Shown here: positions 1 to 64,000 of the stretch, one piece after another
Numbering within the stretch: the stretch's first letter is position 1
Layout of the letters: the number at the start of each line of letters is the position of its first letter
From: Deltaproteobacteria bacterium
GTDB taxonomy: Bacteria > Desulfobacterota > Desulfobacteria > Desulfobacterales > B30-G6
Assembly: GCA_022340465.1 (NCBI GenBank)
Contig: JAJDNW010000087.1
Location: forward strand, 1 to 64,000
Direction: 5' to 3'
DNA: 64,000 bases
Notes under the pieces: generated by a model
What the model was told of the DNA's origin: nothing
Seen by the model: the letters and a program-made list of their open reading frames with translations, nothing else
Databases searched by the model: none
Translations under genes and position numbers: made by a program

Positions 1-77
1 TCCATCAATTTCGCAGCCAGCCGATGCGCCGTTGGCCCATCGCCGATCAGTAGCGTTTTTTCTGTCACTGTGTTCAC
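1..77 (-). CDS. Partial gene, N-terminus of a possible nucleotide-binding oxidoreductase subunit
   Basis: The minus strand opens with GTG and runs 25 codons off the window edge. The peptide has a beta strand followed by a glycine-containing turn (TLLIGDGPTAHRLAAKL), as expected of a Rossmann-type FAD or NAD fold. It lies 50 nt downstream of the HdrA-like gene on the same strand, so it may be the next gene of that operon. A second GTG three codons in is an alternative start. Too little is visible to name it. Confidence 0.45.
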   Translation of the reverse strand, partial: MNTVTEKTLLIGDGPTAHRLAAKLM

Positions 78-127
78 CTATAGCATTTGCCGAAGGGGCG
101 CCCCTTGCCCCATACGGCTGATGCCAT

Positions 128-1357
128 CTATTTCAAATACGACAGCACAGCCGCTGCCGCCTGCCCGCCGCTGGCGATGGCATCGGGAATGCTCATGGGG
201 CCTGTGGCGGTACCGGCGGCAAAAACACCCGGGGCGGGAGGCGATCTATCCAAGCCCGGGGGATTAACAAACCCGCCGGAATCAACCGTCATGCCCAGCC
301 CGGCCGCCATGCCGGCTGCATCTGGATTGGGAAGGAGTCCGACGGAAAGCACCAACAGGTCAAAGGCCGCCTCTTTGGGTGTATTCCCGGCATCATCCAT
401 GTAACCGAGGGTGAGGGTGCGATCCTCATTTTCGAAAACGTCGCCGGGGATTGATCGTACGAATTCGATTTCATCATGGATCGTCCGGTAAAACGTCTCG
501 AAGTCTTTACCGAAACGCTGAATATCGATATAGAAAACGGTAATGTCCGTTGCGGGTTGCCGCGCTTTTATAAGCCTGCCAAGGCGCAGGGCGGAACCGC
601 AGCACACCTGAGAGCACCAGAGGTGATTCAGACTTGCGTCACGGCTTCCCACGCACTGGATAAAGGCCACCCGCGATGGTTCCCGCCCGTCCGAGGGGCA
701 TAGCGCCCGGCCGGTTTTACGCATCTCCCTTTCCAGATCCAAATTGGTGATGACGTTTTCAAAAAGACCGTAGCCGTATGGTTTTTGCCGGGGGTCATAG
801 GCATTGAACCCGGTGGCAAACACCAGCGCATCCGTTTCGATCTTCTCCTCGGTCTTTTTGGCATCCAACGCAATGGCATTCTGCGGGCAGGCGTCGCGGC
901 AGACGCTACACGTTTCACCGCTGCTTGGTCGCATGCACGCTTCCGCCTTCAAGGCGTAGAAAGGCACGTGATGCGAGCTGCTGCCTTGGATCACGGCACC
1001 CGCAGGGCATTTGTCAAAGCAGAGGCCGCAGCTGTCGCATTTCCCGGGATCTACGAACTGCGGCGATACGGCAATCCCGATCGTGAGACGGTCTCCCGCG
1101 TTTATGTTTTCAAGGCGGCTGTCGGTCTTAAGATGAATACGCGGGTGTTGCCGTGCCTTTGCTAACAGGGTTTCCACCATGCAGGCGCCGCATTTTACAC
1201 AGGCATCCGTGGCTTTGCAGGCATAGCCAACGGCGTGCCCTCCTGCGAACGGCGATTGCTCGACCACCAGCACTTCTATACCGAATCCGGCGAGCTGGAC
1301 AGCCGCGGACAGCCCCGCGACGCCGCTTCCGGCAACGGTTACATGTCTATCCACCAT
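128..1357 (-). CDS. HdrA-like FAD and iron-sulfur oxidoreductase
   Basis: About 409 aa from the chosen ATG at 1357 (GGGAT upstream); an in-frame ATG at 1414 is also possible. The N-terminus has a dinucleotide-binding GSGVAG motif for FAD. Cysteine groups follow: CVKCGAC, then CDSCGLCFDKCP, then CSVCRDACP, which are typical [4Fe-4S] ligands. The family is heterodisulfide reductase subunit A, which in sulfate reducers links ferredoxin, NADH or quinone pools to cytoplasmic redox partners (HdrA/QmoA group). Which partner it uses cannot be told, because the downstream gene is cut off. It follows the sensor kinase gene on the same strand. Family call secure, physiological role inferred. Confidence 0.85.
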   Translation of the reverse strand: MVDRHVTVAGSGVAGLSAAVQLAGFGIEVLVVEQSPFAGGHAVGYACKATDACVKCGACMVETLLAKARQHPRIHLKTDSRLENINAGDRLTIGIAVSPQFVDPGKCDSCGLCFDKCPAGAVIQGSSSHHVPFYALKAEACMRPSSGETCSVCRDACPQNAIALDAKKTEEKIETDALVFATGFNAYDPRQKPYGYGLFENVITNLDLEREMRKTGRALCPSDGREPSRVAFIQCVGSRDASLNHLWCSQVCCGSALRLGRLIKARQPATDITVFYIDIQRFGKDFETFYRTIHDEIEFVRSIPGDVFENEDRTLTLGYMDDAGNTPKEAAFDLLVLSVGLLPNPDAAGMAAGLGMTVDSGGFVNPPGLDRSPPAPGVFAAGTATGPMSIPDAIASGGQAAAAVLSYLK

Positions 1358-1448
1358 TTTGCGATATCCCATGCCTGCCATACCAGAGATTTGTTGCATT
1401 GATTCCTGGGGCATTTTAACTGCTTTTATCCACTTATATCGTGGAAGC

Positions 1449-4367
1449 CTAATCGTCCAGAATATTACGGACCATCTGCGACAGCCGCAACATGTTAAAC
1501 GGCTTTTGAATGAAACCGGCACCGCCGTGCTCGAGAAATACCTCGGCGAAACTGTTCATGCTGTAGCCGCTGCAAAAGATGGCTTTCAAATTCGGGTTTC
1601 TGTTCCTGATGGCGTTAAAAGCCTCGACACCGCCCATTTTCGGCATGATCATATCCAGAATTACCAGATCGATATTACCGCTATGACTGTCGTACAGGTC
1701 GACCGCCTGCACGCCGTCCGAAGCCGCAATGACGGAATACCCCAGGTCTTCCAAGATATCCTTGACGGATTTCAGGATGTAGTCTTCGTCATCGACAACC
1801 ATAATCGTTTCCGTGCCATACAACATGGTATCGGCTTTAACCACGGTGTCTTCCCGATATGCCTTGTCACTCGAAGGCAAATAGATGGTAATGGTGGTTC
1901 CCCGTCCGACTTTGCTGTGAGCGGTGATGATGCCGTCATGGTTTTTAACGATGCCGAAGGCGGAGGCCAGTCCGAGCCCGGTTCCACGGCCCATGTTGTG
2001 CGTTGTGAAAAAGGGCTCGAAGATATGTTCCTTGATCTCCCTGTCCATGCCGGAACCCGTATCGCGGACGGAAATTTTCACAAAGTTTCCCGCGTTGACG
2101 CCGTGGGGCCGGGTGGCATCTTCCCCGAGGGTTACGTTTTGAGTCTTTATGTATATTTCCTTGCACTCGTCCATCGCCTGGCGTGCATTTACGTAAATAT
2201 TGAACATCACCTGGTCGATCTGCCCTTGGTCCGCCTCAACCGGCCACAGGTCTTTCTGAAAATCCCTGATAATGTCGATGTCCTTGTTGGTGCGGGAGAA
2301 AAGCTCGGACGTTCTCTGGAGAGTGGCGTTGAGGTTGATGGTGGAAACGACGTACTTCCCGCCCCGGGCATAGCCCAGCAGCTGTTTGGTCAAGGAGGCA
2401 CCGCTGTCCACGCATTGTTCGATGGCCTTCAAGCTGTCGTATTGCGGATGTCTATCGTTTATATCCAGCATCATCAGGGACACGTTCCCCTGAATTCCCA
2501 TCAGCAGGTTGTTGAAATCGTGAGCAATGCCTCCGGCAAGGGTGCCGACGGCCTTCATGCGCTGCGCCTGGTGAAGCTGGTTTTCCAGTTTTTTCTTTTC
2601 CCTTTCCCCCTCTATGCGCTGGCTGATGTCGCGGACAATTCCGCGGAAACCGATTCGGCGCCCGCCGCTGTCTGCCATGGGGGAGGCGGCCAGTTCCAGG
2701 GTCTTCCTGGCCCGGTCTATGGTGATCACGGTGACGCTGTTGATGCGGCCCGGGTTTCCGGTCTTGTAGATGCTGCTGAAGAAGTTGCGCATCTTTTCAG
2801 CGGTTTGTGGACTGGTATACCGACGGCTGTTGAGGCCGATCAGTTCGGCGGCGCTGCTGCCCAGAATTCTGCCCAGGGCATCGTTGACAAAGGTGAAGTT
2901 GCCTTTCAGGTCGATCTCGAAATAGCCTTCTTCGATGCTGTCTAGAATCGTCTGGTACCTGTTTTCGCTTTCGTGCAGGGCATTGTCGGAAATTTGCCGC
3001 TGCTCCTTTTCCGCTACCAGGCTGGCATTTGCGTTTTTAAGGTCGTTGGTCTGCTCTTTTACCAGGTCCTCCAACTGGTTTCGGTAGGAGGTCGTTTTTT
3101 CCTGGCTTTCGCGCAAGGCGGTCTTCATGGCGACAAACGAGTCCGCCGTCTCCTGGATCTCCTTGTACACCGATCGGATGTTGGCGACGGCGTCGAAGTT
3201 ATCCGCCTGGATCGATTCCGCCTCCTTGGAAAGTGCTGCAATGGGATCGATGACCCCCCTGGCCAGCCATAGCCCCAGAGCCGCTGCAAAAATCGAAATG
3301 GCCATGGTGATGAAAATACTGTTCAGCCGGTTCCTTTTTATGCCGCCGAGATAGTCGTCTTCGGGCAGGTAGACGCCGATGATCCAGGGCCACTCGCGAG
3401 CCGAAAAGGGTGAGAACATGGTGCTGTAGACACTGCCGTTGTGTTCGAAAGTAGCGAATTTGGGTTCGTCGAGCACGATCATCCCATTGGAATCGGTACC
3501 GAACTCAATGGATCTGAAGGCCTTTTGGCTCAGTTCGTCGTCCAACTCGTCTATCTTAACCAGGCGATCGCTTGTCTTAGGGTTGATCCCCCTGTGTTTC
3601 AATTTGCCGATCTCGGGAAAAGCGACAATATCACGGTTGCGGTTCATGAGAAAAGCGCGTCCGTTTTTTCCTATTTTGAGCCCGCCGATAAAGGTGGAAA
3701 GCTGGTCGATTTCGATATCGACGCCCACGATGCCCTGCAGGGTGCCGGCAGCATCGTAAAAGGGGCCGGCAATGGTGATTCCCGGCTTCTGGGAAGTGAA
3801 GAAGATGTAGGGGTCCGTCCAGACAATTTCTTTCTTTTTCAGGGCTTTCCCGTACCATGGCCGTTTTCGCGGGTCATAGGTGTCGTCGGGGTCGGCATTT
3901 GTAGAAAGCAGGTTGAACGCCTTGTCATACCAGGATAAATTCGTTTCACGCGCATGGTTGTGATGTAGAATTATTTTGGTCCTGAATCCTCCGGCCGAGT
4001 GAGCATCGCTGCGGCGGACATCGTAAAAATTGCCCTCCGGTGTTCCCATGTAAATGCCGGCAAAATAGGGATAGATGGAAAGCTGATTGTAAAAATACCG
4101 CTCCAGCATCTTGATCTGCTCTCGATTGCTGCTGACGACATCCGCGGACAAAAGCCGCTTGGTCAGCGCCGCCGCACCGTGGGCATGGGCCAGGTGGTTC
4201 TGGGATTGCTCCATGGCCAGCTGGGCGATATTCTTCATGATGTCTTTGGCGTGCTGGTTCAATACCTCCTGTGACGAGACATAGGAGGAGGTGGTGGCGA
4301 TGATGTGGGTGCCCCAGATCAGGCTTAAAAAGCCGATGATGAGCGTCCAGCGGATGGATAGCTTCAT
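1449..4367 (-). CDS. Hybrid sensor histidine kinase (Cache-PAS-HisKA-HATPase-REC)
   Basis: 972 aa. TM helix at about 7-29, extracytoplasmic Cache-type sensor domain to about 335, second TM helix at about 348-370, HAMP-like linker, then a PAS domain (about 465-575). The HisKA motif GIAHDFNN carries the phospho-acceptor His616. An HATPase domain follows with DTGSGM and GRGTGLGL boxes. The C-terminal receiver has DD at 859-860, the phospho-acceptor Asp905 and Lys955. It therefore senses an extracellular ligand and autophosphorylates; no output regulator is encoded next to it. Its ATG overlaps the stop of the upstream lipoprotein gene in an ATGA arrangement, suggesting translational coupling. Confidence 0.93.
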   Translation of the reverse strand: MKLSIRWTLIIGFLSLIWGTHIIATTSSYVSSQEVLNQHAKDIMKNIAQLAMEQSQNHLAHAHGAAALTKRLLSADVVSSNREQIKMLERYFYNQLSIYPYFAGIYMGTPEGNFYDVRRSDAHSAGGFRTKIILHHNHARETNLSWYDKAFNLLSTNADPDDTYDPRKRPWYGKALKKKEIVWTDPYIFFTSQKPGITIAGPFYDAAGTLQGIVGVDIEIDQLSTFIGGLKIGKNGRAFLMNRNRDIVAFPEIGKLKHRGINPKTSDRLVKIDELDDELSQKAFRSIEFGTDSNGMIVLDEPKFATFEHNGSVYSTMFSPFSAREWPWIIGVYLPEDDYLGGIKRNRLNSIFITMAISIFAAALGLWLARGVIDPIAALSKEAESIQADNFDAVANIRSVYKEIQETADSFVAMKTALRESQEKTTSYRNQLEDLVKEQTNDLKNANASLVAEKEQRQISDNALHESENRYQTILDSIEEGYFEIDLKGNFTFVNDALGRILGSSAAELIGLNSRRYTSPQTAEKMRNFFSSIYKTGNPGRINSVTVITIDRARKTLELAASPMADSGGRRIGFRGIVRDISQRIEGEREKKKLENQLHQAQRMKAVGTLAGGIAHDFNNLLMGIQGNVSLMMLDINDRHPQYDSLKAIEQCVDSGASLTKQLLGYARGGKYVVSTINLNATLQRTSELFSRTNKDIDIIRDFQKDLWPVEADQGQIDQVMFNIYVNARQAMDECKEIYIKTQNVTLGEDATRPHGVNAGNFVKISVRDTGSGMDREIKEHIFEPFFTTHNMGRGTGLGLASAFGIVKNHDGIITAHSKVGRGTTITIYLPSSDKAYREDTVVKADTMLYGTETIMVVDDEDYILKSVKDILEDLGYSVIAASDGVQAVDLYDSHSGNIDLVILDMIMPKMGGVEAFNAIRNRNPNLKAIFCSGYSMNSFAEVFLEHGGAGFIQKPFNMLRLSQMVRNILDD

Positions 4368-4978
4368 TGAGTCAAACCCGCATTTTCAAAGAGTTTGCTG
4401 ACATTCAGCTTGTTGAGGCCGTCCGTTAACAGTTCTCCGATCAGCTTTTCGCCCCCGCCCCTTCCCATTATTTTAGCGCGTTCCGCCTTGCCGTTCACGG
4501 ATTCTCTGGCAATTTTGCTGCTGTCTTTGGAAAGCCGTGCCCTGTATGCGAAACCGGCATACCAGGTCCGGCCCTCGAGATCAATTTTGAATTGTTCGAT
4601 GGCAACCCTCATCACCGGCAACGCTTCGGCCCCATCTTCGACGACCTCCACCTGCATGGCTTTCAACCTTTCTTTCAGGGCGGTCGCGACCAGGTCCTGG
4701 AGGTCATACGTCTGGCTCGAAGCCTCGCCTTCGTTGGTGGCGAGCGTGAAGTTGCCGTTCCACAGGTCGAATTCGCTGCGGGCTTTTTCTGAAAAGACGG
4801 ATTTGTCCGCCCGCCGGTCTTCAACCTGCAATCCGATTTTTTGACCTTGCAGCTGCTGCGGCGCCTCGGGAAGCGTGTATAGAACTTTTACACTGTAAGG
4901 TTTTGCGCAGGCAGCGGCAAAAGCAACCAACAGCCCTGCGAGGATGAAGACGAAGCTGTTTCGGGTAGAGCGGTTCAT
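4364..4978 (-). CDS. Putative lipoprotein, possibly YajG-like
   Basis: 204 aa from ATG 4978, chosen because AGGAGG lies about 8 nt upstream and because a signal peptide then starts correctly: MNRSTRNSF, a hydrophobic stretch, and a lipobox ending in Cys (FAAAC). The mature part is a soluble alpha/beta domain without recognisable catalytic residues; its length and layout resemble YajG-type lipoproteins, but this is a weak resemblance. The stop overlaps the start of the sensor kinase (ATGA). The coupling suggests that the lipoprotein acts with the kinase, perhaps in envelope sensing; that is inference. Confidence 0.75.
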   Translation of the reverse strand: MNRSTRNSFVFILAGLLVAFAAACAKPYSVKVLYTLPEAPQQLQGQKIGLQVEDRRADKSVFSEKARSEFDLWNGNFTLATNEGEASSQTYDLQDLVATALKERLKAMQVEVVEDGAEALPVMRVAIEQFKIDLEGRTWYAGFAYRARLSKDSSKIARESVNGKAERAKIMGRGGGEKLIGELLTDGLNKLNVSKLFENAGLTQ

Positions 4979-5220
4979 CGTTGGAATCCCTCCTTTGGTG
5001 AGTCGATTGGTCCGCTTGTAAAGTGGAAAACAGTGTAATTGAGTATGCGCATATAGATTCGATGTCAAGGAAAAGTGTCGATTCGGCGGTGACCCCTTTC
5101 CGTGGGCGGCATCCTGAAAACCCTTGCCGGCAACGGATTTTCCTGTGCGCCGCCCTGCAGGTTTTAACTTGCATTGGCGGCTGCCTATGTGGTATTCAAT
5201 TATGGATAACTAATCGAAAA

Positions 5221-5239
5221 GAGGCGCAATCGGGCGTCT
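5221..5239 (+). promoter_or_regulatory. Small hairpin just before the aap operon RBS
   Basis: GAGGCGC and GCGTCTC can pair (one G-U) about 25-30 nt before AGGAGG of aapJ. It could affect leader translation, or be chance. No confident sigma70 promoter was seen in 5070-5278. Confidence 0.25.
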
Positions 5240-5278
5240 CCAAAACAACAATCATTTGGTTTATAGGAGGAGAAAAGG

Positions 5279-6292
5279 ATGAAGGCATTGAAGCTCTGTC
5301 TGGTAATGGTTGCCATTCTTGCTTTGGTAGGAACAGCCGCGGCTGGAACGCTGGAAGACGTCCGCGCCAAAGGGTTTATTCAGGCCGGTGTCAACGGCGA
5401 CCTTTTCGGGTTCGGCAAGCCGGATGAAAAAGGCGTTTGGAGAGGGCTGGACGTGGACACGGCCAGGGCGGTCGCTGCAGCGGTTTTCGGTGATGCCGAC
5501 AAGGTGAAGTACACCCCGTTGACGGCTAAAACCCGTTTTACCGCCCTGCAGTCCGGTGAAATCGATGTCCTGACCCGCAACTGCACCCAGACCCTGCATA
5601 GGGACACGGCCCTGGGGCTGGATTTCTGCCAGGTCAATTACTACGACGGCCAGGGGTTCCTGGTCCCGAAGAAGCTGGGTATCAAAAGCGCCAAGGAGCT
5701 GGATGGCGCCGCCGTATGCGTGCTGCCGGGAACAACCACCGAGCTGAACGTGGCGGATTATTTCCGTGCCAATGGCATGAAAATGAGCCCGGTGGTCATC
5801 GAAAGCACTGCCGAGCTTGCCAAGGCATTCTTTGCCGGCCGCTGTGACGTGCTGACTTCGGATGCCTCGCAACTCGCGGGCACGCGCGCCGTAGCCCCCC
5901 ACCCTAAAGATTACGTCATTCTCCCGGAAATCATTTCCAAGGAGCCCCTGGCCCCGGCGGTTCGACACGGCGACAACCAGTGGAAGGACATTGTCAACTA
6001 CAGCGTCCTGGCCATGATCGACGCGGAGGAATTGGGGATCACTTCCAAAAATGTCGACGAGATGCTCAAGAGCAAGGATCCCAAGATCATGCGTTTTCTG
6101 GGCGTCACCCCGGGCAACGGCAAGGACCTGGGCCTGGATGAGAAATTCGCCTACAACATCGTCAAACAGGTGGGCAACTACGGCGAGGTTTTCGAACGCA
6201 ATGTCGGCGTCAACACGCCGCTGGGCCTCAAACGCGGCCTGAACGCGCTTTGGACCAAGGGGGGTCTGATGTACTCTCCGCCCTTCAAGTAG
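5279..6292 (+). CDS. aapJ: General L-amino acid ABC transporter, periplasmic binding protein
   Basis: 337 aa, with a strong RBS (AGGAGG) before the ATG. A cleavable signal peptide ends near AAAG at about residue 22. The mature protein is a family-3 solute-binding protein of the AapJ type: it carries GFGKPDEKGVWRGLDVD, LTAKTRFTALQSGEIDVLTRN and DFCQVNYYDGQGF blocks that are characteristic of this subfamily. In Rhizobium the Aap system takes up a broad range of L-amino acids, including glutamate. It is followed by two permease genes and an ATPase gene in the expected order, so the whole importer is present. Confidence 0.92.
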   Translation: MKALKLCLVMVAILALVGTAAAGTLEDVRAKGFIQAGVNGDLFGFGKPDEKGVWRGLDVDTARAVAAAVFGDADKVKYTPLTAKTRFTALQSGEIDVLTRNCTQTLHRDTALGLDFCQVNYYDGQGFLVPKKLGIKSAKELDGAAVCVLPGTTTELNVADYFRANGMKMSPVVIESTAELAKAFFAGRCDVLTSDASQLAGTRAVAPHPKDYVILPEIISKEPLAPAVRHGDNQWKDIVNYSVLAMIDAEELGITSKNVDEMLKSKDPKIMRFLGVTPGNGKDLGLDEKFAYNIVKQVGNYGEVFERNVGVNTPLGLKRGLNALWTKGGLMYSPPFK

Positions 6293-6504
6293 TATTATTG
6301 TACGCAGCAGGATGCCGAGAATGGCGTTCGGCCGAATGTAATACCAACCACAACGGCACACGGGACACAACGGATTTTTTTCTCGTGTCCCGAGTGCCCT
6401 TGTGGATGATATGTCCCAAGGCAGCAAGTTAACCCCAAAGGTGCAACGCTGGGGCTAGGGCCTGGGGGCCAATGTTGGGATGTCCACCACATGGGCCGGG
6501 AGAC

Positions 6505-7701
6505 ATGATGGCTGAGAGTCCGGAAATAAAAAAGGAGCCACCATCCAAGGCAATACCGTTTTATAACGACCCTAAAAAGCGGGCGATGCTGTTTCAGGTC
6601 GCTACGCTGCTCATGCTGGGTCTGCTGGCGTTTTACCTGTTGTCCAACACGCGTGCAAATATTGAGAAACAGTCCATCGCCACCGGTCTCGGCTTCCTGG
6701 AAAAAGAGGCGGCGTTCGAGATCGGTGAAAGCCCCATACCGTATTCAGCCGCCGACACGTATGGCCGGGCCCTGGTGGTGGGGTTTCTCAACACGCTCAT
6801 CGTTTCCTCGATCGGCATCGTCATCACCATCATACTGGGAACCCTGATCGGCATTGCCAGACTTTCATCCAACTGGCTCGTTTCCAGGCTTGCGGCCATC
6901 TACATCGAGGTGCTGCAGGACATCCCGGTCCTGCTGCAGCTTTTTTTCTGGTACGCCTTTTTTTACAATATTCTACCGGGGCCGAAACAGGCATTGTCTC
7001 CGGTCAAGGGTATTTTTTTGAGCAACCGCGGCCTGGTTTTCACCGTGCCCCAAGCACACCCGGTATACAAATACATGGTGGCGGCGGCGGCTGTGGCCTG
7101 TGTGGCCATTTATCTGCTTCGCCGCTGGGCCAGAAACCGGCAGGCTAAAACAGGCGAACCCTTCCCCGTGTTCAAAGTGTCGCTGGCCATCATGGTCGGT
7201 TGCCCCCTGCTGACCTGGGCGCTGGGCGGCGCCCCCACGGCCATGAGCGTTCCCGTTCTCAAGGGGTTCAACTTCAGGGGGGGGTTGAATATCAGCCCCG
7301 AATTCACGGCGCTGCTGCTGGGGTTGATCTTGTACACCGCCGCCTTTGTGGCCGAGGTCGTGAGAGCGGGCATCCAGTCGGTCAACAAGGGACAGACCGA
7401 GGCGGCCATGTCGCTGGGTCTTCGGCCGGGCCAGGTATTGAACCTGGTTATCCTGCCGCAGGCCCTCCGGGTGATCATCCCCCCGTTGACCAGCCAGATG
7501 CTCAACCTGACCAAGAACAGTTCGCTCGCCGTGGCGATTGGTTATCCCGACTTCGTGTCCGTGGCCGGCACAACCATCAACCAGACCGGCCAGGCGATCG
7601 AGGGCGTGGGTCTCATGATGATCGTCTATCTGACCTTGAGCCTGCTCACGTCCGTATTCATGAACTGGTACAACAAGAAGACGAAGCTGGTGGAACGATA
7701 G
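6505..7701 (+). CDS. aapQ: Amino acid ABC transporter permease (AapQ type)
   Basis: About 398 aa. Start chosen at the ATG ATG after GGGAGAC. It has one N-terminal TM helix, a long loop, then the permease core. The conserved EAA loop reads AAMSLGLRPGQVLNLVILPQALRVIIPP, the coupling helix that contacts the ATPase. Inner-membrane half of the importer with AapM. A 212-nt gap separates it from aapJ, long for an operon; it contains a palindrome around 6322-6335 but no clear promoter, so a processing or attenuation site there is possible. The subfamily assignment rests on length and gene order. Confidence 0.9.
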   Translation: MMAESPEIKKEPPSKAIPFYNDPKKRAMLFQVATLLMLGLLAFYLLSNTRANIEKQSIATGLGFLEKEAAFEIGESPIPYSAADTYGRALVVGFLNTLIVSSIGIVITIILGTLIGIARLSSNWLVSRLAAIYIEVLQDIPVLLQLFFWYAFFYNILPGPKQALSPVKGIFLSNRGLVFTVPQAHPVYKYMVAAAAVACVAIYLLRRWARNRQAKTGEPFPVFKVSLAIMVGCPLLTWALGGAPTAMSVPVLKGFNFRGGLNISPEFTALLLGLILYTAAFVAEVVRAGIQSVNKGQTEAAMSLGLRPGQVLNLVILPQALRVIIPPLTSQMLNLTKNSSLAVAIGYPDFVSVAGTTINQTGQAIEGVGLMMIVYLTLSLLTSVFMNWYNKKTKLVER

Positions 7702-7873
7702 CACGATACATGGATCGGAGTATAATACCATCAGTTGTGCAATACATATCACGCGAAGCGAGAATTGCACCCGCAGGGTACATGACGGCCGCAGGCCCAG
7801 TGACATGCGCAGCATAAATTACACGCAAGATAAATGACATAACCAATCAGCATTCTATTAAAATCGTCGACAG
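7702..7873 (+). other. aapQ-aapM spacer with inverted repeat
   Basis: The 172-nt spacer contains GTGCAAT and ATTGCAC arms around positions 7736-7770, with a small inner hairpin between them (CGCGAAGCG). No reading frame with a good start was found. It may tune relative expression of the two permease genes; function unproven. Confidence 0.3.
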
Positions 7874-8968
7874 ATGAACGGTAACAACGGAACAAATTCG
7901 GAAAACAATATAAAGCCGCCGGCCACCAGCGTAGGCGTTCTGGGGTGGGCCAGGGCCAATCTTTTCAACAGCTGGTTCAACTCCATCCTGACGTTGATTG
8001 CACTTTTCGTACTTTGGAGGATCATCCCTCCTTTCATCCGCTGGACCTTCATCGACAGCCTCTGGTTTTCCACCAGCGACGAGTGCAGGGAAATCGGGGG
8101 CGCGTGCTGGTCCATCATACCGGCCAACTGGCGCTTCATGATTTTCGGATTTTATCCGTACGAACAACAGTGGCGCCCCCTGCTGGCCATGGTCATGCTG
8201 GTCATACTGCTGTTTTACAGCAGAAACCGGGACCACTGGAAAAAATCGTTGCTGTACGCCTGGCTGATCAGCCTGGTCGCCATGGGCCTGCTCATGAAGG
8301 GGGGGGTTGCGGGGCTGACACCGATCGAAAGCAACCAATGGGGCGGGCTGCCGCTGACGCTCATGCTGTCCGTATTCGGCCTGGCGGCCGCCTATCCTCT
8401 GGGTGTGATTCTGGCCCTGGGAAGACAGTCCGAGTTGCCGGCGATCAAAACGGTCTGCATCGTCTACATAGAGATGATCCGAGGGGTGCCGCTGATAACG
8501 CTTCTTTTCATGTCTTCCGTCGTTTTCCCCCTTTTCCTGCCGGAGGGTGTGACGGTAAACCCCATCCTCCGCGCCCAGGTGGCCATCATCATGTTCACGG
8601 CGGCCTACATCGCCGAGGTGGTGCGGGGCGGGTTGCAGGGCATGGCCAAGGGCCAGTACGAAGCCGCGGAATCGCTGGGGCTCAATTATTATCAGACCAT
8701 GCGCCTGGTGATTCTGCCGCAGGCATTGAAAATCGTGATTCCCCCGACGGTGAGCCAGTTGATTTCCGCACTGAAGGATACATCACTCGTGGTGATCATC
8801 GCCCTGTACGACCTGTTGAAAACCACCCAATCCACCCTGTCGAATCCGAACTGGATGGCATATTCCTCGGAGGCCTACATTTTCGTGGCTCTGATCTATT
8901 TCGCCTGCTGCTATTTCATGTCCAGCTACAGCCGGCGGTTGGAGGTGGAGTTGGATACAGGGCTATAA
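7874..8968 (+). CDS. aapM: Amino acid ABC transporter permease (AapM type)
   Basis: 364 aa with several hydrophobic helices. The EAA loop (EAAESLGLNYYQTMRLVILPQALKIVIPP) marks a type-I importer permease. It contains the insert between the first helices (DECREIGGACWSIIPANWRF) typical of AapM as opposed to HisM/GlnP. It is the second inner-membrane subunit of the importer. Its TAA stop lies inside the left arm of a perfect 10-bp hairpin (8965-8988), the same geometry as at the end of gyrA. No strong RBS is visible, so translation may depend on the upstream gene. Confidence 0.9.
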   Translation: MNGNNGTNSENNIKPPATSVGVLGWARANLFNSWFNSILTLIALFVLWRIIPPFIRWTFIDSLWFSTSDECREIGGACWSIIPANWRFMIFGFYPYEQQWRPLLAMVMLVILLFYSRNRDHWKKSLLYAWLISLVAMGLLMKGGVAGLTPIESNQWGGLPLTLMLSVFGLAAAYPLGVILALGRQSELPAIKTVCIVYIEMIRGVPLITLLFMSSVVFPLFLPEGVTVNPILRAQVAIIMFTAAYIAEVVRGGLQGMAKGQYEAAESLGLNYYQTMRLVILPQALKIVIPPTVSQLISALKDTSLVVIIALYDLLKTTQSTLSNPNWMAYSSEAYIFVALIYFACCYFMSSYSRRLEVELDTGL

Positions 8969-9006
8969 TATCGCTCGGGCGATATTATTGAACGCGACTT
9001 CGTCGC
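8965..9006 (+). repeat. Paired hairpin element, copy 1 (at aapM stop)
   Basis: Hairpin 1 is ATAATATCGC / GCGATATTAT with loop TCGG, perfect 10 bp; the aapM TAA is in its left arm. Hairpin 2 is GCGAC-TTC-GTCGC at 8994-9006. A matching pair occurs at 25265-25308. There is no T-run, so it is not a classical terminator. Confidence 0.6.
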
Positions 9007-9043
9007 TATTGAAGACCCACTATTCTTGCATAAAAGGTTTAGC

Positions 9044-9817
9044 ATGAACGACACAGCGACTGCTGAAAGAAATGAACTGTCTGACGACGCCATCATCGAA
9101 ATCACCGGAATGCACAAATGGTACGGTGAATTTCACGTCCTGCAGGACATTAATCTGACCGTCCAGAAAAAGGAGCGGATCGTTATCTGCGGCCCGTCGG
9201 GGTCCGGGAAATCGACCCTCATCCGCTGCATCAACCGCCTGGAGGAACACCAGCGGGGCCGTATCGTCGTGGACGGAATCGAATTGACCAACGACATCAA
9301 GAATATCGAAAAAATCAGGGTCGAAGTGGGCATGGTGTTTCAGCATTTCAACCTGTTCCCCCACCTCACCATCGTGGAGAACCTCACCCTGGGGCCTGTC
9401 TGGGTGCGCAAGGTGCCCAAGAAAGAGGCGGAGGAAATGGCCATGTATTATCTCGAAAAAGTCCAGATCGCCGAACAGGCTCAAAAATTTCCCGGCCAGC
9501 TTTCCGGTGGGCAGCAGCAGCGGGTCGCCATCGCCAGAAGCCTGTGCATGGCGCCCAAGGTGATGCTCTTCGACGAGCCGACGTCGGCGCTCGATCCGGA
9601 GATGATCAAGGAGGTTCTGGACGTCATGATCGACCTGGCCCAGGAGGGGATGACCATGCTGGTGGTCACCCATGAAATGGGATTTGCCAAAAGCGTGGCC
9701 CATCGGGTCCTTTTCATGGACTACGGGCAGATCGTCGAACAGAACACGCCGGAAGAATTTTTTGAAAACCCCAGGAACGACCGCACCAAGCTTTTCCTGA
9801 GCCAAATCCTTAACTGA
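9044..9817 (+). CDS. aapP: Amino acid ABC transporter ATP-binding protein
   Basis: 257 aa from ATG 9044; an upstream in-frame TTG at 9026 lacks support. Walker A is GPSGSGKST, the Q-loop is FQHFNLFPH, the signature is LSGGQQQR, Walker B is VMLFDEP and the switch His is in VVTHEMGF. It is a polar amino acid importer ATPase of the GlnQ/AapP group. It energises AapQM on the cytoplasmic side and completes the operon. A 12-bp inverted repeat begins 3 nt after its stop. Confidence 0.95.
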
Positions 9818-9819
9818 GA

Positions 9820-9915
9820 CTAATAAAATGCAACCCCGCAGACGGTTAGGTTGACATCGATGCTTGGTTTCATCTGCACGTTGTCAAAAGGTGTGCCCGT
9901 TCGGCATTTTATTAG
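9820..9915. repeat. 96-bp element bounded by perfect 12-bp inverted repeats
   Basis: CTAATAAAATGC at 9820-9831 is exactly complementary to GCATTTTATTAG at 9904-9915. The 72-nt interior has no clear ORF. It could be a transcription end structure for the aap operon or a non-autonomous (MITE-like) insertion. No second copy was noticed in this window. Confidence 0.55.
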
Positions 9916-10171
9916 ATAATTTTACATCTCTCTTCAAGTGCTCTCTCAATCCTTCGGAGGGTTCCACTTCGTAAATCTGCGGTGAGATAAACTATACCGG
10001 TTGTCATATATATGTTCCGATACAAACGATGTCCATCATAAGAAATATTTTTTCCGAAGCAGTCAGGTAGTCGACTACCATGACAACCGCTATTCAATAG
10101 ATTTTCTACGGAAAATCTTACAACGGTATTTTTCCAAACGCTATATGCCCTTTCAGGGCCGCTTCCCGGCG
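9916..10171. other. AT-richer gene-poor stretch
   Basis: No convincing gene. A 61-codon minus-strand frame at 9912-10097 lacks a family match I recognise and has no good RBS. Base composition is lower in GC than the flanking genes, which suggests a decayed insertion or spacer between the convergent aap and 2-oxoacid oxidoreductase operons. Confidence 0.35.
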
Positions 10172-11491
10172 CTACTTCGATGTAGCAAGGTCGAGGGGGA
10201 CAGCAGATGCTTTGTCTATCAGGGCGAGTGCTTTTTTCAGCACATCCCCCCTGAAGCGAATGTTGAGGGCCGCTTTCAGCATCTCCATCGATAAGACCGA
10301 GTTCAGGCCCGCCAGCATGGCCAGGGCCGCCAGGGCCCTGTCGGGTGGTTTGATCTTGGCAGCCTGGAAATCGACGGTCATTATTTTGCCGTTCGAGGGC
10401 GGCAGGGGGACGTCAGCGGACTGGATGACCACGGTGTCCTTTGTCAGCCCACCCAAAATGGCTCGCCGGCGGGCCGCCCCTTCCGGACCCAGCGCAAGGA
10501 CCGCATCGGGATTTTCGATGCCGGTGTATGCTATGGCCTCAGGGGACAGGATCACTTCGCTGATGGAGTGCCCGCGCAGAACGGTGATGGGGTAGTCGTT
10601 TTTCTGGGCAGCATTCAAGCCGGCGGTCAGCCCGGCATAGCAGAGAATTTCACCGCCGGTGACGATTCTCTGGCCCGCGCTTCCCACAATCATTATTTCC
10701 TGGCGGCCGTGTACAGGAGAGGCGAGCGTTTTGGAAACCTTCAGCGCCCGCGGCACCGGGCCGGATTCCGTTGCTGCGGCGCGGTACCGCTCGCCGTATT
10801 CGCCCCGGTGGTTGGCGTCGACAGGGCCGCTGAAAGCGGGCAGCGAATCGATGCTTTGCTGAATGGATTTTGGCGACAGCTTGTTTTTCTTGGTGTAGCG
10901 TCCGGGACAGACTCCCCAGAGGTCGAGGACGGAAAATCCCTTGAATCGAACGGCTTTTTCGATTTCCAGGGCCAGCTCCCTGTTGTAGGCGGAAACCCTG
11001 GCGACATAACCGGCTCCGGCGGCCGCCGTTACCCGGCAGATGTCCATGGGATTTTCGATTCGGTTCAGGAATCCCGATCCGACCAGGGCATCCGGCGGCG
11101 TCGTGGCGGAAAACTGGCCGCCGGTCATGCCGTAGTTGAAATTGTTGAGCACCACAAGGGTCAGATCGATATTGCGGCGGCATGTACTCAAAAGGTGGGC
11201 CCCTCCGATGCCCATCCCGCCGTCCCCCATGGTGACGATGACCTTCAGCTCCGGACGGGCCAGCTTGATGCCGGTGGCATAGGTCAAGGCCCGGCCATGC
11301 AGACCGTGAAAGGCATGGGTGTGGAAAAAGGTATCGAACAGACCCGAGCACCCTATGTCGCTGACGATGACGACGTCGCTTCCCTTTACCCCCAGAGAGG
11401 CAAAGGACCTGTCCAGCGCCCGGGCGACGGTCTCATGGCCACATCCCGGACAGAAGACCGGAGGCCTTTTTTCATTGAGCAGGCTGGCCAT
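10172..11491 (-). CDS. 2-oxoacid:ferredoxin oxidoreductase, fused beta-gamma subunit
   Basis: 439 aa. The N-terminal half is the thiamine-diphosphate beta subunit: CPGCGHE near the start, the TPP motif GDGGMGIGG, and NNFNYGMTGGQ. The C-terminal half (from about residue 255) is a gamma domain with GSAGQRIVTGGEILCYAGLTAGL and typical SISEVILSPE. In most enzymes of this family beta and gamma are separate chains, so this is a fusion. With the alpha subunit upstream it should oxidise a 2-oxoacid (2-oxoglutarate type or similar) to the acyl-CoA, reducing ferredoxin. No ferredoxin-like delta subunit is adjacent. Substrate unproven. Confidence 0.88.
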   Translation of the reverse strand: MASLLNEKRPPVFCPGCGHETVARALDRSFASLGVKGSDVVIVSDIGCSGLFDTFFHTHAFHGLHGRALTYATGIKLARPELKVIVTMGDGGMGIGGAHLLSTCRRNIDLTLVVLNNFNYGMTGGQFSATTPPDALVGSGFLNRIENPMDICRVTAAAGAGYVARVSAYNRELALEIEKAVRFKGFSVLDLWGVCPGRYTKKNKLSPKSIQQSIDSLPAFSGPVDANHRGEYGERYRAAATESGPVPRALKVSKTLASPVHGRQEIMIVGSAGQRIVTGGEILCYAGLTAGLNAAQKNDYPITVLRGHSISEVILSPEAIAYTGIENPDAVLALGPEGAARRRAILGGLTKDTVVIQSADVPLPPSNGKIMTVDFQAAKIKPPDRALAALAMLAGLNSVLSMEMLKAALNIRFRGDVLKKALALIDKASAVPLDLATSK

Positions 11492-12602
11492 GCGACAGCA
11501 CCTCCTTGATTTTCTCCGGGGATATCAGGTTTCCGTTCATCCGTCCGAAAAACGCAACAGGCTTGTCGATCAGGACTCTCCGGATCTCCCGCACATACTG
11601 CCCCATGTTCATTTCCACAACCATGACCTTACGAAACCTGCGGGCGGTTTGGCGGATCAGTTTCTCCGGGACGGGCCACAGCGTTTTCAGGATCAGGTGG
11701 GCAACGGGCCGCCCCGCGACGTTCATCTCGGAAACGGCCGTCCTTGCCGCCCGTGAGGTCACGCCGTAGGTGATCAGCAGCGTGTCGCCGCCGGCATCGT
11801 CGAATTCGTAAAATGAAAACCGGTCCACGGAAGCTTCGAGCTTTTTCCCCAGGCGCTCCTGGCTCGCGGCGATGGCCTCCGGGTCCACGGTGATGTACCC
11901 GTCCGTGCCGTGGGTGGATGATGTCTGACGAACGGGCGTCCGATCACCGATGGGCAGAAAAGCCGGTGCGGAATGATCGTTCGGTGCGGCAAAGGGCAGA
12001 AAAGGCTCGGCGGAGGTGTACCGTGTGCGATTTTCGACGGGCGGCAGTTCCACCGCATCCATATCGAAGCTTTCCCTCGTCATCCCGGTCTCCTTGTTGC
12101 TGGCGATGAAGACGGGGCACCGCAGGGTTTCCGACAGGTTGAAGGCATGGAAGGTCAGCCGGTAGCAGTCGACGACATCGACCGGTGCGAGGACGACCAC
12201 GGGAAGCCCTCCGGTGTTGCCCCATCGCAGAAACTGAATGTCGCCGTCCGCACCGCGGGTTGCCGACCCTGTCGAGGGGCCGAGGCGCTGCACGTCGGCG
12301 ATGACCAGCGGAATCTCACTGCCGACGGCGAAGGATATATTTTCACTGTACAGGCTGATGCCGGGGCCCGATGTCGCCGTCAGGACCTTCAAACCCGCCA
12401 TGGAAGCTCCCAGGCAGAAACCCATGGAGGCGATTTCATCCTCCCCCTGCAGGCATATGCCGCCGGCGGGCGGCAGCAATTTGAGCATGGTGTTCAGTAT
12501 GGTCGTTGCCGGTGTGATGGGGTAGCCGGCAAAGAACCGGCAACCCGCTTTGTATGCCCCCCAGGCGACGGCTTCATTGCCTTCCATAAAATTGAGTGCC
12601 AT
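11472..12602 (-). CDS. 2-oxoacid:acceptor oxidoreductase, alpha subunit
   Basis: 376 aa from ATG 12602 (MALNFMEGNEAVAWGA), the usual N-terminus of the family; further upstream in-frame codons run into repeat-like sequence. The motif AGYPITPATTI and the block TATSGPGISLYSEN are typical of KorA/VorA-type subunits that bind the 2-oxoacid and CoA side of the reaction. It overlaps the beta-gamma gene by 20 nt, so the two are translated together. Likely role: ferredoxin-linked oxidation or reductive synthesis of a 2-oxoacid. Confidence 0.88.
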   Translation of the reverse strand: MALNFMEGNEAVAWGAYKAGCRFFAGYPITPATTILNTMLKLLPPAGGICLQGEDEIASMGFCLGASMAGLKVLTATSGPGISLYSENISFAVGSEIPLVIADVQRLGPSTGSATRGADGDIQFLRWGNTGGLPVVVLAPVDVVDCYRLTFHAFNLSETLRCPVFIASNKETGMTRESFDMDAVELPPVENRTRYTSAEPFLPFAAPNDHSAPAFLPIGDRTPVRQTSSTHGTDGYITVDPEAIAASQERLGKKLEASVDRFSFYEFDDAGGDTLLITYGVTSRAARTAVSEMNVAGRPVAHLILKTLWPVPEKLIRQTARRFRKVMVVEMNMGQYVREIRRVLIDKPVAFFGRMNGNLISPEKIKEVLSHGQPAQ

Positions 12603-12609
12603 AGGATAC

Positions 12610-12790
12610 CCAAAGCGTTCGTTAAACGTTAGGTGTAGGACGTTGGACGTGATGTTTATTTTTTCGGTATTACGGTTCAAGGCTCAGGACACACGGCCGA
12701 CGTTTCATATTTCACGGTACACGGTATACGGTTTACGGTTTTCGGTCAATGGCCGCAAGGCTCAAGGCCCACGTCTCAGGCCTATATATA
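12610..12790. repeat. Degenerate short-word array upstream of der
   Basis: Irregular tandem words of 6-8 nt, e.g. ACGTTAGG/ACGTTGG and ACGGTACACGGTATACGG, fill the space between the divergent kor and der genes, followed by AAGGCTCAAGGCCC. No ORF. Similar arrays with different words occur at 14234, 25385, 34815, 46240, 48299 and 59395. Confidence 0.5.
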
Positions 12791-12901
12791 ATTATCCCCG
12801 AAATAGAAAGAAAAGATTTCATTTTGAACCGCTATTTAGTATGTTACCGGCATTTGCAAAAACAATACAAAGGTGTCAACGAAGTCGTCTGCCTGCTGTG
12901 T

Positions 12902-14233
12902 ATGAAACCCATCGTCGCCGTCATCGGTCGCCCCAATGTGGGGAAATCGACCTTTTTTAATCGCATTACCCGCACCAGGGATGCGCTGGTGGAAAATTCC
13001 CCCGGCGTGACGCGTGACAGGATATACGGCGATGCCCAGTGGAACGACGTCGATTTTACTCTCGTCGATACCGGCGGATTCACCGAAACCGGGGATGAAT
13101 TCAATCCGCAGGTAAAATTCCAGGTTCGACAGGCTGTTCAGGATGCCGATGTCATCGTGGCCATGCTCGACGGGAAGGCCGGCATTTCGCCGTTCGACCA
13201 TGATATCGTTCAACTCCTCCGCTCCGTTAAAAAGCCGGTACTGTACGCGGTCAACAAAATAGACGGCCTTGAGCAGGAGAACCGCCTCTATGAGTTTTAC
13301 GGCACCGGTGTAAACGAACTCCATCCGATTTCGTCCGAACACGGATACGGCATTAACGACTTTTTGGATTGTCTGGCGCGGTTGCTGACCGGCATCATCG
13401 AGCAGGATTCATCGGAAAAGGACGACACGGCCATCAAGGTTGCCGTCGTGGGCAGGCCGAATGTCGGGAAATCGTCCCTGATCAACCGTGTGCTGGGTGA
13501 GGAGCGTCTTTTGGTGAGCGATATCCCCGGGACGACGCGCGACGCCGTCGATTCGGTGTACAGGGCGGAGGGAGGCTTGTACCGGTTGATCGACACGGCC
13601 GGTATCCGCCGTAAGGGAAGGGTGCACAAAAAAATTGAGAAGTTTTCGGTGATCAAGGCCCTCAAAAGCCTGGAGCGCTGCGATGTGGCCCTGATCGTCC
13701 TGGATGCGCATGACGGCATTACCGATCAGGATGTCAACATAGCGGGATACGCCAACGAGCGGGGCTGTGGATGCATCTTTTTGCTGAATAAATGGGATGT
13801 CGTGGAAAAGGACAGCCGGACGGCCGGACGTTTTCTGGAGCGGCTTCGCATGGATGCGAAATTTCTTCAGTTTGCACCCGTGCTTACCATCTCGGCCCTT
13901 ACGGGACTGCGGGTCAGGAAAATTTTTCCGCTGGTAGACGCGGTTTACAGCCAGTACGCCACGCGGGTTGGCACAGGCGTGCTCAACAGGATTTTCGAGG
14001 GGGCCATCCGCAGCAACGAGCCCTCTCTGTACAGGGGCCGGCGTCTGAAATTTTACTATGCCACCCAGGTGTCGGCCAAGCCGCCAACGTTTGTCTGTTT
14101 TGTCAGCTACCCGGATGCAGTGCATTTTTCATACAAACGGTATCTCATCAACCAGGTCCGCGCGGAAACAGGTTTGGACAGCACCCCGCTGCGGCTGATT
14201 TTCAGACAGCGCAAGGGCCGCCGGAAAGAGTAA
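12902..14233 (+). CDS. der: Ribosome assembly GTPase Der (EngA)
   Basis: 443 aa from ATG 12902. Two tandem TrmE-type GTPase domains: the first with [13 protein letters not shown] and NKID; the second with [13 protein letters not shown] and NKWD. A C-terminal KH-like domain follows. Der acts in maturation of the 50S ribosomal subunit and is normally essential. Only a weak RBS is present. It is transcribed away from the 2-oxoacid oxidoreductase genes and is followed by rarA after a 106-nt repeat-filled gap. Confidence 0.96.
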
Positions 14234-14339
14234 ATTAGTGTTTAGTGTTTGGTATTTGGTATTTCGTGGTTAGAGGAGGGTGGCAGGGCTTCATACACCA
14301 TACACCATACACCAAACACCAAATACCAAATACAAAGAC
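14234..14339 (+). repeat. Oppositely oriented word arrays between der and rarA
   Basis: The left side reads GTGTTTGGTATTTGGTATTT and the right side contains its near-complement (ACCAAACACCAAATACCAAA), preceded by CATACACCATACACC. Transcribed RNA could fold into a long AU-rich hairpin. The right array runs up to 3 nt before the rarA ATG, where no Shine-Dalgarno sequence is seen. Confidence 0.55.
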
Positions 14340-15746
14340 ATGAACGATCTCTTTGAATATAGCGCGCGCAAGGCCTCGAGCGGCAGACGGCCGTTGGCCG
14401 AGCGCATGCGGCCGCGCCGCCTCGAGGAGTATCTGGGACAGCCTTCAGCCGTGGGAGAGGGCAAACTGGTTCGGCGGGCCATCGAGCAGGACAAGCTCTT
14501 TTCCATGATCCTGTGGGGGCCTCCCGGGTGCGGGAAAACGACCCTTGCCAGGCTGATGGCCACCGAAACCAGTGCCCATTTCATCCATTTTTCAGCGGTT
14601 CTTGCGGGCGTTAAGGAAATCCGGTCGGTCATCAAAATAGCCAGGGAGCAGCAAAGCCTTTACCGGCGGCATACCGTGCTGTTTGTGGACGAAATTCACC
14701 GCTTCAACAAGGCCCAGCAGGATGCGTTTCTGCATCATGTGGAGAGCGGCCTGATAACGCTGATCGGCGCTACAACCGAGAACCCGTCCTTCGAGGTCAT
14801 CCCGCCGCTGATTTCACGCTGTCGTGTCATCGTGCTCGAAGCTCTCTCGGAAAAGGATATCCAGCGCATTTTGCAGAAGGCGCTGGACGACAGGGACAGG
14901 GGGCTTGGCAGCGCGGGACTGACGATTACGGAGGAAGCGCTGGCCTACCTGGCCGCCGTTTCGGACGGGGACGCTCGAACGGCTTTGAACAGCCTCGAAC
15001 TTACCGCCGGGCTCCTGGCAGACGGGCGGGCCCCCTCCGGCGAGTCGATGAACGCCGGGACCATTACGCTTTCACGTGTAGAGGCCGCTCTGCAGAAGAA
15101 AGCACTGGTGTACGACAAGTCGGGCGAAGAACACTATAACCTGATTTCGGCCCTTCACAAAAGTATGCGCGGCAGCGATCCCGATGCGGCGGCTTATTGG
15201 CTGGAGAGAATGCTTTCAGCCGGAGAAAATCCGCTCTATGTGGCTCGCAGGATGGTGCGTTTTGCCACCGAAGACGTCGGCATGGCCGATCCGCAGGCCC
15301 TGACTGTGGCGTTGAATGCCATGGAGGCCTATCGGTTCCTGGGATCGCCGGAAGGGGAGCTTGCACTGATGCAGTGCGCCATATACCTGGCAACCGCCCC
15401 CAAAAGCAACAGTGTGTACAAGACGTACGGACAGGTTAAAAAATGCATTGCAGAAACGGGGAGCCTGGCGACGCCGTTGCATATTCGCAACGCCCCGACA
15501 AGATTGATGCGTGATATCGGTTATGGGAAGGGATACCGCTATGCCCACGACTTCAGGGATGCGTTCGTGGGGCAGGAGTACCTGCCGCAGGCGATCAGGC
15601 GCCACCATTTTTACGAACCGTCCGATCGTGGTTTTGAGCATACCATACAAAAACGGATGGCGTACTGGCGACGCCTGAAAAAGGAACAGCAGGCTGCACA
15701 GAACTCGGACAACATGGCTGCCGATTCCGGGGGGAGAAAACAATGA
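14340..15746 (+). CDS. rarA: Replication-associated recombination protein A (AAA+ ATPase)
   Basis: 468 aa. N-terminal LAERMRPRRLEEYLGQ is the typical MgsA/RarA opening. Walker A is GPPGCGKTT, Walker B LFVDEIHRF, sensor 1 GATTENPSFE; a C-terminal tetramerisation region follows. RarA acts at stalled replication forks with single-stranded-DNA-binding protein and RecA. The ATG is preceded by repeat sequence rather than an RBS. Its TGA overlaps the next ATG (ATGA), coupling it to a cyclic-nucleotide-binding-domain gene, an unusual partner. Confidence 0.95.
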   Translation: MNDLFEYSARKASSGRRPLAERMRPRRLEEYLGQPSAVGEGKLVRRAIEQDKLFSMILWGPPGCGKTTLARLMATETSAHFIHFSAVLAGVKEIRSVIKIAREQQSLYRRHTVLFVDEIHRFNKAQQDAFLHHVESGLITLIGATTENPSFEVIPPLISRCRVIVLEALSEKDIQRILQKALDDRDRGLGSAGLTITEEALAYLAAVSDGDARTALNSLELTAGLLADGRAPSGESMNAGTITLSRVEAALQKKALVYDKSGEEHYNLISALHKSMRGSDPDAAAYWLERMLSAGENPLYVARRMVRFATEDVGMADPQALTVALNAMEAYRFLGSPEGELALMQCAIYLATAPKSNSVYKTYGQVKKCIAETGSLATPLHIRNAPTRLMRDIGYGKGYRYAHDFRDAFVGQEYLPQAIRRHHFYEPSDRGFEHTIQKRMAYWRRLKKEQQAAQNSDNMAADSGGRKQ

Positions 15747-16213
15747 AAAAATCAGCCGCAGTGGAGAAGGCGCTCAAGGAAAGTCGTTTTTTCAAGGACT
15801 TCGATGTGGAGACCATCGCCGAGGTGGCGGGCATCGGGCACCTGGAGACGTTGGAGGCCGGCGCGCATGTTTTTCAGCAAGGGGAGGTCGGCCGACACAT
15901 CTACATCATCGTCAAGGGGTCTGTCACGCTGGAGCGCACCAGGGATTTGGGCAGGAGAACCGGAAAGGTGGTGGTCGACATGCTGGGAAAGGGACGTTTT
16001 CTGGGGTGCTGGTCCACGCTTCTCGGGGAAGCGCATATACTGATGTCGTCGGCCTACTGCCAGAAACCAACGGAAATTATCTCCATCGAGGGAGCCGAGT
16101 TGCGGGGTATCATGCTAAAAAATACCTCGTTGGGCATGCAGGTAATGGAGAGGCTCTGTTTTCTGTTGCGGGACAGAATCCAGGCGGCATACGGGGCCAT
16201 GGAGAAGTTATAG
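15743..16213 (+). CDS. Stand-alone cyclic-nucleotide-binding-domain protein
   Basis: 156 aa. It has the Crp-type beta-roll: FFKDFDVETIAEVAG, then GAHVFQQGEVGRHIYIIVKGSV, which is the phosphate-binding cassette region. It ends after the C-helix and has no helix-turn-helix, so it is not a complete Crp/Fnr regulator. It overlaps rarA by 4 nt and ends directly before the ATG of the NuoE-like gene, so it is part of the NADH-module operon. Possibly a ligand-responsive partner of the redox complex; that is inference. Confidence 0.82.
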   Translation: MKKSAAVEKALKESRFFKDFDVETIAEVAGIGHLETLEAGAHVFQQGEVGRHIYIIVKGSVTLERTRDLGRRTGKVVVDMLGKGRFLGCWSTLLGEAHILMSSAYCQKPTEIISIEGAELRGIMLKNTSLGMQVMERLCFLLRDRIQAAYGAMEKL

Positions 16214-16750
16214 ATGGTTGAACCAAAGGAAGATCTGGAAGAAGCGAAGATATTGCAGGATATCGAATCCCGCCTGGATGCGTTTGGCCGGGACAGGGGC
16301 AGCCTCATCCCGATTCTGCAGATGATACAGGGGCGGCACCGCTACCTGCCTAAAGCCTCCCTGGAAATGGTGGGGGCCTATCTAGGCATCCCCCCCTCGG
16401 AGGTTTACGGTGTGGCGACGTTTTATAACCAATTTCGGTTCAACCCCCCCGGCAAGCATCCCATCAGGGTGTGCGTTGGAACCGCCTGCCATGTCAGGGG
16501 TGCCGACATTATTCTCGAGAATTTCGAAAGAAAGCTGGAGATCAAGGAGGGACAAACGACCGCTGACCGTGAATTCAGCATAGAGAAGGTGGCCTGCGTC
16601 GGCTGCTGTGCGTTGGCGCCGGTGGCCCTGGTCGGCGAAACGGTTCACGGCGGCATGGCGCCGAGCAAGGTCGAGGGGCTGATTCTGCGCATAGCAGTGG
16701 AAAACGAGATGCGCCAAAGAGCCAAAGACAAGGAAAAACAAGAGGAATAA
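16214..16750 (+). CDS. NuoE/HoxE-like thioredoxin-fold [2Fe-2S] subunit
   Basis: 178 aa. The [2Fe-2S] ligands are visible as CVGTACHVRGAD and later CVGCCALAPV, the conserved C-x4-C and C-x3-C pattern of the 24-kDa subunit. An N-terminal four-helix part contains LIPILQMIQGRHRYLPK. In NuoE/HndA proteins this cluster pairs with the flavoprotein subunit encoded next. Its ATG follows the preceding stop immediately. It belongs to a soluble diaphorase of the HndABC/HoxEFU type rather than membrane complex I, since no Nuo membrane genes are nearby. Confidence 0.92.
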   Translation: MVEPKEDLEEAKILQDIESRLDAFGRDRGSLIPILQMIQGRHRYLPKASLEMVGAYLGIPPSEVYGVATFYNQFRFNPPGKHPIRVCVGTACHVRGADIILENFERKLEIKEGQTTADREFSIEKVACVGCCALAPVALVGETVHGGMAPSKVEGLILRIAVENEMRQRAKDKEKQEE

Positions 16751-16761
16751 CAGGTAGTTTT

Positions 16762-18693
16762 ATGCATGCTGAAAAAATACAGGTTGCTTACCAGGCCGTT
16801 CGTGCCGCTGGTGCCGAACGACAGGCGGCCGCCATAAAGGGTGGAGGGGCGACGATTCACATCGGCATGGCCACATGCGGAATTGCATCGGGTGCCCTGG
16901 AAACCAGGAAGGCTTTTGAGGAGGAGCTCGAGGCAAGGGGCATCGAAGCCCGCGTGCATCCGGTGGGATGCATGGGACACTGTTATGCGGAGCCGGTGGT
17001 TGTGATCGATCATCCCGATTCCGGATTTCCCCCGATTCTTTACCCGAATGTCAACCCGGGGAAGGCCAAGATGCTTAGCAAGTTGTTTCTGGAGGAGGGC
17101 GACCCCCGTTTCGAGCACGTCCTGGGCGCGACGGTCGAAAACGAGATGATCCCCTGGGTGATGGAGTTCTCCAGATTCAGCATGGAAACCCGTATCGTTA
17201 CCGGGCTGTGCGGCAAAATCGATCCCGAAAGCATCGACGAATACCTGCTTCAAGATGGTTATGCAGGCCTGGCACGTGCCCTGGCCATGGACCCCGAAGA
17301 GATTCTCGGGACCATCAAAGATTCGGGGCTTCGCGGCCGGGGGGGGGCGGGATTTCCCACCGGTGTAAAATGGGAATTGGCTGCGCAGGCCGACGCCACC
17401 GAGAAGGTGGTGATCTGCAACGCCGACGAGGGTGACCCCGGCGCCTACATGGACCGCACGATTCTGGAAAGCAATCCGCATCAGGTGATCGAAGGCATGC
17501 TTATCTGCGCTCATGCGGTGGGGGCAAGGAAAGGTATTTTTTATATCCGGGCGGAATATCCCCTGGCGGTGGAAATCGTCACGCGGGCCATCGATCAGGC
17601 CCGCGAAGCGGGGCTGCTGGGAGAGCGCATTCTGGGATCGGAATGCAGCTTCGACATCGAGGTGTTTCAGGGCTCCGGAGCCTTTGTCTGCGGCGAAGAA
17701 ACGGCACTGATCAGATCCATCGAGGGGCTTCGCGGTATGCCGGTTCACCGTCCTCCCTACCCGGTGGACGAAGGCCTCAATGGCGGGCCTACCGTCATCA
17801 ACAATGTCAAGACGCTGGCAACCGTTTCCCCGATCATCAAAAAGGGGGTGGCGTGGTTTCGGGGAATCGGAACCCCGGGCAGCCCGGGCACTACGGTTTT
17901 TTCCGTCGTCGGCGAGGTGGTGCATCCCGGACTTGTGGAGATTCCCATGGGAGTGACCCTGCGAACGCTGATTTTCGACATCTGCGGGGGTATACCCAAC
18001 CAGAAGGGCTTCAAGGCGGTGCAGATCGGCGGACCGTCAGGGGGATGCCTGCCGGAGTCGTTTCTGGACACGCCCATCGATTTCGATTCCCTGCGCGAAG
18101 CCGGAGCGATGATGGGTTCCGGGGGCATGGTCGTCATGGACGAGGAAGCCTGCGTGGTGGATGTGGCGCGATATTTTCTCGATTTCACCCAGAACGAATC
18201 GTGCGGGAAATGCACCTTCTGCCGCCTCGGCACCCGCCACCTCCTGGACATTTTGACGAGGATGACCAAGGGGGAAGGAACCCGGGAAGACCTCGAACAA
18301 CTGAAGGAGCTCAGTCAAGCGGTGCGCGAGGGATCCCTTTGCGGTCTGGGAAAAACGGCCCCCAACCCTGTGCTCACGTCGCTCGAATACTTTGCCGAAG
18401 AGTATGCGGCCCATGTGGACAGAAAGGAATGCCCCGGCAGGACGTGCAGGGATTTAACGGCCTTTTATATCGACCTGGAGGCTTGCGCGCGGGGATGCGA
18501 TGTTTGTGTGGGATGCTGCCCCGTGGATGCGATCTTCACCACGCGCACGAGGAAAAAGGGTATCGATCAGACGCTGTGCGTGAAGTGCGGGGAATGCCGG
18601 GTGGTGTGCCCGCCGGAATACGATGCCGTCAGAAGGGTGTCGCCCGCGGAAGGCGTGCCGATTGTCGAACGGCCGGAGACCCGGGATGGGTAG
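16762..18693 (+). CDS. NuoF/HndC-like NADH-binding FMN and iron-sulfur subunit
   Basis: 643 aa. Domain order: N-terminal thioredoxin-like [2Fe-2S] domain (CGIASGA, VGCMGHCYAEP), then the NuoF core with RGRGGAGFPTG (NADH/FMN) and CNADEGDPGAY, a SLBB segment, and the C-terminal cluster ESCGKCTFCRLG. A ferredoxin-like tail carries two [4Fe-4S] motifs, one in an unusual C-x3-C-x2-C-x2-CCP spacing and one CVKCGECRVVCP. This architecture is that of the HndC/HydB electron-input subunit found with bifurcating hydrogenases and formate dehydrogenases. It should exchange electrons between NAD(H) and ferredoxin-type carriers. Confidence 0.93.
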   Translation: MHAEKIQVAYQAVRAAGAERQAAAIKGGGATIHIGMATCGIASGALETRKAFEEELEARGIEARVHPVGCMGHCYAEPVVVIDHPDSGFPPILYPNVNPGKAKMLSKLFLEEGDPRFEHVLGATVENEMIPWVMEFSRFSMETRIVTGLCGKIDPESIDEYLLQDGYAGLARALAMDPEEILGTIKDSGLRGRGGAGFPTGVKWELAAQADATEKVVICNADEGDPGAYMDRTILESNPHQVIEGMLICAHAVGARKGIFYIRAEYPLAVEIVTRAIDQAREAGLLGERILGSECSFDIEVFQGSGAFVCGEETALIRSIEGLRGMPVHRPPYPVDEGLNGGPTVINNVKTLATVSPIIKKGVAWFRGIGTPGSPGTTVFSVVGEVVHPGLVEIPMGVTLRTLIFDICGGIPNQKGFKAVQIGGPSGGCLPESFLDTPIDFDSLREAGAMMGSGGMVVMDEEACVVDVARYFLDFTQNESCGKCTFCRLGTRHLLDILTRMTKGEGTREDLEQLKELSQAVREGSLCGLGKTAPNPVLTSLEYFAEEYAAHVDRKECPGRTCRDLTAFYIDLEACARGCDVCVGCCPVDAIFTTRTRKKGIDQTLCVKCGECRVVCPPEYDAVRRVSPAEGVPIVERPETRDG

Positions 18694-18802
18694 TTGGTGG
18701 TTTCAATAAAAGGTCGAACCGCACTTCCAGGGGACAGAGGTCGCGGATCAGAGACCTGAACGTCCCACATCGAACTGTTGGCTAACAGAAAAACCGGATA
18801 TT

Positions 18803-19450
18803 ATGATTACCATTACAGTTGACAGCAAGGAAATCCAAGCCGAGGCCGGGGCCAGCCTGCTCGAGGCCTGTCTTGAAAACGACATTTATATCCCCCACTT
18901 GTGTCACGTGGCGGGCATGCAGACCCCCCCCGCGTCCTGCCGGCTGTGCATGGTGGCCGTGGTAGGAGTGGACAGACCGGTCACCGCGTGCACGACGCAG
19001 GTAGCAGAGGGTATGGTGGTGGAGACCGCTGCACCTGAAGTGAGGCATCTGCAGCGCACCGCGTTGCGGCTGCTGTTGTCCGTTCACGACATCGACTGCA
19101 AAAACTGCCATGCCAACAAGCATTGCGAACTGCAGAACATCGCCCGATTTTTGAAGATCGGCCTGAGGGCCAAACCGTACGACACCCTGCTCGAGAAAAG
19201 CGCCGTCGATCGTTCGCACCCTTTTTTGGACTACCTGCCCAATCGGTGTGTTCTGTGCGGCAAATGCATGTATGCCTGCAGGGAAAAAAACGGTCAGTCG
19301 ATGTTTACCTATGCCGGCAGGGGATTCGACACCGTGATCAGCGCTTTCGGGGTCGATTCCGCCGATGTCGACTGTGCGGCTTGCCTGGCTTGCGTCGATA
19401 TCTGTCCGGTGGGGGCCCTGGTGGTCAGGGAGAACGGCGGGGACAGCTGA
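18803..19450 (+). CDS. HoxU/NuoG-N-terminal-like ferredoxin subunit
   Basis: 215 aa, the length of HoxU and not of full NuoG. The N-terminal plant-type [2Fe-2S] site is CHVAGMQTPPASCRLCMV with a later Cys in VTACTT. A His-Cys motif follows (CKNCHANKHCELQ), then two [4Fe-4S] motifs: CVLCGKCMYACRE and CAACLACVDICP. It completes an E-F-U module. No catalytic hydrogenase H-cluster domain or NiFe genes follow; a thiolase gene does. The partner enzyme must be encoded elsewhere, or be the HdrA-like or 2-oxoacid system (inference). Confidence 0.9.
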   Translation: MITITVDSKEIQAEAGASLLEACLENDIYIPHLCHVAGMQTPPASCRLCMVAVVGVDRPVTACTTQVAEGMVVETAAPEVRHLQRTALRLLLSVHDIDCKNCHANKHCELQNIARFLKIGLRAKPYDTLLEKSAVDRSHPFLDYLPNRCVLCGKCMYACREKNGQSMFTYAGRGFDTVISAFGVDSADVDCAACLACVDICPVGALVVRENGGDS

Positions 19451-19563
19451 CCGATATACAAAAAGCGAACAATCACCCCCGCAGTTGCAACGCGTGGGCA
19501 ATATTCTGAAACCGATAACGAACGTGATTGTCGAAAATTTAAATTACAAGGAGGAACGGATCG

Positions 19564-20850
<1,287 letters not shown>

Positions 20851-21016
20851 TGCGTGTATCCCACTGTCGCCGGTTTCTTGATTCGTAGATCGGTTGCTGT
20901 TGATAAAAAGGGGCCAAGATTTCCAGGGGCCAAGGGCCATAAAACCGCAACTTCGCCTGAGAATTCGCTTTACTTAACCGGTTATAATTGCTAAGAATTA
21001 AGATTGGTTTGCAGCA
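20851..21016. other. Spacer after thiolase
   Basis: No gene seen. It contains short repeated words (AAGGGGCCAAGATTTCCAGGGGCCAAGGGCC) of the degenerate array type, and leads into the first 110-bp repeat. Confidence 0.3.
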
Positions 21017-21126
21017 TGAACCGAGATAGCGAGCGCATTCCCTGCAGCTTGCTGCAGGGTAAGCGAGCGAATCATAATTAATAGAATTCCTTACGGTGAA
21101 GATTCCCCTCGAGCTTGCTGCGGGGA
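21017..21126. repeat. 110-bp direct repeat, copy 1
   Basis: Begins TGAACCGAGATAGCGAG and ends GCTTGCTGCGGGGA. About 93% identical to 21617-21726 by hand alignment (8 differences, no indel), exactly 600 bp apart. Internal perfect hairpin CCCTGCAGC-TT-GCTGCAGGG, then a second GC-rich imperfect hairpin. A shortened relative is at 51384-51432. Confidence 0.75.
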
Positions 21127-21190
21127 GTGTTCAATCTTTGCGTATGACCAAGAGGTGATACGCTGTAAACATCGACAGGAGAAAAAGCAA

Positions 21191-21346
21191 ATGGATGTGA
21201 GCAGAAAGTTGGGTATTCTGGTTTTTTGTGGCGTTCCGGCGATCATCGGCGGAGGCATCATGTACGCCATGTTTGACAGCTACCTTTCAGTATTCATCTG
21301 GGAGGTGCTGCTGATTTTTGCGGCCGGCGTTTATGTCAGCAGATAA
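21191..21346 (+). CDS. Small two-helix membrane protein
   Basis: 51 aa, MDVSRKLGILVFCGVPAII as N-terminus. Start chosen at 21191 because CAGGAGAAAAAGCAA gives a good RBS. Two hydrophobic helices (about 7-25 and 30-49) are joined by MFDSYLS. No homologue recognised. It lies alone between the two 110-bp direct repeats, so it may be a small cargo gene or simply a gene around which repeats inserted. Expression is plausible; function unknown. Confidence 0.6.
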   Translation: MDVSRKLGILVFCGVPAIIGGGIMYAMFDSYLSVFIWEVLLIFAAGVYVSR

Positions 21347-21616
21347 TGCCCCACCTTTTTGACTTTGCATAATACCTTTCGAATAGCAACCTGCGCAGCC
21401 CGCTTATGGAACGGAACAAAGGGCTGCGTGGTCGTTTTATCCGCCTTTGCAGAAGGCTACGGCAGGCAAAGTGGATGAATGCGCAGATCCAACGATGCCA
21501 CGGCGCGATGTCGCCCAATGCATTGGCGGATAAGGGCGTCGTAGCGCAAGGCGAAGACGGTTAGCGGCGGGGACCACGAGTTTACCCGTGGGACTCCGTG
21601 CGGTAATCTCTCCTTT
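21347..21616. other. Non-coding spacer between the repeats
   Basis: No ORF with a start signal. It contains CCACGAGTTTACCCGTGG, a short hairpin, and several GC-rich imperfect palindromes (e.g. around 21395-21425 and 21497-21525). It may be part of the same mobile or repeat structure. Confidence 0.3.
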
Positions 21617-21726
21617 TGAACCGAGATAGCGAGCCCATTCCCTGCAGCTTGTTGCAGGGTAAGCGAGCGAATCATAATTGACAGCGTTCCTTACGGTGAA
21701 GATTCCCCTTAAGCTTGCTGCGGGGA
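21617..21726. repeat. 110-bp direct repeat, copy 2
   Basis: Second copy in the same orientation, 600 bp from the first. Hairpin arms CCCTGCAGC / TTGCAGGG carry one change that converts a C-G to a T-G pair. It ends 37 nt before the transporter start. Confidence 0.75.
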
Positions 21727-21762
21727 ATCCGCAATTACACGCATTTTATGGTTGGAGGCAGG

Positions 21763-22848
21763 ATGGCGGAGAAGACGACCGGCGACTTGATCCTTTGGTT
21801 TTTTCTGGGATGCCTGCTGATTTCCACATTCATGCTGGGGAGACTGTTTTGGCCGTTCTTGTCCATATTCGTCATCGGCGCCGTCGTAGCCGGTGTCTTT
21901 TACCCGTTGTACAAGTGGATGCTGCATTCCGGCAGGGTCAGGCCGTGGATAGCCTCTCTGGTGGTGTGCCTGCTTATCTTCGTTATTCTGTTCATCCCGA
22001 TTATCTTCTTCGTCGGCGTGCTCTCCAGCGAGGCCTACGACCTGTACGTTGCGGCCAGGAATGCGGTGCTCAGCAAGCGGTTTCAGGGGTTGATCGAGGG
22101 AAGCATGCTCCTGGAGAAGGCCAATGCCGTACTGGTCCATTTCAACATCGAATTGACCGGCCTGGAGCTGAACAAGGGGATATCGGAAATCGGAAAGTAC
22201 GTCGGCCTGTTTCTTTACAACCAGGCACGGATGATAGCATCCAACATGGTGGCCTTTATCGTCAATTTTTCGTTGATGCTGCTGGTGATCTACTACCTGC
22301 TCATCGACGGCAAACGCCTGATTACATTCATTGTGGACCTGTTGCCGCTCCCCGATGATCAGGAGTGGTTGTTGATTGAAAAATTCAAGGATATGGCCGG
22401 TGCAATCTTGATCGGCAACGGTCTGTGCGGATTGATCCAGGGCGTAATCGGTGGCGCTGCATTTTACCTGCTGGGCATCAATTCGCCGATCTTGTGGGGC
22501 GTCATCATGGGGATCCTCGCTTTTTTGCCCATCATCGGCATCGGTGCGGTAATGCTTCCCACGACCGTTTACTTTTTCATTGCCGGCCGGACGGCGGTCG
22601 GCATATTGCTGGTAGTTATTTATGTCATGCTTTCCGGAGGAATTGAATACCTGGTTAAACCAAGACTGGTGGGGCACCGCGTAAAAATGCATACCCTGCT
22701 GGTATTTTTTAGCATTATCGGTGGATTGAAGCTTTTTGGTATTCTGGGCATCGTATACGGTCCGTTGGTGATCACGGCTTTCCTGACGTTTACGGACATT
22801 TATAAGGCCAGCTACCAGTATATTATCGAGACGAGGGAGAAAATATGA
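21763..22848 (+). CDS. AI-2E family transporter (PerM-like membrane protein)
   Basis: 361 aa from ATG 21763, with GGAGG upstream. It has about seven to eight TM helices in the family order, with the long amphipathic region near residues 100-180 and conserved motifs such as [20 protein letters not shown] and [11 protein letters not shown]. Members export autoinducer-2 or act as Na+/H+ antiporters or PerM-type permeases, so the substrate is open. Its TGA overlaps the gyrA ATG (ATGA), an unusual coupling of a membrane protein to gyrase. Confidence 0.88.
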
Positions 22849-25268
22849 CCATTAACGAACATCTGCCCGAAATCAGCATAGAGCGTGAGATGAAAAAATC
22901 ATACCTCGATTATGCGATGAGCGTCATCATCGGCAGGGCGCTGCCAGACGTCAGAGACGGGCTGAAACCGGTTCACCGCAGGATCCTCTACGCCATGCGG
23001 GAACTCAAAAACGATTACAACAAACCCTTCAAGAAATCGGCCAGGATCGTAGGCGACGTCATCGGCAAGTACCATCCCCATGGCGACACGGCCGTCTACG
23101 ACACGATCGTGCGCATGGCCCAGGATTTTGCCATGCGATATCCGCTGGTTGACGGGCAGGGGAATTTCGGATCCGTGGACGGGGACTCCGCAGCCGCCAT
23201 GCGTTACACGGAGATACGCATGATGCGTCTCTCGCACCAGATGCTGGAAGACCTGGACAAAGAGACCGTCGACTTCATTCCCAACTACGACGAGTCACTG
23301 GAGGAACCTGTGGTGCTGCCTACGGTGGTCCCGGCCCTCCTGGCGAACGGATCGTCGGGAATTGCGGTCGGCATGGCCACCAACATTCCGCCCCACAATC
23401 TCAGCGAGGTCATCGATGCCATCAAGGCGCTTATCGACAATCCCGACATCGGCCTGGAAGAACTCATCGAGCTCATACCCGGTCCCGATTTTCCCACCGG
23501 CGGTATCATCCACGGCACCAAGGGGATTCGCGACGCCTACAGCACGGGGCGCGGCATCATCCGCATCCGGGCGCGGGCGACCATCGAGAAAGACAAACGC
23601 ACCGGCAGTGAGACCATCGTGGTCTCGGAAATTCCCTACCAGGTCAACAAGGCGCGGCTGATCGAAAAGATTGCCGACCTGATGAAGAGCAAACACCTAG
23701 AGGGCATCCGCTACGTCCGTGATGAATCCGACCGGGAGGGCATGCGCATCGCCATGGGGCTGAAAAAGAACCAGGTGGCCGGTGTGATCATCAACAAGTT
23801 GTACAAACACACCCAGATGGAAAACACCTTCGGCATCATTTTCCTGGCCGTGGTGAACAAACAGCCCGAGGTACTGACGCTCAAGGGGTTGCTGGAGCAC
23901 TTCATTCTGCACCGCAAGGAAGTCATCATTCGGCGGACACGCTTCGAATTACGCAAAGCGGAGGCCCGGGCGCATATACTGGAAGGGCTGAAAATCGCCC
24001 TGGATCATTTGGACAGGGTGGTTGCCCTGATACGGTCATCGAAGACGCCTGCCGAGGCCAAGGCTCGCCTGATGGAGGAATTCGAACTCACGGACATTCA
24101 GGCCCAGGCAATCCTGGACATGCGTCTGCAGCGTCTCACCGGCCTGGAAAGGGACAAGATCGTCGACGAGTACGACGCTCTGCTCAAAGACATCGCCTGG
24201 TACAAGGAGGTGCTGGGAAGCACGAAGCTGGTGCTCGGGATCGTGAAGGACGAGCTGACCGAGGTGCAGTCACAGTTCGGCGACCTGCGGCGCACCGAAA
24301 TCATCGAGGAAACGCACGAGCTGACCATCGAGGACATGATCGTCGAGGAGGACATGGTCGTCACCATTTCCAACTCGGGTTATATCAAGCGCAATCCGAT
24401 AACTCTGTACCAGAGTCAGAGGCGCGGCGGCAAAGGAAAAACCGCCATGGGCACCAAAGAGGAAGATTTCGTGGCGCTGCTCTTCGTGGCTTCCACCCAC
24501 CACACCTTTCTTTTTTTTACCAACAAGGGCAGGGTCTACTGGCGCAAGGTTTACGAGATCCCGCAGGCCGGAAGACTGAGCCGCGGCAAGGCCGTCGTCA
24601 ACCTTCTCAACCTTGACGCCGATGAAGAGCTGGCCACGGTGATGGCGGTGCCGTCGTTCGACCCGGGTAATTTCATCATCATGGTCACCCGGCAGGGATT
24701 GGTGAAAAAAACCGATATCATGGCCTACAGCCGGCCGAGATCGGGCGGTATCATCGCCATCGATCTGGTCGACGGAGACGAGTTGATTGCCGCCAGAATT
24801 ACCGACGGCACCATGAACGTTTTTCTGTGTTCGGTCATGGGAAAATCGATTCGCTACCACGAGTCGGATGTTCGCCCCACCGGGAGAGTTGCCCGGGGCG
24901 TTCGGGGGATGCGCCTCGCCGACGGGGACAGCATTGTGGGGATGCAGGTGCTGAGCCACGGGCAGACACTGATGGCGGCTACCGAAAAGGGGTACGGAAA
25001 GCGCACATCCATCGATGAGTATCCGATTCAGAAACGCGGCGGCAAGGGGGTGATCACCATTAAAACCAACGAACGGAACGGCATGGTCGTATCCATCCTG
25101 CTGGTGGAGGAGCACGACGATCTCATGGTGATGACGAACAGCGGGAAAATCATTCGCATGCCCGTCCGGGGCATTTCCGTGATCAGCCGCAATACACAGG
25201 GTGTCAAGCTGATCGGCATGGATCCGGGCGAGCGTGTTGTCGGCATGGCGCGGTTGGCGGAAAAATAA
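22845..25268 (+). CDS. gyrA: DNA gyrase subunit A
   Basis: 807 aa. The N-terminal winged helix and tower domains are intact, with catalytic Tyr121 in [10 protein letters not shown] and the quinolone-determining region [10 protein letters not shown]. Residue 82 (E. coli 83) is Thr, a natural variant in several Gram-negatives, and Asp86 is kept. The C-terminal beta-pinwheel carries the GyrA box QRRGGKG, which wraps DNA and distinguishes it from ParC. gyrB is not nearby. The stop codon lies in the left arm of a paired-hairpin element. Confidence 0.97.
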
Positions 25269-25308
25269 TGCTGCCTGCGGCATCATTATGAAACGCGTCT
25301 TCGCCGCT
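25265..25308 (+). repeat. Paired hairpin element, copy 2 (at gyrA stop)
   Basis: ATAATGCTGCC / GGCATCATTAT with loop TGC (10 of 11 pairs) and then GCGTC-TTC-GCCGC. The gyrA TAA sits in the left arm exactly as aapM TAA does in copy 1. Both are followed by CTATT. Confidence 0.6.
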
Positions 25309-25384
25309 ATTATGTATCGTGCATCAAGCAGGGGGTGAAAGAACATCTCTTGCCCTCAGACACGGGTTTTAGTTGTAACAATAT

Positions 25385-25475
25385 ACAATGATGAAGGCTC
25401 AAGGATTCGAGTGAAACATAAGATGAGCTCATCGCTGGCAGGTCATAGCTCATGGTTTGCTATCAGCTAATGAAA
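25385..25475. repeat. Degenerate word array upstream of gpsA
   Basis: Imperfect words GAAGGCTCAAGGATTCGAG and GATGAGCTCATCGC, TCATAGCTCATGG, resembling the arrays at 12610 and 48299. No gene. Confidence 0.3.
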
Positions 25476-25503
25476 CAAACAAAACGGAGTGGTATACTGA
25501 GTC

Positions 25504-26532
25504 ATGTCGGAAAATAACGGTAACCTGAAAATCGGAGTCGTGGGGGGCGGCAGCTGGGGAACGGCACTGGCGAATCTTCTTGCGCAGCAGGGGTGGCCTA
25601 TCGATCTGTGGGTATTCGAGGAGGAAGTGAAGCTGCAGATCAGAGATAACCATGAAAACAAGGTGTTTCTTCCCGGGATTCATCTTTCGGAAAACCTGCG
25701 TCCCTCGAATGACCTCGGCAAGGTCGTAGCTGACAAGGATTTTTTGCTTACGGTGGTGCCGTCGCATTTGGTGCGCGAAATGGCGGGGGCGATCGCAACC
25801 CACATTTCACCGGAAACCGTTGTCGTTTCGGCGTCCAAAGGCATCGAGAACGGAACCCATCTCACCATGACAGGGGTGCTCAGGGAGATGCTGCCGGCGG
25901 CATCGGCCGACCGCATTTCCGTCCTGTCGGGGCCCAGTTTTGCCAGGGAGGTCGCCGTCAATGTGCCCACTGTCGTAACCGTTGCGGCGACGGAACCGGA
26001 AATCGCCCGCAGGGTTCAACACATTTTTGCAACGCCCTATTTCAGGGTTTATACCAGCGACGACCCTATGGGGGTGGAGTTGGGCGGGGCCGTCAAAAAC
26101 GTGATAGCCATTGCGGCGGGTATCGTGGACGGCCTGGGGCTGGGGCTCAACACCAGGGCGGCTCTGATTACCCGCGGCCAGACGGAAATCAGGCGCCTGG
26201 GGCTGGTCATGGGCGCCAACCCGAGGACGTTTACCGGATTGGCGGGCATCGGCGACCTGATCCTGACTTGCACCGGCGATCTCAGCCGCAATCATACGGT
26301 GGGCAAAAAGATCGGGCAGGGTCAGACCCTGAAGCAGATCTTGGCTGAAATGCGCATGGTTGCTGAAGGGGTGAAGACCTCCCAATCCGTTTACAACCTT
26401 GCCCGTGAACGGGGAGTGGAAATGCCGATATCGACGGAAGTGTACAAGGTCCTGTACAACGATGTTCCCCCGAAAGAGGCTGTTTTCAGGCTGATGACCC
26501 GCGACCTCAAGGAGGAACTCGACGAAAAATAA
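25504..26532 (+). CDS. gpsA: Glycerol-3-phosphate dehydrogenase [NAD(P)+]
   Basis: 342 aa. The N-terminal Rossmann motif is GGGSWGTALA and the catalytic-domain signature is GPSFAREV and ELGGAVKNVIAIAAGI, with the active-site Lys in AVKN. It makes sn-glycerol 3-phosphate for phospholipid synthesis from dihydroxyacetone phosphate. Length is standard. It stands alone; glpK is 6 kb downstream and in a different transcription context. Confidence 0.96.
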   Translation: MSENNGNLKIGVVGGGSWGTALANLLAQQGWPIDLWVFEEEVKLQIRDNHENKVFLPGIHLSENLRPSNDLGKVVADKDFLLTVVPSHLVREMAGAIATHISPETVVVSASKGIENGTHLTMTGVLREMLPAASADRISVLSGPSFAREVAVNVPTVVTVAATEPEIARRVQHIFATPYFRVYTSDDPMGVELGGAVKNVIAIAAGIVDGLGLGLNTRAALITRGQTEIRRLGLVMGANPRTFTGLAGIGDLILTCTGDLSRNHTVGKKIGQGQTLKQILAEMRMVAEGVKTSQSVYNLARERGVEMPISTEVYKVLYNDVPPKEAVFRLMTRDLKEELDEK

Positions 26533-26561
26533 AACTGCCGCGCATTTTTATTTTTGTATGT

Positions 26562-26594
26562 TTTCATTTTCCGGGCTGCGTCTTGAAAATGAAA
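26562..26594 (+). terminator. Inverted repeat after gpsA
   Basis: TTTCATTTTC and GAAAATGAAA form a 10-bp perfect stem with a 13-nt loop. No T-run follows, so termination is uncertain. A second hairpin CAGGGC-TTTA-GCCCTG lies at about 26631-26646. Confidence 0.4.
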
Positions 26595-26662
26595 GATGTA
26601 TGTATCCATAACGTATCTTCACATGTAGCTCAGGGCTTTAGCCCTGTCGGGATGGTAGCGGT

Positions 26663-27424
26663 TTGAGTGACGACGCCAATCTGGAGCGAGGGAAGAAAAG
26701 GTCCGCGGACCGCAAGTCGGAGCACAAGGGCGCGGGCCACAGGAAAAGACTGCGCGAAAAATTTTTAATGTCGGGTCTGGACGGGTTTCACGACTACGAA
26801 GTGATCGAGCTCTTGTTGACCCTGGCCACCCCCCGCAAGGATTGCAAAACACCCGCCAAGGACGCCCTGAAACGTTTCAAGACCCTGCAGGGGGTTTTCG
26901 AAGCCTCCTCACGTGAATTGTGCGAGGTCGACGGGATCGGTCCGAAAAACCTGATGGGGATCAAGCTTGTCAAGGCAGTTGCCGAGCGGTACCTCAACAA
27001 GAAGCTGGTGGGGCAGGATGTCGTCAGCAATTCCCGCGCCCTGTTCCAGTACCTGGACCACCACATGCGGGACAAGGATCGCGAGTGTTTCGAGGTGATA
27101 TATCTGGATGCGAAAAACAAGGTCATCGGCACCGAAACCCTGTTCAGGGGAACGCTGACGGCCAGTTCGGTATATCCCCGGGAAGTCGTGCGGGCCGCTT
27201 TAGACCATCGGGCCGCTGCGTTGATTTTCGCCCACAATCATCCTTCGGGCGAGCCAGACCCTTCACCCGAGGACGCGGCGCTTACCCGGCAGCTGGTTTT
27301 TGCCTGCCGAACACTGGGCATTACAGTGCATGAACATCTGATAGTCGGAAACGGCAGCTACTTCAGCTTTGCCGATCAGGGGTTCATAGCCCAAATGAAT
27401 CAGGATTATGACGGTCGATCGTAG
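26663..27424 (+). CDS. radC: RadC family JAB-domain protein
   Basis: 253 aa. The only in-frame start compatible with the N-terminus is TTG at 26663; an in-frame TAG lies at 26639. The helix-hairpin-helix part includes CEVDGIGPKNL. The JAB/MPN metal site is HNHPSGEPDPSPED, with an upstream Glu in the domain, fitting a Zn2+ isopeptidase-like fold whose function in bacteria is unresolved. The opening HKGAGHRKRLREKF is typical of the family. It overlaps the next small gene by 17 nt. Confidence 0.92.
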   Translation: MSDDANLERGKKRSADRKSEHKGAGHRKRLREKFLMSGLDGFHDYEVIELLLTLATPRKDCKTPAKDALKRFKTLQGVFEASSRELCEVDGIGPKNLMGIKLVKAVAERYLNKKLVGQDVVSNSRALFQYLDHHMRDKDRECFEVIYLDAKNKVIGTETLFRGTLTASSVYPREVVRAALDHRAAALIFAHNHPSGEPDPSPEDAALTRQLVFACRTLGITVHEHLIVGNGSYFSFADQGFIAQMNQDYDGRS

Positions 27425-27707
27425 AAATGATGCGCCCCCATGTTTTGGGGAACTGGAGACGGTTTTTCCCGAAGGGGATGACGGTCTCAGGCATTCGCCG
27501 GATGAATGCCTGCGCTGCCGTGAAAAGACGGAGTGCCTGCGGGCCGCCATGCAGGGAGACCCGGGCCTGCGTGTGCGTGAGGAAAAAGTGGACCGGGCCT
27601 ATGCTGCGGGCATGATGGGTTTTTTCGAACGGTGGAAGCGCAAAAAGGCGTTCGACACGCGCCGCAAGCAGAGCAAGAAACGAAGCGAAAGAAATTTTCC
27701 ACTTTAG
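27408..27707 (+). CDS. Small cysteine-cluster protein
   Basis: 99 aa, ATG within the end of radC. It has CFGE near residue 12, then CLRCREKTECLRAAM, giving four Cys in C-x(21)-C-x2-C-x4-C spacing that could bind zinc or a [4Fe-4S] cluster. The tail is strongly basic (FERWKRKKAFDTRRKQSKKR). No named family recognised. Overlap with radC and 39-nt distance to pgk suggest cotranscription. The basic tail suggests nucleic-acid binding, which is inference. Confidence 0.65.
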   Translation: MTVDRRNDAPPCFGELETVFPEGDDGLRHSPDECLRCREKTECLRAAMQGDPGLRVREEKVDRAYAAGMMGFFERWKRKKAFDTRRKQSKKRSERNFPL

Positions 27708-27746
27708 CCACCACGGAACCGGTTTGCCCGGGTTGGGAGGATCACC

Positions 27747-28949
27747 ATGAAATCGATCAAAGACATGGATCTGTCCGGTAAAAAAGTACTGGTTAGGGTC
27801 GACTTCAATGTACCCTTGAGTCCGGAGGGCGCCATCGAGGACGATGCCAGAATTCAGGCGGCCTTACCCACCCTGCGCTTTGCCGTTGAGAAAGGCGCCA
27901 AGTTGATCGTCGCATCCCATCTGGGAAGACCCAAAGGCGCTGTGGTTCCCGCTTTCAGCTTAGCGCCGGTTGCCGTTCGCCTGGAGAAATTGCTGGAAAG
28001 AAACGTCACGCTGGCGCCCGATTGTGTCGGCCCCGAAGTGGAAACCATGGTGGAAAGAATGAGACCCGGAGAGGTCGTTCTCCTGGAGAACCTGCGTTTT
28101 CACAAAGAGGAGCAGGCCAACGAAGACGCCTTTGCCGAAGCGCTCGCCAACCTGTGCGACCTGTATGTAAACGATGCCTTCGCGGTTTCGCATCGCGCCA
28201 ACGCATCGGTCGTCGGAATAACGAAATATGCACCGGCAAAGGCCGCAGGTTTCCTGCTGGAAAAGGAGCTGACCTGGTTCGAAAGGGCGATGCACGAACC
28301 CAGGCGACCGCTTGTGGCGGTGATCGGCGGGGCCAAAATATCGAGCAAATTGGCGGCGCTCGAGAATATGCTGCAGCACGTCGACAAGATCATGGTCGGC
28401 GGCGCCATGGCCAATACTTTTTTCAGGTATTTCGGCTACGATGTCGGCGCATCAACGTTCGAGGCAGACCAGGTCGAGGTCGCCGGCGACGTTTACCGCC
28501 AGTCCATCGAGAGGGGCATCAAGTTCTACACGCCCGTGGACGTCGTCATCGCCCGCCGGATGGAGGCGACGGCGGAGCACCGCGCGGTGCCGGTTCAGGA
28601 GATCGCGCCGGGATGGATGGCTTTGGACATCGGCCCCGCCACCGGACTACTGTTCGAGGAAGCTTTGGTGGATGCGGGAACCATTCTTTGGAACGGCCCC
28701 ATGGGCGTTTTTGAAATGGATCCCTTCAGCCGGGGCACCTTGTCGCTGGCCCGGGCAATTGCCGCCTCGCAAGCTATGACCGTTGTCGGCGGCGGTGACA
28801 CGGGCAGTGCCGTGCACATCAGCGGTAAAGCCCGGCGCATGTCCTATATCTCCACTGGAGGCGGCGCTTTTCTCGCGTTGATGGAAGGCAAGCCATTGCC
28901 GGCCGTCGCCGCTCTCGAAAAGCAGGCGCCATCCCCAGACAAGCCCTGA
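27747..28949 (+). CDS. pgk: Phosphoglycerate kinase
   Basis: 400 aa with RBS GGGAGG. N-terminal domain has VRVDFNVPLS and SHLGRPKG (3-phosphoglycerate binding); C-terminal domain has GGAKISSKL, GGAMANTF and GGGDTGSAV (nucleotide binding). It interconverts 1,3-bisphosphoglycerate and 3-phosphoglycerate in glycolysis and gluconeogenesis. Length is standard. No gap or tpiA gene is adjacent, so the glycolytic genes are not clustered here. Confidence 0.97.
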   Translation: MKSIKDMDLSGKKVLVRVDFNVPLSPEGAIEDDARIQAALPTLRFAVEKGAKLIVASHLGRPKGAVVPAFSLAPVAVRLEKLLERNVTLAPDCVGPEVETMVERMRPGEVVLLENLRFHKEEQANEDAFAEALANLCDLYVNDAFAVSHRANASVVGITKYAPAKAAGFLLEKELTWFERAMHEPRRPLVAVIGGAKISSKLAALENMLQHVDKIMVGGAMANTFFRYFGYDVGASTFEADQVEVAGDVYRQSIERGIKFYTPVDVVIARRMEATAEHRAVPVQEIAPGWMALDIGPATGLLFEEALVDAGTILWNGPMGVFEMDPFSRGTLSLARAIAASQAMTVVGGGDTGSAVHISGKARRMSYISTGGGAFLALMEGKPLPAVAALEKQAPSPDKP

Positions 28950-28968
28950 AGATACCCGCGCAGGAATC

Positions 28969-29691
28969 ATGAACCTGAAACGTTTTACTGAAAGGCGTCC
29001 TCTTCTGATAACGGTGGCCGCAGCGGCGTGTCTCGTTCTCGTGCTGCTCTATTTTCGGGAAGCGCTGATGCAGGGGGGCGGGCGTGTGTGGGAACTGCTG
29101 GCCGATCGGGAAAAAACGGCCCGGTTTGTGGCAGCCTTCGGGCCGGGGGCGCCGGTTGTTTTCATGCTGCTTCAAATTCTTCAGGTTGTCTTAGCACCGG
29201 TCCCCGGGGAAGCTACCGGGTTTATCGGCGGGTATCTTTTCGGCGCCGTCGGCGGGTTCATCTATTCGAGCATTGCCCTGACCATAGGATCCTGGATCAA
29301 TTATGCCATCGGTCGTTTTTTCGGCAGACGGTATATTCGCAAGTTGATTCCAAAAGAGCACCTGGCGCGTTTCGACCGTCTTGCCGGCAACAAGGGGATC
29401 ATGCTGATTTTTATCCTGTTCCTGTTTCCGGGATTTCCAAAGGACTATCTCTGTTTGTTTCTGGGGCTCACCGCCATTCCCTTCAAGGTGTTCATCCTGA
29501 TGGCGACCATCGGCCGGATGCCGGGCACCTTCATCCTGAGTCTTCAGGGGGCCATGCTTTTCGAAAAAAATTACCTCGTGCTGGCGGCGGCTGCCCTTGT
29601 CAGCGTGACGGCCGCCTACACGGGATATCGCTACCGCGACAGGCTGCAGCACTGGCTGGAGAAGAAAAATAAAACGGACGGTCGAGTATAG
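28969..29691 (+). CDS. VTT-domain (TVP38/TMEM64, DedA-like) membrane protein
   Basis: 240 aa. One N-terminal TM helix, then the VTT domain: VPGEATGFIGGYLFGAVGGFIYSS, GSWINYAIGRFFGRR, and FLFPGFPKDYLCLFLGLT, ending with further helices. Family members act in lipid scrambling, envelope homeostasis or export; the substrate is unknown here. It follows pgk by 19 nt and precedes the first 45-nt motif copy. Confidence 0.85.
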   Translation: MNLKRFTERRPLLITVAAAACLVLVLLYFREALMQGGGRVWELLADREKTARFVAAFGPGAPVVFMLLQILQVVLAPVPGEATGFIGGYLFGAVGGFIYSSIALTIGSWINYAIGRFFGRRYIRKLIPKEHLARFDRLAGNKGIMLIFILFLFPGFPKDYLCLFLGLTAIPFKVFILMATIGRMPGTFILSLQGAMLFEKNYLVLAAAALVSVTAAYTGYRYRDRLQHWLEKKNKTDGRV

Positions 29692-29796
29692 TTGACGCTT
29701 AAATGAAAAAGTGATATATATTAGGGGCTTTTAGCCAAGTTTGTTTAGACTTTTGATATTGGGTTACCTGTTTCATCGGTGTCCAAACGACCTACT

Positions 29797-29841
29797 CCCA
29801 GGGTGAAACCAGTGCCGGGTCCTACGGGCCCGGGTATCTAC
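29797..29841 (+). repeat. 45-nt structured motif, copy 1
   Basis: Contains GGGTGAAACCAGTGCCGG and GTATCTAC. CCGGGTCC and GGGCCCGG pair as an 8-bp stem (one G-U) around a TAC loop. Identical in length to copies at 33593, 38311 and 59434. It lies 45 nt before a GTG start, in the direction of transcription. Confidence 0.75.
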
Positions 29842-29886
29842 TTACCTCTGCGATTGCGTGAACCCATCAAAAAGTAGGAGAGTAAA

Positions 29887-30948
29887 GTGTCATTCTGGAG
29901 TGTACGCGAGGAATTGAGCCAGTCGGACCGTCTGAGACGCTCCTACTACGAACTGCTGAGAGACCAACTCGACCAGTTCATGATTCAGTGTTCGCTGGTC
30001 GATTCTTACAACAATTTCATCGCGAAAGGGGAAAATTATCCTTTTGTTGAAAAGCGGGAGCTCAAACCCCGTGCACGGATTCCAGACTTGGAGTACAAGC
30101 ATCACAATACGTTTCTGGTGATTTTTATCGAGGACTTCGTTCATTCAGCCCATAAAAAGTACATCCGCTTTTTCGACGTCAACAAAACCACCAAAACGAA
30201 CCTGCTGCATTCGGACGCGCTCTCTCTTTCGGAAAAATTCGATCGCAATCAGAAATACCTGGAGTCGGTTCATTTCTTTAACTTCATGAATGACCTCTTG
30301 CCTGTCGATTACGCCCTTCTGATCCAGAGGGACAAGGCCAGCAGGGCCAGAAACCGCTATTCGCTTTCCCATTTCCATGTGCGTATCGACTGGCCGATTG
30401 CGGAGGCGGCGGAAGACCTGGCGCGTGATCTGCGGTACATCTCCAAAGACCTTTACGAAAAAGGCGATAAGTGTGCCGAGGATATTCAAAAGAAATTTTT
30501 CGAGTATTACAGCGTTCCGGTGATGGTCGGTGGCAGGAGAACGGCCGCCATCGTGGCCGCACAGTACTTCAAGAGAATTCCCTGCATTACCACGGTGTAT
30601 GTCGCGAGCAGTGAATCACGGGCTTTGATCAGGATTTCGGAACGGGGCGCCAGCCGCGCCATCCTCATGAAATTTTCCGATGACGAGATCAATGAGATCG
30701 CAGCCACCCGCAGAATCAAACCCCTTACCTTCAAGAAGAACTACGTTGTCGCTTATGAAGGGAAGCAGAGTATCTGCATCTTTCAGACAACCTATGCCTA
30801 CACGAATCAGGCGCGACCGCCGGACGACGGCAAGCTGAGGGATGTAAACCCCGACCTTTACTGGCTCACCGTAGGGGGGCAGCACATTCTGCCCAAACCG
30901 GGGGTTTGGAAAAACCCACCCATCCCGTTGAATGTGATCTATTCGTGA
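29887..30948 (+). CDS. Unrecognised 353-aa soluble protein
   Basis: Starts with GTG at 29887 after GTAGGAG. It has no signal peptide or TM helix. It is rich in aromatic and charged residues; a central segment (about 200-260) reads VPVMVGGRRTAAIVAAQYFKR and looks like an alpha/beta unit, but no catalytic motif is recognisable. The C-terminus ends WKNPPIPLNVIYS. The upstream leader carries the 45-nt motif. Its stop overlaps the convergent lysophospholipase gene by 10 nt. No family name is proposed. Confidence 0.75.
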   Translation: MSFWSVREELSQSDRLRRSYYELLRDQLDQFMIQCSLVDSYNNFIAKGENYPFVEKRELKPRARIPDLEYKHHNTFLVIFIEDFVHSAHKKYIRFFDVNKTTKTNLLHSDALSLSEKFDRNQKYLESVHFFNFMNDLLPVDYALLIQRDKASRARNRYSLSHFHVRIDWPIAEAAEDLARDLRYISKDLYEKGDKCAEDIQKKFFEYYSVPVMVGGRRTAAIVAAQYFKRIPCITTVYVASSESRALIRISERGASRAILMKFSDDEINEIAATRRIKPLTFKKNYVVAYEGKQSICIFQTTYAYTNQARPPDDGKLRDVNPDLYWLTVGGQHILPKPGVWKNPPIPLNVIYS

Positions 30949-31793
30949 ATATGCAATGCCAGCCAGTTCATCAGGTCGTCGATGACGACATCCCTTTCCG
31001 CCCGGGTTTCGTTGTAGATTTCGTGATAGAGTTTTTCGTAAACATGGATCGTCTTGTCCCGAACGGCCAGGCCCTCGAAAAAAGTCGTTGACGTTTGCGC
31101 GTTCACCAGGTGATCGTCTCCAGCCACCTGCAGCAGCACCGGCACCCGGACCTCCGCGGACCGGGCGTTGGTTGCATCCATCGCTGCGAGAAACTCCGTA
31201 AACCAGCGCGCCGTTACGCGGTCGTGCACCAGTGGGTCGCTCACATAGGCTGCGACCACTTGCGGGTCGTGACTTATTTTCTCGGCATCCAGGCCGTTGG
31301 CCATGGAGAGGGCGGGCCAGATGGACGACATCACCTTTCCCATAAAGGCCTTTGCACCCGGCACCTTTACATTCATCCCCAGTCCCGGGGACGAGGCAAC
31401 AACCCCGTCGATGGTATCGTAAAACCGCTGCGCATAGTTGAGGGCGATCAGGCCGCCCATGCTGTGCCCCAGCAGGAAAACCTTGCGCTTAGGGGGCAGG
31501 TCGCTGCGGACTGCTTCGATCAGTTTTTTCAAGTCGAGAACATATTGATCGAAAGCGTCGACATGCCCCCTTTTTCCCCGGCTTCTGCCGTGGCCCCTGA
31601 GATCCGGGGCCCAAACGGAAAAACCCGCAGGCACCAGCCGTTCGAAAAGATTGACATATCTGCCGGAATGCTCGCCCAGGCCATGGGCGATGATCAGACG
31701 CGCCCGTTCGGTTTGCGCCGGGAGGTGGCGGTAGAAGATGTCGATGCCCCTTTGTCCACTGAATGAACCGATGTTCTCTTTGCAATTGCTCAT
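30939..31793 (-). CDS. Alpha/beta hydrolase, lysophospholipase/monoacylglycerol lipase type
   Basis: 284 aa with RBS GAGGAC. Nucleophile elbow GHSMGG, preceded by HGLGEHSGRY and DLRGHGRSRGKRG, the typical 'Hydrolase_4' pattern of PldB-like lipases; acid and His are in GDDHLVNAQ and KLYHEIYNE. It probably deacylates lysophospholipids or monoglycerides in the cytoplasm. Its 3' end overlaps the convergent gene by 10 nt, so transcription from either side can interfere. Confidence 0.9.
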   Translation of the reverse strand: MSNCKENIGSFSGQRGIDIFYRHLPAQTERARLIIAHGLGEHSGRYVNLFERLVPAGFSVWAPDLRGHGRSRGKRGHVDAFDQYVLDLKKLIEAVRSDLPPKRKVFLLGHSMGGLIALNYAQRFYDTIDGVVASSPGLGMNVKVPGAKAFMGKVMSSIWPALSMANGLDAEKISHDPQVVAAYVSDPLVHDRVTARWFTEFLAAMDATNARSAEVRVPVLLQVAGDDHLVNAQTSTTFFEGLAVRDKTIHVYEKLYHEIYNETRAERDVVIDDLMNWLALHIHE

Positions 31794-32097
31794 GGTGTCC
31801 TCTTCCTTTAAACCTCAACGTCACGGTAAAACCAGCCGTTTCAACATTAGCAGGCCGCTGCCACGATGTCAATTTTTGCGGGTGTTTCGCTGCCTGCCGT
31901 CTGCTCCACCTGCCACCATGCTCCCTGCAACCAGATCCGGGCCGCCGGCTATTAAGGTTGCATTCGGGCGGGACAGCGGCTATACGGATCATAGTACCAT
32001 TCACAATACCATCTCACCCTCAACGTTGGGGGGCAACCCCAGTGCTGCAACTGCGGGGTCGGCTATCAGGCATCGAAGAACATGAAAGGAGCGCATC
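31794..32097. other. Divergent spacer between lipase and glpK
   Basis: About 300 nt without a gene. It should hold promoters for both directions; none is convincing. A GC-rich imperfect hairpin (TTGGGG...CCCCA) is near 32023-32042. Confidence 0.3.
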
Positions 32098-33576
32098 GTG
32101 GCTGAAATCATTCTCTCCATAGACCAGGGCACCACGGGAACGACCGTCGTTCTTATGGACCGGGAGCTCAATGTCCGGGCACAGGGATACCGTGAATTCA
32201 GACAGATATATCCGCAGCCGGGTTGGGTCGAACACAATCCAGACGATATTTGGGAATCCGTTCTCGGGGCCATACGGGCGGCATTTTCAAACGGAACGGT
32301 TTCACCGGACGACATCGGGGCGATAGGTATCACCAACCAGCGTGAAACCAACCTGTTCTGGGATGCCGCCAGCGGCAGGGGCTGCCACAATGCCATTGTC
32401 TGGCAGTGTCGGCGCACCAGCGATATCTGTGACGAGCTGCGGCGCAAAGGACACGAAACGCTTTTTCAGCAACGCACCGGACTGCTGCTGGACCCCTACT
32501 TCAGCGGGACCAAATTGAAGTGGCAGCTGGATCACGTACCGGGGTTGCGGGAGCAGGCGGAAGCCGGGAAGGTCAGAGCCGGGACCATCGACACCTATCT
32601 GGTTTGGAAATTAACCGGCGGCCGGGCCCATGTCACCGATGCCACCAACGCCTCCCGGACCCTGTTGATGGATCTTAAAGCCGTTACGTGGGACGATGAA
32701 CTCTGCGCCCTTCTGGATATTCCCCAAAAGGTGCTTCCGGAAATCAGGGGGAACGCCGAGGTCTACGGCCGTACGAAGGGCGTACCCGGTCTGCCCGACG
32801 GGATTCCCATCTGCGGCATGGCCGGCGACCAGCACGCGGCGCTTTTTGGTCAGACCTGTTTTCAGACGGGCGAAGCCAAATGCACTTTCGGGACCGGGGC
32901 TTTTCTTCTCATGAATACGGGAGGCACACCGATTGCGAGCGAGAATCGACTACTGACAACCGTTGCCTGGCGCATTGGGGGCAAAACCACTTACGCCCTC
33001 GAGGGGTCGGCTTTCATAGCCGGGGCCGCCGTCCAGTGGGTGCGGGACGGCTTAAAGCTTGTCGAGAGCGCTTCACGGATAGAAGCGTTGGCGGAGCAGG
33101 TGCCGGACACGGGCGGCGTCACCGTCGTGCCCGCCTTTGTAGGCCTCGGCGCGCCGCATTGGCGCAGCGATGCACGCGGCGTGATAACGGGCCTGACCCT
33201 GGGAACGCGCGGGGCACATCTCGCCAGGGCCACGCTGGAAGGCATCGCCCTGCAGAATGTCGACATCCTGAAGGCCATGACAGCCGACAGCGGCAGGCAA
33301 CTGTTGCGGCTGAAGGTTGACGGCGGCGCGAGCGCCAACAACCTGCTCATGCAGATGCAGGCGGATTTTCTGGGATGCAGCATCGTGCGGCCGCAAATTG
33401 TGGAAACCACGGCGCTGGGGGCGGCCCTCCTGGCAGGGTTGGGGGCAGGGATGTGGCCCGGTCTGGAGGATATCGCCGGTGTGTGGAAAGAGGACCGGAC
33501 CTTTACCCCCGCAATGTCCGCAGAGGAACGTGCGTCCGTGCTGGAGAGGTGGCGGCGGGCGGTGGAAAAGGCTTAG
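32098..33576 (+). CDS. glpK: Glycerol kinase
   Basis: 492 aa with GTG start after AAAGGAG. FGGY kinase motifs: SIDQGTTGTTVVLMDR (ATP phosphate loop), GITNQRET (glycerol site), GDQHAALFGQ and KVDGGASANN. It phosphorylates glycerol to glycerol 3-phosphate. No glpF or glpD is adjacent. Residues are complete and length is standard (about 495-500). The next 45-nt motif copy begins only 16 nt after its stop. Confidence 0.96.
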   Translation: MAEIILSIDQGTTGTTVVLMDRELNVRAQGYREFRQIYPQPGWVEHNPDDIWESVLGAIRAAFSNGTVSPDDIGAIGITNQRETNLFWDAASGRGCHNAIVWQCRRTSDICDELRRKGHETLFQQRTGLLLDPYFSGTKLKWQLDHVPGLREQAEAGKVRAGTIDTYLVWKLTGGRAHVTDATNASRTLLMDLKAVTWDDELCALLDIPQKVLPEIRGNAEVYGRTKGVPGLPDGIPICGMAGDQHAALFGQTCFQTGEAKCTFGTGAFLLMNTGGTPIASENRLLTTVAWRIGGKTTYALEGSAFIAGAAVQWVRDGLKLVESASRIEALAEQVPDTGGVTVVPAFVGLGAPHWRSDARGVITGLTLGTRGAHLARATLEGIALQNVDILKAMTADSGRQLLRLKVDGGASANNLLMQMQADFLGCSIVRPQIVETTALGAALLAGLGAGMWPGLEDIAGVWKEDRTFTPAMSAEERASVLERWRRAVEKA

Positions 33577-33592
33577 CTTCAGAACACCTCCT

Positions 33593-33637
33593 TCCAGGGT
33601 GAAACCGGTGCCGGTCCCTACGGACCCGGGTATCTAC
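33593..33637 (+). repeat. 45-nt structured motif, copy 2
   Basis: Differs from copy 1 at five positions. The stem shifts to CCGG-TCC / GGA-CCCGG with a one-base bulge, so pairing is retained despite changes in the arms. It lies 110 nt before the S24 regulator and 16 nt after glpK. Confidence 0.75.
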
Positions 33638-33656
33638 GCTGATTCGCGAAAAAACT

Positions 33657-33675
33657 GTTGCAAAAAATTTGCGAC
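33657..33675 (+). promoter_or_regulatory. Candidate operator upstream of the S24 regulator
   Basis: GTTGCAAA-AAA-TTTGCGAC is an imperfect palindrome (7 of 8 pairs). A second one, TGTT-N10-AACA, is at about 33678-33695. Both lie in the AT-rich leader before the regulator, as expected of an autorepressed gene. Not proven. Confidence 0.35.
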
Positions 33676-33747
33676 TGTGTTAACTAAATTGAACATCGCG
33701 TGCCGGAAACATCAGCGGACGTTAACACTTGCCTGAAGGGAAGGTTC

Positions 33748-34401
33748 ATGAGCGCAAATGAATTCGACGGTATTATAAAACGGATCTTCGAAGCCGCCGG
33801 GATCGAATCCCAGACCGACCTCGCCAGAATTTTGAAGGTCAATCGGTCCGCCGTTACCCAGGCACGGAAAAAAGGCGCCGTTCCCGAACGCTGGCTGCTG
33901 CGGTTGTACCGCGCCTACGGCATCAATCCGGAGTGGCTTGAAACCGGCCGGGGGCACACGTTTGTCGGTCGGCAAACGGAAGAGGCGTCGGCCTTTAAAA
34001 AAATTCCCAAAGTGTCGGCGCGTCTGTGCGCAGGCAACGGGTCTTTCGAGGTGGGAGGGGACGTTCAAAACTACTACGCGTTCCGCAGGGCATGGCTGAA
34101 CAAAAGGGGGGCATCCGACGAGATGGTGCTTTTAGATATTTTCGGCAACTCCATGGAACCTGAGATGCACGACGGAGACACGGTCCTGATCGACCAAAGC
34201 CAGAAAAATATTCTGGCCGGCGCCGTTTTTGCGCTCGGCATCGAGGATACGATCATGGTCAAAAGGGTGGAGAAACACCCCAACAAACTTGTGCTGCGCA
34301 GCGACAACAAGGACTATGCCCCGATCTATCTCGAGGGAGACGAGGCGGACCAGGTCAGGATTCTGGGCAAGGTGATCTGGGTCTGCCGCGAAATTCGCTA
34401 A
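33748..34401 (+). CDS. CI/LexA-like transcriptional regulator with S24 peptidase domain
   Basis: 217 aa with RBS GAAGGG. N-terminal phage-CI-type helix-turn-helix (QTDLARILKVNRSAVTQARKKG, residues about 22-43). C-terminal S24 domain: Ser135 in IFGNSMEPE and Lys172 in MVKRVEK form the catalytic dyad; a candidate self-cleavage site is Ala-Gly near residue 94. Such repressors are inactivated by RecA-stimulated self-cleavage or act as stress regulators. No prophage genes are adjacent. Two small genes follow at once, so they are its likely targets. Confidence 0.88.
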   Translation: MSANEFDGIIKRIFEAAGIESQTDLARILKVNRSAVTQARKKGAVPERWLLRLYRAYGINPEWLETGRGHTFVGRQTEEASAFKKIPKVSARLCAGNGSFEVGGDVQNYYAFRRAWLNKRGASDEMVLLDIFGNSMEPEMHDGDTVLIDQSQKNILAGAVFALGIEDTIMVKRVEKHPNKLVLRSDNKDYAPIYLEGDEADQVRILGKVIWVCREIR

Positions 34402-34493
34402 AAAATTTATCGTGGTTGTATATAAAACTAAACATGAAGCGCAATAAAATTAACACGAACGTAGGTGAAGTGAACACCGAAAGGAGAGACCGT

Positions 34494-34589
34494 ATGCAAG
34501 CCATGTTGATCAAAGTGATGTGTGACTGCGTGTTCATGTCCGCGCTGGTCGTTATTGCCGGGCTGGCCACATTGGCGGTGGGGATGTAA
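34494..34589 (+). CDS. 31-aa hydrophobic peptide
   Basis: Begins MQAMLIKVMCDCVFMSALV, with strong RBS AAAGGAG. A single TM helix of about 20 residues with a CDC motif in the N-terminal part. It is 92 nt after the S24 regulator and 30 nt before the next small gene. Size and membrane character recall small toxic or signalling peptides such as LexA-controlled TisB, but there is no sequence similarity that I can see. The strong RBS is the main evidence that it is real. Confidence 0.55.
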   Translation: MQAMLIKVMCDCVFMSALVVIAGLATLAVGM

Positions 34590-34619
34590 TTTTTTAATCA
34601 ACAAATGAAAGGAGAACAA

Positions 34620-34784
34620 ATGGCCGGGAAAATGATTGAATGCCCAAGGGATACCCAAACGAAGTACAACCGTGACGTGTGTGAAAACGTGTTTCGCAAG
34701 GGCGACATTCGTGTGTGGTGCAAGACCTGTGAAGCGTTCGGCGGAAAAGGGGAAAATACCGCGCAGGGGGATACGGCCGCCTAG
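34620..34784 (+). CDS. 54-aa four-cysteine protein
   Basis: RBS AAAGGAG directly upstream. Cys spacing is C-x12-C-x12-C-x2-C (CPRD, DVCEN, WCKTCE), compatible with a small zinc knuckle as in Com-like phage translation factors; the resemblance is only general. Highly charged, with a Gly/Thr-rich tail. It pairs with the 31-aa peptide as a mini operon behind the S24 regulator. It could be an RNA- or DNA-binding partner; unproven. Confidence 0.6.
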   Translation: MAGKMIECPRDTQTKYNRDVCENVFRKGDIRVWCKTCEAFGGKGENTAQGDTAA

Positions 34785-34799
34785 TGCCGTCTTCAAGGT

Positions 34800-34900
34800 T
34801 GCAACGCAACATAGTTCATTGGGTTAGCGGGTTTGTTGGGTTATTGAGTTAGCAGGTGTAGCTCAACGAACCCGACGAACGCAATAACTCGGCACCCCTA
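34800..34900. repeat. Degenerate word array with opposed halves
   Basis: GTTAGCGGGTTTGTTGGGTTATTGAGTT on one side and the near-complementary AACGAACCCGACGAACGCAATAACTC on the other. It separates two convergent genes and can fold as a long imperfect hairpin. Confidence 0.45.
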
Positions 34901-34906
34901 TCCGCT

Positions 34907-36073
34907 TTAAACGCCGTTGATTTCCATGGCGATGTTGCAGTAGGTTTCCACGCCGGTCAGGAGGATCTCTTCGTTGAACCGGAATTCCGGATTGTGAACC
35001 CCCGCACATCCCTCGTATCCGGCACCGAGGGCAAAGTAGCAGCCCGGGGCCTTTTGGAGAAAGAAAGCGAAATCCTCCCCTCCCGTCGTTTTCAGAGGCG
35101 TTACGATATGTTCCGCTCCCACGACGCGTTCCGCGCATTTTTTTACCAGAGCGGCGGCGGCGGCATCGTTGACGGTCACCGGATAACCGGGGGAGTAGGT
35201 CAGTTCGAAGTCGGCCCCCATGGAAGCACACACACCGCCGACGATTCTTCTCATGGTGGCTTCCCATGCATTCCACACGTCGGTGTCGAAGGTGCGGGTG
35301 GTGCCGCTCAGGGACGCCTCTCCGGGTATGATGTTGAATGCCGTTCCGGCGTTGAAGGTGCCGACCGTCACCACGGTGGGCTTCAGGGGGTCGGACTGGC
35401 GGCTGACGATACGCTGCAGGGCATTGACCACCTGCGTCCCCACCTCTAGCGCATCCACACAGTGGTGCGGCTGGGCGCCGTGCCCCCCTCTGCCCAGGAT
35501 TTTGATGTCGAAACGGTCCATGGCGGCCATGAAAGGCCCGGGCAGAATCCCCACCGTTCCCTCCGGGATGTCGGGCCAGACGTGACAGCCAAAAACATAG
35601 TCGACCGACGGGTTGTTCATGACCCCGGCCTCGATCATGGGTTTGGCCCCTCCCGGCCCTTCTTCGGCGGGCTGGAACAGAAACTTGATACAGCCGCACA
35701 ACTGTGGGCGCAGGCCGTCCAATACCGCCGCCGCTCCCAGCACCATCGCCATGTGGGCGTCGTGTCCGCAAGCGTGCATGACCCCCGCATGCGTCGACGC
35801 ATAGGGAAGTCCGGTTGCCTCTGAGATAGGGAGCGCATCCATGTCCGCTCTGAAGAGCGTCGTCGGCCCGGGCTTTCCCGTGTCCATCAGGGCAACGATC
35901 CCGAAAGAGGCGATGCCTGACGCCGTCACGACGTCAATGGCGTCCAAGCGCTTCAACAGGTACTGTGCCGTCTTTTCTTCCGCGAAGGCCGTTTCCGGAA
36001 TACGGTGCAGGTCACGCCTCGCTTCTACAATAAACGTTTTTTTCGCCTCGACACTTGCATGAATATCGATCAT
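34907..36073 (-). CDS. M20-family amidohydrolase (hippurate hydrolase-like)
   Basis: 388 aa from ATG 36073, which has AAGGAAAAG upstream; a TTG further out at 36091 is less likely. Metal ligands are visible in HACGHDAHMAM and in EEGPGGAKPMIEAG, with a further His in GCHVWPD and a Glu in TTGGEDFAFF. It is an AmhX/HipO-type peptidase that removes acyl groups from N-acyl amino acids. Cytoplasmic, no signal peptide. It diverges from the Cys-rich gene at 36273. Confidence 0.9.
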   Translation of the reverse strand: MIDIHASVEAKKTFIVEARRDLHRIPETAFAEEKTAQYLLKRLDAIDVVTASGIASFGIVALMDTGKPGPTTLFRADMDALPISEATGLPYASTHAGVMHACGHDAHMAMVLGAAAVLDGLRPQLCGCIKFLFQPAEEGPGGAKPMIEAGVMNNPSVDYVFGCHVWPDIPEGTVGILPGPFMAAMDRFDIKILGRGGHGAQPHHCVDALEVGTQVVNALQRIVSRQSDPLKPTVVTVGTFNAGTAFNIIPGEASLSGTTRTFDTDVWNAWEATMRRIVGGVCASMGADFELTYSPGYPVTVNDAAAAALVKKCAERVVGAEHIVTPLKTTGGEDFAFFLQKAPGCYFALGAGYEGCAGVHNPEFRFNEEILLTGVETYCNIAMEINGV

Positions 36074-36272
36074 CGTCTTTTCCTTATTCAAATGTTCACG
36101 TATTCAAAACGTGAAAGCGGCGTAATTGGCATCTGGTTTTTCGTCTTTTGGCTGTTTACGCATTTGGTACTGGGTCATTTGAAATTGCTTCGCGTTTTGA
36201 TATCAGATATGCCTGAATCATACGCATGGTAATATTATTTCCGGTTTATCCGCGTCGGATTGTACTACAACC

Positions 36273-36887
36273 ATGTTTCGCACGCAAGGGGGAGGGCGCT
36301 TGTCTTTATCCGTAAAAGAAAAAGCCGCCGGGAAACGCGTCATAGTCGACGGCATCCTTGTCGATGTGACGGCGTTGAAATCGATCCGTCACCGCTGTCT
36401 GCCCGAAGGCTGCAGGGAGACGGTAAACTGCTGCTCGTGTTTTAGGATACACATCGGCGAAGAAGAACTGAAAACGATTGTCGGTTTTCTTCCCCTGGTT
36501 AAAGCGTACAAGCCCTCCATCGGCAGGGAAGAAGACGATGACAACGTTTTCGAAGAGGATGGCGACGGCGGCTACATCGTCGATGCCGACGAGGACGAAC
36601 GCTGCGTGTTTGCCTACAGCGGCCGCAAGGGGGAAACGCTGTGCTCCCTTCATTCCGCGGCCGTCGATATGGATATGCCCCCCGTGAACGTCAAGCCGAA
36701 GTGCTGTTCCCTCTGGCCGCTTGCGTTGTCCTGCGGGCCCGTGCCCGAACTTTCCGTCAACCTCCTGGCAACGTCCTTTCCATGCAACCGGAAACATGCC
36801 GGGGAGGACATCGACGAGGGGATCAAGGAAACGATTCGCATCTATTTCGGCACCTCCTTCCTGGAACGACTCCTGGCCCTGATCTGA
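36273..36887 (+). CDS. Cysteine-rich metal-binding protein (YkgJ/DUF3109-like)
   Basis: 204 aa. The Cys pattern CLPEGCRETVNCCSC, then CVFAY, CSLH, CCSLWPLALSC and PCNR resembles the YkgJ-type zinc/iron-chelating cysteine cluster family or DUF3109. An acidic low-complexity stretch (REEDDDNVFEEDGDGG) sits in the middle. The start is uncertain, as there is no clear RBS. It likely holds a metal cluster; the function of the family is unresolved. Confidence 0.7.
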   Translation: MFRTQGGGRLSLSVKEKAAGKRVIVDGILVDVTALKSIRHRCLPEGCRETVNCCSCFRIHIGEEELKTIVGFLPLVKAYKPSIGREEDDDNVFEEDGDGGYIVDADEDERCVFAYSGRKGETLCSLHSAAVDMDMPPVNVKPKCCSLWPLALSCGPVPELSVNLLATSFPCNRKHAGEDIDEGIKETIRIYFGTSFLERLLALI

Positions 36888-36994
36888 TCGATTGTCAAGG
36901 TATGCCCCGCCTGTCGAAAATTTGAAACGATCGACTTAGGTTTATTTTTTGCAGTACGTGTGCTAAAAGGCTTTGCGCGAATGTGAAAGGATAA

Positions 36995-38248
36995 ATGCAT
37001 ATGAATGCGGAAATTCTGGCAACCGGTGATGAAATTCGCGCCGGAGCCCTGGTGGACACCAATTCGGCCTACATAGCGGATAAACTGGAAACGGCGGGCA
37101 TCGTCGTCCGGCGTCACGGCTGTGTGGGCGACGATTTGAACACACTGGCCGCTGTTTTAAGGGAAATTGCCGCCAGGGCGGACATCGGCGTCGTGACCGG
37201 CGGACTGGGCCCCACCACCGACGACGTCACCGCCGAGGCGGCGGCATCGGCGGCCGGTATGGATCTTGTCGAAGACGAAAAAGCCCTGGCCATGATAGAA
37301 GCCTTTTTCAAAACGCGGAACCGGGTGATGACACCGTCGAACCGGAAGCAGGCCCGGATACCCAGGGGCGCGAAGACGCTTTACAACCCCGTGGGGACCG
37401 CACCGGGTTTCAGACTCAGGATTGAAGACTGCACGTTTTATTTCCTGCCCGGTGTTCCGCCGGAAATGCGCCGCATGCTGGCAGCGGAAGTCCTCCCGGA
37501 CATCGAAAAGACGGTGGGGGACGGGCGGACCAACTGCCTGGTACGGAACATATCGACCTTCGGGCTGACCGAATCCGTCACGGGTGAAAAGGTGGCCGGT
37601 GTCGTGCGGCAGTTTCCCGAAATCAAGCTGGGGCTGCGTGCCAAATTTCCCGAAATTCACGTCAAACTCTACCTGCAGGGAGACGATCGCGATCACGTGG
37701 AAAAGACTCTGGATGCGGCCGCGGCATGGGTGAACGCGCGTATCGGCAAATATGTGCTCTCTACCGAAGGGAAAGGGATGCCGCATGTGGTGGGAAACCT
37801 GCTGAGGGAAAAGAGGGCCACCCTGGCCGTGGCTGAAAGCTGCACCGGCGGGCGGATCGCCAACTGGATCACCGACGTGGCCGGCAGCTCCGACTATTTC
37901 CTGTTTTCCGGGGTCAGCTACGCCAATGCCGCCAAGGTCGACATACTGGGAGTTTCCCCGCAGACGCTGGACGCCTGCGGCGCCGTTTCCGAAAAGACGG
38001 CACGGGAGATGGCCGTGGGGGTGCGCAGGATAGCCGGAGCGACCTACGGCATCTCCACGACCGGTGTGGCCGGCCCCGGCGGCGGCACGGAAGAAAAGCC
38101 CGTGGGCACCGTATGCGTCGGACTGGCCATGCCCGAAAAAGCCGTCGGGAAACGCTTTTTTTTCCCTTTTGGCAAGCGCTCCATGAACAAGAGCATGTTT
38201 GCCATGGCGGCACTGGAAATGCTGCGGCGGGAGCTGCTTTCATTGTAG
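36995..38248 (+). CDS. cinA: CinA family protein (nicotinamide-nucleotide amidase)
   Basis: 417 aa; ATG 36995 or the second ATG two codons later (AAAGGA upstream). The N-terminal MoaB/MogA-like domain has GDEIRAG, VTGGLGPTTDD and FLPGVPPEM. The C-terminal CinA domain has AESCTGGRIANWITDV and GISTTGVAGPGGG, with the catalytic Ser/Tyr/Lys region of NMN deamidase. It salvages NMN produced by NAD-dependent DNA ligase. The full two-domain length is present. Confidence 0.95.
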   Translation: MHMNAEILATGDEIRAGALVDTNSAYIADKLETAGIVVRRHGCVGDDLNTLAAVLREIAARADIGVVTGGLGPTTDDVTAEAAASAAGMDLVEDEKALAMIEAFFKTRNRVMTPSNRKQARIPRGAKTLYNPVGTAPGFRLRIEDCTFYFLPGVPPEMRRMLAAEVLPDIEKTVGDGRTNCLVRNISTFGLTESVTGEKVAGVVRQFPEIKLGLRAKFPEIHVKLYLQGDDRDHVEKTLDAAAAWVNARIGKYVLSTEGKGMPHVVGNLLREKRATLAVAESCTGGRIANWITDVAGSSDYFLFSGVSYANAAKVDILGVSPQTLDACGAVSEKTAREMAVGVRRIAGATYGISTTGVAGPGGGTEEKPVGTVCVGLAMPEKAVGKRFFFPFGKRSMNKSMFAMAALEMLRRELLSL

Positions 38249-38310
38249 CGCTATTTCCAGGTTACCCAGGCTGGGATTAACCGGTTTAGGCGGTATCCAA
38301 CCACCCACCG

Positions 38311-38355
38311 TCCAGAGTAAGACCAGTGCCGGAACCTATGGGCCCGGATACCTGC
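38311..38355 (+). repeat. 45-nt structured motif, copy 3 (most diverged)
   Basis: Same length and register as the other copies, with several substitutions. The outer four base pairs (CCGG / CCGG) and inner CC / GG are kept while two middle pairs are lost. It is followed 36 nt later by the alpha/beta hydrolase ATG. Confidence 0.65.
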
Positions 38356-38391
38356 AATTCATTGGCATCGGAAGGGAAACATGCAAGGGGG

Positions 38392-39246
38392 ATGTCGGTA
38401 TTGACGGTAGTATTCATTCTGATTGGCTTGGCGCTGTTCTATCTGCTTTTCACGCTCTTTCTGACCTATCTGGTGCAGCAACTTCCGCGGCATCCGGTCG
38501 AAGAGGCCCCTGACTGGGGGTCGTGTCTGGACACCAGAATCCCGACGCCGGAAGGCGGATTCCTGGAGGTCTGGCGCGTCGAACCGGAGGTACGGTCGTC
38601 GAAGGGCATTGTTCTTTTTGCCCACGGCTGGGGACGCAACCGCGACAGAATGGTGCCCAGGGCCAGGATTTTTGCCGAATGGGGATTCACCTGCGTGATT
38701 CACAGCGCCCGGGACCACGGCAAATCCAGTAAAAAGAGATTCATGAACGCTGCCAGATTCGCGGAGGACATCGCGACGGTGATGCGGTGGCTGAAAGAGC
38801 CGGTCATCCTGTATGGGCATTCGGCGGGGTCGGCGGGTGCCATCATCGCCGCGGCCGGGAACAAGGAGATGGTTCGGCTTCTAATCCTGGAGGCGTCCTA
38901 TGCCCGCACAAAGGAGGCGCTTTACAGCCTTTACTGCTGGGTAAACCCGCTGTTCGGGCTTCTGTTTGCACGCATGATTCTTTTCTGGATGGATCTTTTC
39001 TATGGCGGCATGCTGAACGACTGCAGCCCTGTACGCCTGGCAAAGGAGATCGACATGCCGGTGATGATCGTTCACGGTGAACAGGACCGCCGATTTCCGG
39101 TCGCATTTGCCCATGAACTCAAAGCCGGCTTTGTCCATGAAAAAGTGGAAATGTACATTGGTCCGGGAGCGGGACACAGCGACTCGAGCCTGACGCCGGG
39201 ATATCGGGACGCGGTAAAAGCGTTTATCGACAGGTACCTGAAGTAA
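38392..39246 (+). CDS. Membrane-anchored alpha/beta hydrolase
   Basis: 284 aa from ATG 38392 (AAGGGGG upstream). One N-terminal TM helix (VVFILIGLALFYLLF), then a hydrolase domain: oxyanion region FAHGWGRNRD, nucleophile YGHSAGSAG, Asp in HGEQDRRFP and His in GAGHSDSS. It is of the peptidase S9/DUF-like 'alpha/beta hydrolase' group; substrate unknown. Carried downstream of the third 45-nt motif copy and 24 nt before the amidohydrolase gene. Confidence 0.85.
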   Translation: MSVLTVVFILIGLALFYLLFTLFLTYLVQQLPRHPVEEAPDWGSCLDTRIPTPEGGFLEVWRVEPEVRSSKGIVLFAHGWGRNRDRMVPRARIFAEWGFTCVIHSARDHGKSSKKRFMNAARFAEDIATVMRWLKEPVILYGHSAGSAGAIIAAAGNKEMVRLLILEASYARTKEALYSLYCWVNPLFGLLFARMILFWMDLFYGGMLNDCSPVRLAKEIDMPVMIVHGEQDRRFPVAFAHELKAGFVHEKVEMYIGPGAGHSDSSLTPGYRDAVKAFIDRYLK

Positions 39247-39270
39247 GCCCAATGAGACGTATTGATCCAC

Positions 39271-40560
39271 ATGCTTGGTAAGGATATTATACGGTTGCAT
39301 GCCGGCTGGTTGATCGACGGCAGCGGCCGCCCCCCGGAAAATGACGTCCTGATCACCATTGCCGACGGCCGCATACAACGCCTGGCCGGGGTGGACACAC
39401 CGGGATCGGGCGGCATCGCACCTGTCGAAGATCTTTCCCGCTGTACGGTCATGCCCGGGCTGATCGACAGTCACGTCCACCTGTTCATGTCCGGTACGCA
39501 CGACCTCGTTGTCAGGGAAAGACAACTGGAAGCGGATTTCGATACCGTCCGCGAGGCCATCACCCGGCGTTTGGGCAAATGCCTGGAAAACGGCATCATC
39601 GCCGTGAGGGACGGTGGGGACCGGCACGGGCACGCCCTGGCCTACAAACAGGAGGTCCTGGATCCGAGGGCCCTACCCGTGGCGGTGTCTGCGGCCGGCA
39701 GGGCCTGGCGCAGGGGAAAGCGGTACGGCAGGCTGATCGGCAGACCGCCGGATCCGGGCCGGGGTCTCTCCGGCTCCATAAGGAACAGCCGTGAAAGCGT
39801 CGACCATGTCAAAATCGTCAATTCGGGATTGAACAGCCTGGTGCGTTTCGGCAGGGAAACGCCGCCTCAATTCAGTCTGGAAGAGATGACCGCAGCCGTT
39901 GCCGCGGCCAAAGAGATGGGACTTAAAACCATGGTGCACGCCAATGGAAGGGTTCCCGTCGATATTGCCGTCAGGGCGGGCTGTGATTCCATCGAGCACG
40001 GATTCTTCATGGGGAGAGACAACCTGGAGCGGATGGCGGAAAGGCAGGTCGTATGGGTGCCGACGGCCGGTACCATGCGCGCTTACATCGATTTCATGCA
40101 AAAAAGGGTTGACGGCAGTCGGGGCGGAGAACAACCGGCGGCCGGGGACGACATCCTGCCGGCCGCGGTGGAGGGTGCCCGCAGAAACCTGGAACACCAG
40201 CTGGAGCAGATATCCGCAGCCGCAGGGCTGGGGGTTCCGATTGCCGCGGGAACCGATGCGGGCAGTCCCGGCGTCAACCACGGGACATTCCTGCACGAGG
40301 AGATCGGCATTCTGATGGAGGCCGGACTCAGCGTACAGGCGGCTGTGAAAAGTGCCACCAGCATCGGCGCCCGGCTGCTAGACATGGCGCAGGGCGGTTC
40401 CATCGAAAAGGGGGCGCCGGCGACGTTTATCGCCGTCAGGGGAACGCCGGAAGCGATGCCGCAGAGCCTGGGCGCCATCGATGCGCTGTTCATCGAAGGC
40501 CGGCGGTGGTCCGGGGAAAGCCGCTGTCGGATAACCAATGACCGCGGTGTGCATGCATAA
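39271..40560 (+). CDS. Amidohydrolase family metal-dependent hydrolase
   Basis: 429 aa from ATG 39271; a TTG at 39262 is an alternative. The HxH motif is in DSHVHLF; later metal ligands are seen in MVHANGR, CDSIEHGFF and GTDAGSPG. It belongs to the imidazolonepropionase-like group of cyclic amidohydrolases. The reaction cannot be specified. It sits between a hydrolase and an MFS transporter gene, which could form a small catabolic operon with the CoA ligase downstream (inference). Confidence 0.87.
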   Translation: MLGKDIIRLHAGWLIDGSGRPPENDVLITIADGRIQRLAGVDTPGSGGIAPVEDLSRCTVMPGLIDSHVHLFMSGTHDLVVRERQLEADFDTVREAITRRLGKCLENGIIAVRDGGDRHGHALAYKQEVLDPRALPVAVSAAGRAWRRGKRYGRLIGRPPDPGRGLSGSIRNSRESVDHVKIVNSGLNSLVRFGRETPPQFSLEEMTAAVAAAKEMGLKTMVHANGRVPVDIAVRAGCDSIEHGFFMGRDNLERMAERQVVWVPTAGTMRAYIDFMQKRVDGSRGGEQPAAGDDILPAAVEGARRNLEHQLEQISAAAGLGVPIAAGTDAGSPGVNHGTFLHEEIGILMEAGLSVQAAVKSATSIGARLLDMAQGGSIEKGAPATFIAVRGTPEAMPQSLGAIDALFIEGRRWSGESRCRITNDRGVHA

Positions 40561-40604
40561 ATTCGGTATGGCGGAAACCGCCTGCACCGTGAACGGGGGG
40601 GACC

Positions 40605-41894
40605 TTGCATAAAAACACGCCGCCACTGTTTTTGGCCGGATCGATGTGGGGTCTGGGAGCACTGTTGTATTTGATGGCCTTTTTCCACCGCGTGGCGCCC
40701 GCGGTCATCACGACGGAACTCATGCAGGCTTTCGACATCAATGCGGCCGTTCTCGGCAACCTGTCCGCCTTTTATTTCTACAGCTACGTGGCCATGCAGA
40801 TCCCTACGGGCATCCTCGCCGACACATGGGGGCCCCGGCGCTTGCTGGCCGGCGGTGCGTTTGTCGCCGGCGTCGGGGCCGCCATATTCGGGCTGGCGCC
40901 CAGCTTGATGTGGGCCGGCGTCGGCAGACTGCTTATCGGCGGCTCCGTGGCCGTCGCCTGGGTCGCAATTTTGAAGCTTACCAGCAGCTGGTTCCCGGCG
41001 CGTCATTATGCCACGCTGTCGGGCGTCGCACTGATGGTGGGGATCGTCGGCGCGGTATCGGCCGGGACGCCGCTGCGCTGGCTCGTGAACCTTTTGGGAT
41101 GGCGCAGCGGCATCATCCTTTCGTCGGTGATTTTGTTTGCCGTGGCCGCTCTGATATGGATATTTGTCAGGGATTATCCGCACGAAAAAGGTTTCGACGA
41201 TTACCTGGAAGCCGACAGCGGCCGGCAAAGGCCGACCTTCCGGGAAATCCTGCAAGGCATTCCGGAAGTCTTGCGCTACCGCAATGTGCTGCTTCTTTTC
41301 ATTATCCCCGCCGGTATCCTGGGAAGCGTGCTTACCTTTTCCGGCTTGTGGGGGGTCCCCTTCCTGACAGCCCGCTACGGTCTGTCGAAGCCTCACGCCG
41401 CCGCCCTGACTTCCACCCTAATGGTGGCCATGGCAATCGGGGGGCCGGTGTCGGGGTGGCTCTCCGACCGCATCGGCAGGCGAAAGCCGCTCTATCTGGC
41501 GATGACGGCCACGGCCTTCGTCGGTTGGATGTTGATCACCTATGCCCGCGGCACCTCCGTATTCAGCCTCCTGGTGCTGCTGATTGTTACCGGATTCAGC
41601 TCCGGTGTGGCGGTGCTCAGTTTCGTTTTTGCCAAGGAGACGGTACCGCCTGCCCTGGCGGGAACGGTTTCCGGCGTTGTCAATACCGGCCTCATGACCG
41701 GACCGATGGTGCTGCAGCCTGCGGTCGGCTGGGTTCTCGACACCCGTTGGGAAGGGGCGCTGCAGCAGGGGGTGAGGGTGTACGGGTTGCGGTCGTTTCA
41801 AGCCGGTTTCACCCTCATGCTTTGCTGGATCGCCCTGTCACTGCTGCTACTGTTGTTTACACGGGAAACGTATTGCCGGCAGAATGCGAGTTGA
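40605..41894 (+). CDS. MFS transporter
   Basis: 429 aa with TTG start at 40605 preceded by a G-rich RBS; this start is supported because the first TM helix begins at residue 6. About 12 helices. The loop 2-3 motif is GILADTWGPRRLLAGG and the loop 8-9 equivalent SDRIGRRKPLYL, typical of MFS. A long interior segment after the sixth helix includes RDYPHEKGFDDY. Substrate unknown. It ends 14 nt before the acyl-CoA synthetase gene. Confidence 0.88.
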   Translation: MHKNTPPLFLAGSMWGLGALLYLMAFFHRVAPAVITTELMQAFDINAAVLGNLSAFYFYSYVAMQIPTGILADTWGPRRLLAGGAFVAGVGAAIFGLAPSLMWAGVGRLLIGGSVAVAWVAILKLTSSWFPARHYATLSGVALMVGIVGAVSAGTPLRWLVNLLGWRSGIILSSVILFAVAALIWIFVRDYPHEKGFDDYLEADSGRQRPTFREILQGIPEVLRYRNVLLLFIIPAGILGSVLTFSGLWGVPFLTARYGLSKPHAAALTSTLMVAMAIGGPVSGWLSDRIGRRKPLYLAMTATAFVGWMLITYARGTSVFSLLVLLIVTGFSSGVAVLSFVFAKETVPPALAGTVSGVVNTGLMTGPMVLQPAVGWVLDTRWEGALQQGVRVYGLRSFQAGFTLMLCWIALSLLLLLFTRETYCRQNAS

Positions 41895-41908
41895 CGGGAG
41901 AAGATACG

Positions 41909-43315
41909 ATGAAACCAAGACAAAACGCCAACGATACCGAACCCGGGGCCGCCGGGGCTCTCGGACGCGCTTTGCACCCACGGGCGGTCGCCGTCGTCGG
42001 TGCCTCCTCCCGGGAAAACAACCTGGGCCACTGGATCCTGCAGTCCTTGATCAGCGGCGGATTTCCCGGTGCGATTTACCCGGTGAACCCCAAAGGCGGG
42101 AATTTGCTCGGACTGGATGTGATCACCGATGTCGAACGCCTGCCGGAACCGGTGGATCTCGGCATTGTGGCCGTCCCCGGGAACAGGGTGCCGGAGACGC
42201 TGGAAACCCTGGGCAGAAAAGGTGTGGCCTGCGCGGCCGTCATCGCCGGAGGGTTTGCCGAAACAGGCCCGGAGGGAAGGGCTCTCCAGGGGGAACTCCT
42301 GCGGGTCGCCCGACAGGCCGGGGTCCGGCTCATCGGGCCCAATACCATCGGAATCATCGATGTCCGGTCCAGACTGAACGCTTCTTTTTCCTCGGATATG
42401 GGCGGATCCGAACCGGGCGGTATCGGTGTCGTGTCCCAGAGCGGGTCTGTTTGCGAGACCTTGTATTTCAGGTGCCTGGAGAGGGGGGGTGGATTTTCCA
42501 CGCTGATTGCCGCGGGGAACGAGGCGGACCTGGATCTGTGCGACTATCTGGAATATTTACTGCGCGACCCGGACACCGCGGTCGTGGCCATGTATGTGGA
42601 GCAGATTCGCCGGCCACGGCGTTTTTTTCAGCTGCTCAAGGATCGTGAGGGGAAAAAACCGGTGGTGATGTTCCGCACCGGAAGGACGCCCCGGGGCAGG
42701 GAGGCGGCCTTTTCCCACACCGGTGCCATGGCCGGCAGCGATGCCGTCCTGAGCGGGCTTTGCCGGCAGGTGGGCGTCGTGGAGGCGCGTTCCTACGGAG
42801 ATCTCATCGACGGTACCATGGCCTTTACCTGCGGCCGGCGCCCCCGGGGCGGGCGTTTGGCCGTGGTCACCGGCCCGGGCGCACCGGGCGTGGCCGCCTG
42901 TGACGCCGCATTGGAAGCCGGTTTGGAGATGGCGACTTTGGGCAATGGCACTGCCGAGAAGTTGTCGCGCATTCTGCCGCCCATTGCCTCGTGGCGCAAT
43001 CCCGTCGATATGACCGGCAGCGCCGCCACCAATCCGGAGCTTGTCTGGCGGACCATCGAAACCGTCCTGGCGGACGACTCGGTGGACGGCCTGATTGTGA
43101 TCGTCGGGGCGCTCCAGACGACGCAGGGACTGGACGACATCATCCGGGTGGTGGTGTCGCAACCCAAGCCGGTCTTTGCGGTTACGGTCGGGTCCCTGTC
43201 AAAAAATGCCGAAAACCGCGCCATTGTTGAACGGTTGGGGCAACACAGGGTGCCGTGTTTTCTCACCCCCGAGAGGGCCGTGAGGGCCTTTCAATTGCTG
43301 GCCGTGCGCTGTTGA
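41909..43315 (+). CDS. NDP-forming acyl-CoA synthetase, alpha-type subunit
   Basis: 468 aa, RBS GGGAGAAG. CoA-binding Rossmann domain (VAVVGASSRENNLGHWIL), then two succinyl-CoA ligase-like flavodoxin domains with the phospho-His in FSHTGAMAGSD. No ATP-grasp domain follows, so this is the alpha half of an ADP-forming acetate/acyl-CoA ligase; the beta subunit must be encoded elsewhere. It could conserve energy by substrate-level phosphorylation or activate an acid brought in by the upstream transporter. Confidence 0.88.
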   Translation: MKPRQNANDTEPGAAGALGRALHPRAVAVVGASSRENNLGHWILQSLISGGFPGAIYPVNPKGGNLLGLDVITDVERLPEPVDLGIVAVPGNRVPETLETLGRKGVACAAVIAGGFAETGPEGRALQGELLRVARQAGVRLIGPNTIGIIDVRSRLNASFSSDMGGSEPGGIGVVSQSGSVCETLYFRCLERGGGFSTLIAAGNEADLDLCDYLEYLLRDPDTAVVAMYVEQIRRPRRFFQLLKDREGKKPVVMFRTGRTPRGREAAFSHTGAMAGSDAVLSGLCRQVGVVEARSYGDLIDGTMAFTCGRRPRGGRLAVVTGPGAPGVAACDAALEAGLEMATLGNGTAEKLSRILPPIASWRNPVDMTGSAATNPELVWRTIETVLADDSVDGLIVIVGALQTTQGLDDIIRVVVSQPKPVFAVTVGSLSKNAENRAIVERLGQHRVPCFLTPERAVRAFQLLAVRC

Positions 43316-43339
43316 CAAGGATCGTTTCCGACATATAGT
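43312..43339 (+). promoter_or_regulatory. Sigma70-type promoter of the Fur-family gene
   Basis: TTGACA at 43312-43317, 16-bp spacer, TATAGT at 43334-43339. The -35 overlaps the stop codon of the upstream gene. Confidence 0.65.
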
Positions 43340-43353
43340 CTAATTAGGAAATA

Positions 43354-43369
43354 ATTCTTGATGAGGAAT
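43354..43369 (+). promoter_or_regulatory. Candidate Fur/PerR-type operator
   Basis: ATTCTTGATGAGGAAT is an imperfect palindrome just downstream of the -10; with the preceding AGGAAATAATTC it forms alternating GGAA/TTC half-sites. The position fits autorepression. Confidence 0.4.
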
Positions 43370-43408
43370 ATAGTATGAAAATTCCCGGGCAGGAAGTCGA
43401 AAAAACGG

Positions 43409-46124
<2,716 letters not shown>

Positions 46125-46180
46125 GCAACTTGGCGTCAGAAGCGGGATGGAGATCCACGAGCCAACGCCATACCCCCCAA

Positions 46181-46219
46181 ACAAGGCCCGCCGATCGCCT
46201 CGCGATTGGCGGGCCTTGT
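46181..46219 (+). terminator. Strong hairpin after katG
   Basis: Two 18-nt arms, starting ACAAGGCCCGCC and ending GGCGGGCCTTGT, pair throughout (one G-U) around a CTC loop. No T-run follows; it could work as a terminator or RNA-end protector in both directions. Confidence 0.7.
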
Positions 46220-46239
46220 CAAACCCCGTGTCAAGTCGT

Positions 46240-46316
46240 GAATGGTGAGACATGAGTTGTGAAACATGAGGCGTTAGACGTCTGACCCCTGACTTCTGTA
46301 TTCTGACGTCTGACTT
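46240..46316. repeat. Degenerate word array
   Basis: Words such as ACATGAG, AACATGAGG, ACGTCTGAC, CTGACTTCT are repeated imperfectly between the katG terminator and the broken AAA gene. Confidence 0.45.
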
Positions 46317-46745
46317 CTACCTGTTTTTCTGAACCATATCCCTGACGGTGCCGAAAAAACTCCGCGCACGCCTTTCCTCCTGCGTTGACTCCATGGAGCG
46401 CAGCCTGAGAATGACCTCGTGCTCGTGGAAATGTCATGAACGTCTTCGTTTTCACTCAACCAGGTTCTGGCAAGAAAGGTTTTGCCGCCGCCCGGCGGGC
46501 CGTTCAACACCACTCCCTTTTCCTGGCTCACCCCGTAGTAAAGACAGTTGTTGGCCATTTCCGAATAGACGTTCTTGACCTCGGCGACATATTCTTCCCA
46601 TTTGACCTGACGGTTCATTTTGTCGACCACTTTTCCGAACAGGTCGCCGTAAGAATTCTTCGCCACCAGTTCAAAGGCGTTGCGGACCAGCAGGGCGTCA
46701 TCCAGGTAGCTCAGGGAAAAACCCGTTGGGATTGCCGATCGAACC
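46317..46745 (-). pseudogene. Broken AAA+ ATPase remnant
   Basis: The N-terminal part reads FSLSYLDDALLVRNAFELVA and continues to a Walker A, GPPGGGKTFLART. Soon after, the frame changes: a different frame gives HEHEVILRLRSMES and ends FGTVRDMVQKNR-stop, which looks like the natural C-terminus of such a protein. Walker B, sensors and the arginine finger are absent, so an internal deletion with a frameshift removed the ATPase core. No good start is present; an in-frame TAG lies just upstream. It is probably non-functional. Confidence 0.7.
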
Positions 46746-47017
46746 TAAATCTACCGCGTCAGATGCTATCCCGCATAGACCACTATAGTGAAACAGCATC
46801 TTCCTTGCATATGCGGCAAGCTCGACAATCGCTCAACTTAGATTGTTATAATAGGGGGATTATTTTAAAAATTACAATACCGGACGGCCTTCCCGCAGGC
46901 GTCTGCTTATGCTGCCGTTTTCTGTCGAGAAAGGCGGCCGTTCGGTGCCCGGGGCCGAAACGGAATGCGTTCGACGCCAACGGGAAGAGGGTTATCCCCG
47001 GCGTTGCATCTGCTGGG
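46746..47017. other. Spacer without a gene
   Basis: About 270 nt. It contains TTATAATAGG near 46843-46852 in a short AT-rich patch that resembles a -10 box on the plus strand, without a good -35. No ORF supported. Confidence 0.3.
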
Positions 47018-48298
47018 CTATATGTGCCTCGCATGCGCCAGCATGTTTTTGTTGATAGACATGTTGAATGTCGGTTGCACCAGGTCGTGATGGTTTTCAT
47101 GAAAAGGAATGTAGATCAGGAGGAAGCTTTTGGGAACGATTTTAATCCCGGGAATCAGTTCCACCATTCTGGATTTGGGCCTGATAAGGTCGCTGACGGT
47201 CAGCTTCAGGCTCTCCACCCCCTCTTTGAGGGGCAGGGTAACCGGGTGGAGCGGAGCAGAGGGTAGGCCGGCGGCAAGCCCCTCATTCGGCTGGGCGAGG
47301 GTTACCGCGCGTGACAGGTTCAGCAGAAGCTGCGGTCTCACCTTGAAGGCCATGGCCCAGAAATAAAAGCGGGTTTTTTCCATAGCGGGCCGGACGATTT
47401 TAGGCAGATTGGCAAGCCGCACGAGGTCCGCATGGGAATTGAGATCGACGCCGGCTATCTCCCCTTTGATGCGCCAGAAGGGAAGGTAGATCACATCGTC
47501 GCCCCTGTCCGGAATATGCGCCGTGTTCAGCTTGGAAAACCCATCCTTTCGGGGTCGCCAGACCGACGCGCAATTGTCGCAGTGAAGCACCAGCGAGTCC
47601 CGCTGGCCTTCGAGATCCCACCCGCAGTGCGGGCACAGGGTCGGCAGGAACGTGATGCCCTTTTTACGGCGCCATTCAGGAGATTTTGACAAGTCGAAGT
47701 TATCCGGCATTGCGGATGCTATCGGCCTGTTGAGGACACCGTCGTAAAGCTTCCGGTCAATGTGAAACGGGGCGTAGATGACGCTCAGGCTTTCGCCGAT
47801 GTGGGCCTTGTGAACGACCGGTTCGGGCTGCTGGCTGGCGAAACGCCTCTCGATGCGTTTCAGCACGTTCGCAAAGGGAACGGTGGGCTTCAGGAACAGC
47901 CCCCGGCTTTCCGGAGTGACGAATTTAAGCTTGAGGGCCTGGCTGCGCAGTCCGACGGATGGCGGGAAGGGGTCGAGATCCACAGCCCGCAGGCTGACAT
48001 CGACGAAGCGGTGGCGTACCTCCTTTTCCGTACAGGAAAAATGCATGCCCTTGAAACGCCAGTAGGGTACCCATACCAGTGATTTCCCCTGCGGGGCTCT
48101 GGAGGGCAGGAGGTAACGGAAATATCCCTGCTCCTGGAGGAAGGATTTGACCCGGCAGAACTCGCAGGTGAACAAACGGTCCGTTTCTTCCAGGATTGCC
48201 GGTGCGCCGCACTGGGGGCACTGATGGTCGATGCGTAGTTGGATAACGACATCCTTTAGTTGGCCGTCGGATTGCCGGTGACGGCGCTGATAGCTCAT
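47018..48298 (-). CDS. Zinc-ribbon protein of an SPFH-associated pair (unnamed)
   Basis: 426 aa. First zinc ribbon CPQCGAP...CEFCRVK (about 27-51), second CPHCGWD...CDNCASVW (about 223-245). Between and after them come repeated beta-rich segments containing the phrases VWVPYWRFKGM, VIYAPFHID, VIYLPFWRIKG and LIYIPFHEN, an internal repeat of the form (V/L)xYxPFxxxxG. No TM helix. The start overlaps repeat DNA and lacks an RBS. It lies directly downstream of an SPFH gene, recalling Bacillus YdjG-YdjI; family membership not certain. Confidence 0.75.
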   Translation of the reverse strand: MSYQRRHRQSDGQLKDVVIQLRIDHQCPQCGAPAILEETDRLFTCEFCRVKSFLQEQGYFRYLLPSRAPQGKSLVWVPYWRFKGMHFSCTEKEVRHRFVDVSLRAVDLDPFPPSVGLRSQALKLKFVTPESRGLFLKPTVPFANVLKRIERRFASQQPEPVVHKAHIGESLSVIYAPFHIDRKLYDGVLNRPIASAMPDNFDLSKSPEWRRKKGITFLPTLCPHCGWDLEGQRDSLVLHCDNCASVWRPRKDGFSKLNTAHIPDRGDDVIYLPFWRIKGEIAGVDLNSHADLVRLANLPKIVRPAMEKTRFYFWAMAFKVRPQLLLNLSRAVTLAQPNEGLAAGLPSAPLHPVTLPLKEGVESLKLTVSDLIRPKSRMVELIPGIKIVPKSFLLIYIPFHENHHDLVQPTFNMSINKNMLAHARHI

Positions 48299-48353
48299 AG
48301 CCGACAGCTGATGGTATGCTATGAGCTGTCAGCAACTAGCTGTCAGCTATAAC
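48299..48353. repeat. Tandem AGCTGTCAGC-type words
   Basis: AGCTGATGG, GAGCTGTCAGC, TAGCTGTCAGC: imperfect tandem words filling the 55-nt gap between the SPFH and zinc-ribbon genes and reaching the start codon of the latter. Confidence 0.45.
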
Positions 48354-49481
48354 TTACAATTTCTCCCCGCAGCTGCCGCAAAATTTGGAATCCGCCATGT
48401 TCTCACCGCCGCACCGGGAACAGAATTTGGGCTCGGGTTTCTCCTCTGCGGGCTTCCCGCAGCGTGAGCAGAACTTGGCATTGGCCGTCAGGTTTTTCCC
48501 GCAGTGGCTGCACTGCTTGATGACCAGTTGCTGATGGCCGCAGTATGGACAGAATTTGGCGTTGATCGGGATGTCGCTGCGACACTCCTGGCAGGACGTG
48601 GTTGCACCCGGGTCCGGCGCCTTGCCTTTTTCTCCGGTAAAGTATTGGGCAAACATGGCGGGCATCATCAGCCCCATGCCCATGCCCATGGTGCCGCCGG
48701 TGTCGCCACCCTCCGCTTCGGAGGCTTTTTCCATGGCCATGGCGGCCTTCATCTGCATGAGTTTGTTCATGTCGTCGAAAACACCCATGCGGCTGCGGTC
48801 GTCGATGGCCTTCTGCACCTCGGGCGGCGGTGTGATGGCATTCATGTACAGGTGGGTGAGGCCCAGGCCGAAGTGGCTGAAATCCTTCCCAAGACGCTGG
48901 GCCAGCCCTTCGGACAGTTCATCATATCGGGCCGGCAGGTTCAGGATGGAGTCGATGGTTTCTCCCATATAGTCGTTAAAGCGCGCGACGATCACCCGGT
49001 TTAGGTACGTTTCGATCGCTTCGGTGGTGAAAATGCCCTGGGTTCCCACCATGCTGTTGATGAATAGGACCGGCTGCACCACTTGCAGGTTGAAAACGCC
49101 AAAGGCCCGCAGGCGTATCAACCCCAGTTCCGAGTCCTTGAAGGCAACGGGGTCCCTGGTCCCCCATTTCAGGTCCGTAAAGACCTTCAGGTTTACGAAG
49201 TACATTTCCGCTCGCAAGGGGCTTTGCAGGGCCCAGGGAAGGCTGACGATCTTTGTCAGCAGGGGGATATTACCGGTTTTCAAGGTGTGCCGCCCCGGGC
49301 CGAAGGCCTCGACAGCTTTACCTTTGTAAAAGAACACCCCGGCCTGGCTTTCCCTCACCGTCAGCTGGGCGCCCCATTTGATTTCACCGGATCCCTTTTC
49401 CGGCAGCCGGTGAACAAGCTGCCGGCCTGTTTCGTCGAACCATTCCAGGTTTTCCAAAAAGACCACGTTGTCGGTTCCCAT
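48354..49481 (-). CDS. SPFH-domain protein with C-terminal zinc ribbons (YdjI-like)
   Basis: 375 aa with RBS GGAGGAG. SPFH core (about 35-245: VRESQAGVFFYKGKAVEAFGPGRHTL, then a long band-7-like fold), a Met/Gly-rich linker (GGTMGMGMGLMMPAMFAQ), then three or four CxxC zinc ribbons: CQECRSD/CPYCGHQ, CSHCGK/CSRCGK, CSRCGG/CGSCGE. Such 'virion core-like' SPFH proteins associate with membrane-stress or phage-defence-like complexes in Bacillus. It is cotranscribed with the zinc-ribbon protein downstream. Confidence 0.87.
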   Translation of the reverse strand: MGTDNVVFLENLEWFDETGRQLVHRLPEKGSGEIKWGAQLTVRESQAGVFFYKGKAVEAFGPGRHTLKTGNIPLLTKIVSLPWALQSPLRAEMYFVNLKVFTDLKWGTRDPVAFKDSELGLIRLRAFGVFNLQVVQPVLFINSMVGTQGIFTTEAIETYLNRVIVARFNDYMGETIDSILNLPARYDELSEGLAQRLGKDFSHFGLGLTHLYMNAITPPPEVQKAIDDRSRMGVFDDMNKLMQMKAAMAMEKASEAEGGDTGGTMGMGMGLMMPAMFAQYFTGEKGKAPDPGATTSCQECRSDIPINAKFCPYCGHQQLVIKQCSHCGKNLTANAKFCSRCGKPAEEKPEPKFCSRCGGENMADSKFCGSCGEKL

Positions 49482-49516
49482 TATATCTCCTCCAACAGTT
49501 GTGACGATTGGTGAAA

Positions 49517-49598
49517 CAAATCAGCGGCAACGGCAATCCAGGCCCTTTCGAGGGGGTCCTCCTCATACCTCGAGGCTCTGCCGGAGGTCGCTGATTTG
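49517..49598. ncRNA. ~80-nt structured palindrome, copy 1 (RNA or mobile element)
   Basis: Outer stem CAAATCAGCG / CGCTGATTTG, perfect 10 bp; inner CGGCA / TGCCG at 49531 and 49579; a hairpin with a TTTCGA loop at 49541-49559. The second copy at 60748 keeps all three helices with compensatory changes. No ORF. Confidence 0.55.
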
Positions 49599-49654
49599 AT
49601 GATAACGTTCCAGCATCCGGTTTGTGCTTCGGCATTGGCGGCACTTGAACGGTA

Positions 49655-51352
49655 TCAATCGGTTGCGCCCGGTTCGTCGATTTGGCTCGGGTCCATGTTC
49701 TTTTGGGCGTAATCCGTAAAGATATCGCTTTCCAGCGCCAGGTTGAAGATGTCGGCGTCGATGAGGTGATCCCGAACCATGGAATCGAGGATTTTTACCG
49801 CCTGAGAAAGCTTCATCGGCTGTTTGTAGGGTCGGTCCTTGGCGGTGAGCGCTTCGAAGATATCGGCAATCGCCAGAATGCGCGTCTGGAGGGCCAGCTC
49901 GTTATCCTTTAACTTCCGGGGATAGCCAGTTCCGTTCAGCTTTTCGTGATGCCCCGCGGCGAATTCCGGTACTCTGGAAAATTTGCGCGGGAATGTCAGT
50001 TCGTTGAGAATCTTCAAGGTCATGCTGGCGTGGTTTTCGATCACCTGCCGTTCCTCACCGGTGAGGGTCCCTTTGCTGATGCACAGGTTGTGGCGCTCGT
50101 CCGCCGTGAGGTAGGGTGTCTTCTTCCCGGCGTGGACAAACGTTTTTTTGGCGATGGTCTTTATGAGCTCTATTTTTTCCCGGCCCATGAACTCTTCCGG
50201 CGTGTTGGCGCGCCGGACCGCATGGAAGTCTTCCCTCACGGCCCTCAGGCGTTCAGTCGCTTTTTTCTCGGCTTTTTCCAGGGCAGGGGCGGCTTCGCCC
50301 GGTGCTTTTTGCATCAGGGCGACCTTTTGCTTCAACAGGTCGTTTTCGATCGTTTGTTCGATGAGGCGAAATCTCGATTCGACGAGGTTTATGCGGTCGA
50401 AGATGGTTTCCAGTTTTGTGGCCTTGTCCACCACGTATTCCGGGGTGGTGATTTTGCCGACATCGTGCATCCAGGCGGCCAGCATCAGCTCCTCCATTTC
50501 ATCCTTGGAGAAGGAGAAATCTTTGAAAGGGCCTTTTTCGGCGTCATTGATTTCTTGTGCGATCATCTTGGCGATGGAGACCACCCGGTTGATATGACCG
50601 CCCGTGTAAGATGATTTTTCATCGATGGCCGTGGCAATGCCCTTGATGAAGGAGTAAAACAGGTCGGTCAGGTCCTGGATCAATTGGGTGTTGGTCAGTG
50701 CCACCGCCGCCTGCGAGGCCAGCGAAGCCACCAGGTCCACGTATTCGTCGGAAAAGGCGATGACCTCCCCCGTGACCGGGTCTTGGGCATTCAGGAGCTG
50801 CAGTACACCGATGATCTCGTTTTCGTGGTTTTGGAGCGCCATGACCAGCATCGATTTCGACCGGTAGCCCGTGGAGGCGTCATAATTCCGTGGGCCGGTG
50901 AAATCGAATCCTTCGGCCCGGTATACGTCCGGAATGTTGACGGCGTTGCCGGTCAGGGCCACGTAGGAGGATACATTGGCGTAGTTGGCTTCGCCGTTGT
51001 CGGTATACAGGGGGACGTGGGGCAGATCGATGGCCTTTCCGCTGGTGCCTCCCAGCCGCGTATCCATGGTGTCGTTTTGCATTATCTGAAACGTCAGGCA
51101 GCGCTGGTCCCGGTCGAGGATGTAGAGTGTCCCCGCATCGGCGTTGGTCAAATCGCGGGTTTCGTCCACGATCATTTCCAGCAGTTTGTTGATGTCCTTT
51201 TCTACCGAGAGGGCGATCCCGATACGGGCCGTTCTGCTGATGTGGCGCAGAAGGGCGGTGTCCAGGGGGCGGCCCGCTTCGCCGGGGTCCCTGCGAGACT
51301 CCCGGGCGTCCTCATCTCTTTCAATGGGTCGAGAATCGTTCGAAATGGTCAT
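49655..51352 (-). CDS. GAF and HD-GYP domain phosphodiesterase
   Basis: 565 aa from ATG 51352 (GAGGGAAAAGG upstream). GAF domain at about 40-210, then an HD-GYP domain: HINRV, MHDVGKI, and HHEKLNGTGYP, with IADIFEALTAKDRPYK. HD-GYP enzymes cleave cyclic di-GMP using a di- or tri-iron site. The HD pair and GYP loop are intact; the central insertion after DVGK (about 100 aa, coiled) is larger than usual. The GAF domain is the likely sensor. Confidence 0.9.
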   Translation of the reverse strand: MTISNDSRPIERDEDARESRRDPGEAGRPLDTALLRHISRTARIGIALSVEKDINKLLEMIVDETRDLTNADAGTLYILDRDQRCLTFQIMQNDTMDTRLGGTSGKAIDLPHVPLYTDNGEANYANVSSYVALTGNAVNIPDVYRAEGFDFTGPRNYDASTGYRSKSMLVMALQNHENEIIGVLQLLNAQDPVTGEVIAFSDEYVDLVASLASQAAVALTNTQLIQDLTDLFYSFIKGIATAIDEKSSYTGGHINRVVSIAKMIAQEINDAEKGPFKDFSFSKDEMEELMLAAWMHDVGKITTPEYVVDKATKLETIFDRINLVESRFRLIEQTIENDLLKQKVALMQKAPGEAAPALEKAEKKATERLRAVREDFHAVRRANTPEEFMGREKIELIKTIAKKTFVHAGKKTPYLTADERHNLCISKGTLTGEERQVIENHASMTLKILNELTFPRKFSRVPEFAAGHHEKLNGTGYPRKLKDNELALQTRILAIADIFEALTAKDRPYKQPMKLSQAVKILDSMVRDHLIDADIFNLALESDIFTDYAQKNMDPSQIDEPGATD

Positions 51353-51383
51353 GGCCTTTTCCCTCGATTGCCGCGGTGGTTTT

Positions 51384-51432
51384 GGACCGAGATAACGGGC
51401 GCATACTCCCTCAAGCTTGCCGTGGGAAGTAG
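51384..51432. repeat. Shortened relative of the 110-bp repeat
   Basis: Starts GACCGAGATAACGGGCGCAT like the copies at 21017 and 21617, then jumps to CCCTCAAGCTTGCCGTGGGAAG, i.e. the middle of the unit is missing. It lies just upstream of the HD-GYP gene. Confidence 0.5.
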
Positions 51433-51525
51433 TCAATTTTTCCTGAAGGTGGTATGGCCGGGAAAATAGCATAATCGCGCCCGGCTTGTAAACCTCAACG
51501 ATGAGATAAATGTGCGAGTGGGAAT

Positions 51526-52182
51526 TTATCGGGCAATGCGTTTGCGAAAGTCGTTGATGGTTTCGGCATAGTCGGTGCTTCCGAAAATGGCCGAACCGGC
51601 CACAAAGACATCCACGCCGGCATCCGCAATATCTTTTATGGTTTTACGGTTGACTCCCCCGTCAATTTCGATGAGGGTCGGCAGCCCCTTTTGATCTATC
51701 AGCCGCCGCAGTTGCGCTGCCTTGGCGAGCGAGGAGGGGATAAAGGTCTGCCCCCCGAAACCGGGGTTCACGCTCATGACCATGACGATGTCGAGGGTTT
51801 CGAGCTCCCACTCGAGGGTCGACAAAGCGGTCGAGGGGTTCAGGACAGCACCGGCCTTGGCGCCGGTGCTGTGGATCATTTGGATCACCCGGTTGAGGTG
51901 GACACAGGCTTCCACCTGAACGGTGATTGTGTCGGCGCCCGCTTCGGCGAACGCCGTGATGTACCTCTCCGGGTTCTCTATCATCAGATGGACGTCGAGG
52001 GGCAGGGACGTTACCCTGCGCACGGCTTCCACTACCAGCGGCCCAATGGTTATATTGGGTACGAAATGACCATCCATGACGTCAATGTGGATCCAGTCGG
52101 CGCCGGCCGCCTCGACCGCCCTGATTTCATTGCCCAGTTGAGAAAAATCGGCCGACAGTATCGACGGTGCTATCAATTTCAT
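51526..52182 (-). CDS. rpe: Ribulose-phosphate 3-epimerase
   Basis: 218 aa from ATG 52182 with AGGAG upstream. TIM-barrel enzyme with IAPSILSADF, HIDVMDGHFVPN and VDGGVN motifs plus MSVNPGFGGQTF; metal ligands His and Asp are within these. It interconverts ribulose 5-phosphate and xylulose 5-phosphate in the pentose phosphate pathway. It is the last gene of the def-fmt-rsmB-PASTA-rpe cluster. Confidence 0.96.
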   Translation of the reverse strand: MKLIAPSILSADFSQLGNEIRAVEAAGADWIHIDVMDGHFVPNITIGPLVVEAVRRVTSLPLDVHLMIENPERYITAFAEAGADTITVQVEACVHLNRVIQMIHSTGAKAGAVLNPSTALSTLEWELETLDIVMVMSVNPGFGGQTFIPSSLAKAAQLRRLIDQKGLPTLIEIDGGVNRKTIKDIADAGVDVFVAGSAIFGSTDYAETINDFRKRIAR

Positions 52183-52237
52183 TAACGCTTCTCCTTTCTT
52201 TGACAACCTGTCCTCTGGTCATTCGTCTCGCAGTCTG

Positions 52238-53212
52238 TTAGTCCGGGCTATACCGCTGCGTGCGAACCAGCTCCCCGTCGACATAGCAGAAAAGCGTGGC
52301 GGGCGTACTGGTCGGCACTATCAGCCACACCTCTTTTCCCGGCTCTACCAGTTCATCGAAGATCTCGCCGGTTATGCCGGATAGCTCCAGTTTGACCTGC
52401 ACGCGCCTCTTGAAAAATCCGGGCGCCAAACGATGGACGAAAACCCCCTGGGAGAATTCGTCCTGCCCCGCGACCCGTTTCTGCCCGGCGGGGTTTCGGT
52501 TGACGACCAGGTCCACCGTTTCTTTTTCCGTTATTCTGTAGCCGTATTTCGGCATTTGGTCAATGATGGTGTGCTCCGCTTTGCTCCTGTCATAGGCATA
52601 TTTGATGTTGCCGACGGCCAGGTTGCTCTGTTCGACCAGGTAGACGGCTTCATCCAGGGAAAGCCCCTCGAGCTTTCTCATTTCAAAGGCGCGCGGGCGG
52701 GGCCCCAGGCTGACGAGCAGGTCAACGCAGCTTCCGCGGTTCACCCATTGATCAGGCCCGGGGACCTGGGAGATAACGGCATCCCGGGCGAGGCTCTGGC
52801 CGTAGTGGGTATAGGATGTCCGGCCCTGGCAAAGCCCGTTCTCCTGAATCGCCAGGTTGGCATGGCGGATCGAAAGCCCTTTCAGGTTGGGCATTAGAAT
52901 GTTTTTAGTGCCCTTGGAAAGCAATATCCTGACATCCCGGCCCACTTTTATTTCAGCACCCGGTCCGGGCTCCTGGAAGATTACGTGGTTTTTTGCGATA
53001 TCGCCACTGTATTCGGACCCCTTGACTTTGATGTTCAGGCCCAGGTCCGTCAGGATTTCAAGTGCGTAGATGACGTCTCTGCCCACCAGGTCGGGAACGA
53101 TGACACTGTCTTCACTTTTTATCAGGAAGATGAGGGTCAGGTAGGCACTGACGGCGGTCACCCCTAACAAGGCGGTTATCAGAATGATATATTTTGCAGA
53201 CCGCAGAATCAT
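52238..53212 (-). CDS. PASTA-domain membrane protein
   Basis: 324 aa. A TM helix near residues 8-30, then three PASTA repeats, each with VPDLVG, MPNLKG or the related MRKLEGLSLDEA signature and a GP-type loop (QEPGPG, SQVPGP). There is no kinase domain, unlike the Stk-type proteins that carry PASTA repeats. A cell-envelope role in sensing muropeptides is possible. Its ATG overlaps the rsmB stop (ATGA), and this neighbourhood is conserved in many deltaproteobacteria from memory. Confidence 0.9.
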   Translation of the reverse strand: MILRSAKYIILITALLGVTAVSAYLTLIFLIKSEDSVIVPDLVGRDVIYALEILTDLGLNIKVKGSEYSGDIAKNHVIFQEPGPGAEIKVGRDVRILLSKGTKNILMPNLKGLSIRHANLAIQENGLCQGRTSYTHYGQSLARDAVISQVPGPDQWVNRGSCVDLLVSLGPRPRAFEMRKLEGLSLDEAVYLVEQSNLAVGNIKYAYDRSKAEHTIIDQMPKYGYRITEKETVDLVVNRNPAGQKRVAGQDEFSQGVFVHRLAPGFFKRRVQVKLELSGITGEIFDELVEPGKEVWLIVPTSTPATLFCYVDGELVRTQRYSPD

Positions 53213-54570
53213 CTGATTCGTTTCAGACGGGCGGCGAAAAAACCGTCCATGTTGTGGGCATGAGGGAAGGTTCTGAAAAAACCCTGCCGGTCCACGAACG
53301 GTTTTACGGCATCCGGGAAGGACTGTCTGTCCGCATCGACCGCGTAGTCCGTATGTTTCTCCAGAAAAGCCGACACAACGGCTTCGTTTTCTTCAGGTTC
53401 CATGCTGCACACCGTGTAGAGCAGCGTGCCTCCGGTTTTCAACAGCTGAGCCGCTTGCGTCAGGAAGGATACCTGGCGCTCTTTGAAAGCGGTTAGGTTC
53501 CTTTTGGCGGAAACCCATTTTGCATCCGGGTTGCGGCGCAAAACCCCCAGCCCGGAGCAGGGGGCATCCAGCAGGATGCGGTCGAATCCTTGGGCGGGGC
53601 CGGCCTCCGCGGGGGGGCGCTCCAGATCCAGCATCCGGGTCGTCACCATGGAGATGCCCAGGTGCATCATTTCGGTGCGCAGCTGGCTGAGTTTACAACG
53701 GTCCTTGTCGGCGGCGATGATTTTTCCCCTGTTGTGCATCAGCTGGGCAATGTGACCGGTTTTGCCCCCCAGGCCGGCGCAGGCGTCCATGATGCGCTCC
53801 CCGGGCTCGGGGGAGAGAAAGATGGAAACCAGCTGGGCGGCTTCGTCCTGCACCTGGAACCATCCTTTCCGGTAGGCGCTCATTTTCGGGATGGGAAGCC
53901 TGGGCCCGGTAATCGATATCCCCACCGGTGACGAGCGTGTCGGCACGGCGCTTTCCGTGTCTTTTTCCAGGGCTTCTTTGAGTTCGTTGCGATCCGTTTT
54001 GAGACTGTTGGCGCGCACGGTGATCGGCGGAATGGTGTTGACAAAACTGCAGAGGCGCGTGCACTCCTCCGGCCCGAATCGTTCGAGCCATCTTTCCACC
54101 AGCCACTGCGGGAAACTGTGCCTGGCGGCGATGGATGCCGCCGGGTCTTTTTCAAAAGCGGGAAAGGGCACTTGGGTGTGGCCGGCGGCGGCTTTTCTCA
54201 GGACGGCATTGGCGAATTTCACCACGTAGGGCTCGGCCACGGACTTGGACAGTTCCACGGCGGTGTTGACGGCGGCCGAAACGGGCACCCTGTCCAGGAA
54301 CATGATCTGGAAGAGGCCCATGCGCAGGATATTGAGAATCTTGGGGTCGATGCGGTGGATCTTGACGCTGGAAAAATGGGCGATAACCCAGTCGATGCGC
54401 CCGCGCCACCTGAGGGTGCCGTATACGATGGTTTGAATGAAGGCGCGGTCTCTTTTCAGGAGAGCGCTTCCCTCGGGCAGGTGCTCGTCCACGACGGCAT
54501 CCAGCGGTCGTTGGGACCCCTCTACGATGTTCAGTATCTTCAGTGCGCTTTGGCGGGCGATGTCCTTCAT
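53209..54570 (-). CDS. rsmB: 16S rRNA (cytosine-967-C5)-methyltransferase
   Basis: 453 aa. N-terminal NusB-like RNA-binding domain, then a SAM-binding domain: DACAGLGGKTGHIAQ, DKDRCKLSQ, and catalytic LDAPCSGLG with the second Cys in TVCSMEPEEN. It methylates C967 of 16S rRNA. Its ATG overlaps the fmt stop in an ATGA, and its own stop overlaps the PASTA gene start. Confidence 0.95.
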   Translation of the reverse strand: MKDIARQSALKILNIVEGSQRPLDAVVDEHLPEGSALLKRDRAFIQTIVYGTLRWRGRIDWVIAHFSSVKIHRIDPKILNILRMGLFQIMFLDRVPVSAAVNTAVELSKSVAEPYVVKFANAVLRKAAAGHTQVPFPAFEKDPAASIAARHSFPQWLVERWLERFGPEECTRLCSFVNTIPPITVRANSLKTDRNELKEALEKDTESAVPTRSSPVGISITGPRLPIPKMSAYRKGWFQVQDEAAQLVSIFLSPEPGERIMDACAGLGGKTGHIAQLMHNRGKIIAADKDRCKLSQLRTEMMHLGISMVTTRMLDLERPPAEAGPAQGFDRILLDAPCSGLGVLRRNPDAKWVSAKRNLTAFKERQVSFLTQAAQLLKTGGTLLYTVCSMEPEENEAVVSAFLEKHTDYAVDADRQSFPDAVKPFVDRQGFFRTFPHAHNMDGFFAARLKRIR

Positions 54571-55514
54571 GTGAGTTTCGACCCCGGTTTGATGTGGCAA
54601 CCGCACAGGAAGTCCTTGATCAAGAGGCATTTTCCGGATGCCCCCTGAATCTCTTCCAGTAAAAGCGTACCCCGTCCGGTGGCGATCCTCAGTTCGCCGG
54701 GGAAGCCGACCAGCACGGTGCCCGGCTCGGCGTCCGTTTGTGCGTCTAGTTGCCGGGCCAAATGAATCTTGAGGCGCTGGTCATCGCAGAATGTGTGGGC
54801 GCCCGGCCAGGGATTGACGCCGCGGATGAGACTTTCTATCTTTTTTGCGGGCAGGTTCCAATCGATACGGCCGTCCTTTTTTTTCAGCATGGGGGCGTAG
54901 GTCGCCCTGCGGTCGTCCTGAGGACGGGGGCTGAGGGTGCCGGCCGCCATGCGGTCAAGGGTTTCCAGCACCAGTTCGGCGCCTGTTTCCGCGAGCGTGT
55001 CGTGGAGCGTTCCCGATGTGTCGCGGCTGCCGATCGCGACGCTGTGCGACAGGAGAATGTCGCCGGTATCCATCCCTTCATCCATGAACATGGTGGTAAC
55101 CCCGGATTCCGCTTCACCGTTGATGATGGCCCACTGAATCGGCGCCGGTCCACGGTACTTGGGCAGGAGGGAGGCGTGCAGGTTGATTGCGCCCTCCCGC
55201 GCGGTTGCCAGAACGGCTTTGGGAATGATGTGTCCGAAGGCGATGACCACAATGATGTCGGGATTCAGGTCCAGGACGGTCCGGGCGAATGCGTCGGTTT
55301 TGACGGATTCCGGTTGGATAACCTCGTACCCGAATTTCCGGGCAGCCGTTTTTACCGGCGGCGCCGTCAGCTTGCGGCCGCGCCCCTTGGGGCGATCCGG
55401 CTGCGTTACCACCAGGGTTATTTCGTGCCTGCTACGGTGCAGCGCATCCAGAGACGGCACGGCAAAGCCGGGTGTGCCCATGAAGGCGATTCTGTATGTC
55501 CGCGGTGCTACGAT
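54567..55514 (-). CDS. fmt: Methionyl-tRNA formyltransferase with unusual start
   Basis: About 315 aa if it begins at the ATC codon at 55514. The catalytic core is normal (HASLLPKYRGPAPIQWAI, FMDEGMDTGDIL), with C-terminal domain present. The first ATG (55481) begins MGTPGFAVPS and would remove the N-terminal strand, here TYRIAF, that every Fmt has. There is no in-frame ATG, GTG or TTG between the end of def and that point, while GGGAGGAG at the end of def sits 6 nt before ATC. Either a non-standard AUC start or a sequence error explains this. Confidence 0.85.
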   Translation of the reverse strand: MVAPRTYRIAFMGTPGFAVPSLDALHRSRHEITLVVTQPDRPKGRGRKLTAPPVKTAARKFGYEVIQPESVKTDAFARTVLDLNPDIIVVIAFGHIIPKAVLATAREGAINLHASLLPKYRGPAPIQWAIINGEAESGVTTMFMDEGMDTGDILLSHSVAIGSRDTSGTLHDTLAETGAELVLETLDRMAAGTLSPRPQDDRRATYAPMLKKKDGRIDWNLPAKKIESLIRGVNPWPGAHTFCDDQRLKIHLARQLDAQTDAEPGTVLVGFPGELRIATGRGTLLLEEIQGASGKCLLIKDFLCGCHIKPGSKLT

Positions 55515-55515
55515 G

Positions 55516-56028
55516 CTACTCCTCCCTTTTCAACTGCTTTTTAACACGGCGTTTGTAGATCTGCCGTTTCAGCGAGCTGATGCGGTCGATGAACAGGCGT
55601 CCTTCGAGATGATCGATTTCGTGCTGCAGCACGATGGCAAGAAGGTCGTGGGCTTCGATTCGCACCGGCTTTTCGTTGTCGTCATAACCTTCCACGATTA
55701 CCGAGGCATGGCGTTTGACATCCGCCCGGTAATCGGGCACGCTCAGGCAGCCTTCGTTTTCGGAGATGATTTCCCCTTCCCTTTCCACGATCCTGGGGTT
55801 GATGAGCACGCTCAGTTTGCCCCTTTCATCACCGGGTGAGACGTCGTAGACGATGAAGCTCTTGTCGATGCCCACCTGGATGGCCGCCAGACCGACGCCC
55901 GGGGCGGCGTACATGGTTTCGCCCATGTCGCCGATGCTTTCTATCAGCTTACCGTCGATGTTTTCGACGGGTTTTGTAGGTTCCTTGAGAAATTTGTCCG
56001 GATAGGTAACGATTTTCAGCTGTGTCAT
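55516..56028 (-). CDS. def: Peptide deformylase
   Basis: 170 aa. Three signature motifs are present: [17 protein letters not shown] and HEIDHLEG, which supply the Gln and the Cys/His/His metal ligands. It removes the N-formyl group that Fmt adds, so the pairing with fmt is functional. Length matches the standard bacterial class. It begins the cluster; its last codons double as the Shine-Dalgarno sequence of fmt. Confidence 0.95.
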
Positions 56029-56152
56029 GTCGTTTGTCTCGCAACGTACTCAAATACCAGGTTTCAACAGGGCGAACGCCCTGAACTGCGGACAGTCCAA
56101 AGCACAGGCGAATGCCCCGAACTACATGTCAATAAAAGCGGTTGTTCCTCGC

Positions 56153-57253
56153 TCAACCTAAATCCTCTTTATGCGCGTTCTTCGTGGCCTTGTCAATCGA
56201 AGTGCGCCAGATATTGATACCGGTGATCCAGGCCGATATGGCACCGATGACCATCACCGGGATCACCTGAAGGGCATGGTTCGCCAGGGTGAACCCCGCC
56301 GCTTCGTTATGAGCCACGCCGAACAGCGTGAGAGCGAATATGCCTCCGGCTTCCCACAGTCCCCAGTACCCCGGGACCGAAGGAAGCGCTATGAAAATAC
56401 ACACAATAACCATGACCGCGGTCATTTCAATCAAATTGACCGTAATGCCCGGGCAACCCAGGGCAAACACCGCGTAGGACAGGGCGGCCAGGATCCAGAT
56501 CAGCGCTGAAAGCAGCAGGGTCACCGTTATTTTCAGGGGGGACCTGACCATGGAAAAACCCGAGGCAACCCCTTCCAGCAGCGCCACCAGCCGAAGGCTG
56601 ACTTTGGCTGCGAGCTTGCCCCGGCGCTCCTTCCCCACAAAAAAAAGCAGATAGGCGGGGGCATGGGCGATCCCTTTTCCGATCCACCGGCGACAGGTAT
56701 CGATGCTGACCAGCGCTATACAGGCAGTCAGGACCAGGCTGAGTTTCGCCAGCCCCGCCGTGATCGCTTCCAGGGTTTCTTTGTTGAGCTGATTGCCGCC
56801 GAAGGCCATGCCGAACTCCGGGTCGATTTGTACGGTGCTCATGACCGCGAAAAAAAGGATGACGATGATGACCAGGTCGAAGGCTCTTTCCGCTGCTACC
56901 GTGGCCAGTCCCGAACTGTAAGGCACGCCCGTCCGCTTCTGCAGAATGGCCGGCCTGACCAGTTCACCGACTCTGCCGGGCAGAATGGTGTTGATCATGA
57001 AGGCGATCATCAGCGGGTGAAAGGCCGGCCAGAAATCGATCTGGCGGATCGATCCGAGGATGATCCGCCAGCGCAGCACCCTGAAGACAAAACTGAGGAT
57101 GACCAGGGCGACCGAAGGCAAGAGCCAGATATAATCGATGGACGCCAGATAATTCAAGAGCTCTGCCAGGGGAACGTTCCGGAATGCCAGGTAAAGCCCG
57201 CCGATCGATATGACGATGCCTAAAAGCAGCGATGTGATCCATTTAATGTTCAT
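56153..57253 (-). CDS. YbhN/UPF0104 (LPG synthase TM-region family) membrane protein
   Basis: 366 aa from ATG 57253; a GTG at 57271 is an alternative. It has about eight TM helices. The family signature GRVGELVRPAILQKR followed by SSGLATVAAERAFD is present. Members are flippase-like membrane proteins related to the lysylphosphatidylglycerol synthase transmembrane region. No synthase catalytic domain is fused. Lipid transport is a reasonable inference. Confidence 0.87.
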   Translation of the reverse strand: MNIKWITSLLLGIVISIGGLYLAFRNVPLAELLNYLASIDYIWLLPSVALVILSFVFRVLRWRIILGSIRQIDFWPAFHPLMIAFMINTILPGRVGELVRPAILQKRTGVPYSSGLATVAAERAFDLVIIVILFFAVMSTVQIDPEFGMAFGGNQLNKETLEAITAGLAKLSLVLTACIALVSIDTCRRWIGKGIAHAPAYLLFFVGKERRGKLAAKVSLRLVALLEGVASGFSMVRSPLKITVTLLLSALIWILAALSYAVFALGCPGITVNLIEMTAVMVIVCIFIALPSVPGYWGLWEAGGIFALTLFGVAHNEAAGFTLANHALQVIPVMVIGAISAWITGINIWRTSIDKATKNAHKEDLG

Positions 57254-57319
57254 GTAATAAAATCGTGGCACAGAATTTTATGCCAGCATATAAACCCTGA
57301 TCCTCTGAGCTATGATTTT

Positions 57320-58252
57320 TTACTTAAGTATGCCGCGCGCGATGGCGATATCTTTCGTGATCTGCTCGGAGAGTTCCTCTATGTTGGCAAACTTGATTTC
57401 ATCCCTGATCCGCTGGATGAAATTTATGCGGATCTCTTGGGCGTAGATGTCGCTGTCGAAATCGAGTATGTGCACTTCCACCGTAAACATGTGGTCGTCG
57501 AAGGTCGGGCTGAAACCGATGTTGGCGACACCCTTGTGGGTGGCTCCCATGCACTCGACGGTAACGGCATAGACGCCGAGTTTGGGACTCAGCTCATCGT
57601 GAAGGTTGATGTTGGCGGTGGGAAAACCCAGCAATTTGCCCCCGCGGTTGCGTCCTGTCACGACCATGCCTTTTATCTGGTAATGACGCCCGAGGAGTTT
57701 CTGGGCCTTGGCCACCTGTCCGTCCATCACCAGTTGCCGGATGCGGGTGCTGCTGATTCGGTTCTCATCCTGATTCGCTACGGGAATCCAGTCCACAGTC
57801 ACCACCTGAATGTCCAGCGCTTCCGCATAGGATCGCAGGAGGTTCAGGTTCCCCTCACGATTTTTACCAAAGGTGTAATCTTTCCCCACCACGATGATGC
57901 GGGCGCCGATGCGTTTGATGAGGATGTCCAGGACAAATTCCTTGGCCGTGACGTCGGCGAAGTCATGGTCGAACGGCACGGCGATCAGCACGTCCATGCC
58001 GGATTTTTCGATAAGCTCGACCTTTTGGTCGTATAGGGTGATCAGGGGCGGATTGCCGTTCTGCTTGAGCACGCGGATCGGGTGGGGTTCGAAGGTCATG
58101 GCGATGGATGTCCCGCCGATGGCATCGGCCCGCTCGATGACCTCCTGAAAAAGGGCCTGATGCCCGATGTGGACGCCGTCGAAATTTCCGATGGTGATGA
58201 CGGCGTTTGGGAACGGTTCTTCTATATCGTCAAGATTTTCAATGAGTTGCAT
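57320..58252 (-). CDS. ribF: Bifunctional riboflavin kinase/FAD synthetase
   Basis: 310 aa. N-terminal FAD synthetase nucleotidyltransferase domain: TIGNFDGVHIGHQAL, FEPHP, and GKDYTFGKNR. C-terminal riboflavin kinase domain: GRNRGGKLLGFPTANI with HVLDF-like HILDFDSDIY. It makes FMN and FAD from riboflavin, which suits the flavoprotein-rich gene set. It is the first gene of its minus-strand group, next to the tRNA-Leu gene on the opposite strand. Confidence 0.96.
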   Translation of the reverse strand: MQLIENLDDIEEPFPNAVITIGNFDGVHIGHQALFQEVIERADAIGGTSIAMTFEPHPIRVLKQNGNPPLITLYDQKVELIEKSGMDVLIAVPFDHDFADVTAKEFVLDILIKRIGARIIVVGKDYTFGKNREGNLNLLRSYAEALDIQVVTVDWIPVANQDENRISSTRIRQLVMDGQVAKAQKLLGRHYQIKGMVVTGRNRGGKLLGFPTANINLHDELSPKLGVYAVTVECMGATHKGVANIGFSPTFDDHMFTVEVHILDFDSDIYAQEIRINFIQRIRDEIKFANIEELSEQITKDIAIARGILK

Positions 58253-58357
58253 AAATTGATCCCGGGTGAATTATAGGCTTGACATCAAAATTAAAAAATT
58301 ATATTTAGTGCATCTTACGCATTTAATCAATCCTTTTCTGGGATTGGTTGCGTCCGT

Positions 58358-58444
58358 GCCGAAGTGGCGGAACTGGTAGACGCGCTAGGTTCAGGGTCTA
58401 GTGAGGGTTCCCTCGTGCGAGTTCGAGTCTCGCCTTCGGCACCA
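58358..58444 (+). tRNA. tRNA-Leu(CAG)
   Basis: 87 nt, class II tRNA with long variable arm and encoded CCA. Acceptor stem GCCGAAG / CTTCGGC is perfect. D-arm GGCGGAACTGGTAGACGC is typical of Leu. Anticodon loop TTCAGGG gives CAG. T-arm has GTTCGAGTC. The terminator follows 15 nt after. Confidence 0.97.
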
Positions 58445-58458
58445 ACAAAACAATAAGT

Positions 58459-58501
58459 CATTCAGGGGAGTTGGCAAGTCCGGCTCCCCTGAATGCTTTT
58501 T
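58459..58501 (+). terminator. Rho-independent terminator after tRNA-Leu
   Basis: CATTCAGGGGAG / CTCCCCTGAATG is a perfect 12-bp stem followed by CTTTTT. Confidence 0.9.
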
Positions 58502-58705
58502 GGACCCGCCTAACGCATTCGCCCATTCCTTTTTTTTTACCGCTTTTCGCAGATTCAGTTTGCAGATCCAGCTGTCTGCGGACACCCATAAGAAAGCGGG
58601 CTACATATTTCTGGCCCACTTCGTTAGGGCACACAGAGAATGAGATTATATCGCCCGATCTTCCTTGCCTGAGAAAAAAGCGATGGTTTCTGTGATAAAT
58701 ACATA
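58502..58705. other. Spacer between the terminator and the toxin-antitoxin promoter
   Basis: No gene, repeat or RNA recognised. It contains a run of nine T residues at about 58530 and AT-rich sequence toward the promoter. Confidence 0.35.
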
Positions 58706-58734
58706 TTGAAAATTTTATTTCTAAAATGTATAGT
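58706..58734 (+). promoter_or_regulatory. Sigma70-type promoter of the toxin-antitoxin pair
   Basis: TTGAAA at 58706, 17-bp spacer, TATAGT at 58729. The -10 lies inside the operator. Confidence 0.75.
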
Positions 58735-58746
58735 TAAGTTATACAT
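58726..58746 (+). promoter_or_regulatory. Toxin-antitoxin operator
   Basis: ATGTATA-GTTAAGT-TATACAT: perfect 7-bp inverted repeat overlapping the -10, as expected for repression by the antitoxin. Confidence 0.7.
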
Positions 58747-58765
58747 AAGAAATGGGAGGGAGGTC

Positions 58766-59008
58766 ATGAAAGCGTCGATTGTCGATTTGAGATATAAAAT
58801 GAACGATGTGCTAAAAGCCCTTGAAAGAAATGAAAAAGTCACTGTCCTCTACCGGGGAAAAGTTAAAGGGTTCTTAATTCCTTCAGGAAAGAAATCCAAA
58901 CTGAAAATGACGGACCATCCTTTTTTTGGCATGTCGTCCCAGGACAACGGAAAATCAGTGCAGGATGTAATGGGTGCATTGAGGGGATCGAGATACAATG
59001 ATATTTGA
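58766..59008 (+). CDS. Antitoxin of a type II toxin-antitoxin system (Phd/YefM-like)
   Basis: 80 aa from ATG 58766 with GGGAGG. The N-terminal part (ASIVDLRYKMNDVLKALERNE, then VTVLYRGKVKGFLIP) fits the Phd/YefM fold that dimerises and binds DNA. The C-terminal tail would wrap the toxin. It overlaps the toxin gene by 11 nt, the standard antitoxin-first order, and has a palindromic operator over its promoter, suggesting autorepression. Confidence 0.85.
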   Translation: MKASIVDLRYKMNDVLKALERNEKVTVLYRGKVKGFLIPSGKKSKLKMTDHPFFGMSSQDNGKSVQDVMGALRGSRYNDI

Positions 59009-59375
59009 TACGGATACTTTCATCTGGGCCCAGAGAGGCAATGAAAAAGCGGCAAAAATGATGGAAAAGTCGAATGAGCGATTCCTCTCCGTTCAAACGT
59101 ATATGGAACTTTTGCAAGGTGCTGGAAATAAAATCCAACACAAGTATGTAAAAGACTTTTTATCGTCTTTCGGCTTCACCGTGCTACCGTTGACGGAGAA
59201 CATCGGCCATCGTGCCTCTATTTACATTGAAGAATATACCTTGTCTTCCGGGATCAGATCGGGAGATGCAATCAGTGCGGCTACCGCTGTTGAAAACGGC
59301 CTGATACTTGCTTCAAGCAATGCCAAGCGTTTCAAAGCTTTAAAAGAACTTCAACTAAAGGTCTTTAAACCCTAA
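58998..59375 (+). CDS. VapC-like PIN-domain toxin
   Basis: 125 aa. PIN-domain acidic residues: Asp4/Asp6 in MIFDTDTFIW, Glu37 in YMELLQG, Asp90 in RSGDAISA, with SSNAKRF near the end in place of the common T-x-N motif. PIN toxins are Mg2+-dependent ribonucleases, often cutting initiator tRNA or rRNA. The adjacent tRNA-Leu gene may be a neutral neighbour or insertion site. Complete and in frame, so probably active. Confidence 0.9.
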   Translation: MIFDTDTFIWAQRGNEKAAKMMEKSNERFLSVQTYMELLQGAGNKIQHKYVKDFLSSFGFTVLPLTENIGHRASIYIEEYTLSSGIRSGDAISAATAVENGLILASSNAKRFKALKELQLKVFKP

Positions 59376-59394
59376 GCCGGATAAACCGGAAATT

Positions 59395-59430
59395 CTAGTA
59401 TCCAATGTCCAATAATCAAGTGTCCAACAC
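59395..59430. repeat. Short-word array after the toxin
   Basis: TATCCAATGTCCAATAATCAAGTGTCC: imperfect words TCCAATG/TCCAATA/TCAAGTG directly before the fourth 45-nt motif. Confidence 0.4.
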
Positions 59431-59433
59431 CCT

Positions 59434-59478
59434 TACAGGGTGAAACCAGTGCCGGGTCCTACGAACCCGGGTATCTAC
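59434..59478 (+). repeat. 45-nt structured motif, copy 4
   Basis: 41 of 45 bases identical to copy 1. Stem CCGGGTCC / GAACCCGG keeps seven of eight pairs, one T-G being replaced by T-A. It ends 17 nt before the ATG of the NYN gene, so it is part of that leader. Confidence 0.75.
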
Positions 59479-59495
59479 ATGAGGTGCAGCGTAAC

Positions 59496-60212
59496 ATGGA
59501 TGAATCAAAACAGAAAATTGCATTGTTCATAGATGCCGACAATGCGCCGGCGAGCAAGTTTGAAGACGTTCTCAGTGAAGTGGCAAAATATGGTGTTGTG
59601 ACGATTAGAAAAGCATATGGAAATTGGAAGAACCCCTCTCTGAAGCCCTGGGAAGAGCTTTTGCATGAATATGCCATTCAGCCGGTGCAGCAGTATGACC
59701 TATCAAAGGGAAAAAATGCGTCGGATATCGCACTTGTTATCGATGCCATGGATGTGATGTATACAAAGGACATCGATGTGATGTGTTTCGTTTCATCCGA
59801 TTGTGATTTTACGCCGATGGTTACCCGTGCCCTTGCCGAAGGAAAAGTTGTTTTGGGGTTCGGTGAGCGCAAAACCCCTTCGCCATTCGTGAATGCCTGC
59901 TCCAAGTTTTTATTTTTGGATCAGGAATCGAAACAAGACGGTACATCAAAGACAAAATCCAAGAATATCAAATCCGATACAAAACTCATCAATCTGCTCA
60001 GGCAGGCAGTTGAAGCTACCGAAGAGGACAATGGCTGGGCTGCTCTCGGCCCCGTGGGATCGCATATATCCAACAAAACCTCTTTTGACAGCAGGAACTA
60101 TGGCTACAAAAATCTCAGCAGCCTTTTCAAGGCCATCGATTTGTTTGAACTCAAACGCGGGCCGGGGCATACGTATATGGTGAGGGATCTACGCAAGAAA
60201 AAGTCAACTTGA
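59496..60212 (+). CDS. NYN-domain nuclease with LOTUS/OST-HTH domain
   Basis: 238 aa; ATG 59496 after GAGGTG. NYN (PIN-like) domain with IALFIDADNAPA, SDIALVIDAMD and SSDCDFTPMV, giving the four acidic metal ligands. C-terminal LOTUS domain (about 155-235: LINLLRQAVEATEEDNGWAALG, ending GPGHTYMVRDL) implies RNA binding. This architecture occurs in MARF1-like and bacterial YacP/LabA-type RNA nucleases. The 45-nt motif lies in its leader. Confidence 0.92.
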   Translation: MDESKQKIALFIDADNAPASKFEDVLSEVAKYGVVTIRKAYGNWKNPSLKPWEELLHEYAIQPVQQYDLSKGKNASDIALVIDAMDVMYTKDIDVMCFVSSDCDFTPMVTRALAEGKVVLGFGERKTPSPFVNACSKFLFLDQESKQDGTSKTKSKNIKSDTKLINLLRQAVEATEEDNGWAALGPVGSHISNKTSFDSRNYGYKNLSSLFKAIDLFELKRGPGHTYMVRDLRKKKST

Positions 60213-60283
60213 ATTACATGCTATGCAGACGTCTGCGATTGAGATGCGCCAGGCTAACGAGGTGGCGTCAGGGAGGTAACCAG

Positions 60284-60655
60284 ATGATATGTGATAGATG
60301 TAAAGAGAATATCGAAGCGGGGGAAGAAAGGGAATTGCATGGGCAAGCGTTATGCGAGGATTGCTATATCGACGTCCTTTCGCCCGCCAAAGCGTGTGAT
60401 CCATGGGCAGTGTACAGTGCCAAATCTTTTTCAAAGGAGGGTGGATCCTGTGTTGAGCTTACCGAGACTCAATCAAAGATACTACAGGTATTAAAGGAAA
60501 CCGGTGGGACGGAACCAGGAATCATATCGGAGAGACTGCAAATAACGCCGTCCGATCTTGAAAGAGAGATCGCAACGCTCCGGCATCTGGAGAAGGTGAG
60601 GGGTGAACTGCGGGAGGGGAAGAAATATATCCGGCTATGGGAACGCCGTTCATAA
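60284..60655 (+). CDS. LIM-like zinc-finger and winged-helix protein
   Basis: 123 aa from ATG 60284 (GGGAGGT upstream). A CxxC...CxxC zinc site (CDRCKEN, LCEDCYID) with LIM-like spacing; then a winged helix (about 65-115: TQSKILQVLKETGGTEPGII, DLEREIATLRHLEKVRGE). A DNA-binding regulator or a small adaptor is possible. It stands 71 nt after the NYN gene in the same direction. Confidence 0.8.
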   Translation: MICDRCKENIEAGEERELHGQALCEDCYIDVLSPAKACDPWAVYSAKSFSKEGGSCVELTETQSKILQVLKETGGTEPGIISERLQITPSDLEREIATLRHLEKVRGELREGKKYIRLWERRS

Positions 60656-60747
60656 GCCATCGACTCAGCCTGTGAGAATTGAACATGTTGTACCGATCCG
60701 GTAAGGTTCCCATAATGATCGCCGGTGGAAGATGAAGGGAGTTAAAA

Positions 60748-60827
60748 CAAATCGGAGCCGACGGCAGCTCAGGCCCCTTCGAGGGGCCTTCCTCAGACCT
60801 CCGGATCTGCCGGCGTTCTCTGATTTG
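60748..60827. ncRNA. ~80-nt structured palindrome, copy 2 (RNA or mobile element)
   Basis: Outer stem CAAATCGGAG / CTCTGATTTG (one G-U); inner CGGCAG / CTGCCG; perfect hairpin GGCCCCT-TCG-AGGGGCC at 60772-60788. Compared with 49517, one outer pair changed C-G to A-T and another A-T to G-T, so the stem is maintained. No ORF. Confidence 0.55.
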
Positions 60828-60859
60828 CGCTAAAGGTTGAGGGGAATCGAAGAAAAAGA

Positions 60860-61183
60860 GTGAATAAAGAACCTGAAAATATTTTTGAATCAATACCTGA
60901 TATTGTTGAAGAAGAAATATTCGAGATTTTGGTTCAAAGTGAAAATGTGAAAATTGAAAGAATAATTTCGAAGGGACATACGTCTCCCGAAAATGGATGG
61001 TATGATCAGGTCCAAAACGAGTGGGTCATTGTCTTGAAAGGTGAGGCCGTCATAACACTCGAACGTGGCGAAGAAGTTATATTGAAGCCGGGTGGCTATT
61101 TAAACATAAACGCGCATGTGAAACATAGGGTTTCCCGGACAGCGCCGGACATGGAAACCGTATGGCTTGCTGTTCACTATTGA
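60860..61183 (+). CDS. Cupin-fold protein
   Basis: 107 aa with GTG start at 60860; the RBS is weak. Cupin core: WVIVLKGEAVITLERGEEVILKPGGYLNINAHVKHRV, with a conserved His replaced in motif 1 by Glu/Val, so metal binding is not complete by eye. Such small cupins bind small molecules or act as accessory sensors. It follows the second copy of the ~80-nt palindrome by 33 nt. Confidence 0.8.
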   Translation: MNKEPENIFESIPDIVEEEIFEILVQSENVKIERIISKGHTSPENGWYDQVQNEWVIVLKGEAVITLERGEEVILKPGGYLNINAHVKHRVSRTAPDMETVWLAVHY

Positions 61184-61204
61184 ACCTCGAAGACCAAACA
61201 ACCC

Positions 61205-61405
61205 ATGGGAGGTTTTACAACGGCATTTCGTATATCACCCGCATGGTGGCCGTTTTTGGCCGTGGCTTCTCCGGCTATCGTTCCTTGGTTATTTGTAAGA
61301 AACCGCCGCTTCCATGAAGAACGCCTGCGGGCCGCTGAACTTAACCAGGAACGCATAATCCAAGCCGAGGTCCTCAAGGCAGGGGCGACTTACCATTTTT
61401 ACTAA
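61205..61405 (+). CDS. Small single-helix membrane protein (possible)
   Basis: 66 aa. A hydrophobic segment (AWWPFLAVASPAIVPWLFV) is followed by a charged helix (NRRFHEERLRAAELNQERII) that could form a coiled coil. The start is uncertain. It may be a small inner-membrane assembly factor. A perfect 11-bp inverted repeat follows the stop. Confidence 0.5.
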   Translation: MGGFTTAFRISPAWWPFLAVASPAIVPWLFVRNRRFHEERLRAAELNQERIIQAEVLKAGATYHFY

Positions 61406-61446
61406 CGATCTAAATTCTCCGACGGAGGCGGGTGTTTTAGATCGTT
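61404..61446 (+). terminator. Inverted repeat after the small membrane gene
   Basis: AACGATCTAAA and TTTAGATCGTT are perfectly complementary (11 bp) around a 21-nt loop, placed at the stop codon. No long T-run follows. Confidence 0.5.
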
Positions 61447-61508
61447 ATTACATCCTGAAAAGTCGGGAACCTTTAGCCGGGCGGGAAAAGCCGTGATTGG
61501 AGGGTAGA

Positions 61509-61871
61509 ATGAGGGTTGTTGTTGAACCAAAAAAAATTGACTGGTGGTTTTGGACCGTTACACTCATTTTTATCATCGCCGCGCTGTTGGGATGGCGACC
61601 GGGTTACTATCTTGTCATGGCTGTCAGTGCCGTCCAGATACTCTTTTTTTGGAATCGTTTCAAGAGCCTCGTTGACTTTGATACCCAGGTGAGAATCGTA
61701 TATTTCGCGTTTACGCTTCTAGGCCTTTTGGAAAGCGTTCGACTCCCTGTCTATATCCTGTTGCTGTTAGGCACATTCATGGTCGTTGCTTTCAACCGAT
61801 GCGGCATTGCACTGGTTCTCAAAAAGATGCCCTGGAATAAACACCGGGTTGTACAAATACAGGGACAATGA
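61509..61871 (+). CDS. Small polytopic membrane protein
   Basis: 120 aa from ATG 61509 with GGAGGG. Four hydrophobic segments (about 13-29, 33-47, 61-75 and 79-95). N-terminus MRVVVEPKKIDWWFWTVTL. No named family recognised. It stands 75 nt before the DHA2 transporter on the same strand and may be part of its unit. Confidence 0.75.
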   Translation: MRVVVEPKKIDWWFWTVTLIFIIAALLGWRPGYYLVMAVSAVQILFFWNRFKSLVDFDTQVRIVYFAFTLLGLLESVRLPVYILLLLGTFMVVAFNRCGIALVLKKMPWNKHRVVQIQGQ

Positions 61872-61961
61872 AACCGTATCGTTACCAACCGCGTTGCCAA
61901 TCAGCGGTGTGGATTTAAAATATCATACCGTTCAATCGTCTGGTGTATGCGAGAGCAAGCT

Positions 61962-63467
61962 ATGAGCAAAAACGGCGGGAGTGCAACCAACTCGAAACGG
62001 CCGGCAATAGAAGGGCGGGAGAGAGTCCCGGGCACCACCGAGGGCGTTTCCCGCTATCCTGCCAACAAATGGCTGGTGTTTGTTATCGTAGCCGCCGGTG
62101 TTTTCATGTCCACCCTGGACTCCAGCATTGTCAATATCGCCCTGCCAAAGATCATGGCGGATTTTAAGGTGTCGCTGATGGTGATCGAATGGGTTCCCAT
62201 GATCTATCTGCTGACCGTTTCTTCGCTGTTGCTGACATGCGGGCGACTCAGTGACATCTGGGGGCGGCGGTGGGTCTACTGCGGCGGTTTCGTAACTTTT
62301 TCGATCGGCTCCCTTTTGTGCGCCGTCGCCGCCGGCGCCCTGCCGCTAATCGCGTCCCGGGCCCTGCAGGGTATCGGGGCCGCCATGCTCATGGCCTGTT
62401 CGCCGGCGCTGGTGGTGGATGTATTCCCGGAAGCCGAAAGAGGACGATCACTGGGGATGGTCGGCATGGTGGTGGCGACAGGGCTGACCACCGGGCCCGC
62501 CCTGGGCGGCTTGATCCTGGAGCATTTTTCCTGGCGGGTTATCTTTTTCATCAACATTCCCATCGGTATAGGCGTGACCGCGGCGGCACTGCCGATTCTG
62601 AAGGGGATGTCGCAGCGACTGCCCGATGAATCCCTGGATTGGGTTGGCGCCCTGCTGCTGGCAGTTTGTTTCGGCACGTTCATCGCGGGGTTGAGTCACA
62701 TTCACGACTGGGGCCCCACCTCGATCCCCTTCGGCGTGACCGCTTCCCTTTTCGTTGTCAGCACGGCGCTGCTTATACGCGTCGAAAGCCGCAGTACCCA
62801 CCCGATCATCACCGCTTCGCTGCTGAGGATCAGGCTTTTCATGTGGTCGGTGTCGGCGGCAGCCATCTTGTTCATGGGCCTTTTTTTCATCACTTTTCTC
62901 ATGCCGTTTTACATGGTCAACCCCCTGGGCTTTTCAATGAGCCGGGTCGGCGCGACGATGACGATTCCCTTTGTGTTTCAGTTTTTCATCGCACCGATAT
63001 CGGGCACGCTGTCCGATCGAATGGGGTCCCGGGTGTTGTGCACCATCGGCATGGCTTTGCTGGCAGGCGCCTTGCTGCTTCTATCCCGCCTTACCGCCGA
63101 GGCTACGGTCGTGGATATTGCCTGGCGCCTTGCCCTGACGGGCATCGGCGTGGCCGTATTCATCTCCCCCAACAGTGCCGCCGCCATGAGCGCCGTTCCC
63201 GCCAGACATCGCGGCATCGCATCGGGAAGTGTGGCCACGGCACGCAATCTGGGCATGGTGATCGGTGTGGCTACCGCGGGCCTGGTCTTCAACGGCACCT
63301 TCCGCCAACTGAACCAGGGGCGTGATCTACAGGTGTACACCGCGGCGCTGGAAAACGCCTTCATGGGGGCCTTCCAACGCGCCATGCTCATCGGTGCCGT
63401 CATCGCCGCTCTCGGCATTGTCGTGTCTTATCTTCGGGGGGGGGAGAGCGGAAGAGCCGGAAAATAA
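61962..63467 (+). CDS. DHA2-family MFS efflux transporter (EmrB/QacA-like)
   Basis: 501 aa from ATG 61962 (ATG 61947 is an alternative). Fourteen predicted helices, with the DHA2 signature LDSSIVNIALPKI near the first helix and the loop motif GRLSDIWGRRWVY. Exports drugs or metabolites by proton antiport. No EmrA-type membrane fusion protein or TetR regulator is adjacent. It ends 126 nt before the methyltransferase gene. Confidence 0.93.
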   Translation: MSKNGGSATNSKRPAIEGRERVPGTTEGVSRYPANKWLVFVIVAAGVFMSTLDSSIVNIALPKIMADFKVSLMVIEWVPMIYLLTVSSLLLTCGRLSDIWGRRWVYCGGFVTFSIGSLLCAVAAGALPLIASRALQGIGAAMLMACSPALVVDVFPEAERGRSLGMVGMVVATGLTTGPALGGLILEHFSWRVIFFINIPIGIGVTAAALPILKGMSQRLPDESLDWVGALLLAVCFGTFIAGLSHIHDWGPTSIPFGVTASLFVVSTALLIRVESRSTHPIITASLLRIRLFMWSVSAAAILFMGLFFITFLMPFYMVNPLGFSMSRVGATMTIPFVFQFFIAPISGTLSDRMGSRVLCTIGMALLAGALLLLSRLTAEATVVDIAWRLALTGIGVAVFISPNSAAAMSAVPARHRGIASGSVATARNLGMVIGVATAGLVFNGTFRQLNQGRDLQVYTAALENAFMGAFQRAMLIGAVIAALGIVVSYLRGGESGRAGK

Positions 63468-63593
63468 AAGCTACGTTGAGCGGTTCAAATTTTAAGAATA
63501 ATCGAAATAAGCATATTTTCAATGGATTCCATGCATCTGCGGCAAATCCGAAAATAGTTCGATTCAGGTAAAAGCGTTGATCATGAGGGTAAC

Positions 63594-64000
63594 ATGCTCA
63601 AAAAAGGAATACGGACCATCAACAAAAACGGGTTGCATTACCTTGTCGATGATGCCGGCAGGCTTTTGACGTTCAAACCTTGGCTGGGAGACGCTTTTTC
63701 GTTTCTGTACGATTTCATCATGAAACATTCTATTTTCCCGAAAAAATTCGGGGGGGATATAAACCGGCATTATGACATCCTCAGAAAGGTGATGAAGGAG
63801 GTCCATGAAAAACGCGTTCTCGAATTGGCTTCGGGCAGCGGCAGTGCCGTCAATTTCCTTCCTAATGACAACCGGTATACAGGAACCGATATCAGCCCGG
63901 GGCTTCTGAGAAAAGCCCTGCGTAATTTCAAGCGTGCCGGCTTCGAAAATTCAGATTTTTATGTGACGGGCGCGGATGAACTCCCCTTCGGGGACAGGCT
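63594..64000 (+). CDS. SAM-dependent methyltransferase, cut by the window end
   Basis: 135 codons visible, starting with ATG after GAGGGT. The N-terminal region (MLKKGIRTINKNGLHYLVDD) is followed by methyltransferase motif I, VLELASGSGSAVNFL, then YTGTDISPGLLRKA (acidic residue for SAM) and ADELPFG. It looks like a Methyltransf_11 protein with an N-terminal extension of about 80 aa. The C-terminus lies outside the window. Confidence 0.85.
   Translation, partial: MLKKGIRTINKNGLHYLVDDAGRLLTFKPWLGDAFSFLYDFIMKHSIFPKKFGGDINRHYDILRKVMKEVHEKRVLELASGSGSAVNFLPNDNRYTGTDISPGLLRKALRNFKRAGFENSDFYVTGADELPFGDR

Follow-up and report, generated by a model that had tools for sequence, protein, structure and literature searches.

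Among published designs, the closest that was found is the group of non-canonical LexA proteins in Bacteroidetes (PMC8565304), which are reported to control SOS genes in a phylum presumed to be without LexA. The regulator considered here resembles them in that a CI-type N-terminal domain is joined to an S24 domain and in that a gene of probable phage origin is owned by the host; however, it appears to act locally and stands beside a true LexA. With LexA itself (TIGR00498), the regulator has in common the S24 domain, the Ala-Gly cleavage pair and the Ser/Lys dyad, and with phage CI (phrog_4; PDB 2fjr, phage 186) it shares the HTH and S24 folds. Unlike phage CI, it is chromosomal, is mostly present in a single copy and has its own operator and small genes.

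The second point of comparison is the TisB peptide, which is amphipathic with a net charge of +1 and has essential residues at K12 and Q19 (PMC11449926). The 31-aa peptide of the present locus (family 'mem1') is, like TisB and DinQ, a tiny membrane peptide that is plausibly induced by damage. In contrast to them, its helix is uncharged with an acidic edge, a dedicated repressor is its neighbour, and a known antisense RNA was not found.

The locus described here appears to be a switch of the CI/LexA type that belongs to the host and has micro-proteins as its dedicated output. It is shared by many related bacteria; no published account of the cassette was found in the open-access literature. A cleavable switch of this type is tied here to unnamed but conserved micro-protein families in bacteria of the sulfate-reducing type, which suggests that default gene calling can overlook the genes that a widespread regulator controls. 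Here a phage-type switch owned by the host seems to be paired with a small membrane protein of its own, which offers a compact case that can be tested.

The cassette, its surroundings and its relatives

The window is the whole stretch of DNA that was analysed, 64,000 nucleotides of contig C87 in a draft genome of 4.39 Mb. The features of the cassette are given below.

33658..33663, + strand: TTGCAA, located 20 bp ahead of the operator and probably the -35 box of the regulator
33678..33695, no strand: upstream operator candidate TGTTAACTAAATTGAACA, a perfect TGTT-N10-AACA and conserved upstream palindrome
33748..34401, + strand: repressor of 217 aa with a CI-type HTH and an S24 peptidase domain, cleavage pair A95-G96, dyad S135/K172
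34417..34434, no strand: downstream operator candidate TGTATATAAAACTAAACA, with one mismatch and a PWM score of 14.6, where intragenic controls reach at most 7.3
34480..34488, + strand: Shine-Dalgarno sequence AAAGGAGAG of ORF2
34494..34589, + strand: ORF2, single-pass membrane peptide of 31 aa (family 'mem1')
34608..34614, + strand: Shine-Dalgarno sequence AAAGGAG of ORF3
34620..34784, + strand: ORF3, four-Cys protein of 54 aa (family 'cys'), likely zinc-binding

The regulator, ORF2 and ORF3 all lie on one strand, and both small ORFs are preceded by a clear Shine-Dalgarno sequence. The 5' neighbour is an FGGY kinase of the GlpK type, and on the 3' side a convergent M20 peptidase is followed by CinA. 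Ten flanking ORFs were compared with Pfam; eight of them gave PGK, VTT, the FGGY kinase, the M20 peptidase, CinA, two hydrolases and an amidohydrolase, one gave DUF3109 below the threshold, and one had no match. No phage family occurs among these ten ORFs and prophage signs were not seen, in line with the initial annotation, which had noted the absence of a nearby prophage.

The regulator matches PF00717 (6e-22, 78 bits, cut-off 23.3) and PF07022 (1.1e-7, 32.5 bits, cut-off 22), both above the gathering score. It is a member of the CI/S24 repressor superfamily, in which both domains, the Ser/Lys dyad and the Ala-Gly pair are present. The initial annotation had described an S24 regulator with Ser135/Lys172 and a CI-like HTH, and its coordinates and residues are correct. 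The best structural match of the regulator is PDB 2fjr, the CI of phage 186, for which the query was a low-confidence model; since the AlphaFold models are weak (pLDDT of 59.9 for the regulator and 65.9 for ORF3), the fold search was taken as supportive at most. Sequence searches of the PDB gave one match with E of 4.6 and otherwise none, and PADLOC gave a single match with E of 0.032.

Close orthologues, with 54-82% identity, were found in 14 other genomes (58 searched, own genome included). With a 15-sequence profile at E<=1e-40, the regulator was found in 121 of the 389 genomes of the order, which is probably Desulfobacterales, and in 52 of its 150 genera; 117 of the 121 positive genomes have a single match, and none was found in the other 268 genomes at this threshold. 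The name of the order is derived from 80 named loci, whose names include Desulfobacterales, Desulfobacteraceae, Desulfobacula and Desulfotignum, and of which many are given just as Deltaproteobacteria. In a phylum-wide sample, 17 of 345 genomes match the regulator, two of which (the own genome and G013) are within the order. Two loci outside the order (L368 and L369) have the regulator, operators on both sides and a gene of the com family, which is described below.

A set of 118 loci was compiled from the 199 that were located, with one locus per distinct regulator C-terminus and without matches spanning fewer than 150 query residues. Ser135 and Lys172 are invariant in all 118 loci, and the Ala95-Gly96 cleavage pair is present in 115; the exceptions are Ala-Ala in L094 and Gly-Gly in the distant L017 and L029. 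L094 belongs to a sister genus of the window's, and in it ORF3 is present and mem1 gave no match.

The initial annotation had proposed that the three-gene order be sought in relatives. This order was found in L074 and L075, where the small ORFs are thus conserved, and the regulator is accompanied by a small hydrophobic protein (mem1, or the second family mem2 described below) in 79 of the 118 loci. The genes that flank the cassette in the window recur, among the loci compared, in L074 and L075 and to some extent in L094, but in no others, except for a large ORF at 40613-43312, which is present in six further loci. This distribution indicates that the conservation of the cassette does not depend on the genes around it.

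A phylogeny of 101 regulator sequences, six of them viral, was calculated using FastTree. Families f1, f5, f8, f11, f14, f30 and f56 are monophyletic, 28 of the 31 members of f36 fall in one clade, and f22, f35, f24 and f59 are mixed. As judged from this tree, the inheritance of the regulator would be partly vertical, with clear exceptions.

Outside the group of the order, the relatives of the regulator are phage repressors, as given by the match to phrog_4 (1.4e-45), by a relative in Desulfovibrio phage ProddE that is 39% identical, and by 27 relatives in viral contigs, whose full-length identity is 43% at most. These relatives would suit a locus in which a captured CI is kept for superinfection immunity and the small genes are phage morons. 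However, the single match in nearly all positive genomes, its presence in about a third of the genera, the monophyly of seven families and near-monophyly of an eighth beside four mixed ones, and the phage-free flanking ORFs argue against such a remnant. In addition, none of the small families occurs in the examined stretches of the 27 viral relatives, and the word TGTT-N10-AACA occurs in only two of them. We regard a remnant of phage immunity as highly improbable, and a prophage remnant was set aside in view of the ten flanking ORFs and the comparison with the viral relatives. No confirmed relatives of mem1, cys, yhg (a further small family) or com were found in viral contigs. A mem2-like protein lies in viral contig L259 around 2237-2479, between genes that look by eye like those of a polymerase and a helicase; neither regulator nor operator was found in the 5.5 kb of L259 that was examined.

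Candidate operators and the relation to LexA

The word TGTT-N10-AACA, whose half-site and spacing were picked after inspection of the k-mer enrichment and of the sequences, occurs in the 200-bp regions upstream of the regulator in 66 of 107 loci and downstream in 43 of 108, where loci with a regulator identity of 45% or less are excluded from all operator counts. It occurs in none of the 100 distal and 111 intragenic control stretches. When gaps from 0 to 25 were scanned, every gap other than 10 gave at most 5. With a PWM built from these sites, a score above the 99th percentile of the intragenic controls is reached upstream in 98 of 107 loci and downstream in 85 of 108, and 80 of 104 loci have such sites on both sides; because the PWM was trained on the regions that it scans, the spacing scan is the cleaner test. 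The candidate operators are conserved as sequence, and their binding by the repressor is presumed from this conservation.

Of 98 loci with an upstream site, 27 have the motif TTGCA at a distance of exactly 20 bp in front of it and 4 at 19 bp, and in 35 the motif lies inside the site. This placement indicates that the upstream operator overlaps the likely promoter of the regulator. A scan of 33560-34930 for consensus sigma-70 promoters gave none, and a terminator scan of the same interval gave 2, compared to 2.1 in shuffled sequences.

The regulator is distinct from LexA. It reaches 53.3 bits against TIGR00498 (52.6 bits in the search of the whole genome), where the cut-off is 110.95 and the match is to the C-terminal part alone, and the assignment of the regulator as LexA was rejected, as another gene in the own genome exceeds the cut-off. 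This separate LexA lies on another contig and scores 165 bits, and a LexA over the cut-off is present in 24 of 30 regulator genomes chosen by hand.

Across the whole window, 27 sites match the operator with at most one mismatch, compared to 17 expected, and the only perfect one is the site at 33678. In 29 regulator genomes chosen by hand, the strict operator pattern, which is insensitive in that it misses most cassette operators and leaves weak sites elsewhere possible, was found in 14 places, 8 at the cassette and 6 elsewhere; the reversed-pattern control gave 5 forward and 4 reverse matches in the same genomes. The sites away from the cassette are thus at about the control level, and the regulator looks local. 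No repair genes were seen by eye near these six sites among at most four of the longest ORFs at each. A second target in the own genome was also considered and rejected, because its single site, which has one mismatch, is outnumbered by the reversed control with 4 matches per strand and is ascribed to chance. This site lies in L214 around position 1500, just upstream of a gene that looks like the one for the carbon-starvation protein CstA.

The small proteins

Small families were determined by an iterative HMM search in up to 3 kb downstream of the regulator in the 118 loci, which gave mem1 in 36 loci, mem2 in 43, yhg (about 56 aa) in 31, com in 19 and the four-Cys family in 4. The family mem2 is another small hydrophobic protein, and com is a CxC...CxxC protein, of which some matches look decayed (L081, L083, L088 and L091). 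Representatives of the small families gave weak matches alone in Pfam and PHROG, with a best E of 0.0059.

ORF2 matches its family profile with E of 4.8e-10 when it is included in the profile and 4.7e-5 when it is left out. Its dN/dS is about 0.15 between the window and L074, and about 0.27 between the window and L075 (dN of 0.34, dS of 1.28). For ORF3, dN/dS is about 0.07 relative to L075 (dN of 0.13, dS of 1.98), and dS is saturated relative to L074 and L094. As judged from these ratios, ORF2 and ORF3 are under purifying selection. The initial annotation had proposed two tiny genes with strong ribosome-binding sites, and both are backed as genuine by family conservation and dN/dS.

In the mem1 peptides, no charged residue occurs after residue 12 in any of the 32 aligned segments of at least 25 residues (36 segments in all, four shorter ones being left out); in L079, an Arg stands just beyond the end of the aligned segment. 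Net charge was examined in 27 sequences out of the 36 loci, the copies in L095 and L097 being cut or decayed. Among these peptides, 26 are neutral or acidic, and every one of the 27 carries an acidic residue within positions 10-12.

An SOS-induced toxin of the TisB/DinQ type, with mem1 depolarising the membrane and halting growth after DNA damage, would agree with the size and hydrophobicity of the peptide, the cleavable repressor and the strong ribosome-binding sites. However, the charge pattern of mem1 is unlike that of TisB, which is amphipathic (PMC11449926); the sequence conservation of mem1 also counts against this reading, as does the search for known antisense RNA, in which the one Rfam match, located within the regulator gene, reaches 20 bits, far under the cut-off of 45. 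Such a toxin is therefore judged improbable. An amphipathic helix of the TisB type, with a face of Lys, Gln and Asp, was rejected for mem1 on the same grounds of charge. The initial annotation had compared the arrangement with SOS-controlled peptides such as TisB; its wiring and trigger are plausible at most, and the likeness in peptide chemistry fails. The chemistry of mem1 makes a TisB-like pore unlikely and would fit better with a bitopic helix that has a protein partner; the conserved Asp-Cys, Ser and Gly-Thr positions also suggest a membrane protein as partner.

In no locus of the 118 were mem1 and mem2 found together; mem2 stands in the place of mem1, and 44 of its 56 matches adjoin the regulator. 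A relation between the two families was not detectable by hhalign (probability 2.9%). Since they replace each other next to one and the same operator, they may act on a shared target in the membrane. Neither mem1 nor mem2 was recognised in 39 loci, four of which have just 63-338 bp of downstream sequence; in the other 35, with at least 600 bp, a small ORF that is preceded by a Shine-Dalgarno sequence and passes the hydrophobicity filter was found in only 3.

Across the order, mem1 was found in 38 of 379 genomes, and 31 of the 38 matches adjoin the regulator. The other seven genomes have no regulator match, which indicates that mem1 does not need the repressor switch, and in six of them mem1 directly follows yhg. 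In L347, L348, L349, L350, L352 and L353, where yhg is followed by mem1, the regulator and TGTT-N10-AACA are absent from the stretch. It is possible that yhg and mem1 form a two-gene unit of their own in the regulator-free genomes.

This gene order, together with the presence of mem1 in 26 of the 31 yhg loci beside the regulator, would be expected if a toxic mem1 were held by the preceding soluble yhg as in toxin-antitoxin pairs, with the repressor as an added control and the four-Cys protein replacing yhg in the window. However, mem1 occurs without yhg in the window, L074 and L075, the remaining 5 of the 31 yhg loci have no mem1 match, and the four-Cys protein is mostly found elsewhere in the genome. 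We consider an arrangement of this kind quite improbable.

In L176, L137, L181 and L182, mem1 homologues have a long N-terminal extension, and in three of these loci the likely mem1 start lies at most about 6 bases from the regulator stop. This proximity, with no downstream operator above the threshold in the four loci, suggests that these mem1 copies may be transcribed from the regulator promoter.

ORF3 has cysteines at positions 8, 21, 34 and 37, which do not vary among the 15 relatives that were aligned; the pattern fits a zinc site, and ORF3 is probably zinc-binding. Its sole Pfam match is CLIP1_ZNF, with 14.1 bits against a cut-off of 25. A Com-like protein, of the type of the zinc protein Com of phage Mu, was rejected for ORF3, as no Pfam match is above the cut-off. 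Comparison with the com-like family of the order gave an hhalign probability of 0.5%. The four-Cys family occurs in 27 of 379 genomes of the order, the window's included, and usually lies outside the cassette; the window's own family is the only one, among the loci examined, in which the cassette includes it. Wider flanks were examined for 13 loci away from the cassette; the eight from f22 all precede a CBS-domain-like gene and three of the 13 precede a DksA-like gene, both names being a reading of the sequence without a family search. The four-Cys relatives in L354-L360, L362-L364 and L366, which stand beside such genes, belong to an unnamed small Cys family of the order.

The trigger and the proposed mechanism

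Genes of the umuD/umuC/dinB type lie within 4 kb in 7 of the 118 loci (719 kb of flank), and none was found in 403 kb of distant flank. The loci are L092, L194, L100, L087, L097, L044 and L153; four dinB-like matches are about 25% identical to the query. The enrichment is modest, with a probability of about 0.04 on the assumption of independent loci, which the loci are not; L044 and L153 are apparently from one genus, so that the events are fewer than the loci. With the conserved self-cleavage residues, these neighbours make an SOS-type trigger plausible.

In the proposed mechanism, the repressor would bind two 18-bp palindromes, one overlapping its own promoter and the other in the interval from its stop codon to the small genes. 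It would thereby keep down its own synthesis and that of a short mRNA which encodes the 31-aa peptide together with the four-Cys protein. It would cleave itself at Ala95-Gly96 by means of Ser135/Lys172. The stimulus would most likely be RecA on damaged DNA, as with LexA and CI, a step suggested by the conserved residues and the umu/din neighbours, and cleavage would open both promoters. The mem1 peptide would then insert as a hydrophobic bitopic helix with the acidic residue at one edge, where it would bind a membrane protein partner rather than form a TisB-like pore. The four-Cys protein would be a small, probably zinc-binding companion that was placed under the repressor switch in the window's family.

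The same local switch may instead respond to a signal other than damage, such as redox, metal, membrane stress or an antirepressor acting on the S24 domain. The Cys-rich partners (cys and com), the missing Ala-Gly pair in L094 and an anaerobic life style were counted for such a signal, whereas the invariant catalytic residues and the umu/din neighbours count against it; we take it to be rather unlikely, though not to be neglected.

The reading that we prefer, and hold to be somewhat likely, is a self-contained cassette whose repressor would act locally, repress itself, probably respond to RecA and control tiny proteins, while LexA is present separately; binding, autorepression, RecA-stimulated cleavage and the function of the peptide are what we infer. 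Counted against this reading are the 39 loci in which neither mem1 nor mem2 was recognised, the 268 genomes of the order with no regulator match, the Ala-Ala pair and missing mem1 match of L094, the mem1 genes in regulator-free genomes, the mismatch in the downstream operator of the window, the lack of a consensus promoter match and the modest size of the umu/din enrichment. A wider reading, in which the repressor, the two operators, mem1 or mem2 and the yhg, com or cys companions constitute a second, LexA-independent DNA-damage circuit of Desulfobacterota with micro-proteins as its sole output, is tentative and on balance doubtful.

In three genomes of another family of the phylum (L373, L374 and L375), which are Desulfovibrio-like by guess, a regulator about 38% identical to that of the window is divergent to umuDC; these umuDC genes were named by eye and served as the umu/din queries.
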